Of a DNA stretch of 64,000 bases, positions 1 to 64,000 are shown in pieces. Where the stretch lies: NCBI GenBank assembly GCA_018268395.1, contig JAFDWQ010000010.1:186001-250000 (forward strand), written 5' to 3'. How positions within the stretch are numbered: position 1 is the first letter of the stretch; the number at the start of each line of letters is the position of its first letter. Below the pieces are notes generated by a model that saw only the letters and a program-made list of their open reading frames with translations, was not told where the DNA came from and ran no database searches. This stretch comes from Armatimonadota bacterium. Lineage in GTDB: Bacteria; Armatimonadota; Fimbriimonadia; Fimbriimonadales; Fimbriimonadaceae. The translations under genes were made by a program, and so were the position numbers.

Positions 1-635
1 AATTGGCCCTGACCTTGGACCCCGTCGAGGATCGTGTAGACCTCCTTGTACGGCAACGGGTTCGTCCGACGGAACTGCGCATGGAAATAGGCGCAGTCGT
101 CCGGGACTTCGGTCAACGTATAGTTGACCTGGTAGTAGAGCACCATCTCCTCGTCCGCTAAATTGGTCACCGTCATGCGGCAGCGCTTCCGGAACGGCAT
201 TTCCCAATAGCAGTTGAAGGCGCTGCCAGGATTGACGCAGACAGCAAGCGAGGAGACCTGGGCGTAATGCCCCCACCCGCACGCGAAGAAGTCGCCGACC
301 GGGCATTCGACCGACGGTTGCTCCTGACCGTCCCAATAGATCCGGAGCACCGCGAACCTCCAGTGACCGGTCGGTGTCATCCAGATCTGTTGGACCGCGC
401 CTGGCCCTTCGATGTCGGCGACGACGTGCTCGTCACCGGCCGCGATCCGGACGAAAGGCGAAACCTTCCAGCCCTGTCCCAAGTCTCGCGCAGCGTGCGA
501 CGCCGGCCCTTCGACGGACCTTCCCCCTTGTCCTTTGGCTCCCGTCGGGTTTTCAGGACTGATCGACCGGGACTGGGCTTCCGACAGCCGGGACAGGTTG
601 CCCAGATGAAGACCGAGACCGTTAAAGGGAAGCAT
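1..635 (-). CDS. GH172 (DUF2961) family glycoside hydrolase, 3' end missing
   Basis: The reading frame runs off the left edge of the window, so only about the first 211 residues are present. The start is the ATG at 635, which gives an N-terminus MLPFNGLGLHLGNLSRL followed by the DUF2961 opening SISPENPTGAKGQGG. Later blocks typical of the family are visible: the segment around IWMTPTGHWRFAVLRIYWDG, the CVNPGSAFNCYWEMPF block and AYFHAQFRRTNPLP. DUF2961 is now glycoside hydrolase family 172, whose studied members act on fructofuranosides or arabinofuranosides. The substrate here cannot be told. No signal peptide is evident, so the enzyme may be cytoplasmic. No Shine-Dalgarno is visible before the start. 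The gene upstream on the same strand ends 43 bp away. Confidence 0.85.
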   Translation of the reverse strand, partial: MLPFNGLGLHLGNLSRLSEAQSRSISPENPTGAKGQGGRSVEGPASHAARDLGQGWKVSPFVRIAAGDEHVVADIEGPGAVQQIWMTPTGHWRFAVLRIYWDGQEQPSVECPVGDFFACGWGHYAQVSSLAVCVNPGSAFNCYWEMPFRKRCRMTVTNLADEEMVLYYQVNYTLTEVPDDCAYFHAQFRRTNPLPYKEVYTILDGVQGQGQ

Positions 636-678
636 CGGCTGAGTTTGGCACGGCCCTGGTCCGACCGTCCTGAGCCTG

Positions 679-1719
679 TCAGGCGGCTTGGCAACTGCTG
701 AAGAGGTTGTGCTTCGTGTCGAGGATCATCTCTTCAAACCTGTCGTCGTGACCGCCAGCGGTCGTTTTCGCGAGAACCTCATAGAACGGTCGTGGGCTGG
801 AGCCGTTCGCGATCCGTGTTGCGAGGCGGCAGAAGGCGTCGCGTTGCGCAGGCCGATCGAGGCGGTGCATCGCCCAAGCCATGTCCAGGCACCTCCAAAC
901 GCTGTCGTGCCGGAGTCGTGGGACCGTCCACTCGTCTTCGTGCGACCAGATCGCCTCCAGGCGGGCCGACGACCGTTCTTCGCCCTTAAGGTTCTTTGCG
1001 GCGACGATGCTCAGGGCTTTGCAGAGCCGAGGGTGGATCCTTGCGTGCAAGAACAGGCGCCAAGCGTCCGAGAACCGGTCGGAAGCCAGTGTCACGGCGC
1101 ATTCGTCGTCCTTTGCCGGAGACACGTCGACGTCTTGAAGCAGGTGGTACGGGCCGATCGGAACGTCCGATAGACGCTCGGCCCATTCATCGGAGAGCCG
1201 GTTTCCCGGGTTATGGGGCAAGTGTCGGTGCACGAAAGCCAGTTTGCTCAAGCAATACTCGTAGGGAGCCTCCACGAGATAGCGCGCCGACTGCGGCTTA
1301 TGGAGCATTTGGAACCGCACGTCTCCCGCCCGTTCGCGAGGAAGGACGTGGTCGCGCAGGATGACGCACGATGCCGCGTAGTGGACGTCAGCCATCACCC
1401 AATAGAGCTTCCCCTTTTCGACGAAACACACGCCGACTTCGCTGAATCCTTGCTCGTCGGTCGTCCCGATCAGTCCGTACCGGAGCGGAGTCGGATCCGG
1501 GAATCCAGAGTCGAAGCTGTCCGGACGCGAAGGCGTGAATCCGGCTTCGCGAAGGAAGTACAAGATGCGCTTCGCCTTTCGTACGTCGCTCTTGTCGTCC
1601 AGTCCGTTCGCCAGTTCATTGACCGTGTCGCAGAGCTGCTGGTTCGGTCCTTGTCGCGCTACTGCTTCTAAAGCGCCCCAATCCCGTTCTCTGACCATGT
1701 CCCTCCACTGCCAACGCAT
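679..1719 (-). CDS. Hypothetical protein, about 346 aa
   Basis: A soluble protein of unknown function that I do not recognise. The frame is open further upstream, but I place the start at the ATG at 1719 (MRWQWRDMVRERDWG). The ATG at 1698 is an alternative with a close GGAGG just before it. The N-terminal 40 residues are helical, with charged repeats (ALEAVARQG, NELANGLDDKSDVRKAKRILYFLREAGF). The middle has a beta-rich section (EVGVCFVEKGKLYWVMADVHY), and the C-terminus is mostly helical. No transmembrane segment or signal peptide is seen. It lies upstream of the GH172 gene on the same strand and is divergent from the sugar dehydrogenase gene. Confidence 0.7.
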   Translation of the reverse strand: MRWQWRDMVRERDWGALEAVARQGPNQQLCDTVNELANGLDDKSDVRKAKRILYFLREAGFTPSRPDSFDSGFPDPTPLRYGLIGTTDEQGFSEVGVCFVEKGKLYWVMADVHYAASCVILRDHVLPRERAGDVRFQMLHKPQSARYLVEAPYEYCLSKLAFVHRHLPHNPGNRLSDEWAERLSDVPIGPYHLLQDVDVSPAKDDECAVTLASDRFSDAWRLFLHARIHPRLCKALSIVAAKNLKGEERSSARLEAIWSHEDEWTVPRLRHDSVWRCLDMAWAMHRLDRPAQRDAFCRLATRIANGSSPRPFYEVLAKTTAGGHDDRFEEMILDTKHNLFSSCQAA

Positions 1720-1906
1720 CGTAACCGTCCGCTCCCTTTTGCTTTCGGAATCTTCACTGATTTCTCCAGCGTCGGCCCAGGACGACGAAAGGGGCCCGCC
1801 TATGTCTTGGAAACCGCTGACGGGCGACGTCCATGCCCGAGAATCCTTTGGGCCCTGGTGCGGTGCCAAGACGCGCACTTGGCGTTCTTGGAACCAGGAC
1901 CTACGC
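1720..1906. other. Divergent intergenic region, 187 bp
   Basis: This gap lies between the divergent start codons at 1719 (minus) and 1907 (plus) and must hold promoters for both genes. I cannot point to a convincing -10/-35 pair or operator in it. A weak CAGGA lies about eight bases before the ATG at 1907. Confidence 0.4.
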
Positions 1907-3100
1907 ATGACGACGACATTGGCCGCGCTCACCATCGCCGCTCTGACTCCGGGCCTACAGCAAGGGCGCTCCGTGCGCGAGCTGCCTTCGGTCGTGCAGA
2001 CCCAAGCCGGCCCGTTAAGCGTGGCCGTCTTAGCCCGCCTGAACGAACCGTGGGGCATGGACTTCCTTCCGGACGGACGACTCCTGATCACCGAAAAACC
2101 CGGACGGTTACGGATCTACGCTGACGGGCGACTCAGCGGACCCGTCCCCGGAGTGCCGACGGTCGCCTACGGCGGGCAAGGCGGACTTTTGGACGTTGCG
2201 GTCGATCCTGACTTTGTCCAGAACGCGATGGTCTACCTGTCGTATGCCGAGGCGGCAAGCGAGCAACCTGCGGGGGAGAAAGACGAATGGGACCCTCGGC
2301 TCGGGGAGCAGCCCAAACCTGTCGACAACGTCGTCAAAGGCGGAGCCGTCGCACGGGCCCTGTTGACCGACGGACGGCTCACCAGCGTCAAAGTGATCTG
2401 GCGACAGTTTCCCAAGACCGTCGGGCGAGGGCACTATGGAGGGCGCATCGTCTTTAAGGGTGACGGGACGATCTTCGTCACGTCCGGTGAGCGCCAAAGG
2501 TTCACACCCGCCCAAGACATGGCTTCGAACCTTGGCAAAGTGGTCCGGATCCATCGGGACGGTTCGATTCCAAAGGACAACCCTTTTGTCGGCCGTAAGG
2601 GCGCGCGGGCCGACGTGTGGTCGTCCGGCCACCGGAACCCTCTTGGTGCGGCGCTTCGGCCGGGGACGGGCAAACTCTGGATCCACGAAATGGGTCCGCG
2701 CCACGGCGACGAAATGAACGTTCCGGCGGCAGGGAAGAACTACGGCTGGCCGATCGTCAGCAACGGCGACCACTACAACGGTGGACACATCCCTGACCAC
2801 GCAACGGCCCCTCAGTACGCCGCGCCGGCGTTCTATTGGTATCCGGCGATTTCGCCGTCTGGCCTGATGTTCTACACGGGCGACCTGTTCCCCGACTGGA
2901 AAGGGAACGCTTTCCTCGGCAGCCTGTCGACAGAAGTCCTCGTACGCGAAAAACTCGAAGGCGATGCCTTCGTGCAGGAGGAACGGATCGATCTCCGTCG
3001 CCGGATCCGAGACGTGATCCAGGCTCCGGACGGGTCGATCTATGTCCTCACGGACTATAAGGAAGGGGGACTGCTCCGGCTCTCTCCGGCCGTCCGATGA
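1907..3100 (+). CDS. PQQ-dependent aldose sugar dehydrogenase-like protein, secreted
   Basis: A 397-residue member of the soluble glucose/aldose dehydrogenase (YliI/Asd, GSDH) six-bladed propeller family. These enzymes use pyrroloquinoline quinone to oxidise sugars in the periplasm. The start is the ATG at 1907, giving a short hydrophobic leader (MTTTLAALTIAALTPGLQ). Family blocks in order are EPWGMDFLPDGRLLITEKPG, GGQGGLLDVAVDPDF, VYLSYAEA, GGRIVFKGDGTIFVTSGER, SGHRNPLGAALRPGTGKLW, HEMGPRHGDEMN with KNYGWP, and PAISPSGLMFYTGDLFP. The length is normal. No PQQ biosynthesis gene lies nearby, so the cofactor or substrate cannot be confirmed. The gene ends 20 bp before the convergent VOC gene. 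Confidence 0.88.
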   Translation: MTTTLAALTIAALTPGLQQGRSVRELPSVVQTQAGPLSVAVLARLNEPWGMDFLPDGRLLITEKPGRLRIYADGRLSGPVPGVPTVAYGGQGGLLDVAVDPDFVQNAMVYLSYAEAASEQPAGEKDEWDPRLGEQPKPVDNVVKGGAVARALLTDGRLTSVKVIWRQFPKTVGRGHYGGRIVFKGDGTIFVTSGERQRFTPAQDMASNLGKVVRIHRDGSIPKDNPFVGRKGARADVWSSGHRNPLGAALRPGTGKLWIHEMGPRHGDEMNVPAAGKNYGWPIVSNGDHYNGGHIPDHATAPQYAAPAFYWYPAISPSGLMFYTGDLFPDWKGNAFLGSLSTEVLVREKLEGDAFVQEERIDLRRRIRDVIQAPDGSIYVLTDYKEGGLLRLSPAVR

Positions 3101-3120
3101 CCCCGAACGGCCGGTCGTCG

Positions 3121-3501
3121 TTATTCGAAGTCCGACATCCGGCTGCCTGGCTGGACGACCTGGATCGGGTTCCCGTCGGGGTCGACGAACGTGGCGACCA
3201 CGCCGCCCGGCGTCTCGTGATATCCGCCGACGACGCCTCCCTCTGACTCTTCGACTTGGGACCGGAGAGACCGGAGGTCGTCGGTCTCGAAGCCAAGGTA
3301 CCAGCCTTTCCCCTCGATGCCCAACGGGTCCGGCGACGACGCTAAGCGCGGGTGCAGGCCGATCTTGACAGGACCGACCTGGAAGTCCGACCAATAGGGG
3401 CTCAGGTGTCCCGGCGTCAGTCCGAGGACGTCGCGGTAGAAGACGACCGAACGATCCATGTCGCTGACCTGGCACCAGGTCGTGTGGGGGCCCTTGACCA
3501 T
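3121..3501 (-). CDS. VOC (glyoxalase/bleomycin resistance) superfamily protein
   Basis: A 126-residue single-module vicinal-oxygen-chelate protein. It has two paired beta-alpha-beta-beta-beta motifs: TTWCQVSDMDRSVVFYRDVLGL at the N-terminus and GGYHETPGGVVATFVDPDGNPIQVVQ at the C-terminus. Such proteins are metal-dependent lyases, dioxygenases or resistance proteins, and the specific reaction cannot be read from the sequence. It is the last gene of the minus-strand cluster after murB, starting 10 bp after the murB stop. A TAGAAT element seven bases before its ATG overlaps the murB TAG stop, so it may be only a chance -10 match. Confidence 0.85.
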   Translation of the reverse strand: MVKGPHTTWCQVSDMDRSVVFYRDVLGLTPGHLSPYWSDFQVGPVKIGLHPRLASSPDPLGIEGKGWYLGFETDDLRSLRSQVEESEGGVVGGYHETPGGVVATFVDPDGNPIQVVQPGSRMSDFE

Positions 3502-3511
3502 GGCGGGGATT

Positions 3512-4480
3512 CTATCCCCAGACTTCTTGGTAGCCGCTCCAATCGCCCAGATAGAGCACTTCTTCTTCGAGCATGACCCCGAACCGTTCGAAGACCCTTC
3601 GCTTGACGAGTCCGGCGAGCTGTCGGATCTCCGTGGCGGTGGCCGATCGGACGTTGACGATGAAGTTAGCGTGCCTGCGGGCGATCATCGCCCCGCCGTG
3701 CCTGACGCCGCGCAAGCCCGCCTGTTCGATGAGGAACCCTGCCGGGACGACGCCTGCGGCTTTCAGCTTCTCGCCCAATTGAGGGAGAGACTCTGCGAAC
3801 CCACGGTCCTCCACGTTCTTGAAGAAACTACCGGCGCTCGCGGGAGGAGGTTGCTTCGAGATCCGTTGGCGCTGGTAGTCGGTGGCCTCCTTGTAGATCG
3901 CCCACGCGTCACCCTTCGGAAGTCGCAAACGGATTTGGACCAACGTACACGGAGGCGGCGAGGGCCTTCGGAGCAGCGAATCGCGGTAGGAGAACTGGAG
4001 GAACGCCGGTTCGACCCATCGCCGACGACCTTCGAAAACGACTTCGATGTCCGTCAGGAATTCGGAGATGTTGCTCCTGTACGCGCCTGCGTTGCTGACC
4101 AAAGCGCCGCCGACGGATCCGGGAATGCCGACAGCGAACTCGAGCCCTGCCAGGGACGCTTGCGCCGTTTTCAAGAACAGCTCTTGAAAACTGCATCCCG
4201 TGTCGGCAGTGACAAGGCCGTCGGCCTCGACGGTCAAAGACGTCGTCCGGTTGACGACGACGAGCCCAGGCACGCCGCGGTCGGACGGAAGGACGTTGCT
4301 TCCCGCGCCGATCACGGTCGTAGGCCAGTCATGGGTCTGGGCGTATTCGGCGGTCTCGGCGAGTTCGTCGGCCGTTCGGGCGACGAACAATGATTCCGCC
4401 GTACCGCCCGCCTTGAGCGTCGTCAAGGGCCGCATGCTGCGGTTGCGCTGGACTTGTCCCGGGTCGAACGTCACGGGCAT
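3512..4480 (-). CDS. murB: UDP-N-acetylenolpyruvoylglucosamine reductase
   Basis: MurB is the FAD-dependent enzyme that reduces UDP-GlcNAc-enolpyruvate to UDP-MurNAc in peptidoglycan synthesis. The 322-residue protein starts at the ATG at 4480 (MPVTFDPGQ), which overlaps the end of tsaB by 10 bp. The FAD-binding half shows TTLKAGGTAE, VIGAGSNVL and GLEFAVGIPGSVGGALVSNAGAY. The C-terminal half has the catalytic elements QFSYRDSLL, the serine of ASAGSFFKN and the late glutamate in MLEEEVLYLG. It lies between tsaB and the VOC gene. The overlap suggests translational coupling with tsaB. Confidence 0.95.
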   Translation of the reverse strand: MPVTFDPGQVQRNRSMRPLTTLKAGGTAESLFVARTADELAETAEYAQTHDWPTTVIGAGSNVLPSDRGVPGLVVVNRTTSLTVEADGLVTADTGCSFQELFLKTAQASLAGLEFAVGIPGSVGGALVSNAGAYRSNISEFLTDIEVVFEGRRRWVEPAFLQFSYRDSLLRRPSPPPCTLVQIRLRLPKGDAWAIYKEATDYQRQRISKQPPPASAGSFFKNVEDRGFAESLPQLGEKLKAAGVVPAGFLIEQAGLRGVRHGGAMIARRHANFIVNVRSATATEIRQLAGLVKRRVFERFGVMLEEEVLYLGDWSGYQEVWG

Positions 4481-5046
4481 CCCGACGAGCCTCCGAGGAT
4501 GCGGACGTCCTTCGGGCGGGAGATCGACGGCTCGGCGTGATAAGCCGGGAGGGCCGTGACCGGATCGACGGTCTTCACTGGAGCGAGAAACGCGTTGCGG
4601 GCGTCGGGCATGGACGGATCCACCACGTCGCGCCCGTATCCCTTTCCTGGCGGAGACGCGGCCGAGGTGACTTGGGTGACGGTCGAACCGGCTTGTCGGA
4701 GAAGCCACTCCCCCTTCTTCATCGGTACGAAAGCGTCGCCCTGCGGAGCGATCAGGTCGAAGGCCGAGACCAGTGCAAGGTCGGTACCGAGCGCCCAAGC
4801 CAGCCCTTTGGCGAACGCGACCCCGACCCGGACGCCGGTAAATCCGCCCGGTCCTTCGTCCGCGACGACCCTCGTCACGTCTAGCAGGCCGACGCCCGCT
4901 TCTTCAATGCAGGCTTGCGTGAGGCTCCCGAGAGCCCCGCCCGCGGCCCATGGGGCTTCAAGGGAGCGCCAAGCGAGCATGCGACCGGCTCCGTCGGCGA
5001 GGGCGACGCTGACGACGGGGCTGGACGTGCTCAGGGCGAGAGTCAA
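4471..5046 (-). CDS. tsaB: tRNA threonylcarbamoyladenosine biosynthesis protein TsaB
   Basis: TsaB is the ASKHA-fold partner of TsaD in making t6A37 on ANN-decoding tRNAs. The 191-residue protein opens with the ATPase-like phosphate strand LALSTSSPVVSVALAD and has the signature DEGPGGFTGVRVGVAFAKGLAWAL. The C-terminal part is short and divergent, as is usual for TsaB. The start ATG at 5046 overlaps the stop of the preceding secreted-protein gene in an ATGA, and its own stop overlaps murB, so the three genes are probably co-translated. tsaD and tsaE are not in the window. Confidence 0.9.
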   Translation of the reverse strand: MTLALSTSSPVVSVALADGAGRMLAWRSLEAPWAAGGALGSLTQACIEEAGVGLLDVTRVVADEGPGGFTGVRVGVAFAKGLAWALGTDLALVSAFDLIAPQGDAFVPMKKGEWLLRQAGSTVTQVTSAASPPGKGYGRDVVDPSMPDARNAFLAPVKTVDPVTALPAYHAEPSISRPKDVRILGGSSGCP

Positions 5047-6065
5047 GCGCGCTCCGCGTACAAGAGGCGGACGAGCGCGTCGAGGGCGCTCCGGTCTTTG
5101 CGGTAGTCCTGCTGGCTGGTTCCACGGTAGCGGACCGTCCAGTACACGCCTTCGCAGACGCCGACGACCCGGCCTACCGCGAGGAACCCGCCGTCCGTCC
5201 GTCCCGAGCGGAAGACTTTCCCCACGAGGGCGCCGGATCCGACTGGACCCGGGGCGGGGTCTTCACGGAGGTCGACGCTCTTGAACTGGTCGAGATCGGC
5301 TCGCGCGCCTTCGAAGAGGGCGGAGGAGGCGTCTTGAGCGACGCCCATTTTGATCTCAAAAGTCACTTCGCCCTTGACGGACTTGTCGACGAGTTTGCTT
5401 CCGTCAAGGGCCCAGCCCTCCGGAACATAGACTTTGTAGGCGACACCGGCACTGTCGGTGACCGATCGGATTTGCTTTCCGCGGACCGGCGGCTTATCGG
5501 AGACTTCGGGTTTCCACACCGTCGTCGGTTTCTCGGGAACGGGCTTCTCGACCGGACGGTTCGGGTCTTCCGGGTTGGGAAGTTCGCCCGTGATCGTCCG
5601 GAGGCTGAGCAGGACGTCGTGCCATTGGTTCTCGGCCGACTCGGCCACCTCCGCGGGTGCTTCGAGGCGGAAGTTCATCTTCATTTCGAACGCGGTGTAC
5701 AGCAGTCCGGTGATCGCGACGGTGTCGACCTTCTTCGTGGTGTACCGGACCTTCGTCAGCAACATCGGCACGCCGAGGAACTCCTCTTGCCATTGTCGTT
5801 CGACAGGGCGGCCCATGGCCCGGTTGACCTCGCTTTGGATCAGTTGCCACTGCTCGGCCGTGTCTTTGAACTTACCGCCGAAGAGCTGGACGGTCGCCGT
5901 TTTCTTCTCTTCGAACGGGATTTCGATCGTGGTGACCCCTCGTCCAGAGCGGGCCTTCCACGTCTTGGGATACTCGAACTGGAGTCCGAACTTCGGGTCG
6001 CGGAACGTAGCCTTGTCTTGGGGGGCCGCCAAGAGCGTCGCCAGGAGCAGGGAAGTGATCGCCAT
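5043..6065 (-). CDS. Secreted protein with two PsbP/DcrB-like modules
   Basis: A 340-residue exported protein with an N-terminal signal peptide (MAITSLLLATLLAAPQD). Residues of about 20-165 form a beta-rich module beginning FRDPKFGLQFEYPKTWKAR, which resembles the start of DcrB/PsbP-type domains. A proline-rich linker (about 165-210, PNPEDPNRPVEKPVPEKP) follows, and then a second similar module opens with YKVYVPEGWALDGSK. The function is unknown. It heads the minus-strand cluster with tsaB, murB and the VOC gene, and its stop overlaps the tsaB start by four bases. The domain assignment rests on pattern and is not certain. Confidence 0.75.
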   Translation of the reverse strand: MAITSLLLATLLAAPQDKATFRDPKFGLQFEYPKTWKARSGRGVTTIEIPFEEKKTATVQLFGGKFKDTAEQWQLIQSEVNRAMGRPVERQWQEEFLGVPMLLTKVRYTTKKVDTVAITGLLYTAFEMKMNFRLEAPAEVAESAENQWHDVLLSLRTITGELPNPEDPNRPVEKPVPEKPTTVWKPEVSDKPPVRGKQIRSVTDSAGVAYKVYVPEGWALDGSKLVDKSVKGEVTFEIKMGVAQDASSALFEGARADLDQFKSVDLREDPAPGPVGSGALVGKVFRSGRTDGGFLAVGRVVGVCEGVYWTVRYRGTSQQDYRKDRSALDALVRLLYAERA

Positions 6066-6133
6066 GTGGGTGTCTGTGCTATGGACGGCCGGCCCGGCGC
6101 ACGGGATTCACGGTACCAGACCCTCGGCGCAGG

Positions 6134-6139
6134 TAGGAT
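6134..6139 (+). promoter_or_regulatory. -10 element, leaderless-type, SIS gene
   Basis: TAGGAT ends six bases before the GTG at 6146, so transcription would begin at or next to the start codon. No Shine-Dalgarno and no good -35 hexamer at normal spacing are seen. Confidence 0.5.
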
Positions 6140-6145
6140 GGGCCC

Positions 6146-7093
6146 GTGACGCTGGGCGAGTGGATGGAGGCCGAGATCCGTCAACAGCCCCAGGTCTTGG
6201 CGGCGAACGCAGACCGGTACCTCGACGAGCTTCGTACGGCCTTCTCTGGTTCGCGGTACGAGATGGTCCTTCTGGCCGCCCGAGGGTCCTCGGACAACGC
6301 CGCCCTTTACGTCCGCTATCTGATCGAAGTCGAACTCGGAATCCCGGTTTCGCTGGCAGCGCCTTCCGTTCTGACCCGTTACGGGTCCAAAGTCAAGTAT
6401 CCGAAGTGTCTCGCCGTCGGGATCAGCCAGAGCGGGGAAGCCCCGGACGTCTCCGAGGTCGTGGCGCAGGCCAGGGAACAAGGGCACGACACCTTGGCAG
6501 TGACCAATACGCCAGGCTCACGGTTGACGAACGTCGCGGAACGGACGCTCTTGCTGGACGTCGGGGAAGAGCGCTCGGTCGCAGCGACGAAGACGTATAC
6601 GGCCACGCTCGTCGCCCTCGCCCAACTCGTCACGGCATTGGGAGGCCGGTCGGCCCTGGGCAGGGAAGACCTGCCCGACGAAACGTGGACGGACCATTGC
6701 GAAGAGGCAGCGTCGGCAGCTTCCGGGCCGGTCGTCCGGTCGTCGATGTGGTTCGCCCTGGGACGGGGGTTCGGGTTCTCGTCGGCCCACGAATGCGCCT
6801 TGAAGCTGATGGAGTGCGCGCTGTTGCCGTGCAAGCCGTATTCGACGGCAGACTTCGAGCACGGTCCGAAAGCCTTGGCCGGCCACGGATCGACGGCCGT
6901 CGTCTTCGGTGAGGCGCCGGTCTCATTGGAAGCTACCGGGTGCACCGTCATCAAAGCACCCGGCGTCGAGGGCACTTATTCGCCCGTCAAGGAGATCGTC
7001 TTCGGGCAGTTCTTGGCCCTTCATGCGGCCCGTGCCCGAGGGCTTGATCCCGATCGTCCCGAAGGGCTTCAAAAGGTCACGCGCACGGTCTGA
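6146..7093 (+). CDS. SIS-domain sugar-phosphate isomerase/aminotransferase-like protein
   Basis: A 315-residue protein with two SIS (sugar isomerase) domains, corresponding to the isomerase half of glucosamine-6-phosphate synthase. It lacks the N-terminal glutamine amidotransferase domain. Key blocks are AARGSSDNAALYVRY, GISQSGEAPDVSEV with the SxS phosphate loop, TNTPGSRL, AATKTYTATLVALAQL and LGRGFGFSSAHECALKLME. Relatives include AgaS/GlmD-type deaminase-isomerases that interconvert amino-sugar phosphates. The start is the GTG at 6146, set by a -10 element just upstream. It is divergent from the secreted-protein/tsaB cluster. The exact substrate is not known. Confidence 0.85.
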   Translation: MTLGEWMEAEIRQQPQVLAANADRYLDELRTAFSGSRYEMVLLAARGSSDNAALYVRYLIEVELGIPVSLAAPSVLTRYGSKVKYPKCLAVGISQSGEAPDVSEVVAQAREQGHDTLAVTNTPGSRLTNVAERTLLLDVGEERSVAATKTYTATLVALAQLVTALGGRSALGREDLPDETWTDHCEEAASAASGPVVRSSMWFALGRGFGFSSAHECALKLMECALLPCKPYSTADFEHGPKALAGHGSTAVVFGEAPVSLEATGCTVIKAPGVEGTYSPVKEIVFGQFLALHAARARGLDPDRPEGLQKVTRTV

Positions 7094-7137
7094 GGGCTCT
7101 CATCGTCGCCTGGGAACGGACCTGGACCCGTTCGCGG

Positions 7138-7143
7138 TAAAGT
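7138..7143 (+). promoter_or_regulatory. -10 element of the VPS10-like gene
   Basis: TAAAGT lies 11 bases before the ATG at 7155, which would leave a leader of only about four bases. No Shine-Dalgarno is visible. Confidence 0.4.
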
Positions 7144-7154
7144 TGCGCGGAACG

Positions 7155-9767
7155 ATGAAACTGCGCGTCTCCTTCGTCGTGGCGGCGGTGGCCGCCTTTT
7201 CAATGGCCCGTGCCCAAGACCTGGCCCAAATGCTCGGGGCCCTTGAACCTCGGGAGATCGGCCCGACGACGATGGGAGGTCGCGTCAGCGACGTTGCGGT
7301 CTTCGAAAAAGAACCGCGGATCTTCTACGTCGGAACGGCGAGCGGCGGGGTCTGGAAAACGGAGAACGGTGGGACGAACATGGTCCCTGTGTTCGACAAA
7401 CAGCCCGTGCTTTCGATCGGCGCCGTCGCGGTCAATCCTCAGGATCCGGAAGACGTTTGGGTCGGGACGGGCGAACCGAGCAGCCGCAACTCGACCTGCT
7501 ATGGCGACGGTCTTTACCATTCGACCGACGGAGGGAAGACGTGGACGCTCGTCGGGTTCCAGGAGGCCCGGCATTTCTCGAAGATCGTCGTATCGCCGGA
7601 CGATCCGAAGACCGTGTACGTCGCTGCGCTCGGCAACCTTTGGGGGCCGAATCCGGAGCGTGGCCTCTACAAAACGAAAGACGGAGGGAAGACCTGGAAA
7701 AAGGTGATCGACATGGGTCCGAAGACGGGCGTGATCGACCTCGTCGTCAATTACAAGAACCCGAAAGTCTTGCTTGCCGCGACCTGGGAGCGCGTCCGAC
7801 TTCCGTACAATTTTTACAGCCGGAGCGCCGGCAACGCGATCTATCGGAGCACGGACGGGGGCGAACGGTGGACGAAGGTGACCAAGGGGATGCCTGCGGG
7901 CGACTTGGGCCGGATCGGCTTAAGCATGATGCGGTCGAACCCGAAGATCTGCGTTGCGACGATCGACGCCAAAGAGGGAGGCGGTTTCTTCAGGAGCGAA
8001 GACGAAGGACAAAGTTGGAAGAGGATGGGAGGGAACAACGACCGCCCGTTCTACTTCAGCCGTCCGCAACAGGACCCCACCGACGAAAAGCGTTGCTACA
8101 CGGGCGCGACCAGCCTTCGGTACAGTGACGACAAGGGCGCGACGTTCCGGGACTTCAACAGCCAGATCCACCCGGACCATCACGCGATCTGGATCAACCC
8201 GTCGGACAACCAGCACATGATCGTCGGGAACGACGGCGGGGTCGTCCAGACCAGGGACAGAGGGAAGACGTGGCAGTTCCTCGGAACGATGAGGATCGGT
8301 CAGTTCTACGCGGTCGACGTCGACATGCGAAAGCCGTACTGGATCTATGGCGGCGCACAGGACAACGGTTGCTGGGGTGGCCCCTCCCAGACCCGGAGCG
8401 GCGGCGTTTCGTTCTACCACTGGACGACCATCGGCGGGGGCGACGGATTCTACGTCGAAGCGGATCCCGAAGACTATCGCACGGTCTACAGCGAAAGCCA
8501 GGGCGGCGGCATCCAGCGGGTGAACATGGAGACAGGGGAAGGCCGGGGAATCCGCCCGAGCCCGAACCGGCTCGGTGAACCGACAGGCACGCGTTACCGG
8601 TTCAACTGGAACTCGCCGATCCTGATCTCGCCCCATAACCACACCACGCTGTACTTCGGCGGCAACAAGCTGTTCAAGAGCGTCGACCGGGGCGACAACT
8701 GGAAGGCGGTCTCGCCCGATCTGACCACGAACGACGCTGAGAAGCTGAAGCCGGTCGTGGGCGACTCGATCAACTCGGGTGCGGAAACGCACTGCACGAT
8801 CATCACGGTCAGCGAATCGCCCGTCAAGCAAGGCGTCCTTTGGGTCGGGACGGACGACGGCTTGGTCCAGACGAGCAAAGACGACGGGGTGACGTGGACG
8901 GACGTCACGGCGAACATTCCGGGCGTGCCCAAAGGCACGTGGGTCAGCAGGGTCAATGCGAGCCGGTTCAAGGACGGCCGCTGCTACGTGACGTTCGACG
9001 GCCACCGAGGAAACGACTACGCGGCCTACGTCTTCGTGACGGAAGACTTCGGTGCGACGTGGACGCGGATCGCGGGTATTCCGGACGGGGCGTCCTGTTA
9101 CGCCTTTACCGAAGGCGTCCGTAACGAGGACCTGTTGTTCGTCGGCACCGAATACGGGGTCTTTGCCTCGATCGACCGGGGTGTCTCGTGGACGAAGTAC
9201 ACGACGGGCGCGTTCCCGAACGTGAGGACGGACGATTTCGTCATCCATCCGCGGGAACTTGACCTCGTCATTGCGACCCATGGCCGTTCGTTCTGGACGG
9301 TGCCTGTCGGCCCGCTCGAACAACTGACCAAGGCGAACCGCGAGAAAGACGTCTATCTGTGCGAACCGCAGGCCGTCTATGGACTCGGACGCCAGATCGA
9401 AGGCGGCTATACGCCCTTCGGGGAGTTCACGTCTCCGAACACGCAGCCAGGCACGACGGTCTACTACTGGCTGAAGGCGGAAACGAAAGAGAAGGTCAAG
9501 GTCGTCATCCAGGACGCGGGCGGACGCGACCTCGCCAGTCTCGACGGCCAGGGCGCCGCTGGACTGAATTCGGTCCGGTGGCGTCCGCGAGGGCGCGGAT
9601 TGACGAACCGGACGGGCGACGTAAGCGCCGTCCTCAGGATCGGTGACAAAGACGTGGCGAAAGTCGCCGTCCACCTGGAAAGCCTGGTCCCCGACGGCGG
9701 CCCGAACACGGGCTCCGAGGAGTGGGAGTCCACGCGGGACGAGGACGAAGAGGGCGGCGGACGCTAA
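7155..9767 (+). CDS. Secreted VPS10/sortilin-like BNR beta-propeller protein
   Basis: An 870-residue exported protein. The start is the ATG at 7155, giving the signal peptide MKLRVSFVVAAVAAFSMARA. It is built of repeated BNR/Asp-box blades such as YHSTDGGKTWTLVG, YKTKDGGKTWKKV, YRSTDGGERWTKV, RSEDEGQSWKRM and SIDRGVSWTKY. The first half contains the family opening LEPREIGPTTMGGRVSDVAV and FYVGTASGGVWKTENGG. Such proteins are often annotated as glycosyl hydrolases, but the established fold is the sortilin-type propeller and no catalytic role is proven. The C-terminal 150 residues form a beta-sandwich-like part ending in an acidic tail (RDEDEEGGG). It lies 61 bp after the SIS gene. Confidence 0.88.
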   Translation: MKLRVSFVVAAVAAFSMARAQDLAQMLGALEPREIGPTTMGGRVSDVAVFEKEPRIFYVGTASGGVWKTENGGTNMVPVFDKQPVLSIGAVAVNPQDPEDVWVGTGEPSSRNSTCYGDGLYHSTDGGKTWTLVGFQEARHFSKIVVSPDDPKTVYVAALGNLWGPNPERGLYKTKDGGKTWKKVIDMGPKTGVIDLVVNYKNPKVLLAATWERVRLPYNFYSRSAGNAIYRSTDGGERWTKVTKGMPAGDLGRIGLSMMRSNPKICVATIDAKEGGGFFRSEDEGQSWKRMGGNNDRPFYFSRPQQDPTDEKRCYTGATSLRYSDDKGATFRDFNSQIHPDHHAIWINPSDNQHMIVGNDGGVVQTRDRGKTWQFLGTMRIGQFYAVDVDMRKPYWIYGGAQDNGCWGGPSQTRSGGVSFYHWTTIGGGDGFYVEADPEDYRTVYSESQGGGIQRVNMETGEGRGIRPSPNRLGEPTGTRYRFNWNSPILISPHNHTTLYFGGNKLFKSVDRGDNWKAVSPDLTTNDAEKLKPVVGDSINSGAETHCTIITVSESPVKQGVLWVGTDDGLVQTSKDDGVTWTDVTANIPGVPKGTWVSRVNASRFKDGRCYVTFDGHRGNDYAAYVFVTEDFGATWTRIAGIPDGASCYAFTEGVRNEDLLFVGTEYGVFASIDRGVSWTKYTTGAFPNVRTDDFVIHPRELDLVIATHGRSFWTVPVGPLEQLTKANREKDVYLCEPQAVYGLGRQIEGGYTPFGEFTSPNTQPGTTVYYWLKAETKEKVKVVIQDAGGRDLASLDGQGAAGLNSVRWRPRGRGLTNRTGDVSAVLRIGDKDVAKVAVHLESLVPDGGPNTGSEEWESTRDEDEEGGGR

Positions 9768-9919
9768 AGGGCGGTTGCGGCCAGAGATGAAAGGCGTTCC
9801 TCGGAAGGGGAGCGCCTTTCGCTTGCCTCAAGAGGCAAAAACTCTCATAATAATGATTATCAGAAAGATATGGAGCTAAGGACGGCCCTTCCCTGGAAGC
9901 GGCTTCGTGGAGGAGGGTC
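9768..9919. other. Convergent intergenic region with hairpins and an AT-rich palindrome
   Basis: The gap lies between the ends of the propeller gene (plus) and the small membrane protein gene (minus). It holds an 8-bp stem GAAAGGCG/CGCCTTTC (9789-9796 with 9813-9820) and a smaller TTGCC/GGCAA hairpin (9823-9838). Neither is followed by a U tract on either strand. At 9847-9860 there is an AT-only inverted repeat, ATAAT/ATTAT, around a short centre, unusual in this G+C-rich DNA. The hairpins may mark transcript ends. The AT island has no clear gene to control. Confidence 0.4.
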
Positions 9920-10147
9920 TCAGGCGCTGACGCGTTCGCCCAGCAGGCGGGATTCGAGGTCGCCCGCGACCTTATCGGCGGCGTCGATCAGATCGTCGAT
10001 CGAAAACGCGCGGCCCGTACTGCGCCGGTGTTGAGAGATCACGAAGGCGGCGGCCGCAGCGATGCCGACGAGCGCGGCGATGCCGAACACGCCCCAGCCT
10101 TTGCCGGAGCGATGACACTCTGCCGTCGGTTCGTTCTGCTCGTTCAT
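9920..10147 (-). CDS. Small single-pass membrane protein, 75 aa
   Basis: The protein has a polar N-terminus (MNEQNEPTAECHRSGKG), one transmembrane helix (WGVFGIAALVGIAAAAAFVIS), a basic stop-transfer (QHRRS) and an amphipathic acidic helix (IDDLIDAADKVAGDLESRL). This layout resembles YtxH-like envelope proteins, but I cannot assign a family. A good Shine-Dalgarno (AAGGAC, about nine bases before the ATG at 10147) supports the start, in contrast to most genes here. It lies downstream of the rpmB terminator, so it probably has its own promoter. Confidence 0.7.
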   Translation of the reverse strand: MNEQNEPTAECHRSGKGWGVFGIAALVGIAAAAAFVISQHRRSTGRAFSIDDLIDAADKVAGDLESRLLGERVSA

Positions 10148-10242
10148 CGATGAAGTCCTTTCCTATGAGACGCTGTTTTCCTTATCGGGGTTTCCGGGAC
10201 CAATGTGAAGAGGACTGTCAGCGTTTTGTGCCAGAAGGGCCC

Positions 10243-10287
10243 AAAAACGCATGAAAACGGGGCGCCGACCTCGTGGTCGTCGCCCCG
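10243..10287 (-). terminator. Rho-independent terminator of rpmB
   Basis: On the minus strand a 12-bp stem with one mismatch (CGGGGCG plus CGACC arms, 10258-10287, loop ACGA) is followed by TTTT and then TTTTT after six bases. It lies 25 bp after the rpmB stop. Confidence 0.8.
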
Positions 10288-10311
10288 TGTGCGGACATCA
10301 GCCGTCTATCG

Positions 10312-10581
10312 TCAGATGCCGTAATCGGCCTTTTTCAGCCAAGCTTTGGGGACGGGCTTCAAGCCGCAAAGGACGGCCGCGAAATCCGGGCTCTTCAAAA
10401 CGTCGGTGGAGACCGTGATCCGGATCTTGCCGTTGGGGGTGTTGATGGTGGCGCGCTGCAGATTGGCGGCCTGCGTCCGGTTCTTCTTCGGAGCCCGGAA
10501 CTTCCACTGTCCGGAGTGCCTGTGCCGGATGTGCTTCGCGTTGTTCGCCTTCTTACCGCTGACTTGACAGACTTTTGCCAT
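10312..10581 (-). CDS. rpmB: 50S ribosomal protein L28
   Basis: An 89-residue L28 of the large ribosomal subunit. The start is the ATG at 10581, because MAKVCQVSGKKANNAKHIRH is the conserved L28 N-terminus; an in-frame ATG at 10593 would add four residues. The basic segment KFRAPKKNRTQAANLQRATI and the C-terminal VSTDVLKSPDF are typical. A small inverted repeat, GGGCCA/TGGCCC (10594-10606), lies just upstream of the start and could affect initiation. A strong terminator follows the gene. It lies 87 bp after the acetyltransferase gene and is probably transcribed separately. Confidence 0.93.
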   Translation of the reverse strand: MAKVCQVSGKKANNAKHIRHRHSGQWKFRAPKKNRTQAANLQRATINTPNGKIRITVSTDVLKSPDFAAVLCGLKPVPKAWLKKADYGI

Positions 10582-10668
10582 TGACGCCCCCATGGGCCAG
10601 TGGCCCAGACGAACGTTCAGGATACCTCGGCGGACAGCCCTCTTGGGCCCCAGGGCTCGGGTTCCTGG

Positions 10669-11811
10669 TCAAAAGAAGTCCATGCACACGACCGGGCGCG
10701 GCCGGAAAAAGACCGCGGCCGCTTCGAAAGCCGACCCGTTCAAGACCTCCGTCCCACCGGTCATGACGGTCGAGCGAAGGTCCGGGGCGCCTAAAAGCGC
10801 CTGGACAAGGGGCCCTGGACGGGTCCGAAAGTCGGGCGAACCTCCGCGTTCGACCCGCGTACCGTCCCGGCCGTAACGCACCGTCCAGACGCCGTGGTTC
10901 CAAGGACAATCGGCGTCCTCGAGGTCGAACGAAAACTCCCCTTCGACGTCGCTCGAAACGCACGAGAGGGCGCCCTGAGCGTCCACGAGCCGGAACATCG
11001 ACGGTCGATGGAGCGTGCACGACGCCCCTTGGTCCAGATGTCCGGCGACGAAAGGTGAGTCCGGTGGTTCGTTCCATAACGCGACGTCCTGGTTCGAACA
11101 TAGCGACGAAACGACCTCTAGGCAACCGTGATAGCCGGCGGGCGTCGACCAGGCGAGTTCGCCGATGTCGACGTCCCCCCAGAACCCCTCGAAATTGGCC
11201 CAAAGGTAGCCCTCGAACGGGTCGCCCACGGCATAAACGGAGGGTTTCCGCTTCCCCATCCGATCGGCCCAGTCCGCCTTGGACCGTAGGAACGAGCCGG
11301 ATCGGACCCGGACGAACGAGCGGTAGACCGGGTCCAGCGTGTGGACTTCGGAGACATCGATCTGGCGCACCGGAAGCTCGGACCGCACGCGCGGTAACCG
11401 CTCCCGAGGGCACTTGACCTGCCAACGCCAACCGCAGCTTTCGTATCCGAACCGGCGGTAGTACGACTCTCGGAACGCATAAAGGGCGGAAAGGCACTGG
11501 CCCTCTTCGCGCATCGAGGCGAGGACGTGCCTCATCAAGGCGTCGGCGACGCCGGAACGACGGTGTTGGACCAAAGTGGCCACTCCCGCAACGCCTCCGC
11601 ACCTCAGATCGTCGCGGCCTTTCGCGACGGTGGCGTCCAGGACGCTGCACGCTCCGGCCGGCCCGTCGTCTGACGTCACGAGGAAGCGGCGTTCGCCCTC
11701 CCGGATTCCGCTGGGCGGACCTTGGGGGGCTTCCCTCTCGTAGACCCAAGACACGACGGCCCGCCAGCTTTCAAGGTCTGGCGGGCCGACTTCGTGGACT
11801 TTGAGGTTCAT
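10669..11811 (-). CDS. Eis-like GNAT N-acetyltransferase
   Basis: A 380-residue protein of the Eis family, which uses acetyl-CoA to acetylate amines such as aminoglycosides or protein lysines. The first GNAT domain shows GVAGVATLVQHRRSGVADALMRHVLASM, the acetyl-CoA binding turn, followed by SALYAFRESYYRRFGYESCG. A second, degenerate GNAT domain and a C-terminal SCP2-like domain follow. The chain ends in VCMDFF, and a C-terminal aromatic carboxylate is typical of Eis proteins. The start ATG at 11811 overlaps the stop of the Lrp regulator gene in an ATGA, so the two are probably translationally coupled. A perfect 11-bp hairpin lies within its first codons (11757-11788). Confidence 0.85.
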   Translation of the reverse strand: MNLKVHEVGPPDLESWRAVVSWVYEREAPQGPPSGIREGERRFLVTSDDGPAGACSVLDATVAKGRDDLRCGGVAGVATLVQHRRSGVADALMRHVLASMREEGQCLSALYAFRESYYRRFGYESCGWRWQVKCPRERLPRVRSELPVRQIDVSEVHTLDPVYRSFVRVRSGSFLRSKADWADRMGKRKPSVYAVGDPFEGYLWANFEGFWGDVDIGELAWSTPAGYHGCLEVVSSLCSNQDVALWNEPPDSPFVAGHLDQGASCTLHRPSMFRLVDAQGALSCVSSDVEGEFSFDLEDADCPWNHGVWTVRYGRDGTRVERGGSPDFRTRPGPLVQALLGAPDLRSTVMTGGTEVLNGSAFEAAAVFFRPRPVVCMDFF

Positions 11812-12293
11812 AGAGGCAGAGCCGTCGTGTCCTTGGTGACACCAAGGACAAAACTGCTCTGTATCTTACCGACGCCCGAGATCGTACTGAGCCGCTCGCG
11901 GACCAACTTTTCGTAGTGGGCCATGTCGCGGACGATGATCTGGAGGAGGAAGTCGAAGTCGCCGCTGACGTGCAGGCACTCCAAGACCTCAGGAACGTCC
12001 ATGACCGCTTTGCGGAACCCTTCGATCGGCTGCTCCTGATGGAGCGAGAGGCTGACCATGGCCACGACCCGGAGCTGATAGCCGAGCGCTTCCGGATCAA
12101 GGATCGCGGTGTAACGGCTGATCAGTCCCGACTCTTCGAGCCGGCGGACGCGCTGCAACACGGAAGGCGGCGAAAGGCCGACCTTACGCGACAAATCAGC
12201 GTTCGTGATCCTGCCTTGGGCCTGAAGAAGGCTGAGCAACTTGAGATCGACGTCGTCAAGCCGCTCTCTCGATTTATGCGACTGCACTTTCAT
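11808..12293 (-). CDS. Lrp/AsnC family transcriptional regulator
   Basis: A 161-residue feast/famine regulator. The start is the ATG at 12293 (MKVQSHKSRERLDDVDLKLL). The winged-helix DNA-binding part is LDDVDLKLLSLLQAQGRITNADLSRKVGLSPPSVLQRVRRLEES, read in overlapping stretches across residues 12-55. The C-terminal RAM ligand-binding domain includes VLECLHVSGDFDFLLQIIVRD. Lrp-type regulators bind amino acids and control amino-acid metabolism or transport. It is coupled to the Eis-like gene and is divergent from the M3 peptidase gene, so either may be a target. A terminator-like hairpin lies in its leader. Confidence 0.92.
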   Translation of the reverse strand: MKVQSHKSRERLDDVDLKLLSLLQAQGRITNADLSRKVGLSPPSVLQRVRRLEESGLISRYTAILDPEALGYQLRVVAMVSLSLHQEQPIEGFRKAVMDVPEVLECLHVSGDFDFLLQIIVRDMAHYEKLVRERLSTISGVGKIQSSFVLGVTKDTTALPL

Positions 12294-12306
12294 ACTTGAA
12301 ACCAAG

Positions 12307-12327
12307 AAAAAACGCCTGTTACGGCGT
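12307..12327 (-). terminator. Terminator-like hairpin in the Lrp gene leader
   Basis: On the minus strand, ACGCC and GGCGT form a 5-bp stem around a GTAACA loop, followed by six T residues. It ends 13 bp before the Lrp start codon and so could act as an attenuator of the Lrp/Eis operon. The stem is short, so confidence is modest. Confidence 0.4.
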
Positions 12328-12418
12328 GCCGCGAAATCCCTCAATCCCGCTTTGATGAGTATTCTGCGTGATCGGGCCGCGAGAAGTCCAGTCGGACGAG
12401 GTGCGGCCGCTTTCACCG

Positions 12419-14209
12419 ATGTCCGCCACCCCTGCCACCGCCCTTCCCCGCTGGGACACCGCTCAGTACTTTCCTGGGGTGTCGTCACCGGAATTCAACC
12501 GATCGTTAAGCGACCTGGCCACTGCGCTTCTTTCGGCAGAAGCCTCGTTCGACGATATGCGCGTCGGTGAGTCCGACGCATCGCCGACTGACGAACGGTC
12601 CGCAGAGTTCGCGACTAGGACTTTAATCCTATTGAACGGCCTCATGGGCCGGGCCCGGCTCCTGCGCGGATACGCGTCGTGCACCGTGTCTGCCGATTCG
12701 AAAGACCTGGCCGCCGCGGCGAAGCAGAGCGAACTGGCCGGACCCCTTTCGAGCCTTACGCGTTTGCACGCACGCTTTGCTGCTTGGATTGCGACCCGGA
12801 ACATCGGGACACTACTGGAACACTCTAGTGTCTGCCGTGAACATGCCTATTTTCTTCAAAGATTGAAGGACAACGCTTCCAAGCTCCTTCCAAAGGGTGA
12901 AGAAGAACTCCTGGCGGACCTTTACGACAGTACGTGCGGAGCTTGGGGGCGCCTCTATGGCCGGTTCACCAGCCGTCTGCCCGTGCCCTATGAAGGACGG
13001 ACGATGACGATGAGCCAGGTCCGTGCCCTGGCGTACGACGCCGATCCGGAGGTCCGCCGCACCGCTTTCGAGGCGGAGACAAAAGCATGGTCCGCGCACA
13101 GCCTTCCCGTTGCAGCGAGCATTAACAGCGTCAAGGCCATGACCTCGGTGGTCGCGAAGCGCCGGGGGTGGGAGAGCCTGCTCGACGAAGCCGTCGAAGG
13201 AGCGTCGATCCGTCGTAGCACGTTGGACGCGATGACGGCCGCCGTCGACGAGAGCCTCCCTTCCCTTCGTCGGTACTTCAAGGCGAAAGCGAGGGCGTTG
13301 GGACACTCTGGAGGACTTCCTTGGCCCGACCTTTTCGCGCCATGGGGCGAGGGAGAGGCCTGGTCGTACCAGAGGGCCGTCTCGTTCGTCTGCGAAAAGT
13401 TCTCCGGTTTCAGCCCCCGGCTAGAGGACCTGGCCCGAAGGGCCGACGCGGAGTCGTGGGTCGACGCCGAACCACGGGACGGAAAAGTGGACGGCGCGTT
13501 CTGTTCCGGGATCCGGGGCGGCGAGTCGTTGATCTTGATGAACTTTAAGGCGTCCTTCGGATCCGTGGCGACGCTCGCCCACGAATTGGGCCATGCCTAT
13601 CACAACGTGTGCCTCGACGGGAAGACCGAGATCCAAAGGATCCTGCCGATGACGCTGGCGGAGACGGCGAGCATCTTCTGTGAGACGATCGTGAAACGCG
13701 CGGCCCTCGCCGAAGCGGCCGTCGAAGACCGAGCGTCCGTCCTGGAGGCTTCCCTTCAAGGCCAGCTCCAGATCGTCGTGGACATCGCTTCCCGGTTCCG
13801 GTTCGAAAAGGAAGTGGTCGAAAAGCGGGCCGGGGCGGAACTCAGTGCAGACGATCTGTGCGACGCGATGGCCCGTGCTCAGGCCGAGACCTACGGCGAC
13901 GGCCTCGCAGAGGGCGGCGGACATCCGTTCATGTGGGCGGCCAAACCGCATTACTACTCGGGACGGGCGTTCTACAACTTCCCCTACACGTTCGGTCTGC
14001 TGTTCGCACTGGGCCTCTACCAGAAGTACGAGCGCGAACCGGCCGGATTTGCAGAACGGTTCGAAGGTCTCCTGGCGTCATCGGGCTCCGCTTCGGCCGA
14101 AGACCTGGCGGCAGGCTTCGGGATCGACATCAGCGATGTCGGCTTCTGGCGCGGCTCCCTGGCCCAGATCGTCCGGGACGTCGACGAGTTCGAAGCGGCC
14201 GTCGCTTAG
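12419..14209 (+). CDS. pepF: M3 family oligoendopeptidase (PepF-like)
   Basis: A 596-residue zinc oligopeptidase that trims short peptides in the cytoplasm. The zinc-binding motif LAHELGHAYH (HExxH) is followed at family spacing by the third-ligand segment LPMTLAETASIFCETI. The C-terminal active-site region ends KPHYYSGRAFYNFPYTFGLLFALGLY, with conserved His and Tyr residues. The start is taken as the ATG at 12419 (MSATPATALPRWDT). An upstream GTG at 12368 is in frame but gives a non-conserved extension. It is divergent from the Lrp regulator gene. Its end overlaps the convergent membrane-protein gene by four bases. Confidence 0.93.
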   Translation: MSATPATALPRWDTAQYFPGVSSPEFNRSLSDLATALLSAEASFDDMRVGESDASPTDERSAEFATRTLILLNGLMGRARLLRGYASCTVSADSKDLAAAAKQSELAGPLSSLTRLHARFAAWIATRNIGTLLEHSSVCREHAYFLQRLKDNASKLLPKGEEELLADLYDSTCGAWGRLYGRFTSRLPVPYEGRTMTMSQVRALAYDADPEVRRTAFEAETKAWSAHSLPVAASINSVKAMTSVVAKRRGWESLLDEAVEGASIRRSTLDAMTAAVDESLPSLRRYFKAKARALGHSGGLPWPDLFAPWGEGEAWSYQRAVSFVCEKFSGFSPRLEDLARRADAESWVDAEPRDGKVDGAFCSGIRGGESLILMNFKASFGSVATLAHELGHAYHNVCLDGKTEIQRILPMTLAETASIFCETIVKRAALAEAAVEDRASVLEASLQGQLQIVVDIASRFRFEKEVVEKRAGAELSADDLCDAMARAQAETYGDGLAEGGGHPFMWAAKPHYYSGRAFYNFPYTFGLLFALGLYQKYEREPAGFAERFEGLLASSGSASAEDLAAGFGIDISDVGFWRGSLAQIVRDVDEFEAAVA

Positions 14210-15096
14210 ACCTTCCGGGCCTTGGGTTTGACCTTAACGGATTCGGCGAGAAAGGCCTTCAGTCTCAGGCCTGTCCGCGCATGGATGTTGCTGCCTTTGA
14301 AGATGCCGCGAAGGGACTTGTCGATCCCGGAGCCGAGCTCGAGGATCTCGCCCGCCGCCTTGGCGCCGAGCAACACTTCGGACGCGCTCAGGCCCTTCAG
14401 GTCGCCCTTCTGGATCGATCCGATCAGTCCGGACAAGTCGTGTGACGCGTCCTCGGACTTCTGGGCCTCCATGTACGCGCGCGTCTCTTTGAGCCCGTAC
14501 TTCCCCGCCAGATCGCGCCATTGACCGTCGGTCCGTCTCGCTTCATCGTCCGAAAGCTTCTTGCCTTGGGCCATATTGACCGCCGATTGCACGACCAGGT
14601 CGCGGGCTTGCGGGTCCGACGCGATGTCGACCACGTTGACTGGCTCGTCCATTCGGGTGTTGGAAGCGTCGAACTTGAGGAGAGGCCCTTCCGGTGTGGC
14701 ATTGAGCCTGACCGTCCGACCGTCTTCCAACGTTACGCTCCCGAACTCGGCTTCGAGCCGTGCCGGCGTGTTCGTCAACGTTCCGGCCAGCGTCCCCGAA
14801 CGGGACTTCGTGACCTTGGCGGTGGCGATCGAGCCTTGAGGGACGACCGTGACCCCGTCCTTGACGACGTCCTCCGAGACGACGAACTTGACGGTTCGGC
14901 CCACTTCGGAACCGCCCGAGTCCAGCGGGGTCAGCAAGATGAGCGGCACTTCGGTGCCCGCCGAAGCCTCGACCGGTTTCCCGGGCAGGGCTCCGCCGAG
15001 GCCGAGGTCCGTGCCCTCCTTTTTCATGACCACGAAGACCACATAGAGGAAACCACCGATGACGGCCAGCCCGAGAAGCGCTTTCAGCCACTTCAT
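14206..15096 (-). CDS. Membrane-anchored hypothetical protein, 296 aa
   Basis: The N-terminus is an uncleaved signal anchor (MKWLKALLGLAVIGGFLYVVFVV). A glycine-rich linker leads to a beta-rich extracytoplasmic domain (residues of about 45-150). The segment VPQGSIATAKVTKSRSGT, with DGRTVRLNA after it, recalls the OB-like domain of TrbI/VirB10-type proteins, though this is weak. The C-terminal part is helical and charged, with a basic end (KVKPKARKV). The function is unknown. It is convergent with the M3 peptidase gene and separated by 44 bp from the Gly-Asp repeat gene upstream on the same strand. Confidence 0.7.
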   Translation of the reverse strand: MKWLKALLGLAVIGGFLYVVFVVMKKEGTDLGLGGALPGKPVEASAGTEVPLILLTPLDSGGSEVGRTVKFVVSEDVVKDGVTVVPQGSIATAKVTKSRSGTLAGTLTNTPARLEAEFGSVTLEDGRTVRLNATPEGPLLKFDASNTRMDEPVNVVDIASDPQARDLVVQSAVNMAQGKKLSDDEARRTDGQWRDLAGKYGLKETRAYMEAQKSEDASHDLSGLIGSIQKGDLKGLSASEVLLGAKAAGEILELGSGIDKSLRGIFKGSNIHARTGLRLKAFLAESVKVKPKARKV

Positions 15097-15140
15097 TGCA
15101 CTTTAGAAACGAGACAAGGGCACGATACGCTTCGACGGTC

Positions 15141-17849
15141 CTAATCCGGTCGGCAGTTTCGGGCATACGCACGGACGACGGGTTCGGCGTCGTCTGCGAG
15201 CGTCTTGAATGCCGCGACGTATTCCTGAGGACAGCGGCCGTTCAATTGCCTGAGGGCTTCGAGCCGGATGCCGGCCCTAGGGTCCAAAAGCATCGCACCG
15301 ATCGCATTCAGATCCTCTGGGCGGCCTCGGCGGCCCATGAGTAAGACCCCCGTCCTGGAGTTACGTTCATCGCTGTCCGCCACGAGCATCGCGACGGTGT
15401 CGGCGGATTGGGCCGGAAGCGCGGCGAGGAGGTCGACGGCTGCCTGGCGCGTAGGAAGGTCGGTCGACCGCAGCATGGCCTGGGCCGTCGAGACCGTCGT
15501 AGGGTCGGCGATGACGGCGAGGGAGACCATCGCGGCCCGGGCCAAGAGACGGTCGGGGTCGAGGCAGAGCCTCATCAGGTTCCCGACGGTGCCCGTCGCC
15601 TTCAACGGGCCGGCCGCTTTGGCCGCCGCCATCTGTAGGGCCGGATCTTCCAACATCTTGCCGAGGAGCGATCCAAAGTCCACGACTCCCGCGTCGACCG
15701 CGATGCCGATCAAGTTCCGCCTTTCGGCCACGGAGCCCTTGAACGATTTCCGCGCCATGGCGGCGGCTCCGTCGACTCCAAGCGTCTTGACCACCTCCGC
15801 GAACGCGCGTTGTTGAAGGCGGTCGGCTTCGGCCAGGCGCTTGTCGAGCATCCATTCGAAAGCCGGCACGCCCATAGCGACGAGCGCGTCGATGTTGTCT
15901 TCGACCTCTTGCCTTGCGCTGCCCACGCCCCACTGCGTGGCTTTCGCATAGATCGCGCCGAGTTCCGCCTCGGAAGCGAGCGGACGCGTGCCGGGTCTGG
16001 GCCGCTGGTGCTGAGGAGACGCTCCGCCTGCGGTGGCCGACGGGTCTTGGACGTCGTAACCGGCTCCCCAGAGCGACGAGGCCGTCGCCGTCCCGTCCGC
16101 GAGCCCGGCACGATACTTGTCCGGGCCGCCGAGATCGGCGAACACCCCGAGAGATCCGGTGCTCCGGGCCGCGTTGCCTTGACCGGGGGGGCCGTCGTAC
16201 CTGTCCGTTCCGTTGCCGTCCAAGAAGAGTCCGAGGCCGTTGGCGATTCCGACGCCGGGACTGCTGTCCCGAGCGACGAACAGATCGTCACCCGCCCGGT
16301 CGAGCAGGACTGCGACACCATAGTCGTGTCCGATCGCTAGGCTCGCCCCGTACTTGGTCGTGTACGAATCGTCACCCTGGAGGTCGAAAAGATAGGCGCC
16401 GCAGCAGTGCATAGCGCTCGCCTGGGCGTAGTGGTACGCCGAATACGTGTCGTTGCCGGAGGCGTCATAAAGGCTCGCTAAGGCGAACCAGTACGAAGCG
16501 CCTTGCAGGTACGTCTCGCCCCAATACGCGTCCGAGCCGCCGAGATCGGTCAAGAGCGCGATGCCACCGCTGACGCCGCCCGTGTCCTCACGGTAGCCGG
16601 CCGCATACCCTTGCGCGTTCGAATAGCTCACGCCCGTGAACAGCGGCGAGTTCATCGAGAGGCCGCCCGCGGAATAGGTGTCGCTTCCCTTCTGGTCGAC
16701 CAGCCATCCCAAGCCCTGTGTCCTGGCCGCACCTTGGCCGAAGAGCTTGAGGCGGTACGCGTCGTCCCCTCCGGTGTCGAGCAGCAGCCCGATTCCGACC
16801 TCGCCGAAACCTTGGGACAGCGCTACCGAGTCGTAAGTGTCGTCGCCACCGTGTTTGACGAAGACGCCCACCCCGCACAGTCCGGCGCCGAACGCTAGGG
16901 ACGCCCCGCGGAACGAATCGTCGCCGCCTAAGTCGAGAGCGACGCCGATCCCTAGTTCGGCCGCACCGACGCTGAGGTCTTTGACGGCATAACGGTCGTT
17001 TCCAGAAACGTCGATCAAGACAGAGCAGTAGCCCACGCCGGCGCCGTGCCGACCACGGTACAGGTCGTCACCGCCGAGATCGACGGTGATCCGGGCGTCG
17101 GTTTCGTCGTGGACGTCGTCGCCTTGGCCGGCGATGAGGACAGGTAATCCGTTCAAGGACACGCGCTGAACGCCCGCGAACGCGACCGGACGGGCCTTAA
17201 GGGTCTCGGCGACGGACTCGGCCGTCGACGTGACCCAAACGGAGGCCGCTCGGATCCGGGCCACGTCGACCTTGTCCAACAGGGCGAGGATCCGGCTTTG
17301 CGGCGAGGCTTTGGAACGGACGAACCCAAAGGTCACCTTCGGTTCCTCGACCGCCCATTGCGGCAAGCTCTCGATCAGTTCCCGTTGCTCGGCGGGCGTC
17401 AAGGGGGCCAGAGCCGACTTGATTTCGGCGTCCGCAGCCTGGACGGCGACGACGAGCGGGGCCAGGGCCGCTGTAAGGTCCTGAGGGACGCCTGGGGCGG
17501 ACAGGGGAGCGACGGGGACGGTCAAGCTCGGCTGTGTCAACGGTCGTGCGAGGAAGGCGTTCTTCTGGCCCGCCGCCAGCAGGGCCGACGCTTTAGCCTG
17601 CGCGGCCGAGGCGTGCCAGGCCATTAAGACGTCGCCGGCCCCGAGCGGATCGTCAAGGGAAAGGTCGACGACCGGCATACGGTACTTGTCGCGAAACGGC
17701 TTCCGCTCGAACTTCAAGTCGGAAAGAGAGAAACCAGCGACCTTCAGGGCGTCTTCAAAACCCCTGACTTCGCGCTGTTCGAGTTGGGCGAAGACGGACG
17801 AGGCGACAAGGGCGAAACTCAAAGCCGCGCACGCACGGGCACCGGACAT
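15141..17849 (-). CDS. Secreted Gly-Asp repeat protein with C-terminal HEAT-like repeats
   Basis: A 902-residue exported protein. The start is the ATG at 17849, giving the signal peptide MSGARACAALSFALVASSVFAQ. Residues of about 20-250 are a mixed helical region. Residues of about 254-601 are roughly twelve repeats of 25-30 residues with the core hydrophobic-x-D-x-G-G-x-D-x-Y, for example VDLGGDDLYRG, IDVSGNDRYAV, LDLGGDDSFRG and LYDASGNDTYSAY. The glycine-rich stretches between cores suggest a stacked beta-solenoid. The remainder (about 640-902) is a HEAT-like helical repeat array. The ligand is unknown; the Asp-rich turns suggest metal binding, but they are not the RTX nonapeptide. It is the third gene of the VanZ / ApgM-like operon, starting eight bases after the ApgM-like stop. 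Confidence 0.8.
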   Translation of the reverse strand: MSGARACAALSFALVASSVFAQLEQREVRGFEDALKVAGFSLSDLKFERKPFRDKYRMPVVDLSLDDPLGAGDVLMAWHASAAQAKASALLAAGQKNAFLARPLTQPSLTVPVAPLSAPGVPQDLTAALAPLVVAVQAADAEIKSALAPLTPAEQRELIESLPQWAVEEPKVTFGFVRSKASPQSRILALLDKVDVARIRAASVWVTSTAESVAETLKARPVAFAGVQRVSLNGLPVLIAGQGDDVHDETDARITVDLGGDDLYRGRHGAGVGYCSVLIDVSGNDRYAVKDLSVGAAELGIGVALDLGGDDSFRGASLAFGAGLCGVGVFVKHGGDDTYDSVALSQGFGEVGIGLLLDTGGDDAYRLKLFGQGAARTQGLGWLVDQKGSDTYSAGGLSMNSPLFTGVSYSNAQGYAAGYREDTGGVSGGIALLTDLGGSDAYWGETYLQGASYWFALASLYDASGNDTYSAYHYAQASAMHCCGAYLFDLQGDDSYTTKYGASLAIGHDYGVAVLLDRAGDDLFVARDSSPGVGIANGLGLFLDGNGTDRYDGPPGQGNAARSTGSLGVFADLGGPDKYRAGLADGTATASSLWGAGYDVQDPSATAGGASPQHQRPRPGTRPLASEAELGAIYAKATQWGVGSARQEVEDNIDALVAMGVPAFEWMLDKRLAEADRLQQRAFAEVVKTLGVDGAAAMARKSFKGSVAERRNLIGIAVDAGVVDFGSLLGKMLEDPALQMAAAKAAGPLKATGTVGNLMRLCLDPDRLLARAAMVSLAVIADPTTVSTAQAMLRSTDLPTRQAAVDLLAALPAQSADTVAMLVADSDERNSRTGVLLMGRRGRPEDLNAIGAMLLDPRAGIRLEALRQLNGRCPQEYVAAFKTLADDAEPVVRAYARNCRPD
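16047..17090 (-). repeat. Coding repeats: about 12 Gly-Asp-Tyr units
   Basis: This is the DNA encoding residues of about 254-601 of the repeat protein. The protein repeats are clear (GGDD-Y/F or GND-Y cores every 25-30 residues). The DNA copies have diverged, so this is an old protein repeat and not a recent tandem duplication. Confidence 0.75.
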
Positions 17850-17857
17850 GCCCAGGA

Positions 17858-18958
17858 TTATGCGCGGAGCACGGCTTCGACGGACTTCCACAAAGGCCTG
17901 TCGACGATGCCCTTCTCTTCCGTCGCGCGTTCGTCGAAGGGTACGCGACCGATCCTTTCATGGTCAGCTCCGCCGTACAAGAGGGTCAGGCCGCTCGTCC
18001 GTTCATCGAGGGCCGTGACCGAGACGACGGCCTCTCTTTCTGTGGCCAAGGGGATGAGGAGACCTTCGGCCAAAGCTTGGAGGTGTTCTTCGGCAAGGTC
18101 GAGACGTTCGTGCCGGACCGCTTCGCCGATGTGGTCCAAGACCACGACCGTGACCGTCGACGCCATCGCCCTTTCAAGGACGGCGTCGAGCCGGGGCGCG
18201 AGCCGCCGCCCGAACCGGACTCTCGGACCGTGCGAGTAGCCGAAGAGTCTCGCCAGTCCCTCGATGCGAAGGTCAAGACTGACGAACTCGACGGGAACTC
18301 CCCGGCGCAGGACGAGGTTGGGACATCGTTCCCACCGTCCCTGGCCCCAGGGCCAGAGAACGTTGAGCGGAGGTCGGCCCTCGTCGACCCTCCTCTTGTT
18401 CGAGTCGCTTTCGTGGAGAAGGTTGACGCTATCGTCGACGAAGCGGCGTAGGAGGCCGTCGCCGTCGCCTTCGGGAAGCCGCCGCGTCCAGTCGGTGCCA
18501 AGGACTTCGGCAAAGTCCGTGGTGCTGTTGTCCGTGGAGCCGCCTTCCCAGACGAGGGCGTGGTCGAGCGACTCGCCCCAAATCGGCGTCATCGTCGCAG
18601 TCCGAAGGCGCTCCATCGCCAGCTTCAGGTTCGCGGCATCGTCCTCGTCCAGGCGTCCGCCGGCCGCGCTCATGAGGTTTTCACCGTCGGTCGAACCCAC
18701 GGAGAGATGGAACGCGATGCTGCCTAAGGGCGGGTCGGCCTTGAGGGCCGAGACCATGATCGGACCTGGACGGACGTCGAACCGGCGCGGGTCTAGGGCC
18801 AGGTAAGCGAGTTCAGGAACCCCAGATTCGGGCAGAGCCGGATTTCTGACGATCTCCCCTTCGCCTGCGAGCCGTTGTATGGGCTCGAAGTTCTTGAGCA
18901 GGCTGTCAGATCCTGGGTCGCGGAGCAGCCCTGGAAGGACAATGGCCGTACGTCTCAT
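17858..18958 (-). CDS. ApgM-like (archaeal-type phosphoglycerate mutase) protein, probably altered active site
   Basis: A 366-residue alkaline-phosphatase-superfamily protein related to 2,3-bisphosphoglycerate-independent phosphoglycerate mutase of the ApgM type. The core blocks match that family: FHLSVGSTDGENLMSA, GRLDEDDAANLKLAMERL and NVLWPWGQGRWE. The metal-binding motifs look lost. The N-terminal DGxxD region reads VLPGLLRDPGSD, and the C-terminal HSTP-type motif is replaced by ALDERTSGLTLLYGG. It may therefore be a divergent or inactive relative. Its start ATG at 18958 overlaps the VanZ-like gene stop in an ATGA, and it is followed eight bases later by the repeat-protein gene. Confidence 0.75.
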   Translation of the reverse strand: MRRTAIVLPGLLRDPGSDSLLKNFEPIQRLAGEGEIVRNPALPESGVPELAYLALDPRRFDVRPGPIMVSALKADPPLGSIAFHLSVGSTDGENLMSAAGGRLDEDDAANLKLAMERLRTATMTPIWGESLDHALVWEGGSTDNSTTDFAEVLGTDWTRRLPEGDGDGLLRRFVDDSVNLLHESDSNKRRVDEGRPPLNVLWPWGQGRWERCPNLVLRRGVPVEFVSLDLRIEGLARLFGYSHGPRVRFGRRLAPRLDAVLERAMASTVTVVVLDHIGEAVRHERLDLAEEHLQALAEGLLIPLATEREAVVSVTALDERTSGLTLLYGGADHERIGRVPFDERATEEKGIVDRPLWKSVEAVLRA

Positions 18959-19644
18959 CCCTTCCCTGCCCGCGAGGCGTTGTTACGCACGGCGTCCAGG
19001 ATCATGAGGGCGACCGCTGCACCGGACGTATCGAGGAGGACGTCCGAGAACGCACCCGTCCGTACGGACGTCGTCGACTGGTGGGCCTCGTCGAGCGAAG
19101 CGTGGACGACGACCCATGCGAGCCCTGCGGCCCACGTCCACCGCCGGTCGGCACCCTGACGCACGGCGACGGTCCCTGCCGACCAGCCAAGGAGTCCATA
19201 AACGGTCAGGTGCGTGCCTTTCCGGACCAGAAAATTGACCGTTTGGGCGGCTTCCGGACTCAAGTGGAGGACGTCGAGAAGGAAGTGCATGAGCCGACCC
19301 GGGCCACCTTGAGGTCCGGACAAGAAGGCGGTCAACACGCCGACCCCCACCATCGCCGTCGGCGCCGCCCAACGGCTGAAGACGACCGGGTGTGGCGACA
19401 GGCCCACAAGGGTCGCCACGACCGCAGCCGTGGCCAGGCCGCCGATCGCCAGGAGGATTTCGGGCGGCGGGCCCGACTCTTGGCCGGGCATCGCCGATGC
19501 GGCGTAGGCGGCGGCGGCATAGGCGGCCAGATACCCGGCGACGGCCACGGCCATGACCTTCACTCGGCGCAAGCCGGGAAACGTCCAGGCCACAAGGGGC
19601 GACAGGATCAGCGCAGTCAAGGGCACGGCTTGGGCGACGGTCAC
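18955..19644 (-). CDS. VanZ-like membrane protein
   Basis: A 229-residue integral membrane protein with five or six hydrophobic helices. The second half carries VanZ hallmarks: LVRKGTHLTVYGLLGWSAG (helix with a conserved Lys-His), LAWVVVHASLDEAHQS and GAFSDVLLDTSGAAVAL. VanZ-family proteins are linked to low-level teicoplanin resistance in enterococci, but most family members have unknown roles. The start is the GTG at 19644. It is the first gene of the operon with the ApgM-like and repeat-protein genes, and it is divergent from the dehydratase gene. A TTTAAT about 14 bases before the GTG could be its -10 element. Confidence 0.85.
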   Translation of the reverse strand: MTVAQAVPLTALILSPLVAWTFPGLRRVKVMAVAVAGYLAAYAAAAYAASAMPGQESGPPPEILLAIGGLATAAVVATLVGLSPHPVVFSRWAAPTAMVGVGVLTAFLSGPQGGPGRLMHFLLDVLHLSPEAAQTVNFLVRKGTHLTVYGLLGWSAGTVAVRQGADRRWTWAAGLAWVVVHASLDEAHQSTTSVRTGAFSDVLLDTSGAAVALMILDAVRNNASRAGKG

Positions 19645-19708
19645 GACGGGTGACGAGGATTAAACCTCTGTCCCGCATTCTGCTTGTCCTCCTTGCCCAG
19701 AATGGAGC

Positions 19709-20665
19709 GTGCCCGTCACCCTCGACGACGTCCGGTCTGCCGCCTCGGTCTTGGCCGGCCAAGCCCATCGGACCCCTGTCCACACGAGCCGTACTCTCGA
19801 CGACCTTTGCGGAGCGCAGGTCTTCCTGAAGTGTGAGAACTTCCAACGGTCCGGCGCGTTCAAGTTCCGTGGAGCCTTCCACGCCCTTTCCAGGCTCGAC
19901 GAAGACCGTCGGCGGCGTGGCGTTCTGACCTTTTCGAGCGGGAACCATGCCCAAGCCCTCGCCCTGGCTGGACGGATTTTGGACGTGCCCGTGACGATCG
20001 TGATGCCGACCGACGCGCCAGAGGTCAAACGACGTGCGACCGAGGGCTATGGCGGCGAGGTCGTGCTCTACGACCGTGACGAAACCACACGCGAAGCCTT
20101 GGGGGCACGGATCGCCGAGGAAAGGGGACTCGCAGTGGTCCCACCGTACGACCACCCGGACATTGTCGCGGGGCAAGGGACCGTCGCCCTCGAGCTGTTC
20201 GAGGACGGTTTGGACCTCGATGCCCTTGTCGTGCCATGCGGCGGCGGCGGCCTTCTCAGCGGGTGCGCCGTGGCGACAAAAGGGCTCTCTCCAGGGACTC
20301 AGGTCGTCGGAGCCGAGCCGGCCCAAGCGGACGATGCGGCCCGGACTTTTGCGACCGGCGTCCTGCAAAGGGCGGACAACCCCGAAACGATCGCCGACGG
20401 GGCCAGGACGCCCTCCCTTGGAACGGTCACGTTCGAACTGGTCTTGCGCCACGTCGACGCCTTTGTGACCGTCTCCGAAGAGGAGATCCTCCGTGCGACG
20501 AAGCTTCTGTGGGAACGTTGCAAGCTTGTCGTCGAACCGACCGGCGCGCTCGCTTTGGCCGCGGTTCTTCAAGGCGGGTTTGCCGGACGACGGATCGGCG
20601 TCGTGCTCAGCGGCGGAAACGCGGACGTGGCGGTGCTGGGCCGACTTAGGGCGTCGGTCGATTGA
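19709..20665 (+). CDS. PLP-dependent threonine/serine dehydratase-like enzyme
   Basis: A 318-residue fold-type II PLP enzyme of the threonine ammonia-lyase / serine racemase group, lacking the C-terminal ACT regulatory domain. The PLP lysine lies in SGAFKFRGAFHAL. Other blocks are TFSSGNHAQALALAGR, VIVMPTDAPEVKRRATEGYGGEV and the PLP-phosphate glycine loop VPCGGGGLLSGCA. The length fits catabolic threonine dehydratase or serine racemase. The start is the GTG at 19709. The gene is followed immediately by the terminator of the convergent initiator tRNA unit. Confidence 0.9.
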   Translation: MPVTLDDVRSAASVLAGQAHRTPVHTSRTLDDLCGAQVFLKCENFQRSGAFKFRGAFHALSRLDEDRRRRGVLTFSSGNHAQALALAGRILDVPVTIVMPTDAPEVKRRATEGYGGEVVLYDRDETTREALGARIAEERGLAVVPPYDHPDIVAGQGTVALELFEDGLDLDALVVPCGGGGLLSGCAVATKGLSPGTQVVGAEPAQADDAARTFATGVLQRADNPETIADGARTPSLGTVTFELVLRHVDAFVTVSEEEILRATKLLWERCKLVVEPTGALALAAVLQGGFAGRRIGVVLSGGNADVAVLGRLRASVD

Positions 20666-20702
20666 AAGAAAAACGCGGTCAAAGCGCGAGGCTTCGACCG
20701 CG
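20665..20702 (-). terminator. Rho-independent terminator after the initiator tRNA
   Basis: On the minus strand the arms CGCGGTC/GACCGCG (20674-20702), with additional inner pairing, are followed by TTTTTCTTTC. It lies 20 bp after the tRNA 3' end. Confidence 0.8.
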
Positions 20703-20722
20703 GTGCGGGAGAGTCCGACTTT

Positions 20723-20799
<77 letters not shown>

Positions 20800-20855
20800 T
20801 CCGAAAGTATGACACGTCGCCGACGTCGGCACAGGTCCGGACTCGGGCCCGTGGG

Positions 20856-21707
20856 TCATACGGCTCGCTCGAGCGCTTCGACGAAGCGTCCGGCCGTTCC
20901 CTCAGCCTTGAAGAAGAACAACGACGGTTCGATCAGTTCGAGCTCGCTCACGAGCCAACGTCCGTCGCTCTCCATGAGGTCGAGCCGAGCGTAGAACACG
21001 TCGTCCAGCCCGTCCAGGCACGCTTCGAGCAGTGACCGTTCCTCATCGGTCGCACTCCCGCCGAAACGGACGGACTCGTCGTCCCCGTCGAACCTGGGCT
21101 TTTTAACGACCACGTGGCTCGTTTCACCTCCGAACCAGACGACCGACCGCTCACCGACCGTTCGGACCGATGGGAGGAACGGTTGCACCATGGCATCACC
21201 GTCGGCGAGGATTCCGGCTAAGAACGGAACGGCGTCGGGATCGGCAGGGTCATCGAAAACGCGCGTCCGGTACGAGCCGGCCGAGACCGCCGGCTTGACG
21301 ACCAGGCCCGATCCTGGGAAGCTCCCAAGAGCGACTTCAAGGCCGGATTCTGTGCCCTGCTCGACGAACGTCGTGGGGACGACGGAAAGGCCTCGAGCTT
21401 CAAGGTCTTTCAGATAGCCCTTGTGGGCGTTCCAGGCGACGACCGGAGCCGGGTTCAGCATTGGAACCTTGGACGCGGCTTGCGCGGTCCAAGCAAGGAA
21501 CGCATTGGGCTGTTCGTAGTAGTTCCAGCAAGACCGGACGAGGAGCAGGTCGAGTCCGTCCAGATCGGCGGGGGCGTCCCATGGTACGGGAACGGCTTCG
21601 TGTCCGGCCCGGGCGAGGGCAGCTTCCAACAACGGTTGGTCGTGGTCGGGCTCTGGCAGGGTGGCGCAAGTGACGGTTCCGATCCGCACCGGAGAATCTT
21701 GGACCAT
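20856..21707 (-). CDS. ATP-grasp family protein
   Basis: A 283-residue ATP-grasp ligase-like protein. The N-terminal part (RIGTVTCATLPEPDHD, LLLVRSCWNYYE) and the ATP-grasp region (GLVVKPAVSAGSYRT, MVQPFLPSV) resemble the DcsG/RimK-type group, which join an amine or nucleophile to a carboxylate using ATP. The late motif SELELIEPSLFF provides the Glu/Glu/Ser magnesium-binding end. The substrate is unknown. The gene is upstream of the initiator tRNA on the same strand with no terminator between them, so the two may share a transcript. It is divergent from the phosphoesterase gene. Confidence 0.82.
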   Translation of the reverse strand: MVQDSPVRIGTVTCATLPEPDHDQPLLEAALARAGHEAVPVPWDAPADLDGLDLLLVRSCWNYYEQPNAFLAWTAQAASKVPMLNPAPVVAWNAHKGYLKDLEARGLSVVPTTFVEQGTESGLEVALGSFPGSGLVVKPAVSAGSYRTRVFDDPADPDAVPFLAGILADGDAMVQPFLPSVRTVGERSVVWFGGETSHVVVKKPRFDGDDESVRFGGSATDEERSLLEACLDGLDDVFYARLDLMESDGRWLVSELELIEPSLFFFKAEGTAGRFVEALERAV

Positions 21708-21766
21708 CGAGGTCGAACATGTCGGGCCCGAGCGCCGCTCTTGACCGTCTCCCGATCGGCCAGGGG

Positions 21767-21772
21767 TATTTT
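21767..21772 (+). promoter_or_regulatory. -10 element of the phosphoesterase gene
   Basis: TATTTT lies eight bases before the ATG at 21781. A TTGACC at 21741-21746 is 20 bases upstream of it, a longer spacer than usual. The GGGAG just before the ATG is too close to act as a normal Shine-Dalgarno. Confidence 0.45.
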
Positions 21773-21780
21773 CCAGGGAG

Positions 21781-23385
21781 ATGAACCGTCGCCAGTTCTT
21801 GTTCCGGGCCGGGTCGGCCGCAGCCGGGCTCTCGCTCTCGTCCTTTGTCAGGCCGCGCGCCCTCGATTGGACGCGCCTACCCGTCGACGGTCAGGGCCGT
21901 CGGTACGCAGAGGGCGTCGTGTTCAACGACAAGAACGGGAACGGTCGGCGCGACGGCTCCGAGCCGGGCATTCCCGGTGTCTGCGTGTCGAACGGCCGCG
22001 ACGTCGTCAAGACGGACGCATCCGGAAAGTGGCGGTTGCCCGTCGACGGCGATTGCGTCCTCTTCGTCATCAAACCTTCGGGATGGAAAGTCCCTCTCGG
22101 GGACTCGTCGCTTCCACGCTTCTATCACGTCCATCGTCCGGACGGGTCGCCGGACACCAAGTACGACGGTCTGCTTCCGACCGGGGCTTTACCTGCGTCC
22201 GTGGACTTCGGCTTGACGCCCCAGAGGGAAGGACGCAAGTTCAAGATGGTCTTGTTCGGCGACCCTCAACCGAGGAACCAGACCGAAATCGATTACATGA
22301 CGCACGACGTGATCGAACAGGTCGCGCTCGACGTCGTACGGTCCGGAGCGAGCTTCGGCCTGAGCCTTGGCGACGAGATGTTCGACGACTTGTCGCTGTA
22401 CGACAGCTTGAACCGGGTGATCGGTTCGGTCGGGATCCCTTGGTACAACACGGTCGGCAACCACGACTTGAACTACGATTCAGCCGACAATGTCAAGTCG
22501 ACGGAGACGTTCACGCGGGTGTACGGGCCGACGCACTACGCGTTCAACCACGGCCCGGTCCACTTCATCGTGCTTAACGACGTCGTTTGGCACGGCGCAA
22601 AGGTGGGCGGCTATCACGGAGAGTTGACCGTCGAGCAACTCGAGTTCGTCAAGAACGACCTGGCACACGTCGCCAAAGAACGCCTCGTCGTGGTCGCCAT
22701 GCACATTCCCTTGACGGAGGTCCGCAACCGGCGCGACCTGTACCGTCTTCTGGAAGACCGGCCGAACACGTTGTCGTTCTCCGCCCATACCCATGTCCAG
22801 CGGCACGACTTCATAGGCAAAGAAGACGGTTGGAACGGCAAGGCGCCGCACCACCATTTGAACCATGCGACGGTCTGCGGATCGTGGTGGGAAGGGGCCT
22901 TCGACGAACGAGGGATCCCTCACGCGACGATGAGCGACGGCGCCCCGAACGGCTATTCCTTGGTCGAGTTCGACGACCGCTCCTACAAAGTCACGTTCCG
23001 TCCGGCCAGCCGTCCCGAGACGGAGCAAATGGCGGTTTGGATCCCTGACCGGATCGAGCAAGCGAAGCTCTCAGAGGCCGGAGTCGTCGTGAACGTTTTC
23101 GCCGGTTCAGAACGGTCCAAGGTCGAGTGCCGGGTGGGCGACGGGCCTTGGAAGGACATGACGAACTTCACAGGCAAGTGTCCGTTCTTCCTCAAGCTCA
23201 AAGAGTCGGAAGCAGGCCCGAAGCCCCCGAACGGGCTTAAACTGCCAGGCGCTTCGGACACTCCGCACCTTTGGAAGACGGGCTTGCCCGCCGGCTTGGC
23301 CAAGGGTGCGCACCGTTTCGAAGTCCGGACGACGGACATGTTCGGGCAGACGTACACGGACTACCGGATCCTGACGGTCCTTTAG
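21781..23385 (+). CDS. Tat-exported calcineurin-like metallophosphoesterase
   Basis: A 534-residue protein with a Tat-type leader (MNRRQFLFRAGSAAAG). Residues of about 40-140 form an SdrD-B-like beta domain (VFNDKNGNGRRDGSEPGIPG) matching the N-terminal module of this phosphoesterase family. The central metallophosphoesterase domain shows LFGDPQPRN (where DxH is usual, here D-P-Q), SLGDEMFDD (GDxxxD), TVGNHDLNY (GNHD), VVVAMHIPL and FSAHTHVQRHDF. A C-terminal beta-sandwich follows (about 400-534). It probably hydrolyses a phosphoester outside the cell; the substrate is unknown. Confidence 0.9.
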   Translation: MNRRQFLFRAGSAAAGLSLSSFVRPRALDWTRLPVDGQGRRYAEGVVFNDKNGNGRRDGSEPGIPGVCVSNGRDVVKTDASGKWRLPVDGDCVLFVIKPSGWKVPLGDSSLPRFYHVHRPDGSPDTKYDGLLPTGALPASVDFGLTPQREGRKFKMVLFGDPQPRNQTEIDYMTHDVIEQVALDVVRSGASFGLSLGDEMFDDLSLYDSLNRVIGSVGIPWYNTVGNHDLNYDSADNVKSTETFTRVYGPTHYAFNHGPVHFIVLNDVVWHGAKVGGYHGELTVEQLEFVKNDLAHVAKERLVVVAMHIPLTEVRNRRDLYRLLEDRPNTLSFSAHTHVQRHDFIGKEDGWNGKAPHHHLNHATVCGSWWEGAFDERGIPHATMSDGAPNGYSLVEFDDRSYKVTFRPASRPETEQMAVWIPDRIEQAKLSEAGVVVNVFAGSERSKVECRVGDGPWKDMTNFTGKCPFFLKLKESEAGPKPPNGLKLPGASDTPHLWKTGLPAGLAKGAHRFEVRTTDMFGQTYTDYRILTVL

Positions 23386-23429
23386 GGCCCGTCGGCCTTG
23401 GCGTATCAGGGACAGGGGTGAACGCCTCT

Positions 23430-23435
23430 TATCGT
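23430..23435 (+). promoter_or_regulatory. -10 element of the propeller gene
   Basis: TATCGT lies 12 bases before the ATG at 23448. A weak GGA in the short leader could help ribosome binding. Confidence 0.35.
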
Positions 23436-23447
23436 TTGGAAACGGTG

Positions 23448-24860
23448 ATGAAACGGCTCTGGATGCTTCTTACCCTGTGCGCGCTGCCGCACCTGACGTC
23501 GGCTCAGTACAGTCTGGCTTGGATCCGACAGTTCGACGGGCCGGACAAGCTCGTCGACCGTCCTGCCGAAGCCATAGTCGACGCGTACGGCAACGTGTAC
23601 GTGGGCGGGACCGTCGACGAAGCGTCGCCATCGGGCTCGAACGACTTCGCCGTGCTCAAATACTCCCCTTCCGGGCGCTTGCTGTGGTCGACGTTGTACG
23701 ACGGGCCCTCCCACGGCCAAGACGACTGCTTCGACCTGGCCTTGTCACCCGACGGATCGCTCTACGCCGTCGGACGGACGGCGACCCTCACGTCGTCGAC
23801 GGACTACGTGACGTTGAAGCTCGACGCGGCGACGGGTGCGATCGTCTGGACCCGACTTTTCGACGGCCCGGCCGGCTCGATCGATCAAGCCATGGCCGTG
23901 GCGACGGACGCCCAGGGCAACGTGTTCGTCACCGGCGAGGTCTGGGCCGACCACGTCCCTTTCAGCAACGGCGACTATTGCACGCTCAAGTATCTGCCTG
24001 ACGGAACGCTGGCCTGGAGCCGGACGTACAACGGGCCGGCCAACTTCATCGCGATCAGCGACCAACCCCGCGCGATCGTGGTCGACTCCCACGGTGACGT
24101 CGTCGTGACCGGAGACTCGCCTTTTAGCGACAACGCTGACGACATGTTGACCGTGAAATACAGGTCGTCCGACGGTGCCGAGCTGTGGACCGCACGGTAC
24201 AGCGCCCTTCCTTCCAGCGAGAACGCGGTTTCGCTCGCGATCGGTCCGGACGACGACGTTCTCGTGGGCGGCAACACTCAGACGAACGGGCTCAGGGTCA
24301 CCCTGATGCGTCTGAAGTCCACGACGGGTGCGACCCTTTGGCAGGTCGACGACGCTTTTCCCCATGGCGGGCGGCTTGCGAACCGTTCGAGCATGGCCGT
24401 TTCACCGACGGGCGATCTGGCGATATCGGTCACATACGACCCGGACCTGGACAACAGCAACTTGAACTACAACATCCAGACGTCCAAGTACCGCTATGCG
24501 GACGGCTTCCGCGAATGGAGCGTCAGTACGGGCACGTCGGCGACCTTCGACGGACAAGCCGCGACGAGCGTGGCCTTCGACCGTGAAGGCGACGTATGGG
24601 TCGGTGGCGGCGAGCTCGTCGTTCCCAAGAACCTCGCGTCAGCATGGCGTTTCTCGGGCCTGAACGGAGAACTGCTGTGGCAAGGTGTCGCCGACGGCCC
24701 CCGCCAGCCGGACAAAGTCATCCGACTTCGGACGACCCGCCAAGGGGACGTGATCTTAGTGGGGACGACAGGCGTCGACGTGGGGACCGGAGATTCGGAC
24801 GTTCAAACGCTCAAGTTTTCGCGAAAGCTCCCTCGCCCCGTGAGTCCGTCCGGACGCTGA
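23448..24860 (+). CDS. Secreted SBBP-type beta-propeller protein
   Basis: A 470-residue exported protein. The start is the ATG at 23448, giving the signal peptide MKRLWMLLTLCALPHLTSAQ. It is made of repeated blades of about 55-60 residues with the pattern D-x-x-G-N-V-Y-V-G-G followed by K-Y-x-x-x-G-x-x-L-W. Examples are DAYGNVYVGGT / LKYSPSGRLLWS, DAQGNVFVTGE / LKYLPDGTLAWS and VKYRSSDGAELWT. No enzyme motif is visible, so a binding or structural role outside the cell is likely. It follows the phosphoesterase gene by 62 bp. Confidence 0.85.
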   Translation: MKRLWMLLTLCALPHLTSAQYSLAWIRQFDGPDKLVDRPAEAIVDAYGNVYVGGTVDEASPSGSNDFAVLKYSPSGRLLWSTLYDGPSHGQDDCFDLALSPDGSLYAVGRTATLTSSTDYVTLKLDAATGAIVWTRLFDGPAGSIDQAMAVATDAQGNVFVTGEVWADHVPFSNGDYCTLKYLPDGTLAWSRTYNGPANFIAISDQPRAIVVDSHGDVVVTGDSPFSDNADDMLTVKYRSSDGAELWTARYSALPSSENAVSLAIGPDDDVLVGGNTQTNGLRVTLMRLKSTTGATLWQVDDAFPHGGRLANRSSMAVSPTGDLAISVTYDPDLDNSNLNYNIQTSKYRYADGFREWSVSTGTSATFDGQAATSVAFDREGDVWVGGGELVVPKNLASAWRFSGLNGELLWQGVADGPRQPDKVIRLRTTRQGDVILVGTTGVDVGTGDSDVQTLKFSRKLPRPVSPSGR

Positions 24861-24884
24861 AGGACGCGGACCTTCGGCGTCCGG

Positions 24885-24890
24885 TAGTCT
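24885..24890 (+). promoter_or_regulatory. -10 element, leaderless-type, alpha/beta hydrolase
   Basis: TAGTCT ends exactly six bases before the GTG at 24897. No Shine-Dalgarno and no TTGACA-like box at 16-18 bp are seen. Confidence 0.5.
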
Positions 24891-24896
24891 CAGACC

Positions 24897-25622
24897 GTGC
24901 TTTGGTCGATGGTCTTCCTCGTCGTGGCTCCCAAAGGAACGGTCGTCATGGTCCATGGGGCCGGCGGCGGCGGATGGGAGTACCGTCATTGGAAGCCGGT
25001 CTTTGAAAGAGCGGGCTGGAAAGTCGTGGCCCGTGACCTTGTTCCTGCAAAGGCCGGGCTCGCCAAGACCACGTTCGACGACTACGCGGCCCAGGTCGTG
25101 TCTTGGGGCAAAGGTGCGAAGAAACCGCTCGTGCTGATCGGGGCGAGCATGGGCGGGCCCCTGGCGCTCAGGGCCGCCGAGACGCTGAAGCCGTCCGCGA
25201 TCGTCCTCGTCAACTCCGTCGCGCCTTCAGGGCTCGCCGTCGAACGGAAGGCAGCGGACTTCCCCGCCGTCGTGAAGTGGGCCGGTGGCCCGCTCGAGGA
25301 GACCCGGCAGGCCATGCCGGACAGTGACGAATCCCAGATCCGGTACGCCTGGAAGCGGTGGCGCGACGAAAGCGGCCTCGTCATGCGACGATTAGCCGAA
25401 GGTGTCGACGTCCGGCCGCCCCAAGCGCCGGTCCTGGTCGTGTTGGGGGAAATGGACACGGACGTGCCCCTGGCCACGGGTCGGGCGATCGCGGAGTCGT
25501 ACCGTGCCGACGTCCAACTCTATGCCGGGACGAGCCATGTCGGCCCCCTGCTGGGCAGGCGGGCGTCGGAAGTCGCAAAGGCGGTCGAACTGTGGTCGAC
25601 CGCCCGGACGGTCCGGCGATAG
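24897..25622 (+). CDS. Alpha/beta hydrolase
   Basis: A 241-residue alpha/beta-hydrolase fold protein. The oxyanion-hole loop is VMVHGAGGGGWEYRHW. The nucleophile elbow GASMGG places the catalytic Ser at residue of about 83. The acid is probably the Asp in LGEMDTDVP, and the late His lies in YAGTSHVGPLL. Substrates of the family are esters, amides or lactones, and none can be assigned here. The start is the GTG at 24897, defined by a -10 element six bases upstream. The gene lies between the propeller gene and the GGDEF-EAL gene. Confidence 0.85.
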   Translation: MLWSMVFLVVAPKGTVVMVHGAGGGGWEYRHWKPVFERAGWKVVARDLVPAKAGLAKTTFDDYAAQVVSWGKGAKKPLVLIGASMGGPLALRAAETLKPSAIVLVNSVAPSGLAVERKAADFPAVVKWAGGPLEETRQAMPDSDESQIRYAWKRWRDESGLVMRRLAEGVDVRPPQAPVLVVLGEMDTDVPLATGRAIAESYRADVQLYAGTSHVGPLLGRRASEVAKAVELWSTARTVRR

Positions 25623-25730
25623 CACGGAGCCTCGTCGGACGGTCAGGAACCTGCGGCGGAGCCGTGTCGGACGGCTTCGCGCCGACCGACAATCTTCTTG
25701 GGGAACGCCGATTTGAGCCTGTCCAAGCCC

Positions 25731-28490
25731 ATGAGCCTGAACCGACGGGTGGTCGGCCGCCTTGTCACGCTTTTCCTCGTCTTGTGTTCGGGGTTGCTCT
25801 TGGTGCTTCAAGTCCTCGTCCTCCAGGGTTTCGCCCGGGTCGAGGCGGACGCGGCGAGGCAGAACTGGCACCGCGCACAAGACGCCTTCGAACAGATGGA
25901 GCGCGGAGTCGTCCAACGGGCCTCGGACTGGGCGGCCTGGAAGGACAGTTACGCCTTCATGGCGGAGCAGGACCGGAGCTTTGTCCGGAACCAATTGAGC
26001 GATGCGGCCCTCAAGAGGACCGGAATCGACATCGTCCAGTTCGTGGACCCTGGTGGAAAGACGGTCGCCAGTGCCGTCGCACCCGAGTGGAGGGGAAAGG
26101 GAAAGACCGACCTGGAACGGTTGAAGCGGTCGCTTGGACTCGCAGCGAAGAAGCCTAAGGGCCTTTCATGGGAACCATACGGGTTGATCGAGCAGGGCGG
26201 GCTTCCGCTTTTGGTCGTCGTCAGGGCGGTCCGTGACCCGCTCGGCGTCAAGCCACCGCGGGGCTGGGTCGTCTGGGGCAAGTTCTTGGACTCACACGAG
26301 CTTCGGGCGCTGTCCGAAGCCATCAGCCTCGATATCGGGCTCAAACCGGTCGCGAGGCTGAACTCCCGCCTTCCTGGCGAAAACTTCGTCGTGAGTTCGG
26401 TCTCGGACGACCAGTTGTACGTCAAAGGCAACATCCCCGCGGTGGGAGGAATGGGAGGGTTCCAACTCTCGGTCCGGTCGCCGCGGGTCATTTACGGTCA
26501 AGCCCAGCAGACGGTCTTGTCGCTACGGATCGGGCTCCTCGTCGTGATGGTGGCCTTCGGCTGGTACATCCTCTACGTCCTGAACGACCTCGTCCTCAAG
26601 CGGATCAGCAACCTTCAAAGCCAGATCCGTCAGATCGACACGAGCACGGGCATGGGTTCGGTGAACCTGCCGGGCGACGACGAACTGTCGAGTCTGGCCG
26701 TCACCATGGACCACATGTTGAACACGATCACGGGCAACAGTTTCGAGATCGAACAGCAGCGCGCCAGCCTTCAAGAGATCAACGACCGGCTCGAGCACTT
26801 GGTCTTCGAGCGGACAAGGCAGTTGACCCACATCAACAACGTCCTGCAACACGCTCTGGAGGGGATCGCCCTGATCACGCCGAACGGCAACATCTCAGAC
26901 GCGAACAGCGAGACCCACCGTATGTTCGGTCTGAGCAACCTGAAGGGCGTCAACGTCAGCGTCGTCCTGGAGAAGGTCTCGTTGATGTACGTCCGGCACG
27001 CCCTCGTCCGCCTGCGGTACGAAGACCGTCTCGAGCTCGAACTGACGGGCAAGCGGCCGGACGGTGAACCCGTCTTCGTCGAAGCCGTCATGATCCCAGA
27101 GCGGGACCGCGACGGCGGACTCTCGATGGTCCATGCGTTCCTGAAGGACGTCACCGAGCGCAACATCATGCAGATGGAGATCGAGCGCCAGGCGTACGTG
27201 GACGCGGTCACGGGCCTGGCCAACCGGTCGAGGTTCCAAGGGCGCCTGGAGGAGGCATTAAAGTCGGACGACGGACCCGTCGCCGTCCTTTTCGTCGATC
27301 TTGACAACTTCAAACTGATCAACGATTCATTGGGGCACGAGGTGGGTGACGAAGTGCTGTTCCAATGCGCCCACAGGCTCCAGGACGCGGTGGAACGGAG
27401 CGACCTCGTGGCCAGGATGGGCGGCGACGAGTTCAGCATCCTGCTTCATTCAGGAAGCGACCGGGCACGGGCCATCGCTGCGGCCGAAGCGGTGGTGGAA
27501 GCCATGAACGGCGTGATGGTCGCCGACGGAAAAGAGCTGTATTTGACGGGGTCGGTCGGCCTTGCGACCTCCGACGGTTCGGCGATCTCTCCCGCAGAAC
27601 TCATGAGGAACGCCGATACGGCGATGTACGAGGCGAAGTCGCGCGGAAAGTCGGGGTACGCCGTGTTCGACGAGACGATGAACGAACGGGTCGTCGAACG
27701 CCTGAAAATCGAGAGCGGACTTCGGATGGCCCTGGAACGTCAGGAACTGACCTTGGTCTATCAGCCGATCGTGGACGTGCGCGACCATTCGATCGTCGGG
27801 GCCGAGACGCTCGTCCGGTGGCACCATCCGGAGATGGGGAGCGTCCCACCGAGCAAATTCATCCCCATTGCAGAGGAGTCTGGTCAGATCCTCGAAATCG
27901 GCGCTTGGATCCTGGAGGAAGCCTGCGAGCGTGCCGTCAACTGGGTCCAGACGTACGGTGCCGACTTCACGATCAACGTGAACCTTTCGCAGAAGCAACT
28001 CATCTCTCCTGGCTTCGTGGACGTCGTCCGGGACTGCCTGGCCCGCCATGAACTGCCGCCGCGCAACTTGAACCTGGAGGTCACGGAGACGATGGCCGTG
28101 CGCGACTTCGAGGTCGCGGTCAAAGCGTTGAACGCGCTCAAGGGCCTGGGCGTCCAGTTGTCCATCGACGACTTTGGAACGGGTTACTCGTCGCTGACGC
28201 ACCTTCAAAAGCTCCCGGTCGATTGCGTGAAGATCGACCAAGAGTTCGTGCGCATGCTCGGAAAGGAACAGGCGCCGACCGCGATCATCTTGGCGATCTT
28301 GACGCTCTGCCGCGCCATGGGCTTGAAGGTCGTCGGCGAAGGCGTCGAATCGGCAGAACAATTGCTCCAACTCCAGAACCTGGGGTGCAACCTCGTGCAG
28401 GGGTTCCTGTTCGAAAAGCCGCTCAGCGTCCGGGCGTTCGAAGCGATGATGGCGAACTGGGCGACGGTCCAGCGCCAAAGGGCGGCCTGA
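25731..28490 (+). CDS. CHASE4-HAMP-PAS-GGDEF-EAL cyclic-di-GMP signalling protein
   Basis: A membrane receptor of about 919 residues for c-di-GMP turnover. It has TM1 at residues of about 10-33, then a CHASE4-like sensor (with RASDWAAWKDSYAFM), TM2 at about 260-288 (LLVVMVAFGWYILYVL), HAMP, and PAS at about 380-490. The GGDEF domain has an intact ARMGGDEFS motif near residue 564. The EAL domain has an ETL variant (GAETLVRWHHP, about 692) but keeps DDFGTGYSS and VGEGVES. The RxxD inhibition site is degenerate (ERSD). Both synthase and phosphodiesterase activity are possible. The start is taken as the ATG at 25731; a TTG at 25698 is in frame. Confidence 0.9.
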   Translation: MSLNRRVVGRLVTLFLVLCSGLLLVLQVLVLQGFARVEADAARQNWHRAQDAFEQMERGVVQRASDWAAWKDSYAFMAEQDRSFVRNQLSDAALKRTGIDIVQFVDPGGKTVASAVAPEWRGKGKTDLERLKRSLGLAAKKPKGLSWEPYGLIEQGGLPLLVVVRAVRDPLGVKPPRGWVVWGKFLDSHELRALSEAISLDIGLKPVARLNSRLPGENFVVSSVSDDQLYVKGNIPAVGGMGGFQLSVRSPRVIYGQAQQTVLSLRIGLLVVMVAFGWYILYVLNDLVLKRISNLQSQIRQIDTSTGMGSVNLPGDDELSSLAVTMDHMLNTITGNSFEIEQQRASLQEINDRLEHLVFERTRQLTHINNVLQHALEGIALITPNGNISDANSETHRMFGLSNLKGVNVSVVLEKVSLMYVRHALVRLRYEDRLELELTGKRPDGEPVFVEAVMIPERDRDGGLSMVHAFLKDVTERNIMQMEIERQAYVDAVTGLANRSRFQGRLEEALKSDDGPVAVLFVDLDNFKLINDSLGHEVGDEVLFQCAHRLQDAVERSDLVARMGGDEFSILLHSGSDRARAIAAAEAVVEAMNGVMVADGKELYLTGSVGLATSDGSAISPAELMRNADTAMYEAKSRGKSGYAVFDETMNERVVERLKIESGLRMALERQELTLVYQPIVDVRDHSIVGAETLVRWHHPEMGSVPPSKFIPIAEESGQILEIGAWILEEACERAVNWVQTYGADFTINVNLSQKQLISPGFVDVVRDCLARHELPPRNLNLEVTETMAVRDFEVAVKALNALKGLGVQLSIDDFGTGYSSLTHLQKLPVDCVKIDQEFVRMLGKEQAPTAIILAILTLCRAMGLKVVGEGVESAEQLLQLQNLGCNLVQGFLFEKPLSVRAFEAMMANWATVQRQRAA

Positions 28491-28521
28491 GCCGTTCCAG
28501 ACGTCTTTCGGCCGGGCGGGC

Positions 28522-28527
28522 GATAAT
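28522..28527 (+). promoter_or_regulatory. -10 element, leaderless-type, PAP2 gene
   Basis: GATAAT ends six bases before the ATG at 28534. No Shine-Dalgarno is visible. Confidence 0.5.
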
Positions 28528-28533
28528 CTCGGG

Positions 28534-29211
28534 ATGCCGCCGCTGTGGCAGGTCGATGCGGACGTCTTTCGAGCCGTCCATCTCGGGATGCACCGGGACT
28601 GGTTGGATCCGCTGCTCGTGACCGTCACGTTCTCGGGTTTGGGCTACCTCCAGGCCATCCCCCTTCTCAGCCGTTTGTTCGCCCACCGGGCAAAGGCCGT
28701 CATGGTCGTCGCGTTCCTGTGCACGACGGTCCTCGCGTTCGCCGTCGAACGTCACGTCTTAGCGGCGGTCGCAGCCGCAGCGCTGTTCGGCTTGTTCTCG
28801 GGACTGGACAGGGCCGTCGCCGGGAGGGCGCTCGTATCGCTCGCCGTCGCAGGCCTGCTTCGGCTGGGAATCGTCCAGTTTCTGCCCCGCGCCCGGCCGA
28901 GCAACCTGGAGTTCTCGATGCCGCTCGAGGACCTCCACGGGTCGACCAGTTTCCCCAGCGGACACGCGACCACGTCGTTCGCGGTCGCAGCCGTCGTGTG
29001 CTGGTGCTACGGAAAGGGGGCCAAGGGGACTTGGGCCGCCTGGATCCTGGTGTGGGCCGTCCTGGTCGGTCTCTCCCGTGTCTATGTCGGGGTCCATTTT
29101 CCGAGCGACGTGATCGCGGCCGCCCTCCTGGGACTCGCCTCGGGAAGCCTCGTGTTCTGGTTTTGGCCCGTCGCCGAGACAGGGCCAAAACCAGAGGCAG
29201 AGGAAAGTTAG
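28534..29211 (+). CDS. PAP2-family membrane phosphatase
   Basis: A 225-residue membrane protein with several hydrophobic helices and the three PAP2 motifs: a basic RARPSN block, PSGHATTS and SRVYVGVHFPSDV (SRx5HxxxD). Family members remove phosphate from lipid phosphates such as phosphatidate or undecaprenyl pyrophosphate on the outer face of the membrane. It follows the GGDEF-EAL gene by 43 bp but has its own -10 element. Its end overlaps the convergent YCII gene by four bases. A second PAP2 gene lies at 38345-38929. Confidence 0.9.
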   Translation: MPPLWQVDADVFRAVHLGMHRDWLDPLLVTVTFSGLGYLQAIPLLSRLFAHRAKAVMVVAFLCTTVLAFAVERHVLAAVAAAALFGLFSGLDRAVAGRALVSLAVAGLLRLGIVQFLPRARPSNLEFSMPLEDLHGSTSFPSGHATTSFAVAAVVCWCYGKGAKGTWAAWILVWAVLVGLSRVYVGVHFPSDVIAAALLGLASGSLVFWFWPVAETGPKPEAEES

Positions 29212-29792
29212 CCTCCGCCTGCCCGTCGGACCGGGAGCGAGGGCTGCGCGACCATCGAGTCGCGGAGGCCACCGTACCGCCAGACCCATCGCTTGACCGT
29301 CGGCTTGAGATAGCCCTTGACGACGGCCGGGTCGTCGGCGACGATCTTTCCGGCATGGGCGTCACTGTCCGTCTGAAGGATCAAGAGCAACCCGGTGCCG
29401 TCTTCGAAAGGGCCCTCCATGACCAGCGTCCCGTCCTGCATCAGGTACTTCATGTACTGAGCGTGTTCGACTTCTCCTCGTTTGCCGGCATCGACAGGCG
29501 CGTTAGCCGCTTTCTCGTACCAGACGGCATAGAGGCGCTTGTTCGGATCGATGCCCGAAGCGAAGCCCGAGGCGCCGCCCCGCTGGGATCCCGATTGGGA
29601 GGAACCCCCGCGCGACGAGGCCGAAGCCGACGCGCTTCCTGAGGCGGTCGCCGTTCCCCCGCCCGATTGCGAGGTCTGGCGGTTCGTCTCCTGGTGCGTC
29701 TGGTCCTGTCGGGCCAAGACCACGGCCGATGCGGCCACGGTCGCCGCCACGGACATGACGATCGAAGCCCTGATGAATCCACGGTTGTGCAT
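29208..29792 (-). CDS. Exported YCII-domain protein
   Basis: A 194-residue protein with an N-terminal signal peptide or anchor (IRASIVMSVAATVAASAVVLA), a Ser/Gly/Ala low-complexity linker (about 35-75) and a C-terminal YCII-like ferredoxin-fold domain. The domain contains RLYAVWYEKAANAPVD, AQYMKYLMQDGTLVMEGPF and IVADDPAVVKGYL. Most YCII proteins are cytoplasmic and of unknown catalytic role, so export is unusual. A GAGAGGAC five bases before the ATG at 29792 is a real Shine-Dalgarno. It lies 104 bp after glmL on the same strand; nothing notable is seen in that gap. Confidence 0.8.
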   Translation of the reverse strand: MHNRGFIRASIVMSVAATVAASAVVLARQDQTHQETNRQTSQSGGGTATASGSASASASSRGGSSQSGSQRGGASGFASGIDPNKRLYAVWYEKAANAPVDAGKRGEVEHAQYMKYLMQDGTLVMEGPFEDGTGLLLILQTDSDAHAGKIVADDPAVVKGYLKPTVKRWVWRYGGLRDSMVAQPSLPVRRAGGG

Positions 29793-29896
29793 GAAGTCCT
29801 CTCGAGGTGCGTACCCTCAGGGACTGAGACGCACGACGGCCGAATCGGGTTCTCCTACCGTCTGTCCGTCCGTGCTGCGTTTTGATCCGCGGGCTC

Positions 29897-31738
29897 TTAG
29901 GGAAGCGGCAGCGACATGGCCGTCAACCACTCTCTGAGCTTCATGATGCGGGCACCGTCGTCGGACGGAAGCGCGAGCGGACGGCCCCTGGCGTCGATGA
30001 TGACGCCGACCGTCCCGCCTTCGAGCTTGAACGGCCGTGGCTTCCCTTTCCCGGCCCCGACGTCCATGTTGCGGTGCGGGGTGATCGTGACTTCGGCGAA
30101 CTGGTCGCGTCCGAGCGGGACGACCTTGATGGTGCCCGCTTGAACGGACTCGTTGATGCCCGGACCCGTCACCGTGACCGCGACCTCGCCTGACTTGCAG
30201 TTCCCCGTCGGCGCGATGCAGTGTCCGCACTTGACGATGCAGTCGTGCTCGAAGACCTGGCGCGCCGCCTCGAAGAAGTGCTCCGAAAGGACGCCCAGGT
30301 GCGGCATCATGAAGATGGAGTCGACCGTGATCATGGTCACGCCCTCCGGTTCGTAAGCGTCCAGCATCATCAGGGCGGACTGGGCCCGGTGCGGTGCGTG
30401 GGACAGGACGCCGCCCGATCCGATGATCATGTCCAGGTTCATCATTTTGATGAGGGTCTCGCCCGTTCCGGACTGCTCGAAGATCTGTCCGACGTCGCGT
30501 TGCTGCTGAGTCCCTTTGAGCGACCTTGCGAGCGACTTGTGGTGCTCGAACGCGAGGCGGAGGGCTTCCCTCGACACGGCCTGCTCGATGAGCAGGTCTT
30601 CGTACGTCTGCGGGATCGTCGTCGGGCGGATCATCTTGTTGCGAAGCCGGTTGCGCACTTCGAACTGGTCGATCTGGATCGGGATCCAGCGCGCGATGTT
30701 GGCCGTACCCGTCTCCTTGAGGACGTTACAGATCGAGTACGACATCCCGAGGTTGGCGCTGACCGTCCGGTTGTAAGTGCCCTGGAAGACCGAGAACACG
30801 TCGGTCGTCGCCCCGCCGATGTCGACGCCAAGAATGTTGATGTCCTCTTGCAGAGCGTAGGCTTCCATCAGCTTGCCGACCGCGTTCGGCGTCGCCATGA
30901 CCTCTTCGCTCGCCCATTCTAGGAGCTTGGAGTAACCGGGCGCCTGTTGCATGACGTGTTCGAGGAAGAGCTCGTGGATCTCGTCGCGCGCCGGGTCCAG
31001 GTTTTCCCGTTCCAGCGTCGGTCGGATGTTCGCGACGACCTTGGTCGCGATGCCCTGGCCGAGGACCGTTCCGACTTCCGCGCTCGCTTCGGTGTTACCG
31101 GCGAAGATGACGGGCAGCTTCATATCGCCGAAGCGCGGTTTAGGATCGGCGCGGTGGATGACTTCGGCCATTTCGACGAGGTGCGACTTCGTGCCGCCGT
31201 CCGTGCCTCCGGACATGAGGATGATGTCGGGACGGAGCTGTCGCAGCCTCTCGACCTTTTGAAAATCCTTTCGCCCGTCGTCGACGGCGAGCGTGTCCAT
31301 GAGGATCGCGCCTGCACCGAGCGCTGCGCGCTCGGCTGATTCTGCCGACATCGCTTTCACGACCCCTGCGACCATCATCTGCAGCCCGCCGCCTGCCGAG
31401 GACGTCGACACGTACAGGTCGGAACCGTCCAGTTCTCCCCCGCGCTGTTCGAGCTCCTTGCCCTCCTTGCGAAGGCGCCAGACCTGCCCGTCCTTCAGGA
31501 GTCTGCGCCGACCGGGCTTGAAGCCCTCGGCGGGTTCGCTCTCCGTCAGCTCTTCGAGTTCGGTGATCGAGTTCGTGACGCCGACGGTGACGTCTTCGAA
31601 CGGCTTCTCGACGGTCGTCGGTGCTTCGCCACGGGCGACCAGTCGGTACTCGCCCTTATCGTTCCGCTCGATGAGGATCGCCTTCGTGGTCGTGGACCCA
31701 CAGTCGGTAGCGACGATCCGCAGGATGTTCTCGGACAT
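29897..31738 (-). CDS. glmL: GlmL/MutL-family ATPase (glutamate mutase-associated type)
   Basis: A 613-residue ASKHA-fold protein of the GlmL family, whose gene is often found next to glutamate mutase and is thought to act as a reactivating chaperone of B12 enzymes. Phosphate motifs are VATDCGSTTTKAILIER near the N-terminus and LGVDIGGATTDVFSV in the middle. Further blocks are SSAGGGLQMMVAG, LMSGGTDGG and GSGGVLSHAP. A cysteine cluster, CIVKCGHCIAPTGNC, near residue 500 could bind metal. No glutamate mutase subunit gene is in the window. A TATAAT box lies 11 bases before the ATG at 31738, back to back with the promoter of the ABC ATPase gene. Confidence 0.85.
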   Translation of the reverse strand: MSENILRIVATDCGSTTTKAILIERNDKGEYRLVARGEAPTTVEKPFEDVTVGVTNSITELEELTESEPAEGFKPGRRRLLKDGQVWRLRKEGKELEQRGGELDGSDLYVSTSSAGGGLQMMVAGVVKAMSAESAERAALGAGAILMDTLAVDDGRKDFQKVERLRQLRPDIILMSGGTDGGTKSHLVEMAEVIHRADPKPRFGDMKLPVIFAGNTEASAEVGTVLGQGIATKVVANIRPTLERENLDPARDEIHELFLEHVMQQAPGYSKLLEWASEEVMATPNAVGKLMEAYALQEDINILGVDIGGATTDVFSVFQGTYNRTVSANLGMSYSICNVLKETGTANIARWIPIQIDQFEVRNRLRNKMIRPTTIPQTYEDLLIEQAVSREALRLAFEHHKSLARSLKGTQQQRDVGQIFEQSGTGETLIKMMNLDMIIGSGGVLSHAPHRAQSALMMLDAYEPEGVTMITVDSIFMMPHLGVLSEHFFEAARQVFEHDCIVKCGHCIAPTGNCKSGEVAVTVTGPGINESVQAGTIKVVPLGRDQFAEVTITPHRNMDVGAGKGKPRPFKLEGGTVGVIIDARGRPLALPSDDGARIMKLREWLTAMSLPLP

Positions 31739-31749
31739 GGATGGCGTGG

Positions 31750-31755
31750 ATTATA
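31750..31755 (-). promoter_or_regulatory. -10 element of glmL
   Basis: A consensus TATAAT on the minus strand, 11 bases before the ATG at 31738. No Shine-Dalgarno is seen in the short leader. Confidence 0.55.
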
Positions 31756-31803
31756 GCCCTGCGGCCAGGACGGCGCACAGGCGGCCGGACGGAGGGAGTG
31801 GTA

Positions 31804-31809
31804 TATACT
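31804..31809 (+). promoter_or_regulatory. -10 element of the ABC ATPase gene
   Basis: TATACT lies nine bases before the TTG at 31819, which it helps to define as the start. It is divergent from the glmL promoter, about 50 bp away. Confidence 0.5.
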
Positions 31810-31818
31810 CGCCCCGGT

Positions 31819-32955
31819 TTGGCTGGAGTCTCGTTCAAGCACGTTACGAAGGTGTTCGGAAAGGACGTCAAGGCCGTCGACGACCTTTCCCTCGACATCC
31901 AAGACGGGGAGTTCATGGTCTTGGTCGGCCCATCCGGTTGCGGAAAGACGACCGCGCTCCGGATGATCGCGGGCCTGGAGGAAGCGACGTCCGGAGACCT
32001 CGTGATCGGCCCCGACCGGGTCAACGACGTGCCGCCGAAAGACCGCGACATCGCGATGGTCTTTCAAAACTACGCTCTGTACCCCCACATGACGGTGTAC
32101 GAGAACATCGCGTTCGGTCTCAAGATCCGCGAGCTCAAAGGCGTCTTCTGGCAGTTGTCGCACATGTCGGAAGCGAAGGGCAAGCGGTCGAAGATCGATG
32201 CCAGGGTCCAAGAAGTCGCCAAGATGCTCGCGATCGACCACCTGCTCCAAAGGCGGCCGAAAGAACTGTCCGGCGGGCAACGCCAACGCGTGGCTCTCGG
32301 ACGCGCCATCGCCCGCGAACCGCGGGTGTTCCTCATGGACGAACCGTTGAGCAACCTGGACGCGAAGCTGAGGATCCAGACGCGGGCCGAGCTCATCCGA
32401 CTTCACAGGCGGCTCGGGGTCACGACGATCTACGTCACTCACGACCAGACCGAAGCCATGACGATGGGCCAGCGCATCGCCGTCATGTCCGACGGCGTGC
32501 TCCAGCAGTGCGACGATCCTGAAACGGTCTACAACAAGCCTGCGAACAAGTTCGTCGCAGGCTTTATCGGCGCCCCGCCCATGAACTTCCTCGACGGGAC
32601 GGTCACGAACGGACACGTCGACTTAGGCGCCTTCAAACTGGCCCTCCCTGTCGGCCATCCGGTCCGAGGAGACGTCGGCAAGTCGGTCACCATCGGGATC
32701 CGGCCGGAAGACATCCACGACACGACGGTCTCCAGCCCGGTGCCCGTGACGGAGGACAACCGCTTCGAAGCCAAGGTCGACGTCCTCGAGAAACTGGGTT
32801 CGGAAGACACGGTCTACTTGGTCGCCGGCGGACTGAACATGACGGCGAGCCTCGATCCTGCAGCGCGCATCCACGCGGGACAGTCGGCGACGTTCGCCGT
32901 CGACGTCGACAAGCTCCACGTCTTTGATTCAGCGAGCGGACAAGCGGTCCGATAA
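31819..32955 (+). CDS. ABC transporter ATPase, MalK/UgpC/MsmK type
   Basis: A 378-residue sugar-import ATPase. It has Walker A GPSGCGKTTALRM, Q-loop FQNYALYPHM, signature LSGGQRQRVALGRAIA, Walker B VFLMDEPLSNLD and the H-loop THDQTEAM. The C-terminal TOBE/regulatory domain includes GIRPEDIH. The start is set at the TTG at 31819 because the product (MAGVSFKHVTKVFG) matches the conserved MalK N-terminus. About 17 extra residues (near 108-125, around FWQLSHMSEAKGKRSK) are inserted where MalK proteins usually have a short loop. No permease or binding-protein gene is nearby, so it may serve several importers. Confidence 0.92.
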   Translation: MAGVSFKHVTKVFGKDVKAVDDLSLDIQDGEFMVLVGPSGCGKTTALRMIAGLEEATSGDLVIGPDRVNDVPPKDRDIAMVFQNYALYPHMTVYENIAFGLKIRELKGVFWQLSHMSEAKGKRSKIDARVQEVAKMLAIDHLLQRRPKELSGGQRQRVALGRAIAREPRVFLMDEPLSNLDAKLRIQTRAELIRLHRRLGVTTIYVTHDQTEAMTMGQRIAVMSDGVLQQCDDPETVYNKPANKFVAGFIGAPPMNFLDGTVTNGHVDLGAFKLALPVGHPVRGDVGKSVTIGIRPEDIHDTTVSSPVPVTEDNRFEAKVDVLEKLGSEDTVYLVAGGLNMTASLDPAARIHAGQSATFAVDVDKLHVFDSASGQAVR

Positions 32956-32956
32956 G

Positions 32957-34378
32957 CTAGACGAGGCGCGTCAAGAGCACTTTAGGAACGGTCATCGACT
33001 CGTAGCCCGAGCGGACGCCTTCGCGTCCGAACCCGCTCTTCTTCACGCCGCCGTACGGCATATTGTCGAACCGTAGCGTCGGATAGTCCCCGACGACGAC
33101 CCCGCCCGTGTCGACCTCTTGATAGAAGCGCTCGGCGACGGTGAGATCCTTCGTAAAGACGCCGCAATGGATCCCGTAGGAGGATCCGTCGACCTGGGCG
33201 ACCGCCTCGTCGACCGACTCGAACGGTGTCAGAGTCAGAACGGGCCCGAACACTTCCTTGCAGGCCAGCTCGGTTCCGGGAGGGACGTCGCTGACGAGCG
33301 TCGGTTTCAGGACGTTGCCTTCGCGTCGTCCTCCGGCCAACACGGTAGCCCCGCCCCCTCGGGCTGAATCGACCCAGGCTTCGACACGGTCGGCCGCTTC
33401 TCCGTCGATCATGGGCCCGCAAACCGTCTCGTCCAGGGCCGGATCGCCTGCCGGGCAGGCTCGGGTGCCGGACGTCAGGCGGTCGCGTACCTCGTCGTAC
33501 ACCTCACGGTGGACACGGACGTGTTGGATCGAGATGCAGATCTGTCCGGCATAGCCGAAGCCTCCGGCGACGAGGCGACCGAGCGTCCAATCGAGGTCCG
33601 CGTCGGGGAAGACGACGGCGGAGGCGTCGCCCCCCAGTTCGAGCGTGACGGGTTTCTCGCTCGCAAGCTTCTTGAGGCGCCAACCGACGACGTCCGATCC
33701 GGTGAAGCTGACGCAACGGACCCGGGGGTCTTGGACGGCCTTTTCCGCCGTTTCCGGGTCGCACGGCACCAGGTTGAGGACACCAGGGGGACAACCTGCG
33801 TCATGGATGGCGCGTACGAGCGCCCGGCTGCTGAGAAGGGCCGCCTTCGAAGGCTTCAGAAGGACCGTGTTCCCGGCGGCCAGGGCCGGCGCGATCTTGT
33901 GTGCGGCCAAGTTGTACGGCCAGTTGTACGGCGTGATGGCGAGTACGGGCCCGACCGGGAACCGCTCGACCGTGCAACGGTGACCGTCGCCTCGAGGATC
34001 GAAGTCCGTCGGGAGGACCTCGCCGGACGGGGCCGTCAATAGGTCGGCGGCGAGGTCGAAAGTCAGGGCCGTCCTCGCGACTTCCCCTCTCGACCACGTC
34101 ACGGGCTTTCCGACTTCGTGCGTCAGCACGAACGCAAGGTCTTCGGCTTGGTCACGGACGCCTTGGGCCACGCGGCGGAGAAGGGTGGCCCGATCGCGGC
34201 GGGCCGTCCGCTTCCAGTCGGAGTAAGCCCGGACGGACGAACCAATGGCCCGGTCCATGTCCGCCCAAGCCCCGAGCCAGGCTTCGCCGAGGACACGACC
34301 GTCGTACGGCGCGCGCGCAGCGGCCTTGACCGACCCTTCGACTTCTTCTCCGTGGACGATCAAGCCGTACACCGTCAT
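32957..34378 (-). CDS. Aldehyde dehydrogenase, GapN-like
   Basis: A 473-residue NAD(P)-dependent aldehyde dehydrogenase. Motifs in order are TPYNWPYNLAAHKIAPALAAG (cofactor and substrate entrance), KPSKAALLS, FTGSDVVGW, the general-base region VTLELGGDASAVV and the catalytic Cys in GYAGQICISIQHV. The C-terminal PYGGVKKSGFGREG is conserved. The closest subfamilies are non-phosphorylating glyceraldehyde-3-phosphate and related short-aldehyde dehydrogenases; the substrate is not proven. A TGTAAT box seven bases before the ATG at 34378 suggests a leaderless mRNA. It is convergent with the ABC ATPase gene and divergent from pyrF. Confidence 0.92.
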   Translation of the reverse strand: MTVYGLIVHGEEVEGSVKAAARAPYDGRVLGEAWLGAWADMDRAIGSSVRAYSDWKRTARRDRATLLRRVAQGVRDQAEDLAFVLTHEVGKPVTWSRGEVARTALTFDLAADLLTAPSGEVLPTDFDPRGDGHRCTVERFPVGPVLAITPYNWPYNLAAHKIAPALAAGNTVLLKPSKAALLSSRALVRAIHDAGCPPGVLNLVPCDPETAEKAVQDPRVRCVSFTGSDVVGWRLKKLASEKPVTLELGGDASAVVFPDADLDWTLGRLVAGGFGYAGQICISIQHVRVHREVYDEVRDRLTSGTRACPAGDPALDETVCGPMIDGEAADRVEAWVDSARGGGATVLAGGRREGNVLKPTLVSDVPPGTELACKEVFGPVLTLTPFESVDEAVAQVDGSSYGIHCGVFTKDLTVAERFYQEVDTGGVVVGDYPTLRFDNMPYGGVKKSGFGREGVRSGYESMTVPKVLLTRLV

Positions 34379-34385
34379 GGCCGGG

Positions 34386-34391
34386 ATTACA
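34386..34391 (-). promoter_or_regulatory. -10 element of the aldehyde dehydrogenase gene
   Basis: TGTAAT on the minus strand ends seven bases before the ATG at 34378. Confidence 0.45.
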
Positions 34392-34544
34392 CCCCCGATG
34401 CCGCTCGGCGGGTCCGCGCGTCAGAAAGACGGGCCGGTACCTAGGCCCTTTTCCGCCGCTCAGGCCAAGCCGGCACTACGCCCGCCTGGTTCCCGTACCA
34501 ACTGACGAGGCCGAGGATGCAGACACTTGTCGATAAGTCCGAGC

Positions 34545-34550
34545 TAAACT
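34545..34550 (+). promoter_or_regulatory. -10 element of pyrF
   Basis: TAAACT lies 11 bases before the ATG at 34562. It supports that start over the in-frame ATG at 34517, which lies upstream of it. Confidence 0.45.
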
Positions 34551-34561
34551 TAAAACCCGGT

Positions 34562-35272
34562 ATGCGCCGAAAGATCATATGCGCCATCGACACGGGAGAC
34601 ATCGGGCGCGCGGGTTCGATCGTCAAACGCCTCGCCCCGTACGTCGGGGCCTTCAAGATCGGGCACGCGTTGACATTGCCCTACGGGCTGGACGTGATCG
34701 ACAGGCTGAAGGAAGCCGGTGCCGAGCGGATCTTCCTCGACCTCAAGTTCCATGACATTCCGAACTCGGTCGCCCTCGGAGTCCGAGAAGCGGCCAAGCG
34801 CGGTGTCTGGATGACGACGCTGCACCTGTCGGGGGGACCGGCCATGATCACCGCCGCGGTCGAAGAAGCCAAGGAATATGCGGACGAACAAGCGCCGCTC
34901 CTGATCGGCGTCTCGGTCTTGACGTCCCTTGACGAACGGACCCTCCATACCGATCTAGGAGTCTCGCGAGGACTCGTCGACCACATGCTCGCCCTTTCCA
35001 AAATGGGAGTGGACTGCGGGTTGGACGGCGTCGTGTGCTCCGTTCACGAGGTCGCCGCGATGAGGAAAGCGGTCGGGCACTCCGTCATCGTGACGCCTGG
35101 CATCCGGCCCCACAATGCCGACACCCATGACCAGCAGCGCGTGGGCGACGCGAGGTCGGCCCTGGGCGACGGCTCCGACTACCTCGTGATCGGCCGATAT
35201 CTGACCGATGCCCACGACCCCCTCGCCGCGTTGGCCGAACTCGGACTCCTCGACGAGACCGTTGCCCCTTGA
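34562..35272 (+). CDS. pyrF: Orotidine-5'-phosphate decarboxylase
   Basis: A 236-residue OMP decarboxylase that makes UMP in the last step of de novo pyrimidine synthesis. Active-site motifs are CAIDTGD, VGAFKIGHAL (phosphate and ribose contacts), the catalytic LDLKFHDIPNSV (DxKxxD) and the phosphate loop TPGIRPHNAD with VIGRYLTDAHDP. The start is the ATG at 34562 (MRRKIICAIDTGD), as the TIM-barrel strand begins right there. Its stop overlaps the TTG start of mutY (TTGA), so translation of the two is probably coupled. Confidence 0.95.
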   Translation: MRRKIICAIDTGDIGRAGSIVKRLAPYVGAFKIGHALTLPYGLDVIDRLKEAGAERIFLDLKFHDIPNSVALGVREAAKRGVWMTTLHLSGGPAMITAAVEEAKEYADEQAPLLIGVSVLTSLDERTLHTDLGVSRGLVDHMLALSKMGVDCGLDGVVCSVHEVAAMRKAVGHSVIVTPGIRPHNADTHDQQRVGDARSALGDGSDYLVIGRYLTDAHDPLAALAELGLLDETVAP

Positions 35273-36318
35273 CGGACGTCCAGCGACGGTTGTTGGACTG
35301 GTACGAAGCGTCGCGGCGCGATCTGCCGTGGAGACGGACTGCGGACCCGTACGCGGTCTGGGTCAGTGAAGCGATGCTACAACAGACCACGGTCAAAGCC
35401 GTCGTGCCGTACTTCGAACGGTGGATGAAGCGCTTCCCTACCGTCGAAGACCTGGCCCGTGCCGAGGCCGACGAATGTGCTTCGTACTGGGCGGGCCTCG
35501 GATACTACGCCCGCTGTCGGAGGCTTCAGGACGGGGCAAAATGGATCGTCGAACATGGGTTTCCTTCGTCGGCCGACGCCTGGCTCGACGTTCCCGGTGT
35601 CGGCCCCTATACCGCCGGCGCGATCGCGTCGATCGCCTTGGGCGAGCCGGCGGCCTTGGTCGACGGGAACGTCGAACGGGTCTACTCCCGGCTCAACGAC
35701 GACGCCGCTTCCGGTCCTGCGCTCCATCGTGCGGCCTGGGCCTGGGCGAAGGGCCAAGTCTGCCAAGAACGCCCTTCCGACTGGAACCAAGCCCTCATGG
35801 AGCTCGGGGCGACGGTCTGCAAACCTCGAAGCCCTTCTTGTACGGCCTGCCCTTTACACGGCCTGTGCCGGGCTGTGGCCTCAGGAACAGTCGATTTCCG
35901 GCCCGTAAGGCCACCTCGCAAGGCGCCCGTCGAGCTGGACCATCACGTCTGGGTGCCCCGGTACAAGGGCCGGCTCGGGATCGTGCAGACACCGCCAGGC
36001 GAGTGGTGGGCCGGATTGTGGGGCTTTCCGCGTTCGGCTTCGACCGAGGCGCTGGACGTGTTGGTCGGCCCATCGCGACGCCGCCCGATCGGCCACTTCC
36101 GGCACACCGTGACAGGCCACCGGATCGACGTCGAAGTGAGCGTCGCGGACTGCGAACGTCCGTCGTCTTCGTTAACGTGGTGCGAGCCGGCCGACGTCCG
36201 TCGGTACGCCCTTCCTGCGCCCCAAGAGCGGGCGCTCTCGATTTGGGAACGGGCGGTCGAGGACGGTTCGGGAACCGACGTGCGGGCGACTCAGGTATCC
36301 TTGCCTACTAACGCATGA
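35269..36318 (+). CDS. mutY: A/G-specific adenine glycosylase MutY
   Basis: A 349-residue DNA repair glycosylase that removes adenine opposite 8-oxoguanine. It has the DLPWRRTADPYAVWVSEAMLQQT block (catalytic Glu in SEAMLQQT), the helix-hairpin-helix LDVPGVGPYTAGAI with the catalytic Asp in LVDGNVERV, and a four-cysteine iron-sulfur loop CKPRSPSCTACPLHGLC. The C-terminal 130 residues are the NUDIX-like 8-oxoG recognition domain (EWWAGLWGFPRS). The start is a TTG at 35269 overlapping the pyrF stop, and the stop overlaps the amidase ATG (ATGA), so it is the middle of a coupled three-gene run. Confidence 0.95.
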   Translation: MTDVQRRLLDWYEASRRDLPWRRTADPYAVWVSEAMLQQTTVKAVVPYFERWMKRFPTVEDLARAEADECASYWAGLGYYARCRRLQDGAKWIVEHGFPSSADAWLDVPGVGPYTAGAIASIALGEPAALVDGNVERVYSRLNDDAASGPALHRAAWAWAKGQVCQERPSDWNQALMELGATVCKPRSPSCTACPLHGLCRAVASGTVDFRPVRPPRKAPVELDHHVWVPRYKGRLGIVQTPPGEWWAGLWGFPRSASTEALDVLVGPSRRRPIGHFRHTVTGHRIDVEVSVADCERPSSSLTWCEPADVRRYALPAPQERALSIWERAVEDGSGTDVRATQVSLPTNA

Positions 36319-37865
36319 CGCGCATGCTTGCCTGTCTGACGCTATGGATGGCGATGACGGCGGCCTGGGCCCAGAACGGGCTGACCGTCGACTACACCTA
36401 CCGAGGAGCGTTCTCCGACCAGGGCGCCCGGTACGAGGGTGCCTGCTACGTGACGCCGGCGTTCATGCGCCGTGTCGGGTGGCAGGTCGACGTCACCGAC
36501 GGCGTCGCCTCCGTCAGCGCCGAAGGGCACACCTTTCAATTAGAATCGTCGATCATCGGCGGTAAACGGCTGTACTGCCTGGACGAGGCCGTCCGCTATC
36601 TGGGCGGAACGGTCGAGTGGGACGAAGCCCAGGGCCGGGCGACGGTCCTCGGTCGGCTGCGGAACATCGAGAAGACTCCCGCAGGCCTGAGGGTCGACTG
36701 TACGATGAACGTGAAGCCTCGGGCGTTCCGCGCCTCGGGTCCGCCCCGGATGGTCCTCGACCTTGCGGGTGCGGTCTTGGACGAGAAGGCTCTGGCCCCC
36801 TTACCCTCGGGATGGCGGGCGTCGCAGTTCACGTCGAACACGGTCCGGGTCGTGATCGAGTCCCCGACGATGTCGAACGTGACCGTCCCCGCGCTCTTAG
36901 AAGGGCGTACGGTCGAACTGGCCCTCGCTTCGAACGTCCCCGCCGCACCCAAGACAGCGGCCACCGTCAGCCTTGGCAAGCCCGCTGTCGGGTCGGAAGT
37001 CAACGGCACCCAACCGGTCGTCCTTCCGTGGACCAGTCGACCGTCGCAAAGTCCGACCGCCCTTTACCTTGATCCGACGACGATCCAAGTGACGGTTCCT
37101 GGAAGCGCCGCCGAGAAACCCGGCGAGAACCTGGTCGAACGGAGCCCGTTCATCAGGAGCATCGACGTCGTCGACGACGGAAACGGCACCTGCACCGTCA
37201 CTTTGAACCTCAAGTCAGCGCTTGCGTTCGAACTGAACACGCAGAGTCTGGGGGCTACGGTCTCGCTGTCCCGGCCCAAGTCCCGGGGCGGATTGGCCGG
37301 AAAGATCATCGTCGTCGACGCCGGGCACGGTGGTAAGGACAACGGGGCCGTCCATGCCGGCGTCCAAGAAAAGAACCAGACTCTGGCGATGGCGAAGACG
37401 GTCGCCAAGGCCCTCAAGGAAGCAGGCGCCTCCGTGATCATGACCCGCTCGGACGACACGTTCGTGTCCCTCGGGGAGCGGTCGAACATCGCGAACCGAA
37501 GCAAGGCTGACCTGTTCGTCAGTTGCCATTTCAATTCGAACAGCGTCGACAACAGCCGTAGCGGGACGATCGTGTTCTATCACAATGCGATCCCGTTGCA
37601 CATGTTATTGGCCGAGTGCATCCGGAGCGAGATCGCCAAGTTCAAGGATCTGCCCGATATGGGCACTTGGAGCGATACGCGGATCTACAATTCGGGATTC
37701 GCCGTCTTGAGAGGGGCGCAGATGCCCGCCGTCCTCCTGGAACTTGGGTTCTTGAACCACGCGACCGACCGTTCGAAGATCCAAGACCAGAACTTCCGTG
37801 ACCATGTCGCGGACGCGATCGTGAAGGGTGCTAAGGTGTTTTTCGGTGAAGAGTCCAAGAAGTAG
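36315..37865 (+). CDS. N-acetylmuramoyl-L-alanine amidase (Amidase_3) with AMIN-like region
   Basis: A 516-residue exported cell-wall hydrolase with the signal peptide MTRMLACLTLWMAMTAAWAQ. The N-terminal half contains a copper-amine-oxidase-type domain (about 20-115) and an AMIN-like beta domain. The catalytic C-terminal domain (about 330-510) has the zinc motifs VDAGHGGKDNGA, Glu in VQEKNQTLAM, SCHFNSNS and the catalytic Glu in VLLELGFLNH. It cleaves the bond between MurNAc and the stem peptide. It overlaps mutY by four bases and the GerMN gene by 20 bases. Confidence 0.93.
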   Translation: MTRMLACLTLWMAMTAAWAQNGLTVDYTYRGAFSDQGARYEGACYVTPAFMRRVGWQVDVTDGVASVSAEGHTFQLESSIIGGKRLYCLDEAVRYLGGTVEWDEAQGRATVLGRLRNIEKTPAGLRVDCTMNVKPRAFRASGPPRMVLDLAGAVLDEKALAPLPSGWRASQFTSNTVRVVIESPTMSNVTVPALLEGRTVELALASNVPAAPKTAATVSLGKPAVGSEVNGTQPVVLPWTSRPSQSPTALYLDPTTIQVTVPGSAAEKPGENLVERSPFIRSIDVVDDGNGTCTVTLNLKSALAFELNTQSLGATVSLSRPKSRGGLAGKIIVVDAGHGGKDNGAVHAGVQEKNQTLAMAKTVAKALKEAGASVIMTRSDDTFVSLGERSNIANRSKADLFVSCHFNSNSVDNSRSGTIVFYHNAIPLHMLLAECIRSEIAKFKDLPDMGTWSDTRIYNSGFAVLRGAQMPAVLLELGFLNHATDRSKIQDQNFRDHVADAIVKGAKVFFGEESKK

Positions 37866-38430
37866 CCGCCGCAATCCGGCCCCTCTGATCGTGGGGCTCT
37901 GCTCGATCGCCCTTCTCGGAGGAGTGGGGTATTACGTGGCGACGCTTCCCAAGGAGCTTCCGGCTTCAAAGAAGGCCGTCGTCGACGAACCTTCCCGGCG
38001 CGAAGACGTCAAGGTCTATCGGCCCCGGTATGAGAAGGGCGAACTGAAGCTCGACCCGGGCACGGTCAAACCACCGGAGAAGACCGATCCGAAGGTGTTC
38101 GCGGTCAACTCTTATCTGAAGAACCTCGGTTTCATCCCAAAAGGGGCCGCACTGAAAACGTGCACGGTCAAGGACGGCTTGGCGACGTTGGACTTCAACG
38201 CCGAATTCGAGACGACTTACGGGACAGAAGACGAGCAGACCGTCGTGAAGGGCCTCATGACGACGATGGCCCAGTTCTCGGACGTCCACGCCGTGAAGAT
38301 GACGGTCGAGGGCAAGCCCCTCGAGACCCTTGGCAACATCGACCTCACTCAGCCGCTTCCGGTCCCTGTTCCGGAGAAGTCCGGCGGCGGGCCAGAAGGC
38401 GTGCCGCCTCCTGATGGCACTTCACGATGA
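37846..38430 (+). CDS. GerMN-domain membrane-anchored protein
   Basis: A 194-residue protein with an N-terminal anchor (PLIVGLCSIALLGGVGYYVA), a charged linker and a GerMN domain (about 80-175: FAVNSYLKNLGFIPKGAALKT, ATLDFNAEFETTYGTEDEQTVVKGLMTTMAQF). GerMN domains occur in spore-germination GerM and in many non-sporulating bacteria beside cell-wall amidases, and they probably bind the wall or partner proteins. The start is the GTG at 37846, with an AAGG about eight bases before it, so the gene overlaps the amidase by 20 bases. The 3' end overlaps the convergent PAP2 gene by 86 bp. Confidence 0.88.
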   Translation: MKSPRSSRRNPAPLIVGLCSIALLGGVGYYVATLPKELPASKKAVVDEPSRREDVKVYRPRYEKGELKLDPGTVKPPEKTDPKVFAVNSYLKNLGFIPKGAALKTCTVKDGLATLDFNAEFETTYGTEDEQTVVKGLMTTMAQFSDVHAVKMTVEGKPLETLGNIDLTQPLPVPVPEKSGGGPEGVPPPDGTSR

Positions 38431-38929
38431 TCGTGCCGCACACCGCGCCGCACAGCCATCCGAGCACCACTTCGCTCGGCCAGTGGACGCCCACGTAGAT
38501 CCGGGACAGACCGGTCAGGACGGCGACGCCGCACCAAAGGGCTCCCATCGGCCGGTGAAGCCAGAGGAACACGGTCGCGACGGCCATCATGTTCGCGGAA
38601 TGGGCCGAAGCCGTCCCGAAACTCGTCAACGGTTCCACCCGTACCTGGATCCATGGGTTCGCGGCCATGACGTCCGGCCAACTGGGACGGTTCCACTGGA
38701 AGGCGTCCTTCAGTACGTCCGTCGTCAGGTTGGCCAGAGGCCATGCCAAGAGGGCGAGGACCGTTCCCAGTCGGGTCGGTTTCCAGACGAGGGACAAGAC
38801 CACCAGGGATCCGATCAGGACGAGGCCGCCTGTGGTCTTGGTCGCATTGGACAAGAACACCCAGAAAGGCGCCGTGCTTTCGGGCCAGCCGTTCACGGCC
38901 CGGAAGACAGCCGTGTCCAGCGAGTTCAC
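38345..38929 (-). CDS. PAP2-family membrane phosphatase, second copy
   Basis: A 194-residue multi-pass membrane protein. The PAP2 motifs are present with changes: DAFQWNRPSWP (K..RP-type), TASAHSANM in place of PSGH, and LSRIYVGVHWPSEV (SRx5HxxxE, Glu instead of Asp). The usual phosphatase His residues are kept. The start is the GTG at 38929, chosen because a TACGAT -10 element lies six bases upstream; an in-frame ATG at 39007 would lie inside the divergent gene. Its last 86 bp overlap the end of the GerMN gene. The likely role is dephosphorylation of lipid carriers or phospholipids. Confidence 0.87.
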   Translation of the reverse strand: MNSLDTAVFRAVNGWPESTAPFWVFLSNATKTTGGLVLIGSLVVLSLVWKPTRLGTVLALLAWPLANLTTDVLKDAFQWNRPSWPDVMAANPWIQVRVEPLTSFGTASAHSANMMAVATVFLWLHRPMGALWCGVAVLTGLSRIYVGVHWPSEVVLGWLCGAVCGTIIVKCHQEAARLLARRRTSPEQGPEAAE

Positions 38930-38953
38930 GGCAAGATCGTACCCAGGTAAAAA
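38925..38953 (+). promoter_or_regulatory. Promoter of the ADP-ribosylglycohydrolase-like gene
   Basis: TTCACG (38925-38930), a 17-bp spacer and TAAAAA (38948-38953), ending six bases before the GTG at 38960. The -35 box overlaps the start codon of the divergent PAP2 gene. Confidence 0.55.
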
Positions 38954-38964
38954 CCGAACGTGAA
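38936..38964 (-). promoter_or_regulatory. Promoter of the second PAP2 gene
   Basis: On the minus strand: TTCACG (38964-38959), a 17-bp spacer and TACGAT (38941-38936), ending six bases before the GTG at 38929. The -35 box overlaps the start codon of the divergent gene, mirroring the opposite promoter. Confidence 0.6.
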
Positions 38965-40720
38965 CGACCGGGTCAAGCATGCCGTATGGGCGTCCGTCGC
39001 CGGGCACACCCTTGGGGCCGTTCGGGCCGGTACGCGAGGGTTCAAGCGGTTGGCTTTCTATGAGCCTGGACCGCTTCGGATGCCGCCGTGCCCGGCCTTC
39101 GACGCTTGGCTGGCGTTCGACCGTTTCCTCGGCACGGGCGAGGGTCCTGAAGACCTTTGGCGCGACGTTTCTGAACGATGGACGACAGTGACGCCGGCTT
39201 CGGCCGTAGCCAGGGCCAACCTGTCACGCGGCGTGCCTGTCCCGATGACCGGCTGCCGCGGCAATCCTTTCGCGGAGGACGCTGGGGCCCTCGGTCGTGC
39301 GGTCTTCTGGGGGCTGGCGTTCCAGGGCCGTTCCGAGGCCGCCGCAGACTGGGCGTTATGGGACGCGTCGTTCGATCACTCCGGCGAAGGCGTTTGGACG
39401 GCTGTTGCGTCTGCCGCCGCGGTGGCCTCGGCCGTGGAAGGCGCCGCCCTCAGCGACGTGCTTCGAGCGGCGACCGCAGCACTGGACCGACGTTCCAAGG
39501 GGGCCGGACTCGTGTCCGCCGTCCTTCAATCGATGGGGGAATCCGACCCGCTTCCGACATTGAAGGCCCGCTGGGACGGAGAGCTCGGAGAACCGGCTTC
39601 GGGCAAGGCCTTGTCGGCGTTCGGAGCTGCGGTCGCGGGGGTCGCCCTCGCCAAAGACACGGCGTCGGCCGTCACAGGTGCCGCTGGATTCGGGGGGGCC
39701 GCAGATCAGGCCGGACTCTTGGCCGGCGCCCTAGGTTCCCTCCTTTACGGTCCGATCGCCCCCGAGTGGACCGCACCGCTCGGGGACTCCTACGTTTGCA
39801 GCTACGGCCTCAAAGACGTCGTCGTCCCGGAAACCCTCACCCGGTTCGCGGAGCGGATCGCAGAGTGCGGCGAGAGAGCGGACGGCGCCCTGGCTTGGAG
39901 GCCCTCCGAGGACGCTGAGGCAGCCGTCTGTTCCCGAGGCGTTCGTATCGAGGCGCGCTTTCCGAACGGGATGATCGAGAGAGGATCCGAGGGCTGGCAG
40001 GTGGCACTCACGTTGGTCAATGGGACGGACACCCCGGAGACGCTGGACTGCCAAGTGGTCGCACCGGTCGGTGCGGAAACGGCGACCCGACTGGGTCAAG
40101 AGTCTCTCGAACCTGGCGGCCGTGTCACGAAAGGGCTGATCGTCCGCAGGACCGACGTTTCCGCAGACAGCCCGTTGACCGTCCACGCCGGACCGGCGAC
40201 GTTGCGCCTGCCTGTTCTCGCCCCCGAGAGCTGGTTCGTCGCGGGACCGTTCGAGAACGAGAGCCAAGACGCCTACGAAGCGACGCTGCCTGCAGAGAGG
40301 AGGCAGATCCGGTCGGACCGGTTCAACGGCAGGAGCGGTCTGCCGGCTCAATGGACCGAATGGTTGCAGGAGGGGCGGGTGTACGACGTCGAACCCCTTT
40401 TTCAGTTCGGGCCAGGGGCCGTCGTCCTCTACGGTCGGTTCCGACTGCCTTCCGAGGGGCCGATCGACATGGTCGCGGCGGGTGCCCCGGGCGTTTCGGT
40501 GACCGTCGACGGGCAACGGGCGGTCCGTTACAACGACTACCACGTTCCGGAGCCTGAAAGAAGGCCGCCTTACGTCTTCCGTTGGACCCCTGGCGACGAG
40601 ACGACATTGGTCGTCAAGCTGGTCCGGGACCGGCGGCCGGCCCATCCATTCGTCCTCCTGTTCACGGACGGTGACGGCCGGGTCGTCGAACCTGTGGACT
40701 GGTCGCCCATGGATCCATGA
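38960..40720 (+). CDS. ADP-ribosylglycohydrolase-family protein with beta-sandwich C-terminus
   Basis: A 586-residue protein. The N-terminal helical half (1-320) resembles ADP-ribosyl-glycohydrolases (VWASVAGHTLGAVRAGTRGF, NPFAEDAGALGRAVFWGLAF, DQAGLLAGALGSLLYG), which use Asp/Glu residues and two Mg ions to remove ADP-ribose. The expected GDALG and acidic metal motifs are not clear here, so activity is uncertain. The C-terminal half (about 340-586) is beta-rich with a jelly-roll flavour. The start is the GTG at 38960. Its stop overlaps the next small gene in an ATGA. Confidence 0.72.
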   Translation: MNDRVKHAVWASVAGHTLGAVRAGTRGFKRLAFYEPGPLRMPPCPAFDAWLAFDRFLGTGEGPEDLWRDVSERWTTVTPASAVARANLSRGVPVPMTGCRGNPFAEDAGALGRAVFWGLAFQGRSEAAADWALWDASFDHSGEGVWTAVASAAAVASAVEGAALSDVLRAATAALDRRSKGAGLVSAVLQSMGESDPLPTLKARWDGELGEPASGKALSAFGAAVAGVALAKDTASAVTGAAGFGGAADQAGLLAGALGSLLYGPIAPEWTAPLGDSYVCSYGLKDVVVPETLTRFAERIAECGERADGALAWRPSEDAEAAVCSRGVRIEARFPNGMIERGSEGWQVALTLVNGTDTPETLDCQVVAPVGAETATRLGQESLEPGGRVTKGLIVRRTDVSADSPLTVHAGPATLRLPVLAPESWFVAGPFENESQDAYEATLPAERRQIRSDRFNGRSGLPAQWTEWLQEGRVYDVEPLFQFGPGAVVLYGRFRLPSEGPIDMVAAGAPGVSVTVDGQRAVRYNDYHVPEPERRPPYVFRWTPGDETTLVVKLVRDRRPAHPFVLLFTDGDGRVVEPVDWSPMDP

Positions 40721-41013
40721 TCACGGTCGCGACCCAGATCGCCCGGAACGTCTGGGCCGCGATGCTGTGGTTCATGCGGCGCCCATGGGTGCGAAGGCTC
40801 CAGAGGAACTGGGTCAAGCTCTTTCCGGAAGGGCCGCGTCGCGATCAAGCTTGGGCGGGGTTCCGGCGTCAAGAGCGGTTCGCCAGGAAGTACGGCCTGA
40901 GAATCTTGACATGGGTCGTGACGCTCTGCCTGACGAGTCTCGCCCTGCTCTTCGCGTACAACGTCGTGACCTGGATGATCGAGGCAAGGATCATTCCGAC
41001 ACGGGACGAATGA
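40717..41013 (+). CDS. Small membrane protein, 98 aa
   Basis: A 98-residue protein with a basic amphipathic N-terminal half (ARNVWAAMLWFMRRPWVRRLQRNW, where Trp and Arg are abundant) and one transmembrane helix near the C-terminus (ILTWVVTLCLTSLALLFAYNVVTWMI). I recognise no family. It overlaps the preceding gene by four bases (ATGA) and so probably depends on it for translation. It precedes glgP by 60 bp. Confidence 0.65.
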   Translation: MITVATQIARNVWAAMLWFMRRPWVRRLQRNWVKLFPEGPRRDQAWAGFRRQERFARKYGLRILTWVVTLCLTSLALLFAYNVVTWMIEARIIPTRDE

Positions 41014-41057
41014 GCCCTGGACGCCGTCTACCCGCAATATCGCGGGCAAATCGCCAA

Positions 41058-41063
41058 TAATCT
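41058..41063 (+). promoter_or_regulatory. -10 element of glgP
   Basis: TAATCT lies 10 bases before the ATG at 41074. No Shine-Dalgarno is seen in between. Confidence 0.45.
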
Positions 41064-41073
41064 CTTCTGACGC

Positions 41074-43650
41074 ATGCGCAGTTTGAAGTACGCCCACTCG
41101 TTCGAGGTGGTCAGACACCTGCCGGAACCGCTCCAGCCTCTGACGCGGCTGGCGTACAACTATTGGTGGACCTGGAACCATGAGACACGGTCGATGTTCC
41201 GGGACATCGGCAAAGACTTGTGGGACGAGGTCGAACACAATCCGGTCGAGCTCATCAACCGGCTCAGCGAGGACGACGTCAACCGACTGTCCAGGGACGA
41301 GGTCTTCCAGACCAAGCTTTCCCTCTGCACCAAGGAGCTCGATCACTACCTTTCCGCGAAAACGTGGTTTGACCGGAAGTATCCGGGTCGGCGAGACGAC
41401 ACGCTGATCGCTTACTTCTCGGCCGAGTTCGGGCTCACCGAGGCTTTGCCTATCTACTCGGGCGGTTTGGGGGTTTTGGCGGGCGACCATCTTAAGGCGG
41501 CGAGCGACCTTGGCATCCCTCTCGTCGGGATCGGGCTCCTTTATTCCAAAGGGTATTTCCGGCAGTCCTTGAGCCCGGACGGTTGGCAACAGGAGCGCTA
41601 CCCCCAGTACGACTTTTACCGGTTGCCCCTGACTTTGTGCCGAGGAGAGGACGACCGTCCGCTCCGGATCCGCGTCGAGTTTCCGGACAGCGAAGTACTG
41701 ATCCAGGTCTGGAAAGCGCAGGTCGGCCGGATCGAGCTCTACTTGCTGGACTCGAACGTCTTGGAGAACTCACCGGACGAGCAGTCGATCACCGACACGC
41801 TTTATGGCGGCGACGAAGACATGCGGATCCGCCAGGAAATCATCCTGGGGATGGGAGGCTACCGTGCGCTGGTCGCGCTCGGAAAGACCCCGACGGTCTG
41901 CCACATGAACGAGGGCCACGCGGCGTTCCTGGCACTGGAGCGGATCAAGCAGTTCATGACCGACCACGGGTGCGACTTCCGTACCGCCCGTCAGTGCTGC
42001 GTCTCAGGAAACGTCTTCACGACCCACACGCCCGTCCCGGCGGGGTTCGACCTCTTCCCTTCGGCCCTGCTCGAGAAGTACCTGAACAAGTCGGTCGGCG
42101 GACTTGGCCTGACATTGGACAAGCTTCTGGAACTCGGACGTTTCGATCCCCAGGACAAGGACGAGCGGTTCAATATGGCCGTCCTCGCGATGGAGAACTC
42201 CAACCACGTGAACGCGGTCTCGAAGCTCCACGCGAACGTCAGCCGAAGGATCTTCGGCCAGCGATGGTCGGATTATCCCGTCGAGGAAGTCCCGATCGAT
42301 GCCGTCACGAACGGGGTCCATACGATGACCTGGATGGGCCGCCGGATGACGGAACTGCTCGACGAGTTCGCGGGCCCGACTTGGCGGGAGGATCCGAGCG
42401 CGCGTGACGTCTGGCGTTGCCTCGACAGCGTGCCCGACTCCCGGCTTTGGGAGATCCGGGAGAACGAACGGGGCGACTTGGTGCGCTATTGCCGCCGCCG
42501 CCTGCGGATGCAGCTCAAACGTGCCAGCTCCGGGCCGGTCGATATGGCCGCCGTCAACGACGTCCTCGATCCGCGAATCCTGACGATCGGCTTCGCACGT
42601 CGGTTCGCAACGTACAAGCGCGCGACCTTGTTGCTGCAGGACAAAGAGCGTCTGAAGAACCTGTTGTTCCATCCGGACCGGCCCGTCCAGTTCGTTTTCG
42701 CCGGCAAGTCCCACCCTCGGGACGACGGCGGCAAAAAACTGATCCAGGACATCGTCAATTTCATCAACAACGAAGGGGCGCGGAGCCGGATCGTCTTTTT
42801 GGAAGACTACGACATGTCGGTGGCCCGCCGGATGATCCAGGGCGTGGACGTCTGGCTGAACAACCCGAGGCGTCCTATGGAGGCGAGCGGGACCAGCGGC
42901 ATGAAGGTCGTGCCGAACGGCGGTCTCAATTGCTCCGTCTTGGACGGCTGGTGGGCGGAAGCCTACGAGCGCGGCGTCGGTTGGGCCATCGGGGACGGCA
43001 GCGAGTTTTCCGACGAAGGCTATCAGGACTGGATCGACAGCCGGGCCTTGCACCACCTCATCGAAAGCGAGATCGCTCCTGTCTTCTATTACCGGACAGA
43101 AGGCGGTGTACCGACCGCATGGGTCGAGATGATGCGGCGCAGCATGAAGGAGCTCGCCCCCGTGTTCTCGACCCTACGGATGGTGCGCGAATATGCGAGC
43201 CGCTTCTATATGCCGTCGGCAGACGCCTTCCAGCACCTGTCCCAGAACGGACTCTCGAACGCCAAGTCGGTTTTGTACTGGCGCGACAGGATCCGGACCG
43301 CCTGGAAGGACGTCAGAGTGTTGCAGGTCTCGGACGATGCCAAGACGAAATACGTCATCGGCCAGGAGTTCAACGTGAAGGCCGTCGTCGACCTCGGGGC
43401 CCTGTCGCCGGACGACGTCCATGTCCAGACCTTGTCCGGCCAGGTCGCACAGAACAGGGAGTTGAGCCAACTGGAGCTTTCGAACATGACCCTTCAGAGT
43501 TCGGACGGGTCGAAACACGTGTTCACCGGAACGATCGGGTGTAGCCGCCCAGGGCACCGTGGCTACGTCGTCCGGGTCGTCCCGAACCACGAGGACGTCG
43601 TCGTGGCGGCCGAGCTTCCGATCGTCACGTACGAGCCTGAGCAGGTCTGA
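41074..43650 (+). CDS. glgP: Alpha-glucan phosphorylase (DUF3417 type)
   Basis: An 858-residue glycogen/maltodextrin phosphorylase that releases glucose-1-phosphate. The N-terminal DUF3417 region contains LTRLAYNYWWTWNHE. The catalytic domain shows AYFSAEFGLTEALPIYSGGLGVLAGDHLKAASDLG (in two adjoining stretches), VCHMNEGHAAFLALER and the PLP lysine in MEASGTSGMKVVPNGGLNC. This layout is the short thermophile-type phosphorylase (TIGR02094), lacking the allosteric N-terminus of GlgP from enterics. The -10 element lies 10 bases before the ATG. A hairpin just after the stop may terminate it. Confidence 0.95.
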   Translation: MRSLKYAHSFEVVRHLPEPLQPLTRLAYNYWWTWNHETRSMFRDIGKDLWDEVEHNPVELINRLSEDDVNRLSRDEVFQTKLSLCTKELDHYLSAKTWFDRKYPGRRDDTLIAYFSAEFGLTEALPIYSGGLGVLAGDHLKAASDLGIPLVGIGLLYSKGYFRQSLSPDGWQQERYPQYDFYRLPLTLCRGEDDRPLRIRVEFPDSEVLIQVWKAQVGRIELYLLDSNVLENSPDEQSITDTLYGGDEDMRIRQEIILGMGGYRALVALGKTPTVCHMNEGHAAFLALERIKQFMTDHGCDFRTARQCCVSGNVFTTHTPVPAGFDLFPSALLEKYLNKSVGGLGLTLDKLLELGRFDPQDKDERFNMAVLAMENSNHVNAVSKLHANVSRRIFGQRWSDYPVEEVPIDAVTNGVHTMTWMGRRMTELLDEFAGPTWREDPSARDVWRCLDSVPDSRLWEIRENERGDLVRYCRRRLRMQLKRASSGPVDMAAVNDVLDPRILTIGFARRFATYKRATLLLQDKERLKNLLFHPDRPVQFVFAGKSHPRDDGGKKLIQDIVNFINNEGARSRIVFLEDYDMSVARRMIQGVDVWLNNPRRPMEASGTSGMKVVPNGGLNCSVLDGWWAEAYERGVGWAIGDGSEFSDEGYQDWIDSRALHHLIESEIAPVFYYRTEGGVPTAWVEMMRRSMKELAPVFSTLRMVREYASRFYMPSADAFQHLSQNGLSNAKSVLYWRDRIRTAWKDVRVLQVSDDAKTKYVIGQEFNVKAVVDLGALSPDDVHVQTLSGQVAQNRELSQLELSNMTLQSSDGSKHVFTGTIGCSRPGHRGYVVRVVPNHEDVVVAAELPIVTYEPEQV

Positions 43651-43653
43651 CGC

Positions 43654-43686
43654 AAAAAAAAGCGGGCCGTCGGCAAAGACGGCCCG
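43654..43686 (-). terminator. Strong Rho-independent terminator
   Basis: A perfect 9-bp stem CGGGCCGTC/GACGGCCCG (43663-43686), loop TTTGCC on the minus strand, followed by eight T residues. It ends the minus-strand unit of the small gene at 43711 and lies just past the glgP stop on the other strand. Confidence 0.88.
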
Positions 43687-43710
43687 GACAGGAACGGAGT
43701 CGAACAGGAG

Positions 43711-43887
43711 TCAGGCTTGGACGTCGAGAAGGAGGCCCTTGCCCAGCCATTCGGCCAGAGTCTTCGAGTCGGCAGGCCTTGACCTGCGATCGAACTGAGG
43801 CCGAGGCTTGCGCCGGACCGTGATCGTTCGGAACTCTTGCCGATAGATCCGGACCAGTTGCTCGGGGGCGGGCTTCGAAACGTCCAT
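43711..43887 (-). CDS. Small basic hypothetical protein, 58 aa
   Basis: A 58-residue Arg- and Pro-rich protein (start MDVSKPAPEQLVRIYRQEF, ending AEWLGKGLLLDVQA). The start is the ATG at 43887, which has AGGG four bases upstream; an ATG at 43932 is in frame but lies close to a hairpin. A strong terminator follows 24 bp after the stop, which supports a real transcript. No family is recognised. A 13-bp hairpin separates it from prs. Confidence 0.6.
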   Translation of the reverse strand: MDVSKPAPEQLVRIYRQEFRTITVRRKPRPQFDRRSRPADSKTLAEWLGKGLLLDVQA

Positions 43888-43924
43888 GTGACCCTGATGA
43901 GGAAGCGGTCGAACGATAGACGAT

Positions 43925-43958
43925 GAGAGCACGGACGGTGCCGGTCGTCCGTGCTCTC
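43925..43958 (-). other. Perfect 13-bp hairpin between prs and the small gene
   Basis: The arms GAGAGCACGGACG and CGTCCGTGCTCTC (43925-43937, 43946-43958) flank an 8-base loop. It lies 25 bp after the prs stop. No U tract follows on the minus strand, so it may be a Rho-linked or 3'-protective hairpin rather than a standard terminator. Confidence 0.6.
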
Positions 43959-43983
43959 GATCAGATCCGGTAACGTGACCGGC

Positions 43984-44970
43984 CTAGCGGTAGTTCTCGA
44001 AGAGCGTACTGATGGACTCGTTCGTATGGATCCGCCGGATGGCTTCGCCGATGAGAGGCGCCGATGGCAAGATCGTCAGCTTCGGGAACTGCTTGACGCT
44101 CGGGATAGGCACCGTGTCCAGGCTGACGACTCTTGAAACGACCGAGTCTTGGAGCTTCTGAGAGGCGTTGCCGCTGAAGACGGCGTGCGTGCATGCGGCG
44201 ATGACGTCCTCGGCCCCGCGCTTCAAGAGCGCTTCGGCTCCCTGGATGATCGAGCCGCCGGTATCGATCATGTCGTCGATCATCACGCACTTCTTCCCTT
44301 CGACGTCGCCGATGATCTCGACGATGTCGACCTTGTTCGGTTCAGGGCGACGTTTGGCGATGATCGCGAGCGGGCATTTCAGCATCTCCGCCAGGGCCCG
44401 CGCTCGGGTCACGCCCGCGACGTCAGGACTGACGATGACGACGTTCTCGAGTTCGGAATAGCCTTGCTCGATAAAGTGGCGGCCCAAGATCGGTCCGGCG
44501 TAGAGGTGGTCGACGGGGATGTCGAAGAACCCCTGGATCTGCTCGGCGTGCAGGTCGATGCACACGACGCGGTGCGCGCCCGCTTCTTCGATGAGGTCGG
44601 CGATCAACCGGGCCGTGACAGGTTCGCGGGGCTTTAGCTTCTTGTCCTGGCGCGCATAGCCGTAGTACGGCATCACGACCGTGATCCGGTTGGCGCTCGC
44701 CCGACGGAAGGCGTCGAGCATGATCAGCAGCTCCATGAGCGTGTCGTTGACGGGCGCGCAGGTCGGTTGGATGATGAACACGTCGTTTCCGCGCGTGCTC
44801 TCGTCGACCTGGATCCGGATCTCACCGTCGCTGAAGCGCGTCGACGTCAGTGCGCCGATTTCGATGCCCAGATATTCGGCGACCTTGTGACCGAGGTCCG
44901 CGTGCGCGTTCCCCGCGAAGAGCTTCATGTCGGAAAGCTCGCCGTTGTTGACCTTGACGCCGTTCGTCAC
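43984..44970 (-). CDS. prs: Ribose-phosphate pyrophosphokinase
   Basis: PRPP synthetase, making PRPP from ribose-5-phosphate and ATP for purine, pyrimidine, His and NAD synthesis. The 328-residue protein starts at the GTG at 44970, whose GTGA overlaps the glmU stop. This gives MTNGVKVNNGELSDMKLFAGNAH; an ATG at 44928 is an alternative. Motifs are TRFSDGEIRIQVDE, PYYGYARQDKK, the flexible-loop residues AKRR and the PRPP-binding VMIDDMIDTGGSI. A 13-bp hairpin lies after its end. It is the second gene of a glmU-prs operon, as in many bacteria. Confidence 0.95.
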   Translation of the reverse strand: MTNGVKVNNGELSDMKLFAGNAHADLGHKVAEYLGIEIGALTSTRFSDGEIRIQVDESTRGNDVFIIQPTCAPVNDTLMELLIMLDAFRRASANRITVVMPYYGYARQDKKLKPREPVTARLIADLIEEAGAHRVVCIDLHAEQIQGFFDIPVDHLYAGPILGRHFIEQGYSELENVVIVSPDVAGVTRARALAEMLKCPLAIIAKRRPEPNKVDIVEIIGDVEGKKCVMIDDMIDTGGSIIQGAEALLKRGAEDVIAACTHAVFSGNASQKLQDSVVSRVVSLDTVPIPSVKQFPKLTILPSAPLIGEAIRRIHTNESISTLFENYR

Positions 44971-46364
44971 GGCTTCTGGTTTGATTGCTTGTCCCTCCAG
45001 GATTTGGCCCAACCTTCTTTGTTCTCCTGCCTCGCTCGACCGATCGCCATGGCGTCTTCAGGGACGTCCTGACTGACGACGCTGCCCGCCGCCACGAAGG
45101 CGCCTGCACCTATTGTACGCGGGGCGATGATGGTGCTGTTCGATCCGATGAACGCGCCGTCACCGATTTCCGTCCGGTTCTTGCTGTAGCCGTCGTAGTT
45201 GCACGTGATCGTGCCTGCGCCGATGTTCGCTTTGGACCCGACGGTCGAGTCTCCGATGTAGGTCAGGTGCGACACGGCCGTGAGTTCTCCGACATCGGAG
45301 TTCTTGATTTCGACGAAGTTGCCGACCTTGACTTTGCGGCCGAGCTTGGTGCCTGGTCGAAGGTTACTGAACGGACCGCAACGCGAGCACTCTTCCATCG
45401 TCGCCTGGTCGACGTGGCTCATGAAGACCCGGCAACCGCGACCGATCGTGCTGTCCTTGATCCATGCGTTCGGGCCTATCTCGGCACCCGCCGAGATCTT
45501 CGTCCCTCCTTCGATGACGGTCATGGGTTGGATGAGGACGTCCGGTTCGAGCTCGACGTCGAAGCCGATATACGTGCTGGTGGGGTCGACGATGGTCACG
45601 CCGTTCATGGCGTGCCGCCGCAAGATCCGTAGGCGCATGATGCGGGCGGCTTCGGCGAGTTGCCAGCGGTCGTTGACGCCCATGAACTCGTCGGGATCGT
45701 CGAAGACTTCGGCGACGACACGGCCACCACGCTTACGGATCTCGGCGATGGCGTCTGTAAGGTAGTACTCGCCTTGAGCGTTCGTGTTGCCAAGGCCCGG
45801 AAGGATCTCCATGAGGAGCCTGCAGTCGAAGACGTAGACGGCCGGGTTGACCTCCTGGATGGCGCGCTCGGAAACCGTCGCGTCCTTCTCTTCGACGATG
45901 CGTTCTACGAGGCCGTCGGCGTCCCTCACGATCCGGCCGTAGCCCTTAGGATCGAAGGTGACGAAAGTCGCCATGACGGCTTGGGCGTCTTCGGCCTCGA
46001 ACCGCTCGAGCAGGGCGCGCAAAGTTTCCGAGCTCAGGAGGGGCGTATCGCCGGGAGTGACCAGCACGGGACCGTCGTGGCCCTTCAGCAGGTCCGCTGC
46101 CATCAAGGCGGCGTGGCCCGTGCCGAGTTGTTCGTCTTGCTCGGCAAAACCCACTTGGCCGTCCAGGGCCTCGCGGACGAGGTCGCCTTGATAGCCCACC
46201 ACCACGATGGGACGGGCGACCCCGGCGCTTTTGGCGGCTGAAACGACCAACTGGACCATCGGGACCCCGGCCACCTCGTGTAGCGCCTTCGGCAGGTCGC
46301 TCTTCATTCGGGTGCCTTTGCCTGCGGCCAAGACGAGGCCGGCGGCAGGGGATCGGGGGGCCAT
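44967..46364 (-). CDS. glmU: Bifunctional N-acetylglucosamine-1-phosphate uridyltransferase/GlcN-1-P acetyltransferase
   Basis: A 465-residue GlmU that acetylates GlcN-1-P and then makes UDP-GlcNAc. The N-terminal pyrophosphorylase domain has LVLAAGKGTRMKSDLPKALH, QLGTGHAALMA and VTPGDTPLL. The C-terminal left-handed beta-helix has hexapeptide repeats with SHLTYIGDS, NIGAGTITCNYDG and KNRTEIGDGAFIGS. The start is the ATG at 46364, which lies nine bases after a TATCTT -10 element. It is coupled to prs through a GTGA overlap and divergent from upp. Confidence 0.95.
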   Translation of the reverse strand: MAPRSPAAGLVLAAGKGTRMKSDLPKALHEVAGVPMVQLVVSAAKSAGVARPIVVVGYQGDLVREALDGQVGFAEQDEQLGTGHAALMAADLLKGHDGPVLVTPGDTPLLSSETLRALLERFEAEDAQAVMATFVTFDPKGYGRIVRDADGLVERIVEEKDATVSERAIQEVNPAVYVFDCRLLMEILPGLGNTNAQGEYYLTDAIAEIRKRGGRVVAEVFDDPDEFMGVNDRWQLAEAARIMRLRILRRHAMNGVTIVDPTSTYIGFDVELEPDVLIQPMTVIEGGTKISAGAEIGPNAWIKDSTIGRGCRVFMSHVDQATMEECSRCGPFSNLRPGTKLGRKVKVGNFVEIKNSDVGELTAVSHLTYIGDSTVGSKANIGAGTITCNYDGYSKNRTEIGDGAFIGSNSTIIAPRTIGAGAFVAAGSVVSQDVPEDAMAIGRARQENKEGWAKSWRDKQSNQKP

Positions 46365-46373
46365 GGACGGGTC

Positions 46374-46379
46374 AAGATA
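46374..46379 (-). promoter_or_regulatory. -10 element of the glmU-prs operon
   Basis: TATCTT on the minus strand, nine bases before the ATG at 46364. It shares the 86-bp divergent region with the upp promoter. Confidence 0.45.
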
Positions 46380-46435
46380 CCCGACGCCCAGCCCCGTAGG
46401 CATGCGAGGGGGCGAGGGGCCCCATGACCTTCCGG

Positions 46436-46441
46436 TAGCAT
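46436..46441 (+). promoter_or_regulatory. -10 element of upp
   Basis: TAGCAT lies nine bases before the ATG at 46451. The intervening GGGAAG could also give weak ribosome binding. Confidence 0.4.
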
Positions 46442-46450
46442 CGGGAAGCG

Positions 46451-47071
46451 ATGCCTTTGCACGTCGTCGACCACCCCCTCGCCCAGCACCTCTTGACCGG
46501 CCTCCGCGACCGCGAGACAGGGCCTGACAGGTTCCGACAGATGGCGTGGACCCTCTCGACGATCGTGATCCTTGAGGCGACGCGAGGGCTCGGATTGAAA
46601 GTCGAATCGGTGCAGACGCCACTGGAGCCGACGGACGGTCGAAGGTTGTCCCAAGGTCTGGCCGTCGTCCCTGTGCTCCGGGCCGGACTCTCGATGCTGG
46701 AACCGGCACTCCAGTTGTTCCCGGACGTCGCGGTCGGCTACATCGGGCTCGAACGTAGCCACATCGACGCGACCGCGAGTTCCTATTACTGCAAACTTCC
46801 GAACTTGGCGGACCGGTACGTGCTGCTCGCCGATCCGATGCTGGCGACCGGGGGCAGCGCCGCCCAGGCTGCGTCGGTCCTGAAGTCGCAAGGAGCGGCG
46901 AAGACGGTCATGGCGTGCATCGTCGCCGCACCGGAAGGCGTCGAAGCGATGGCCGCGGCCCATCCGGACGTCGAGGTCTTCACGGCCGGTCTCGACAGGC
47001 AGTTGAACGGCCAAAAGTACATCCTTCCCGGCTTGGGGGACTATGGCGACCGTCTGTACGGGACCTTGTAG
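46451..47071 (+). CDS. upp: Uracil phosphoribosyltransferase
   Basis: A 206-residue enzyme that makes UMP from uracil and PRPP in pyrimidine salvage. Motifs are VVPVLRAGLSMLEPAL, the PRPP loop LLADPMLATGGSAAQA and the uracil-binding C-terminus ILPGLGDYGDRLYGTL. The length is normal. It faces the glmU-prs operon, so PRPP supply and use are adjacent. The DUF5658 gene follows 39 bp later. Confidence 0.95.
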   Translation: MPLHVVDHPLAQHLLTGLRDRETGPDRFRQMAWTLSTIVILEATRGLGLKVESVQTPLEPTDGRRLSQGLAVVPVLRAGLSMLEPALQLFPDVAVGYIGLERSHIDATASSYYCKLPNLADRYVLLADPMLATGGSAAQAASVLKSQGAAKTVMACIVAAPEGVEAMAAAHPDVEVFTAGLDRQLNGQKYILPGLGDYGDRLYGTL

Positions 47072-47110
47072 ACCGGGAACGGATCGCCGGCGTCCTTGCT
47101 TGAAGAGACC

Positions 47111-47428
47111 ATGGAAGCCCGAACGGTCCAGCGCCAAACCGTCCGCTTGAGCACGATCGTCCTTGTCACGGTCGCTCTTTTCGACTTGGTTTCCACGTTG
47201 ATGTGGCTGAACATGGGCCACGGCGAGGGCAATCCCATCTTTGCCTACCTGGCCTCGGTCGGGACCGGCCCCTTTGTCCTCGGCAAACTCCTGTTCCTCG
47301 TCGTGCCGTTGTTGGCGATCGAATACGCCAGGACGAAACGGCCTGTCACAGCGGAAGTCGGAACGTGGGTGGCGGCGGTCGCCTACGCGGGCCTTTGGGG
47401 TTCCCACGTCATCAGGCTCGCGGCTTAG
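47111..47428 (+). CDS. DUF5658-like membrane protein
   Basis: A 105-residue protein with three predicted transmembrane helices (STIVLVTVALFDLVSTLMWL, GKLLFLVVPLLAIEYA, WVAAVAYAGLWGSHVI). The loop HGEGNPIFAYLA after the first helix is the typical DUF5658 feature. The function is unknown. The start is the ATG at 47111; a TTG at 47096 is in frame. It probably shares the upp transcript. Its end overlaps the convergent smc gene by four bases. Confidence 0.8.
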   Translation: MEARTVQRQTVRLSTIVLVTVALFDLVSTLMWLNMGHGEGNPIFAYLASVGTGPFVLGKLLFLVVPLLAIEYARTKRPVTAEVGTWVAAVAYAGLWGSHVIRLAA

Positions 47429-50400
47429 CCCTTGAAGTAAGCGTCGGGAACGCGCGGGGCGACGAGCGCCTTATCCGGGGCGGGGCTCCGTCCTACGTCT
47501 TCGGCGACCTTGAACGGCACGAGCGTACTGACCCCCGGTTCCTGCATCGTGACCCCGAACCAGACGTCCGCGCATTGGATCGTGGTCGTGTTATGGGTCA
47601 CGAGCACGAACTGGATGTCTTTGCTGAAGTCGCGCATGAGACCGATGAACCGCTCCACGTTACGGCCGTCGAGCGGAGCGTCGACTTCGTCGAGGATGAC
47701 GAGCGGGCTCGGCTTGACCTTCAACAACGCGAACAGGAACGCCAGCGCGCTAAGGGCCCTTTCTCCGCCGCTCAAGAGCTCGAGCCGTTGTTTCTTCTTC
47801 CCGGGAACGGTCACCGAGATCTCGACTCCCGCGTCGAGGTCTTCCCCGCCCTGGATCATGTCCAAGACGCCTTCTCCCCCTCCGAACACCGTCTTGAACG
47901 TTTCGCCGAACGCTTCCTTGATTTTGACGAACGTCTCGGTGAACTTGTCCCGGGTCAGGCGGTCGAGCTCACGGATGCTCGATTTGACTTCGTCCATGCC
48001 CGACTCGATGTCTTTGGCCTGGGCGTCGAGCTCTTCGAACCTCTCGGTCAATCGTTCGTAGGCTTCGACCGCGCCCAAGTTGACGTCGCCCATTTCCTTG
48101 AGCTCCTTGCGGAGCCTAGCGACGAGGACGCCCGCATCGGGAGGGACGACGGTGGTCGGAGCCTCGGACAGTGCTTTCGCCTGGTCGACACCGTATTCCT
48201 CCAGTAGCCGTTCGAGGACAGTCGCACGCTTCGCGTCGATCCGCGTCCTTCGGAGTTCGGCCTGGTACGCGGCGTTTTCGGCCTGTGAGGCTGCCTTACG
48301 GGCCTCTTGGGCCTGCTCGGTCGTGTGTTCGACCGACGAAGCGGAACCGCGCCTTCGCTCCGACAGCTCGTGCATCATGGCGGAAAGCCGAGCGTGTTCG
48401 GCCTCGTGGGTGTCCCGTTCGGATCTGGCGCGCTCGATTATGGCGAACTGGGCTTCTCGTTCCGGGCCGAGCCCGCCCGCCCGTTTGGCTCGGTGGCGTT
48501 CGGACTCTTCCACGGTCTTGACGCGCCGTTCGCAGTCTTCGACGCGGCGCTTCGCCGTCTGGGCGCGATCCCGAGCTTCGCGCAGTCGCTCGCCCGACGA
48601 CTCCGCTTCTTTGAGCCGTGCGGAATAAGCTTTCCAAGCTTCGTCGCGGACACGTTCGAACTCAGTGACGTCGACGGTGACGGGCTCGGAGCCGGACGTC
48701 GCCTCAAGGCCTTCGATCTCGGCTAAGAGGCGGGCTCGTGCCCGTTCGGTGGACGCCAGTTCGCTTTCCAGGCTCTTCAGCCAACTTCGGGCCTCCTCGA
48801 CGGCCAGCAGGACGGGCTGAAGTCCGGACTGGAGCCGTGTCCGCTCCGCGACCGCCTCCGACCGGCGGTTCTCGAACGCTTTCCCGGCCGCTTCGAGTGC
48901 GGACAACCGCTTCTGAAGGCCCTTGAGGGACTTCTCGCACTCAGCGAGCTCCGACGTCCGCTGGACAAGCCCTGAGGTCTGTCGAAGGGCGCGACCCCCC
49001 GTCACCGCGCCGCTCGCGTGGACGACTTCCCCGTCGAGCGTGACGCACCGCGACCAGCCGGACGTCCGGGCCAACCGGAGGGCGACGTCAAGGTCTTCGA
49101 CGACGAGGACGCGCCCGAGGAGGCTTTCGATGACGGGCCGGTGTGAAGCGCGGCACTCGACGAGGTCGGCGGCGATACCGACGACGCCCGGACCGGCCGC
49201 AAGCCGCTCGAGCTCGCGGTTGCGTTGTTGCGGCCGGACGAGGTCGACAGGCTGGAACGTGGCACGGCCCAGTTTCTCGTCCTTGAGCCACTGGATCGCC
49301 CGCTTGGCGTGTCCTTCGTCCGGAACGATGAGATCGTTGGCGGCCGCCCCCAAGGCCGTGTCCATTGCGACGGCCAAGTCTGGATCGGCCTGGACGCACT
49401 CTCCGACGGGCCGGAACTCACCTTCGAGCTTGCCGGACCGCACCAGGTCGAGGACGGCCCGTGCGCCTTGTGAGAGTCCCTCGTGGGCCGCGATGGTGGC
49501 TTCGATCCCCCGCCTCTTACCGTCGAGGGCCGCGACTTCTGCCAAGATCTTCCGGACTTCGGCCGCCCGGTCTTCTTCGTCGTGAACGAGTGCCGCAAGC
49601 GCTTTGTCGTGGGCCTCGAGGGCCTCACGACCGGACCGGGCGGCGGTTTCTGCCTCGGTCAAGGAAGCTTGGGCTTCTTCGATGCCGGACTGAAGGTCGG
49701 GCAACGTCCCGTCTATGCCTTGGAGTTCCTTGGCCGCTTCACGCGCCCTTTGCCTACGGTGTTCGCGTTCCAGGTCCGCACGGTGGGCCTCCGCCATCCT
49801 CTCCCGGGCTTCGGTCAAGGCTTGCTCCGCTGACTCCAGGTCTGCGGCGAGCGCTTTGGCGTCCGTATCGGCCCCCGAAAGTTCGGCCGACAAAGCTTCG
49901 AGGCTTTGTTCGGCGGCTCGTACTTCCACGATGGCCGCCTCGAGGTCTTCAGAAGCGTGGGACAACCGGTCGCGGGACGATCCGGCTTCCGCTTCCAGGT
50001 TCTCTTCGAGGACGGTCAGGCTCTGCAGCCGTGTCTCCGCTATGGAAATCGCCGAAGCTGCCTCGTCGGCGAGGTTCCGGATCTGACTTGCGAGTTTCCG
50101 TACGCCTTCGGCCTCCGATTCGAGCGTTGCGGCTTGGGCGGCCGTTTCCTTGGCGCGGGCCTCTAAGGAGGCGGCCAACGCGGTCTCTCTTTCGGCTGTG
50201 GTCTGGGCTTCGAGGACGTTTGCGGCAAGCCCTTCCGTCTCTTCGACGGCCGCGGCCAGTTCTTTCACTAGGAGGCCGCACTCGACCTGGCGGAGGCCTT
50301 TGAGGGCGCTCTTGTAACGGACTGCGACTTCCGCTTCTTCGGCAAGGGGTTCCCGTTGCGCGTCGAGCTCTTGCAGGACGTCTTGGACACGGCGGAGATG

Positions 50401-50958
50401 GGTCGACGCGGCGTCGAGCCGCCGGACGGCCTCTTGGCGCCTCATGCGGTACCGCTGGACGCCCGCCGCCTCGTCGATCCAAGCCCGGCGCTGTTGTGGC
50501 GACGCGGCGAGGGCCTGGTCGATGTCGCTCTGCCCGACGATCGCGTACCCGGCGCGGCCAAGCCCCGAGTCGGCCAGCAGGTCGGCCACGTCCTTCAACC
50601 GGCAAGCCCGCTTGTTGATCTCGTACTCGCCCTGTCCGCTCCGGTCGACACGCCGCGTGACGCTGACCTCGGCACAATCCATGGGAAGGGCGCCGTCCTC
50701 GTTGTCGAAGGTCAGGGTGACTTCGGCGTAGCCCATCGCTTTACGGTGGACCGAACCGGCGAAGATGACCTCTTTGCCGGACTGGGCGCGTAAGGCCCGT
50801 GCGCTCGTCTCGCCGAGCCCCCAAAGCATCGCGTCGACGATGTTCGACTTTCCGCAACCGTTCGGGCCGACGACGGCCACGATGTCGCCGCCGAGTTCGA
50901 ACTCGGTCTTATCGGCGAAGGTCTTAAACCCCTGGATGCGGACCCGCTTCAGCTTCAT
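47425..50958 (-). CDS. smc: Chromosome segregation protein SMC
   Basis: An 1177-residue condensin ATPase that compacts and segregates the chromosome with ScpA/ScpB. It has the N-terminal Walker A VVGPNGCGKSNIVDAM, two long coiled coils (about 160-510 and 670-1000) and a hinge at about 510-660 (TALGAAANDLIVPDEGHAK). The C-terminal signature is LLSGGERALSALAFLFALL, with Walker B LVILDEVDAPLDGRNV. The length is full. It follows the flavin reductase gene by nine bases on the same strand. Confidence 0.96.
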   Translation of the reverse strand: MKLKRVRIQGFKTFADKTEFELGGDIVAVVGPNGCGKSNIVDAMLWGLGETSARALRAQSGKEVIFAGSVHRKAMGYAEVTLTFDNEDGALPMDCAEVSVTRRVDRSGQGEYEINKRACRLKDVADLLADSGLGRAGYAIVGQSDIDQALAASPQQRRAWIDEAAGVQRYRMRRQEAVRRLDAASTHLRRVQDVLQELDAQREPLAEEAEVAVRYKSALKGLRQVECGLLVKELAAAVEETEGLAANVLEAQTTAERETALAASLEARAKETAAQAATLESEAEGVRKLASQIRNLADEAASAISIAETRLQSLTVLEENLEAEAGSSRDRLSHASEDLEAAIVEVRAAEQSLEALSAELSGADTDAKALAADLESAEQALTEARERMAEAHRADLEREHRRQRAREAAKELQGIDGTLPDLQSGIEEAQASLTEAETAARSGREALEAHDKALAALVHDEEDRAAEVRKILAEVAALDGKRRGIEATIAAHEGLSQGARAVLDLVRSGKLEGEFRPVGECVQADPDLAVAMDTALGAAANDLIVPDEGHAKRAIQWLKDEKLGRATFQPVDLVRPQQRNRELERLAAGPGVVGIAADLVECRASHRPVIESLLGRVLVVEDLDVALRLARTSGWSRCVTLDGEVVHASGAVTGGRALRQTSGLVQRTSELAECEKSLKGLQKRLSALEAAGKAFENRRSEAVAERTRLQSGLQPVLLAVEEARSWLKSLESELASTERARARLLAEIEGLEATSGSEPVTVDVTEFERVRDEAWKAYSARLKEAESSGERLREARDRAQTAKRRVEDCERRVKTVEESERHRAKRAGGLGPEREAQFAIIERARSERDTHEAEHARLSAMMHELSERRRGSASSVEHTTEQAQEARKAASQAENAAYQAELRRTRIDAKRATVLERLLEEYGVDQAKALSEAPTTVVPPDAGVLVARLRKELKEMGDVNLGAVEAYERLTERFEELDAQAKDIESGMDEVKSSIRELDRLTRDKFTETFVKIKEAFGETFKTVFGGGEGVLDMIQGGEDLDAGVEISVTVPGKKKQRLELLSGGERALSALAFLFALLKVKPSPLVILDEVDAPLDGRNVERFIGLMRDFSKDIQFVLVTHNTTTIQCADVWFGVTMQEPGVSTLVPFKVAEDVGRSPAPDKALVAPRVPDAYFKG

Positions 50959-50967
50959 GCGCGAGGA

Positions 50968-51603
50968 CTACAGATCAACGGACGGGGAGGCGTCCGCTTT
51001 TGGACGGGACATTTCAAAGAGTTTTCCACCTGCCAGATCAAGATAGCCCGAACCGCCGAGCCGGGCGATCGGTCGGAAGCCGGTGGGTTTGCGGGTTTCC
51101 GCGTCCCAGACGTCGGAGCTGAGGTCGACCGCGAGGACCTCTCCGATGACAAAAGCGGCATCGCCGTGCTCGAACAGGTGAACGCAACGGCATTCGAGCG
51201 CGGCCGGGCTTTCCGCGACGCGGCCCGGTCTGACGACGGAGCTTTCGACCGCTGTGAACCCGCCGATGCCCCACTTGGAACCCCGCTTCGCCGCATCGAC
51301 GGCCGTTTGGTTCATGCCCTCGGCCATGTCACGGTCGACGAGGTTGACGACGAACTCGCCGGTCTCTTCGACGTTGGTCAATGTCGCTTTCTTCCGCCCG
51401 TCTTTGCCCCGTACCGGACAGAACGCAAGGCTCGGCGGTTTCGCCCCTCCGAGCATGAAGAAGCTGAACGGAGCGAGGTTGGCCTCGCCCGTGCCGGAAA
51501 GGGTGCTCACGAACGCGATCGGACGCGGTACGACGAGGTTGCTCAGCAGGTCGTAGGCAAAGCTGGGGGACTCGTCGGCAAGGCGCCAGACCAAACGGGG
51601 CAC
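50968..51603 (-). CDS. Flavin reductase-like (FMN-binding split-barrel) protein
   Basis: A 211-residue flavin-binding protein of the flavin-reductase-like family. Typical blocks are NLVVPRPIAFVSTLSGTGEANLAPFSFF, PSLAFCPV, KKATLTNVEETGEFVVNLVD and CRCVHLFEHGDAAFVIGEV. Family members reduce FMN with NAD(P)H or bind FMN as a simple oxidoreductase; the partner is unknown. The start is the GTG at 51603, five bases after a TACAAT element. It is the first gene of a pair with smc. Confidence 0.9.
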   Translation of the reverse strand: MPRLVWRLADESPSFAYDLLSNLVVPRPIAFVSTLSGTGEANLAPFSFFMLGGAKPPSLAFCPVRGKDGRKKATLTNVEETGEFVVNLVDRDMAEGMNQTAVDAAKRGSKWGIGGFTAVESSVVRPGRVAESPAALECRCVHLFEHGDAAFVIGEVLAVDLSSDVWDAETRKPTGFRPIARLGGSGYLDLAGGKLFEMSRPKADASPSVDL

Positions 51604-51608
51604 GCCCG

Positions 51609-51614
51609 ATTGTA
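51609..51614 (-). promoter_or_regulatory. -10 element of the flavin reductase/smc unit
   Basis: TACAAT on the minus strand ends five bases before the GTG at 51603. It is not part of any stop codon, unlike the match at 3509-3514. Confidence 0.5.
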
Positions 51615-51630
51615 GCCGAGCCGGACAGCC

Positions 51631-51972
51631 TTACCAGCGGACGCCGAACAAGGCTAAGACGATCAGTCCGAGGGTGGACAGTGCCGTCCCATAACCGAAC
51701 ATGAGGATCCGGAAGGCCTTCTTTCCGAGGGGATGCCTGAAGTTGATGACGCGTTCGTCATCGTGGGCCGACCCGTCGGCCCGACGGCGAGGCACCCAAA
51801 GGCGAGTGTCGCCGGTTCCGAAATAGAACCCGAAGCGCCAACTCGAAGGCCTCGACCAGACGTCACGGTTGGCGTCCTTCCGCTCCTTGATGAGCGGCTC
51901 GAAGACGCGGGAACCGACGAGGACGTACTCGGTCGTCTGCAACACCGTGGGCCACTCGAACCGTGTCGCCAT
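51631..51972 (-). CDS. DUF5808-like small membrane protein
   Basis: A 113-residue protein. The segment FGFYFGTGDTRLWVPRR followed by NFRHPLGKKAFR matches the DUF5808 pattern (Y/F-F-x-x-x-D-x-R-L-W-V-P, then NF-x-HP). One transmembrane helix lies at the C-terminus (MFGYGTALSTLGLIVLALFGV). The start is the ATG at 51972, with a GACAAT six bases upstream; an in-frame ATG at 52008 is less likely. The function is unknown. It is divergent from flhA. Confidence 0.7.
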   Translation of the reverse strand: MATRFEWPTVLQTTEYVLVGSRVFEPLIKERKDANRDVWSRPSSWRFGFYFGTGDTRLWVPRRRADGSAHDDERVINFRHPLGKKAFRILMFGYGTALSTLGLIVLALFGVRW

Positions 51973-51978
51973 AGTCCC

Positions 51979-51984
51979 ATTGTC
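51979..51984 (-). promoter_or_regulatory. -10 element of the DUF5808-like gene
   Basis: GACAAT on the minus strand ends exactly six bases before the ATG at 51972. Confidence 0.4.
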
Positions 51985-52092
51985 GGACGCCACGCGCCCG
52001 ACCCTCAAGGTTTTGACCGTTTCAGGCCGCCTCTATCGTGCGACGAGCCTGAAGAACGACCGTATTCCTACCGATACTCCAATCAGCCCCCC

Positions 52093-54171
52093 ATGGCCTT
52101 CCTTCAAAAGGCGCTCCGTCACAACGACCTCCTGATCGGCGGCGCGATGCTCGTCATCGTCAGCATGTTGATCATGCCCCTGCCGCATTGGGCCCTGGAC
52201 TTCGGCCTGGTCGTGGCGATGGCCACGGCCGTCATCATCCTTCTGACGTCGGTCAACGTCAAGGATCCGCTCCAGTTCAGCGTCTTCCCTTCTCTGCTGT
52301 TGATCACGACGTTGTTCCGTCTGGCCCTCAGCATCGCTGCAACGAAGCTGATCCTCGGTTCGGGCGACGCGGGGCACGTGATCCAGACCTTCGGCCAGTT
52401 CGTCCTGGGCGGGGACTTCGTCGTCGGCTTTGTCGCGTTCGTGATCCTGATGATCGTGCAGTTCATCGTCATCACGAACGGTGCGACGCGCGTGTCCGAG
52501 GTCGTGGCGAGGTTCACCTTGGACGCCATGCCGGGCAAACAGATGGCGATCGACGCCGACCTGGCCGCTGGGCTGATCGACGAAGACGAGGCCCGTGCCC
52601 GCCGCAAGGGGGTCAAACAGGAAGCCGACTTTTACGGCGCGATGGACGGTGCGAGCAAGTTCGTCAAGGGCGACGCCGTCGCGGCGATCCTGATCATTTT
52701 GGTCAACATCATCGGTGGGTTCGCGGTCGGGTTCATGAAGGGCGGCGGCGACGTCCAGCAGATCCTCAGCACCTATGCGATGCTCTCGGTCGGCGAAGGC
52801 CTCGTTTCTCAAATCCCCGCCCTCCTGATCTCGACCGCCAGTGGTCTCTTGGTCACTCGGTCCGGCCAGGAAGCGGGCATGGGCGGGACGCTCCTTGGCC
52901 AAATGCTCGCCCAACCGAAGGTCCTGGCTTCGACGGGCGTCGCTCTGGCCGTGTTCGGGTTCGTCCCGGGCTTTCCGACCCCCATCTTCCTCCTCCTCGG
53001 AGCAGCCCTCTATGGCGTCAGCCGTTTCGCGGTCAAGAACCCGAACGTGTCCAAGCAACTTTCGGGAGAGCCCGTCAAGAAAGCCGAAACTGCGCATCAG
53101 GCGCACCATCAGCCGCCTGCCGGCCCGGAAGCCGCTCTCGCTCTCGTGGCCGTCGACGCCTTGGAGATCGAGGTCGGATACAGCTTGACAAGGTTGGCCG
53201 ACGCCCGGATGGGTGGCGACCTGCCGGAGCGCGTCACGGCGACACGCCGCCAAATCGCGGTGGAACTCGGTTACGTGATGCCGAGCGTCCGCATCCGGGA
53301 CAATGCGGCATTGGCCCCGAACGAATATGTGATCAAAGTCCGGGGGGAAGAAGTGGGACGCGCGACCGCGAACGCCGACGAACTGCTCGCGATCAGCAGC
53401 GGCGATGTGCTCGCGCCTGTCGTCGGGACTCCGGCCAAGGAGCCCGTTTTCGGTCTCGAAGCCGTTTGGATCGACCCCGCATTCCGAAGCGCGGCCGAGG
53501 CCAACGGCTACACCGTGGTCGAACCCAGCGCGATGATGGCCACCCACCTCTGTGAGACCGTGAAGACTTACGCGGCCGAACTCCTTTCCCGTCAAGAGGT
53601 CCAGGCCCTTGTCGAGAACGCCAAGGCCCACAACGAGGCCGTCGTTTCCGAACTTATCCCGAACACGGTCACTTACGGTGACATCCAGAAAGTCCTACAA
53701 CACCTGCTCCGGGAACGCATCCCCGTCCGCGACATGGTGACGATCCTGGAGACCATGGCCGACTTCGCGAGCCGGGTCAAGGACAACGAGCAGCTCGGCG
53801 AACTCGTCCGTGCGGCCATCGCGCGGACGATCACGCGGCAGTACGTCGACGATGCGAACCGACTGTCGTGCCTGACCATCGATCCCGGTATCGAACGGGT
53901 CTTGATGGACGGTGTCCAACACACGGCGGGCGGGGTTTCGCTCGCCCTCGACCCGCAGGTCCAACAGAGGGTGTTGGACGAGCTTTCGAGGGGCTTCGAC
54001 GACGCTGTCCGCGACGGGCGCAACGCGGTCGTCCTGTGCTCTTCCGCCCTCCGGTTGCCCCTCCGCAAGGTCGTGGAGCGGTATCTGCCGCAATTGCCCG
54101 TGCTCGCCTACAACGAGGTTTCGGCCAAAGCGGAGGTCGAGTTCGTCGGCCAAGTCGCCTTCGCAGCGTAA
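52093..54171 (+). CDS. flhA: FlhA, flagellar type III export gate protein
   Basis: A 692-residue FlhA/InvA family protein. The N-terminal half has eight transmembrane segments (LLIGGAMLVIVSMLIMPLPHW onward) and the conserved FHIPEP-type loop, with DPLQFSVFPSLLLITTLFRLALSIAATK, TDAMPGKQMAIDADLAAG-like text (TLDAMPGKQMAID) and DFYGAMDGASKFVKGDA. The cytosolic C-terminal half (about 345-692) is the chaperone-binding FlhA-C. The start is the ATG at 52093, where the conserved chain begins. No other flagellar or type III gene is in the window, so flhA stands alone, followed by hrcA. Confidence 0.93.
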   Translation: MAFLQKALRHNDLLIGGAMLVIVSMLIMPLPHWALDFGLVVAMATAVIILLTSVNVKDPLQFSVFPSLLLITTLFRLALSIAATKLILGSGDAGHVIQTFGQFVLGGDFVVGFVAFVILMIVQFIVITNGATRVSEVVARFTLDAMPGKQMAIDADLAAGLIDEDEARARRKGVKQEADFYGAMDGASKFVKGDAVAAILIILVNIIGGFAVGFMKGGGDVQQILSTYAMLSVGEGLVSQIPALLISTASGLLVTRSGQEAGMGGTLLGQMLAQPKVLASTGVALAVFGFVPGFPTPIFLLLGAALYGVSRFAVKNPNVSKQLSGEPVKKAETAHQAHHQPPAGPEAALALVAVDALEIEVGYSLTRLADARMGGDLPERVTATRRQIAVELGYVMPSVRIRDNAALAPNEYVIKVRGEEVGRATANADELLAISSGDVLAPVVGTPAKEPVFGLEAVWIDPAFRSAAEANGYTVVEPSAMMATHLCETVKTYAAELLSRQEVQALVENAKAHNEAVVSELIPNTVTYGDIQKVLQHLLRERIPVRDMVTILETMADFASRVKDNEQLGELVRAAIARTITRQYVDDANRLSCLTIDPGIERVLMDGVQHTAGGVSLALDPQVQQRVLDELSRGFDDAVRDGRNAVVLCSSALRLPLRKVVERYLPQLPVLAYNEVSAKAEVEFVGQVAFAA

Positions 54172-54196
54172 CGGCCGTTCCGGGCGCTCGGGACGG

Positions 54197-54202
54197 TAAA
54201 CT
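54197..54202 (+). promoter_or_regulatory. -10 element of hrcA
   Basis: TAAACT lies 12 bases before the GTG at 54215. I see no CIRCE inverted repeat (TTAGCACTC-type) near this start. Confidence 0.4.
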
Positions 54203-54214
54203 GGACGTTCGGCC

Positions 54215-55228
54215 GTGGACCCTATCTCAAACCGTCAAGAGCAGATCCTCCAAGCCGTGATCGTCGAGTACGTTACGGGGGCGGAGCCCGTCCCCAGCGA
54301 GACGATCGTCAAGAAGTATCAACTCGGCGTCCGGAGTGCGACCGTCCGGAGCGAACTGGCCGAAATCACCGAGCTCGGACTGCTCGACCAGCCCCACACG
54401 AGCGCCGGACGCGTCCCGAGCGACCGGGGCTACCGTTATTACGTCGACAGGCTCCTCGTCGAGCGTGAGCCCGAAGGCCAGGAGAAGAAGTCCGTCCGGG
54501 CCGCTGCCGAAGAAGAGGACACGCTTCGGACGCTGCTGCAGGAAACGACGAAAGCCCTCAGCCGACTCACTCATCTGTTGTCGGCGGCCGCGGTCCTTCG
54601 GGACGCCCAATTGAGGGTCAGGAGCGTGCTCTTGACGGCTGTCGGCCCTGGACGGAGTCTTCTCGTCATCGTCTTCCAAAACGGTCACATTGAAAACCGG
54701 CTGATCGACTGCCCACCGGGTACGACGATCCTTCAGTTGGGCGACGTGAACGCCGCCCTGTCCCGATCAGCGGACGGACAGACGATCGGGAGCCTCGCCA
54801 AGGCGAAACCGCCTTCGCACGACGATGCGGCGACGAACGCGGTCCTTAAGACCGCGTGGAACGCCCTAAAGAGCACGGCAAAGGAGATCACTCGAGGGAA
54901 ACTGATCACGGAAGGGGAGGAGTACGTGCTCGCCCAGCCCGAGTTCCAGAGGAGCATGGACGAGATGCAGTCGCTCCTGGCGAGCATCGAAGACGAGGAA
55001 GCCCTCCTTTCGGCCGTGTCGGGAGAAGGGGTCACGATCGGCCGGGAGAACAAGTTGGAGAGCATGCACGGCCTGACGATCCTGAGGCGGTCGTTCTTCG
55101 CGGGCGAGGAGGAGGCCGGAACGCTCGCGATCGTCGGCCCCAAACGCATGCACTACGACAGGACGTTGGCCTTGTTGGACTACTCGGCTAAGGCCGTCAG
55201 CGACGCCTTGTCTAAGCTGGTCAAGTGA
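54215..55228 (+). CDS. hrcA: Heat-inducible transcription repressor HrcA
   Basis: A 337-residue repressor of dnaK/groE operons that binds CIRCE elements. The winged-helix N-terminus has SNRQEQILQAVIVEYVTGAEPVPSE in two runs, VRSATVRSELAEITELGLLDQPHTSAGRVPSDRGYRYYVD and then the GAF-like effector domain. The C-terminal ILRRSFFAGEEEAGTLAIVGPKRM matches the family. The start is the GTG at 54215 (MDPISNRQEQ). No heat-shock chaperone operon follows, so its targets are elsewhere. The thioredoxin lipoprotein gene comes 44 bp later with its own promoter. Confidence 0.95.
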   Translation: MDPISNRQEQILQAVIVEYVTGAEPVPSETIVKKYQLGVRSATVRSELAEITELGLLDQPHTSAGRVPSDRGYRYYVDRLLVEREPEGQEKKSVRAAAEEEDTLRTLLQETTKALSRLTHLLSAAAVLRDAQLRVRSVLLTAVGPGRSLLVIVFQNGHIENRLIDCPPGTTILQLGDVNAALSRSADGQTIGSLAKAKPPSHDDAATNAVLKTAWNALKSTAKEITRGKLITEGEEYVLAQPEFQRSMDEMQSLLASIEDEEALLSAVSGEGVTIGRENKLESMHGLTILRRSFFAGEEEAGTLAIVGPKRMHYDRTLALLDYSAKAVSDALSKLVK

Positions 55229-55260
55229 GACTTGGCGGGCCGCCGGCCCAAAGTTGACTC

Positions 55261-55266
55261 TATACT
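55261..55266 (+). promoter_or_regulatory. -10 element, leaderless-type, thioredoxin lipoprotein
   Basis: TATACT ends exactly six bases before the GTG at 55273. The nearby TTGACT is only one base upstream of it, too close to be a -35 box. Confidence 0.6.
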
Positions 55267-55272
55267 GGTCCT

Positions 55273-56517
55273 GTGAACCTGCGTCCCCTCCTTTCGCTTG
55301 CGGCCGTGACCCTGTTGTGGGGCTGCTCGCAAACGCCCTCCGGATCGTCTGGAACCGCGGCGGGCAAGCCTGCCGGGAGCAAGTCGGACGAAGCCGCTGT
55401 GGCCTTGCTGAAGAAGAGCATGGACGCCTATGCCGCGTTCGACACCTTCCAGGCCAGCTACGACCGCGTCCCGACGAAGCCAGGGACGGGCGCACCGACC
55501 CGGACGATCACGTACCAGAAGCCGAACCTCTTCCGGATCGAGGCTAAGACGGAGAAAGGGGACATGACGATCACGTCCGTTTCCAACGGTAAGGAGGCGA
55601 TCGAATACGCGGTCATGGGGAGCGACGGGAGCGGGATGAAGCAGCCTGCGCCGACCACCCTTGCGGACGCCCAATTGATCCAGATCCGCAACCCGCTGGT
55701 CTGCGGCAGCTTGGTCTACAACTTCTTCAAGGGTTCGGCGGGATACGCCGACCTGGTCGACGAGTCTAAAGCACCGACGTTGCTGGGCAAAAAGGAGAAG
55801 TCGCCGACGGGCGAGGACGCCCAGGTCGTCAAGTTTTACGCGAAGGAGCACTTCGGAAACGTCGAGGCCCTGATCGGAACCCAAAGCGGTCTTGTGTACC
55901 GGGTCAGTTACGACGGAGCCCAGTTCAAGGAAATGGCCAAATCGGCCAAGGCCGACGAATCTCAGATCCCTGACATTTCGGCGGTCGAGACCTTCAAGGA
56001 CATCAAGACGGGAGCGGCCTTCGTGGCGTCGACGTTCGATACGACTCCGCCTAAGAACGTCAAGTTGGTCGACCCGTCCAAGCCGCCGGCTTCCCCGTTG
56101 CCGATCGGCAAGCCCGCCCCGAACTTCAAGTTGACGGGGATGGACGGAAAGACCGTCAACCTCTCCGACCTCAAAGGCAAGGTCGTCCTGATCGACTTCT
56201 GGGCGACGTGGTGCGGCCCTTGCCGCGAAGGGTTGCCCGTCACGGACAAGCTCCACAAGGAGTTTGCGTCCAAGGGACTCCAAGTCTTGGCCGTCAGTGA
56301 CGAAGAAAAGCCGACGGTCGACAAGTTCGTGAAAGACAACGGTTACTCCTTCCCTGTCTTCCTTGACACGGACCGGAGCGCCAATACGACGTACAAGATC
56401 GAAGGCATTCCTACGCTCGTCATCATCGACAAGAACGGGAACCTCGCGAGCTATGCCATGGGGCTCGAGCCTGAAGCGATGGTGCGGGAGAAGCTGAAGA
56501 AGGTCGGGATCGGCTAG
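55273..56517 (+). CDS. TlpA-like thioredoxin lipoprotein with DUF2092-like N-terminal domain
   Basis: A 414-residue lipoprotein. The leader MNLRPLLSLAAVTLLWGC carries a lipobox ending at Cys18. Residues of about 40-255 form a beta-rich LolA/DUF2092-like domain (FDTFQASYDR, RTITYQKPNLFRIEA). Residues of about 275-414 are a TlpA/AhpC-type thioredoxin with FWATWCGPCREGLPV (CxxC active site) and the cis-Pro region EGIPTLVIID. It probably reduces or exchanges disulfides on the outer face of the membrane. The start GTG is fixed by the promoter six bases upstream. Confidence 0.92.
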   Translation: MNLRPLLSLAAVTLLWGCSQTPSGSSGTAAGKPAGSKSDEAAVALLKKSMDAYAAFDTFQASYDRVPTKPGTGAPTRTITYQKPNLFRIEAKTEKGDMTITSVSNGKEAIEYAVMGSDGSGMKQPAPTTLADAQLIQIRNPLVCGSLVYNFFKGSAGYADLVDESKAPTLLGKKEKSPTGEDAQVVKFYAKEHFGNVEALIGTQSGLVYRVSYDGAQFKEMAKSAKADESQIPDISAVETFKDIKTGAAFVASTFDTTPPKNVKLVDPSKPPASPLPIGKPAPNFKLTGMDGKTVNLSDLKGKVVLIDFWATWCGPCREGLPVTDKLHKEFASKGLQVLAVSDEEKPTVDKFVKDNGYSFPVFLDTDRSANTTYKIEGIPTLVIIDKNGNLASYAMGLEPEAMVREKLKKVGIG

Positions 56518-56599
56518 CGTCGATACCCGCAGAACGTCGTTCGAACGAAGTCACACCGGGACCGATGACCGGGTGAACGACCACCGTTGGGTGCCGTCG

Positions 56600-57157
56600 T
56601 CACCGGCGGTCACGTCTCCACGGGTTGAGGGACTTTGAGAACCTCTTTCCGCGGGGGTCCCTTTCCGTTCGGCGTCCCCACAATGGAAGGAGAGGTCTCG
56701 CCGGATCTGGGGTCGCGACCCTCCATGCCCCGATGAACGACAGGACGATCGCCGCGGTCAAGTAGAACCAGAACCGGAACAGACCCCAAGTCGAAGACGG
56801 ATGATCGAACGAGATCCTGCCGGGATCGTTGTCGTCGCTCCAGACCTGTAAGGGCCGCAGACCAAGCGGTGCGAAGACGGGACCACCGTACCGCCTCCCT
56901 TCCCTAAGGAACGTCACGTACGTTTCCACCCGGTACTAGGGGCCGTACCTTCTTAACCAGCCGTCTGGCGGGTTCCCGTACGTCTTGAAGACCTCGACTT
57001 CGATCCGCTGCCAGTCTCCGGTGGTCGCCTTTGCCGCAAAGGTCTCGAAGACGAGACAGAGAACGACGACGGCCATAACGAAGAGAGTCTTCGCCAAAGC
57101 GACGTTCGCGACCACCGTTCTACGATGCGGCGGGCTTGGTGACGGATCCTGCTCCAA
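56600..57157 (-). pseudogene. Two-TM membrane protein gene interrupted by an in-frame TAG
   Basis: One minus-strand frame from the TTG at 57157 to the TGA at 56600, split by a TAG at 56936-56938. The first part (73 aa) has a transmembrane helix (TLFVMAVVVLCLVFETFAA) and a soluble stretch (TTGDWQRIEVEVFKTYGNPP ... WLRRYGP). The second part, from YRVETYVTFLREGRRYGG through VWSDDNDPGRISFDHPS, ends with a second helix (FWFYLTAAIVLSFIGAW). The two read as one DUF3592-like protein by layout, with the TAG in the middle of the exported domain. A point nonsense mutation or sequencing error is most likely; a GTG at 56929 could allow reinitiation. Confidence 0.6.
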
Positions 57158-57205
57158 GATTCACCCCCATCGGTGTTTACGGGGACGACCGATCGGACGT
57201 TGAGC

Positions 57206-58576
57206 TTAAACCGTGGCCCTGGTCTTCGCGATGACGCTTTCGAGGAACGCCGCGTTGGTCGGGACGCGCTTCAAGAGTTTGATGAGCTGGTCCGTCGCCT
57301 CATGACTTTCCTTCGTGTTCGCCAGCATCCGGTGGAGGTGGTAGACCGCTTCGAGCTGGTGCTTGTCGAACAAGGCCTCTTCGTGGCGGGTCGACGACGC
57401 GCGGACGTTGATCGCCGGCCAGATGCGCCGTTCCGAGAGCTCACGGTCGAGGACCAGTTCGCTGTTGCCCGTTCCCTTGAGTTCTTCGAAGATGTTCTCG
57501 TCCATCCTCGAGCCTGTTTCGATGAGGACCGTGGCGATGATCGTCAGCGACCCCCCTTCTTCGATGTTGCGGGCGGCGCCGAAGAAACGCCGTGGGCGGT
57601 AGAGAGCGGCGGGGTCGAGGCCGCCGGTCAAGGTGCGGCCGCTCGGAGCGATCGTCAGGTTCGAAGCGCGCGACAAACGGGTGAGCGAGTCGAGCAGGAT
57701 GACCACGTCGCGTCCCGTCTCGACGAGCCTTTTCGCCTGCTCCAGACAGAGGTCCGTGACCCGCATATGGTTTTCAGCGGGTTCGTCGAACGTGCTTGAA
57801 ATGACTTGGCCCTTGACCGACCGCTTCATGTCGGTGACTTCCTCCGGTCGCTCGTCGACGAGCAAGACCATCAGGTAGACGTCGGGATTGTTCGTCGTGA
57901 TCGAATTGGCGATCGACTTCAGGATCATCGTCTTGCCGGCTTTCGGCGGGGCGACGATGAGGGCGCGCTGGCCTTTGCCGATGGGGGCGATCAGGTCGAC
58001 GATGCGGCCCGTGACTTTCTCAGGATCGGTCTCCTGGCGAAGCCGCTCGGTCGGAAAGAGCGGGGTCAGTTCGTCGAAGCTGCGCCGCATCTGCATCTCA
58101 GGCGACTGCGTTCCGAACCCGTTCACGCTTTCGACCCGGAGCATGCCGTGGTACTTTTCACCCTCCTTCGGGGCGCGGACGTGGCCGTAGACGAAATCGC
58201 CGCCGCGGAGACTGAAACGCTTGACCTGGGACTGACTGACGTAGACGTCGTCCTGCGAGGGCTGATAGTTCGGCTTCCGAAGGAACCCCCAACCGTCGGG
58301 CAGGACTTCCAAGATGCCTTTTCGGTAAAGGCAGTCGGCGTTGGTGGCCTCCAGAAGCTGTTCGATCACGGCCGAGCGCTCTTGGTCGATGCTGACTTTC
58401 AGCTTCTTCGCGACCTTGGCGAGCTCGGTCGCCGTCATCTTGTCAAAGTGGTTGTAATCGATTTCCGGCAGGTTCTCGAGGTCGGTCGAGATGTCCATCC
58501 GCTCTTCGCGGTGGCGGCGGTAGCGCCTTTTTCCGGCGCCGGCATCAGATTTTCTGGGGCGAAATGCGTGGGTCAT
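57206..58576 (-). CDS. rho: Transcription termination factor Rho
   Basis: A 456-residue hexameric RNA helicase. It has the N-terminal helix bundle ([16 protein letters not shown]), a cold-shock-type RNA-binding domain ([18 protein letters not shown]), Walker [14 protein letters not shown], Walker [18 protein letters not shown] and the Q/R-loop region [19 protein letters not shown]. The start is taken as the ATG at 58576 ([10 protein letters not shown]). The ATG at 58498 ([10 protein letters not shown]) would remove a 26-residue basic extension and is a serious alternative. It lies 55 bp after hpt and may share its transcript. Confidence 0.95.
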
Positions 58577-58631
58577 AGGGAGCCTGGAATCCGAAAAGAC
58601 TTCGGGTGTTCGCGAGAAGGTGGATCTGCCG

Positions 58632-59168
58632 TCAGTCTTCAAGGACTGCGATGAACGGAAGGTTGCGGTACTTCTCCGCGTGATCCAGACCGTATCCTAC
58701 CACAAACTCGTTCCCGATCTCGAAGCCCACGAAATCAAGTAGGGCTTCGTGCCGCCTGGCTTCGGGTTTGCTGAGCATGGCGACGACGCGGAGGCTGGCC
58801 GGCCGGCGTGTCTGAAGGAGTTCGCAAAGATGGGCGAGGGTCAGACCCGTGTCGACGATGTCCTCGACGACGAGGACGTGCTTGCCCTCGATGTTGATGT
58901 CGTGGTCCTTTCGGATCTGGACGACGCCGGTACTCGACTTCCCGTCCCCATAGCTGCTGACCTGCACGAAGTCGACGGAACAGTTGCACTCAAGTCGCCG
59001 CGAAAGGTCGCTGAGGAACATGTACGACCCTTTGAGGACGCCGATCAGCACGAGCGGTTCACCGTGGTAGACCCGGTCGATTTCGGCCGCGAGTTCGTCG
59101 CAGCGCTCCTGAAGGCGTTCTTTCGTGAAGAGGGTCCGGAGCTTTGGCAGGGCGGTCACTAGGGACAT
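58632..59168 (-). CDS. hpt: Hypoxanthine phosphoribosyltransferase
   Basis: A 178-residue purine-salvage enzyme that makes IMP/GMP from hypoxanthine/guanine and PRPP. Motifs are VLIGVLKGSYMFLSDLSRRL, SSYGDGKSSTGVVQI, the PRPP loop VLVVEDIVDTGLTLAHL and the C-terminal base-binding FVGFEIGNEFVVGYGLDHAEKYRNLPF in two runs. It begins four bases after the stop of the M23 peptidase gene (TGACACAATG), so coupling is likely. rho follows it. Confidence 0.95.
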   Translation of the reverse strand: MSLVTALPKLRTLFTKERLQERCDELAAEIDRVYHGEPLVLIGVLKGSYMFLSDLSRRLECNCSVDFVQVSSYGDGKSSTGVVQIRKDHDINIEGKHVLVVEDIVDTGLTLAHLCELLQTRRPASLRVVAMLSKPEARRHEALLDFVGFEIGNEFVVGYGLDHAEKYRNLPFIAVLED

Positions 59169-59172
59169 TGTG

Positions 59173-60555
59173 TCACGGCGTTTTTCCCTGAAGCAGGCTG
59201 TGCACCGTCGTGACCGGCCCGTCGGCCAGACCGTCGCTCGGCGTCACGCTGACCGTCACGTCCTTCGTCGGGACATAGGCGGAACCTGGAATCATATCGA
59301 GATGGCCCGCGCTCACGACGTCACGGACCACGGTCCCGAACTGCTTCCAGACGTACCGATATCTCACGATGTCGTAGTCAGGATCGTCGAGCAGTAACGG
59401 CGATGTGATCCGGGCCGATAGCGGGCCGCCTTGGACCGGTGGCTTATCGATCACGATCGTGACCGCATGGGGCGGGCGGTTGTTGTTCAGCTCCGTCGTG
59501 GACCGGACTCGGAACGGCGCCGAGACGGACAGCTGGTCGTTGATCCAGAGTTCCGTCTTCCACTCGCCGGTCGCGTTGAGGTTCACGTTATAGCGCCACC
59601 ACCACGAGGACTGGCGATAGAACGGGTTGTTCCACGCCTGGTTTCCGGAGTCGTAGGCCACAGAACCGTTCGCACGTACGAAGCGGACCTTCCAGACGGA
59701 GTTGGTGGGAAGGTTCTGGACCAGGGCCCAAAAACCGACGGACCTGACGCCCGTTGCAAAAGTGCCCGTGCGGGGCAGATCGAACGGCAGCCCCGGATAG
59801 TGTTCGTAAATGCCCGGGCTGACGTTGAAATCGCGGAGGTAGAACGAGCGGGGCACCGGCCGTTGTGAGACAAACCCGCTCTGTCCAGGATTGCACGGCC
59901 CCGTGTGCGGATCGTACGCGAAACTGCTCCCGGCACCGGCCCACGACTCGAAGTGAAGGTGCGGACCGGTGCTGTTCCCGCTGCTCGCCATCAGGCCGAT
60001 CTGCTGACCTGCGCGGACGGAATCGCCGACTTTGACGCCGACCGATCCCCTCTTCAAGTGCCAATACAGCGAGTAGTGGGTGTCGCTGTGATAGAGGATG
60101 ACGTGGTTTCCAGGTAAGCCGTCTCCGAACGTGTTCTCGTCGAATTCGCCGTCGTTCGTCTGGACGACGGTGCCATCGAGCGGGGCGAAGACAGGTACGC
60201 CTACAGCCTTCTCTCCGAACCCTTTGATGTCGAGGTCGATCCCGAGGTGCCCGTCGTAAGTGTAGTTGCTACAGTCCCAATCTTTGAGGCCCGACGTCGG
60301 ATCGAGGTCGACATAGTTGTTCGGGAACACGTCTTCTCCGAGGACTCCGCCGAAGGGATAGACGAGATAGGGGCTTTGGCTCGCGGTACCGCGGCCGGCG
60401 TGTTCCTTCCCAAAGCTTTGGACGGCTTCTTCAGCAGACCGTCGTTCGTCCGCCGTCAGGCAGTCGGCCAGTCGCGTTTCAATGGGGCCGCCACCGTGCC
60501 CTTCGGAGAAAGCGACGAGAAACGGGGCCGCGAAGAAAAGGACGGACATTGGCAT
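59173..60555 (-). CDS. M23 family metalloendopeptidase, secreted (copy A)
   Basis: A 460-residue LytM-type peptidoglycan endopeptidase. The signal peptide MPMSVLFFAAPFLVAFSEG follows a Shine-Dalgarno AAGGG eight bases before the ATG at 60555. The zinc site is complete: HLGID (HxxxD) and GPHLHFESW (HxH). Between them lies HVILYHSDTHYSLYWHLKRG with a G-rich SxGNSTG turn. A C-terminal beta-sandwich of about 200 residues ends in a tail VSVTPSDGLADGPVTTVHSLLQGKTP (in two runs) that is almost repeated in the paralogue upstream. It lies 10 bp after that paralogue and four bases before hpt. Confidence 0.92.
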   Translation of the reverse strand: MPMSVLFFAAPFLVAFSEGHGGGPIETRLADCLTADERRSAEEAVQSFGKEHAGRGTASQSPYLVYPFGGVLGEDVFPNNYVDLDPTSGLKDWDCSNYTYDGHLGIDLDIKGFGEKAVGVPVFAPLDGTVVQTNDGEFDENTFGDGLPGNHVILYHSDTHYSLYWHLKRGSVGVKVGDSVRAGQQIGLMASSGNSTGPHLHFESWAGAGSSFAYDPHTGPCNPGQSGFVSQRPVPRSFYLRDFNVSPGIYEHYPGLPFDLPRTGTFATGVRSVGFWALVQNLPTNSVWKVRFVRANGSVAYDSGNQAWNNPFYRQSSWWWRYNVNLNATGEWKTELWINDQLSVSAPFRVRSTTELNNNRPPHAVTIVIDKPPVQGGPLSARITSPLLLDDPDYDIVRYRYVWKQFGTVVRDVVSAGHLDMIPGSAYVPTKDVTVSVTPSDGLADGPVTTVHSLLQGKTP

Positions 60556-60565
60556 TGGTCGACCC

Positions 60566-61945
60566 TTAAGGCGCTTTGCCCTGCAAGAGACTGTGGATCG
60601 TCGTCGTCGGCCCTTCAATGAGGCCGTCGTTAGGTGTGATCGACAAGGAAACGTCCTTGTTCGGTCTGAAACTTCCCACCGGGATCATGTCCGTTCGAGC
60701 GGCGGACCACGTGTCGCGCACGACCTTACCGTTTTGCTTCCAAACGTAGTGGTAACGGATCAAGTCGTGGTCAGGATCTGCGGCGATCTGTTGTCCGGCC
60801 ACGCGGACGCAAAGCGGACCCTCGGGCGAAGGCATCGGCAGGATCGTGGCCTGAACGCCTGCAGGTGGCCTGTTCAATTGCGTGGAGAAGGAGTTCACGA
60901 CCCTTAGGGGCGACGACGCCAAGATTTCTCCGTTCACACTGTACTCGACGGTCCAAGTTCCTGGAGAAGACAATGAGACGAACTGCTGATGAGCCACAGT
61001 TGCGAAGGTCGCTGAACCACCCAAGGACTGCAGATTGCTGTCGAAACCGACCGTGCCGTTGGGCCGCAAGAACCGGAGCCGATACTTCGAACTCGTCGTA
61101 ATGTTCAGTAGCGTCGCGTAGACCCGGACGGTCAGTCCCGCCTTGACGAACGTTCCCCGTCGGGCGGCTTCGAATGGGGGATAGGTCTGATCGTAGCGTG
61201 ACTCGTTGATCCACATGTCCAGGAGCTTTGTCGACCGGACGATGGGTTGTTGGTCCGCCCATCCGCTTGTTCCCGGGTTGCAACTCCCGGTATGCGGCTC
61301 ATACGCGAACTGCGTTCCGGCGTCTGACCAAGATTCGAAGTGGAGGGAGGGCCAGTTGCAGTCTCCGCTGCTACCGACCCTAGCGATCTCTTGTCCTGCA
61401 GCGACCGTCTCACCTGCTTTGACCTTGACGCTTCCCCGTTTCAAGTGCCAGTACAAGGTGTAGTGTGTCCCCCCATGATGGAGGATCACGTAGTTCGCCG
61501 GCACGTCGTTCTGTTTGTAAGTCCGATCGAAGTATCCGTCGTCCGATTCGACCACGGTTCCCGGCAAAGGCGCGAAGACCGGCACCCCGCCTTCCATGTC
61601 AGCAAAGCTCCGGATGGCGAAATCGATCCCGCGATGTCCTTCGGCGGCCATCCGGGTGCAGTCCCAATCCTGGTTGAAGTCCTCAGACGGAGCTACGTCC
61701 ACGTAGTCTGATACGAACTGGTCTTCACCGAGCACTCCGGCGGCGGGATAGACCAGATAGGGGGCGTTTTGTGCAGGCGGCACGTCGCCTAGCCGCTCTT
61801 GATAGGTTCGGACGACCGATTCGATCCTCGACCGTTCGAGTTCGGAAATGCACTTGGTCGCTGCGGGTTTCACGAAGAACACCGGGGTCGTGACCAATCC
61901 TTTGGAAAGGCCCAACGCGGTTAAGGCGGCAACGGCCGATAGCAT
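60566..61945 (-). CDS. M23 family metalloendopeptidase paralogue (copy B), HxH motif altered
   Basis: A 459-residue tandem paralogue of copy A with the same layout: signal peptide (MLSAVAALTALGLSKG), LytM domain, beta-sandwich C-terminus and the same closing tail (SITPNDGLIEGPTTTIHSLLQ). HRGID is intact, but the second zinc motif reads WPSLHFESW, so the first His of HxH is Ser. That residue is an active-site base in LytM enzymes, so this copy may be weak or inactive and may act as a binding protein. A TATACT box lies seven bases before the ATG at 61945, with no Shine-Dalgarno. It leads the copy B / copy A / hpt / rho run. Confidence 0.9.
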   Translation of the reverse strand: MLSAVAALTALGLSKGLVTTPVFFVKPAATKCISELERSRIESVVRTYQERLGDVPPAQNAPYLVYPAAGVLGEDQFVSDYVDVAPSEDFNQDWDCTRMAAEGHRGIDFAIRSFADMEGGVPVFAPLPGTVVESDDGYFDRTYKQNDVPANYVILHHGGTHYTLYWHLKRGSVKVKAGETVAAGQEIARVGSSGDCNWPSLHFESWSDAGTQFAYEPHTGSCNPGTSGWADQQPIVRSTKLLDMWINESRYDQTYPPFEAARRGTFVKAGLTVRVYATLLNITTSSKYRLRFLRPNGTVGFDSNLQSLGGSATFATVAHQQFVSLSSPGTWTVEYSVNGEILASSPLRVVNSFSTQLNRPPAGVQATILPMPSPEGPLCVRVAGQQIAADPDHDLIRYHYVWKQNGKVVRDTWSAARTDMIPVGSFRPNKDVSLSITPNDGLIEGPTTTIHSLLQGKAP

Positions 61946-61952
61946 ACGTGGC

Positions 61953-61958
61953 AGTATA
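61953..61958 (-). promoter_or_regulatory. -10 element, leaderless-type, M23 copy B
   Basis: TATACT on the minus strand ends seven bases before the ATG at 61945. It is likely to drive the M23-M23-hpt-(rho) unit. Confidence 0.55.
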
Positions 61959-62000
61959 GATGAGGCTGTTGCGGTCAGCCCTTCGTCATCACGCTTTTAT

Positions 62001-62432
62001 TTACCGGTTTACGTCTTTACTCTTGATCCAGATGGCACAAGACGTTCCCGTTTCATAGACCAGGAGACGAAGGCGGCTGACGTTCGGACGCGCCAACAAA
62101 TCCTTGGCCACCGACTCGCCCAACCACGTCGCGATGTTCTCCGCCGTGGAATGGAACGGGACTTCAAGGATCTTCAACCCTTGTCCGCACAAGAACTCCC
62201 GCATCGCGGAGTCGGTCGGATCCAGCATGAAAGCATGGTCCATCCGGTCCACGATCGGTCTGACGCAGGCCGCGATGTCGCCGAAGTCGACGACCATGCC
62301 GCCTTCGTCAGGCTCGCCCGTCACCTCCACGACCATGCGGTAGGAGTGGCCATGGACGTTCCGGCACAACGGATGGTAAGGCAGGCGGTGCCCCATCTCC
62401 CACCGGAACTCCTTGGAAACGGTCACGGGCAT
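62001..62432 (-). CDS. queD: 6-pyruvoyl-tetrahydropterin/6-carboxytetrahydropterin synthase family
   Basis: A 143-residue protein of the QueD/PTPS family, which acts on dihydroneopterin triphosphate in queuosine or pterin synthesis. The zinc ligands lie in EMGHRLP and CRNVHGHSY, with the QueD-type CxxxHGH motif. Further sites are MDHAFML and FHSTAENIA. The start is the ATG at 62432 (MPVTVSKEFRW), since a TAGAAT -10 element lies seven bases upstream; an in-frame ATG at 62441 overlaps that element. It precedes the M23 pair by 55 bp and follows the zinc-peptidase-like gene by 18 bp on the same strand. Other que genes are not in view, so queD is the best guess. Confidence 0.88.
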   Translation of the reverse strand: MPVTVSKEFRWEMGHRLPYHPLCRNVHGHSYRMVVEVTGEPDEGGMVVDFGDIAACVRPIVDRMDHAFMLDPTDSAMREFLCGQGLKILEVPFHSTAENIATWLGESVAKDLLARPNVSRLRLLVYETGTSCAIWIKSKDVNR

Positions 62433-62439
62433 CGCGACC

Positions 62440-62445
62440 ATTCTA
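62440..62445 (-). promoter_or_regulatory. -10 element, leaderless-type, queD
   Basis: TAGAAT on the minus strand ends seven bases before the ATG at 62432. It favours that start over the ATG at 62441. Confidence 0.5.
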
Positions 62446-62450
62446 GCCGG

Positions 62451-63230
62451 TTACGGCTTCAACGACCGGAAGAAAGGCTCGTCGAACCGCGGGTCGAGTT
62501 TGGCGTAAAAGCTGACGACGACCTGTACTTTTGCCTTGAGCAGGGCGTGCTCGTCGACCAGGTTCCAGAAGCGGCGCTCGCCCGAAAAGAGCCCTTCGGC
62601 GAGCATGTTAAAGTCCTCCTCTTGACTGGCTGTCGAGTATTGGGTCAGGAAACCGCGCTTCGCGAGCGCCGGGTCTTCAGAGATCGAGGCCTTCCCTGCC
62701 CTCAGGGCTTCCGTGCCACCTGATCCGTACTGAAAGTCGTTGGGGACGGACGCTTTCCAGGACACCTGGTCGAGGAACGTCGGATGGTTCCGCAACAGGA
62801 TGCTGCTGAACTCGTGGTGAAAACTGCCGCGCACGTAGGAATCGGTGTAGCCCAACTCCGGTCCCTGGTTCGTCAGGTAAACGGCGTCGCTCGAATTCGT
62901 GCCTCCGTAGTCCAAGCCGTAAAACTTGAGCGACTTGAGGACGTACACCTTGCGGACCTCACGACGAAGCAGACCGGTCGGATACGCGTCCATGGCCTGC
63001 CTCACAAGGGCGAGCGACCGCTCGGCTTCCTTGGCTTCCAGCGACTCGGCCTTTGCCGCGATCTCGTGGTTGGTCCACTCCCGAGGGAACATGCCCGCCT
63101 CGGTCGAGGTGAGGACGGGAACGGCCGGCGCAGGCGAAGGCGCCGCACCCCGGTCATGGACCTGGGGGGCGCCCAAAGCCGCGACGGCGAGGGCCAAGGC
63201 CGAGACTGTCATGAAAGACCTATTCCGCAT
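62451..63230 (-). CDS. Secreted putative zinc metallopeptidase-like protein
   Basis: A 259-residue exported protein with the signal peptide MRNRSFMTVSALALAVAALGA and a Pro/Ala-rich linker. The core resembles the putative zinc-binding metallopeptidase (Mx1-like) group: SFHHEFSSILLRNHP carries an HExxS instead of HExxH, and further on STASQEEDFNMLAEGLF provides a possible third acidic ligand. With the second His missing, the metal site is uncertain. The function is unknown. It lies between guaA (54 bp upstream) and queD on the same strand. Confidence 0.7.
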   Translation of the reverse strand: MRNRSFMTVSALALAVAALGAPQVHDRGAAPSPAPAVPVLTSTEAGMFPREWTNHEIAAKAESLEAKEAERSLALVRQAMDAYPTGLLRREVRKVYVLKSLKFYGLDYGGTNSSDAVYLTNQGPELGYTDSYVRGSFHHEFSSILLRNHPTFLDQVSWKASVPNDFQYGSGGTEALRAGKASISEDPALAKRGFLTQYSTASQEEDFNMLAEGLFSGERRFWNLVDEHALLKAKVQVVVSFYAKLDPRFDEPFFRSLKP

Positions 63231-63284
63231 TTTCGCGGGCGATTACCGATTTCAAGTGCAAAGACGCCGGATATCGGGAGGGCG

Positions 63285-64000
63285 TCACTCCCACTCTATG
63301 GTAGCAGGGGGCTTGCTCGTCAGATCGTACAGGACGCGGTTCACCCCGTCCACTTCATTGACGATCCTGTTGCACACGTGCTCCAGGAACTCGAAATCGA
63401 AGGGACAAGCACGGGCGGTCATCGCGTCCTCGCTACTGACGGCCCGCAGGACGATGGGGTTCTCATAGGTCCTCTCGTCGCCCATGACGCCGACGCTCCG
63501 GACGTCCAGGAGGGCCGCGTACGATTGCCAGACGCCTTTGTCCAGCCCTCTGGCCCTGAGTTCGGACCGAAAGATCCAGTCGGCGTCCTGCGTCGTCTTG
63601 ACGCGTTCCGGCGTGACCTCACCTAGGATCCGTACGGCGAGCCCGGGCCCCGGGAACGGCTCCCGGTCGACGACGTCGTCGGGCAGGCCCAACTTCCGTC
63701 CGACGTCCCGGACCTCGTCCTTGAACAGCCAGCGGAGCGGCTCGATGACTTTCATCTTCATCCAGTCCGGCAACCCTCCGACGTTGTGGTGGGTCTTGAT
63801 CTTCGCCGCCGTGGGCGAACCGGACTCGATGACGTCGGGGTACAGCGTCCCTTGTGCAAGCCACTGGCAGCCCTTGAGTTCTTCGGCGTGCTCCTCGAAG
63901 CACCTCACGAACTCGCTGCCGATGGCCTTGCGCTTCTCTTCGGGGTCGGTGACTCCGGACAAACGGGAGAAGAAGCGGTCGGCGGCACGGATCACCACAA
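63285..64000 (-). CDS. guaA: GMP synthase, C-terminal part (5' end beyond the window)
   Basis: The frame is open to the right edge, so only the last 238 residues or so are present. They cover the end of the ATP-pyrophosphatase domain and the dimerisation domain. Diagnostic blocks are [36 protein letters not shown] and the C-terminal [11 protein letters not shown]. GuaA aminates XMP to GMP using glutamine and ATP. The stop is at 63285, 54 bp before the next gene on the same strand. Confidence 0.95.

Follow-up and report, generated by a model that had tools for sequence, protein, structure and literature searches.

Leaderless genes have been described in Deinococcus-Thermus and in Actinobacteria, where a TANNNT element lies about 6-7 nt before the start codon and neither a Shine-Dalgarno sequence nor a -35 signal is seen (PMC12340547, PMC3160421), and leaderless promoters consisting of a -10 box only have been established by experiment in Deinococcus (PMC12340547). 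In bacterial bidirectional promoters, two divergent starts lie on overlapping promoter DNA and polymerase binds one way at a time; as described in PMC12825309 and in the account of Warman et al. 2021 cited in PMC10268837, their -10 boxes share bases and their starts are 7-25 bp apart. Overlapping back-to-back divergent promoters in general are distinct promoters, one per strand, whose polymerase footprints overlap.

The window analysed here, a stretch of 64,000 nucleotides from the genome (G000) of an uncultured Armatimonadota bacterium in or near the Fimbriimonadaceae, holds a block that resembles each of these arrangements in part. A PAP2-superfamily gene (38345-38929, minus strand; PF01569, E 2.1e-18) and an ADP-ribosylglycohydrolase-like (AGH) gene (38960-40720, plus strand; PF03747, E 5.9e-17) have GTG start codons at 38929 and 38960, with 30 bp between them as read directly from the sequence. 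On the plus strand, 17 nt separate TTCACG (38925-38930) from TAAAAA (38948-38953), and another 6 nt lead to the AGH start; on the minus strand, the same distances of 17 and 6 nt run from TTCACG (38964-38959) to TACGAT (38941-38936) and from there to the PAP2 start. Both ORFs open with GTGAAC, and direct reading of the block finds no Shine-Dalgarno sequence before either of them. This mirror geometry had been described in an earlier sequence-only reading of the window, which proved exact to the base in its coordinates, spacings, GTGAAC starts and 30-bp gap.

Compared with the leaderless genes of Deinococcus-Thermus and Actinobacteria, with which it shares the position of the boxes and the lack of a Shine-Dalgarno sequence and of a -35 signal, the block differs in belonging to Armatimonadota, in serving a divergent pair with boxes 6 bp apart and in having an AGH box without the final T. 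It also departs from the bidirectional promoters: its -10 boxes (38936-38941 and 38948-38953) share no bases, and with 31 bp between its predicted starts the block falls outside the shared -10 class as described in the sources cited above. Relative to back-to-back divergent promoters in general, the block is shorter than usual because it would have no leaders, and each promoter would reach into the first codons of the opposite gene.

The start codons are well fixed: when a box begins with TAA or TAG and its end lies 6 nt before the start, these letters form an in-frame stop that closes the reading frame above. This is the case of AGH in the window and of PAP2 in two other members of the genus (G001 and G003). 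For AGH, the in-frame TAA at 38948-38950, inside the gene's own -10 box, makes 38960 the earliest start open to it, and this start is aligned in relatives. The PAP2 frame upstream of 38929 is open in the window genome; in G001 and G003 an in-frame stop lies just upstream, and PAP2 starts at the same place as in the window.

Two further features of these genes were observed. The 3' end of PAP2 overlaps that of a convergent Germane-domain gene (37828-38430, plus strand) by 86 bp (38345-38430). ADP-ribosylglycohydrolases carry an Asp-containing motif (GDALG) near the N-terminus, and at the corresponding place the AGH-like proteins of the window (38960-40720) and of relatives (L010-L037) have a GxTLGAP-type sequence; judged by this motif, they may be modified or non-catalytic members that carry an additional C-terminal half.

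We consider it likely that two divergent promoters overlap back to back in this block and that PAP2 and the AGH-like gene are transcribed from them into mRNAs with little or no leader. RNA polymerase would read mainly the -10 box and the Gs preceding it (in the style GG-TANNNT) in each direction, and transcription would start at or adjoining each GTG. A -35 box would be unnecessary, and each TTCACG hexamer would simply be where the coding sequence of the neighbouring gene begins, placed about 17 bp upstream by nothing more than the 30-bp gap.

Support for this leaderless pair comes from the genome at large and from the PAP2 family. Across 1.26 Mb of the window genome (1.2 Mb of sampled stretches plus the window), 100 in-frame start codons have a TANNNT that ends 6-7 nt upstream, against about 33 expected from control codons, and G precedes the box at -1 in 53% and at -2 in 44% of these sites. 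In the same sample, start codons show hardly any enrichment of Shine-Dalgarno motifs upstream, and on these counts the Armatimonadota lineage of the window seems to rely little on them. Among the PAP2 upstream regions of relatives, 27 of 43 have TANNNT 5-7 nt before the start, and 38 of 43 have [TC]ANNNT at 4-9 nt, mostly after a G (31/38). The recurrence of TANNNT before PAP2, together with the genomic peak at 6-7 nt, is by its position a signature of leaderless transcripts. The PAP2 box of the window, TACGAT at 6 nt, has both features, lying within the 6-7-nt interval and being conserved in the family. TAAAAA, the probable AGH box, also stands at the expected 6 nt and is conserved in the genus, with its last base off consensus. 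On this combined pattern, both -10 boxes are very probably real.

Conservation among relatives points the same way. The loci closest by PAP2 protein come from Armatimonadota metagenome-assembled genomes, mostly Fimbriimonadaceae, and within the order PAP2 adjoins and diverges from AGH at 23 of the 29 AGH-match loci examined, the window's own included. The three genus members with the gene pair (G000, G001 and G003) have an identical 30-bp gap, identical spacings on both sides and an identical core, TACCCAGGTAAAAAC (38940-38954), which contains both divergent GGTA promoter starts. In the alignment of the 30 bp from these three genomes, all 15 columns of the core are invariant, compared with 3 of 15 outside it, a difference for which Fisher's p of about 1e-5 is indicative, the core having been picked after the alignment was seen. 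Two of the three invariant flanking columns are the AT of the PAP2 -10 box, which differs within the genus at its two middle bases only (TACGAT/TAGCAT), leaving TA and AT unchanged. On the AGH side, GGTAAAAAC is invariant in the three genus members, and a GGTAAA-like element occurs in several other genera. The core is present once each in G001 and G003; G002, of the same genus, has PAP2 without an AGH match and lacks the core. Taken over the aligned genomes, the layout of the -10 boxes and the 30-bp gap is beyond chance.

Outside the genus the arrangement varies. The gap ranges from about 18 to 76 bp in the family's other genera, the AGH box lies 10-16 nt from the start or is unclear in several relatives, and several share with the window a box without the last T. 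At one locus with the same gene pair (L029, in G024), the gap is 23 bp and the boxes TACATT and TACCGT on opposite strands overlap on GTAC; this locus fits the bidirectional promoter, with starts 7-25 bp apart, in the sense given in PMC10268837.

Other readings of the block were weighed against the leaderless pair, below which we rank the possibility that a regulator controls both genes through the near-palindrome TACC-CA-GGTA (plus AAAAC) as its operator, with promoters in or around it. The symmetry of the element, its unusual conservation, which extends to the bases between the two -10 boxes, and the poor AGH -10 box would all suit an operator, but no second copy of the core within 2 mismatches was found in the window genome, and GG before TA is the common context of the leaderless boxes of this genome. 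Moreover, in G040 the halves of the core stand 5 bp further apart (TACCCGGCCCGGGTA), as is expected of two promoter halves and not of one operator, and we regard the operator as unlikely.

The sequence-only reading had itself proposed two full overlapping promoters with both -35 and -10 boxes, each start codon lying within the opposite gene's -35 box, with built-in mutual exclusion, weighed here as an evolved switch. The two promoters stand in that they are back to back, with -10 boxes 6 nt from the starts and overlapping footprints; it is the -35 halves that lack support. The exact mirror geometry with its 17-bp spacing appears to favour the switch, yet the 17-bp distances on both sides are fixed by the 6-nt spacings and the single 30-bp gap, which makes the mirror image automatic, and the identical hexamers reflect the C-GTG-AA with which both genes begin. 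By this reasoning the two hexamers are one coincidence, neither independent nor beyond chance. Each matches TTGACA at 4 of 6 positions, for which the chance is about 2.5% per fixed place at this base composition, and a promoter scan at the usual sigma-70 cut-offs reported no promoter at the block.

Nor does a -35 signal emerge elsewhere. The combination TTCACG-16/18-TANNNT occurs at 17 sites in the whole genome versus 22 for the reversed control, and is therefore no genomic motif. Among the 100 genomic leaderless-type sites, 5% show at least 4 of 6 matches to TTGACA at 16-18 bp, compared with 6.5% of 201 controls, and none of the spacings from 8 to 33 is conspicuous. Chance matches should make up about a third of these 100 sites and dilute the comparison, which leaves room for a -35 role that is rare or weak. 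No -35 signal is seen in the 38 PAP2 promoters, where TTCAC at 17 bp is found in the window alone, and on the PAP2 side none resembling it appears in the 35 relatives beyond G000, G001 and G003.

In the alignment with relatives, the two hexamers behave differently. Within the genus, the 30-bp gap and the plus-side TTCAC are kept (TTCACG, TTCACA in G001, and TTCACC), whereas the minus-side hexamer at the AGH start codon varies (TTCACG in the window, TTCATG in G001, CTCACG in G003), and outside the genus the gap varies as well. The plus-strand hexamer spans the PAP2 start codon region, and its TTCAC reads as a coding feature, since PAP2 begins Val-Asn in all three genus members and again in G047 and G024, which have other gaps. 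Among the 234 divergent neighbour pairs sampled, a single further candidate had its two TANNNT boxes within 70 bp. Together these results speak against the hexamers as working -35 boxes and make an evolved switch improbable. A modest plus-side contribution is possible, as TTCAC is kept in the genus (TTCACA in G001 matches at 5 of 6) and, in Deinococcus, a -35 box added at 17 bp strengthens -10-only promoters (PMC12340547). That the 30-bp gap is under selection in the genus, with the first codons of each gene giving a weak -35 contact for the other and coding and promoter constraints interlocked both ways, strikes us as very improbable.

Equally hard to credit is a promoter for PAP2 alone, with TAAAAA no promoter and the AGH-like gene transcribed from elsewhere: the missing last T and the displaced or unclear AGH boxes of several relatives would agree with it, but GGTAAAAAC keeps a fixed distance from the AGH start throughout the genus, and nothing but the opposite-strand PAP2 gene lies upstream of the block.

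If the block is the leaderless pair that we favour, simultaneous occupancy of both promoters would be unlikely because a bound polymerase extends over several tens of bp upstream of +1, and mutual exclusion of polymerases would be a generic expectation for any promoter pair this close. Competition between the two directions would arise only if one or both promoters were strong; at E. coli bidirectional promoters it is confined to cases with one strongly active direction, with little at weak promoters (PMC12825309). Given that TAAAAA lacks the nearly universal last T of the -10 box, AGH may have a promoter that is weak, shifted or dependent on a factor.

On its sequence features, then, the block is most probably an ordinary pair of overlapping divergent promoters in a leaderless version, a compact case of a known arrangement. 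It provides sequence evidence for leaderless, -10-driven gene starts in Armatimonadota; a literature search for leaderless transcripts in Armatimonadetes or Fimbriimonas found no relevant report. For one and the same gene pair, the relatives extend from boxes that are separate to one that is shared (G024), a series that would be useful for studying the onset of polymerase competition, and the block indicates how far two divergent promoters may be compressed when neither mRNA has a leader.
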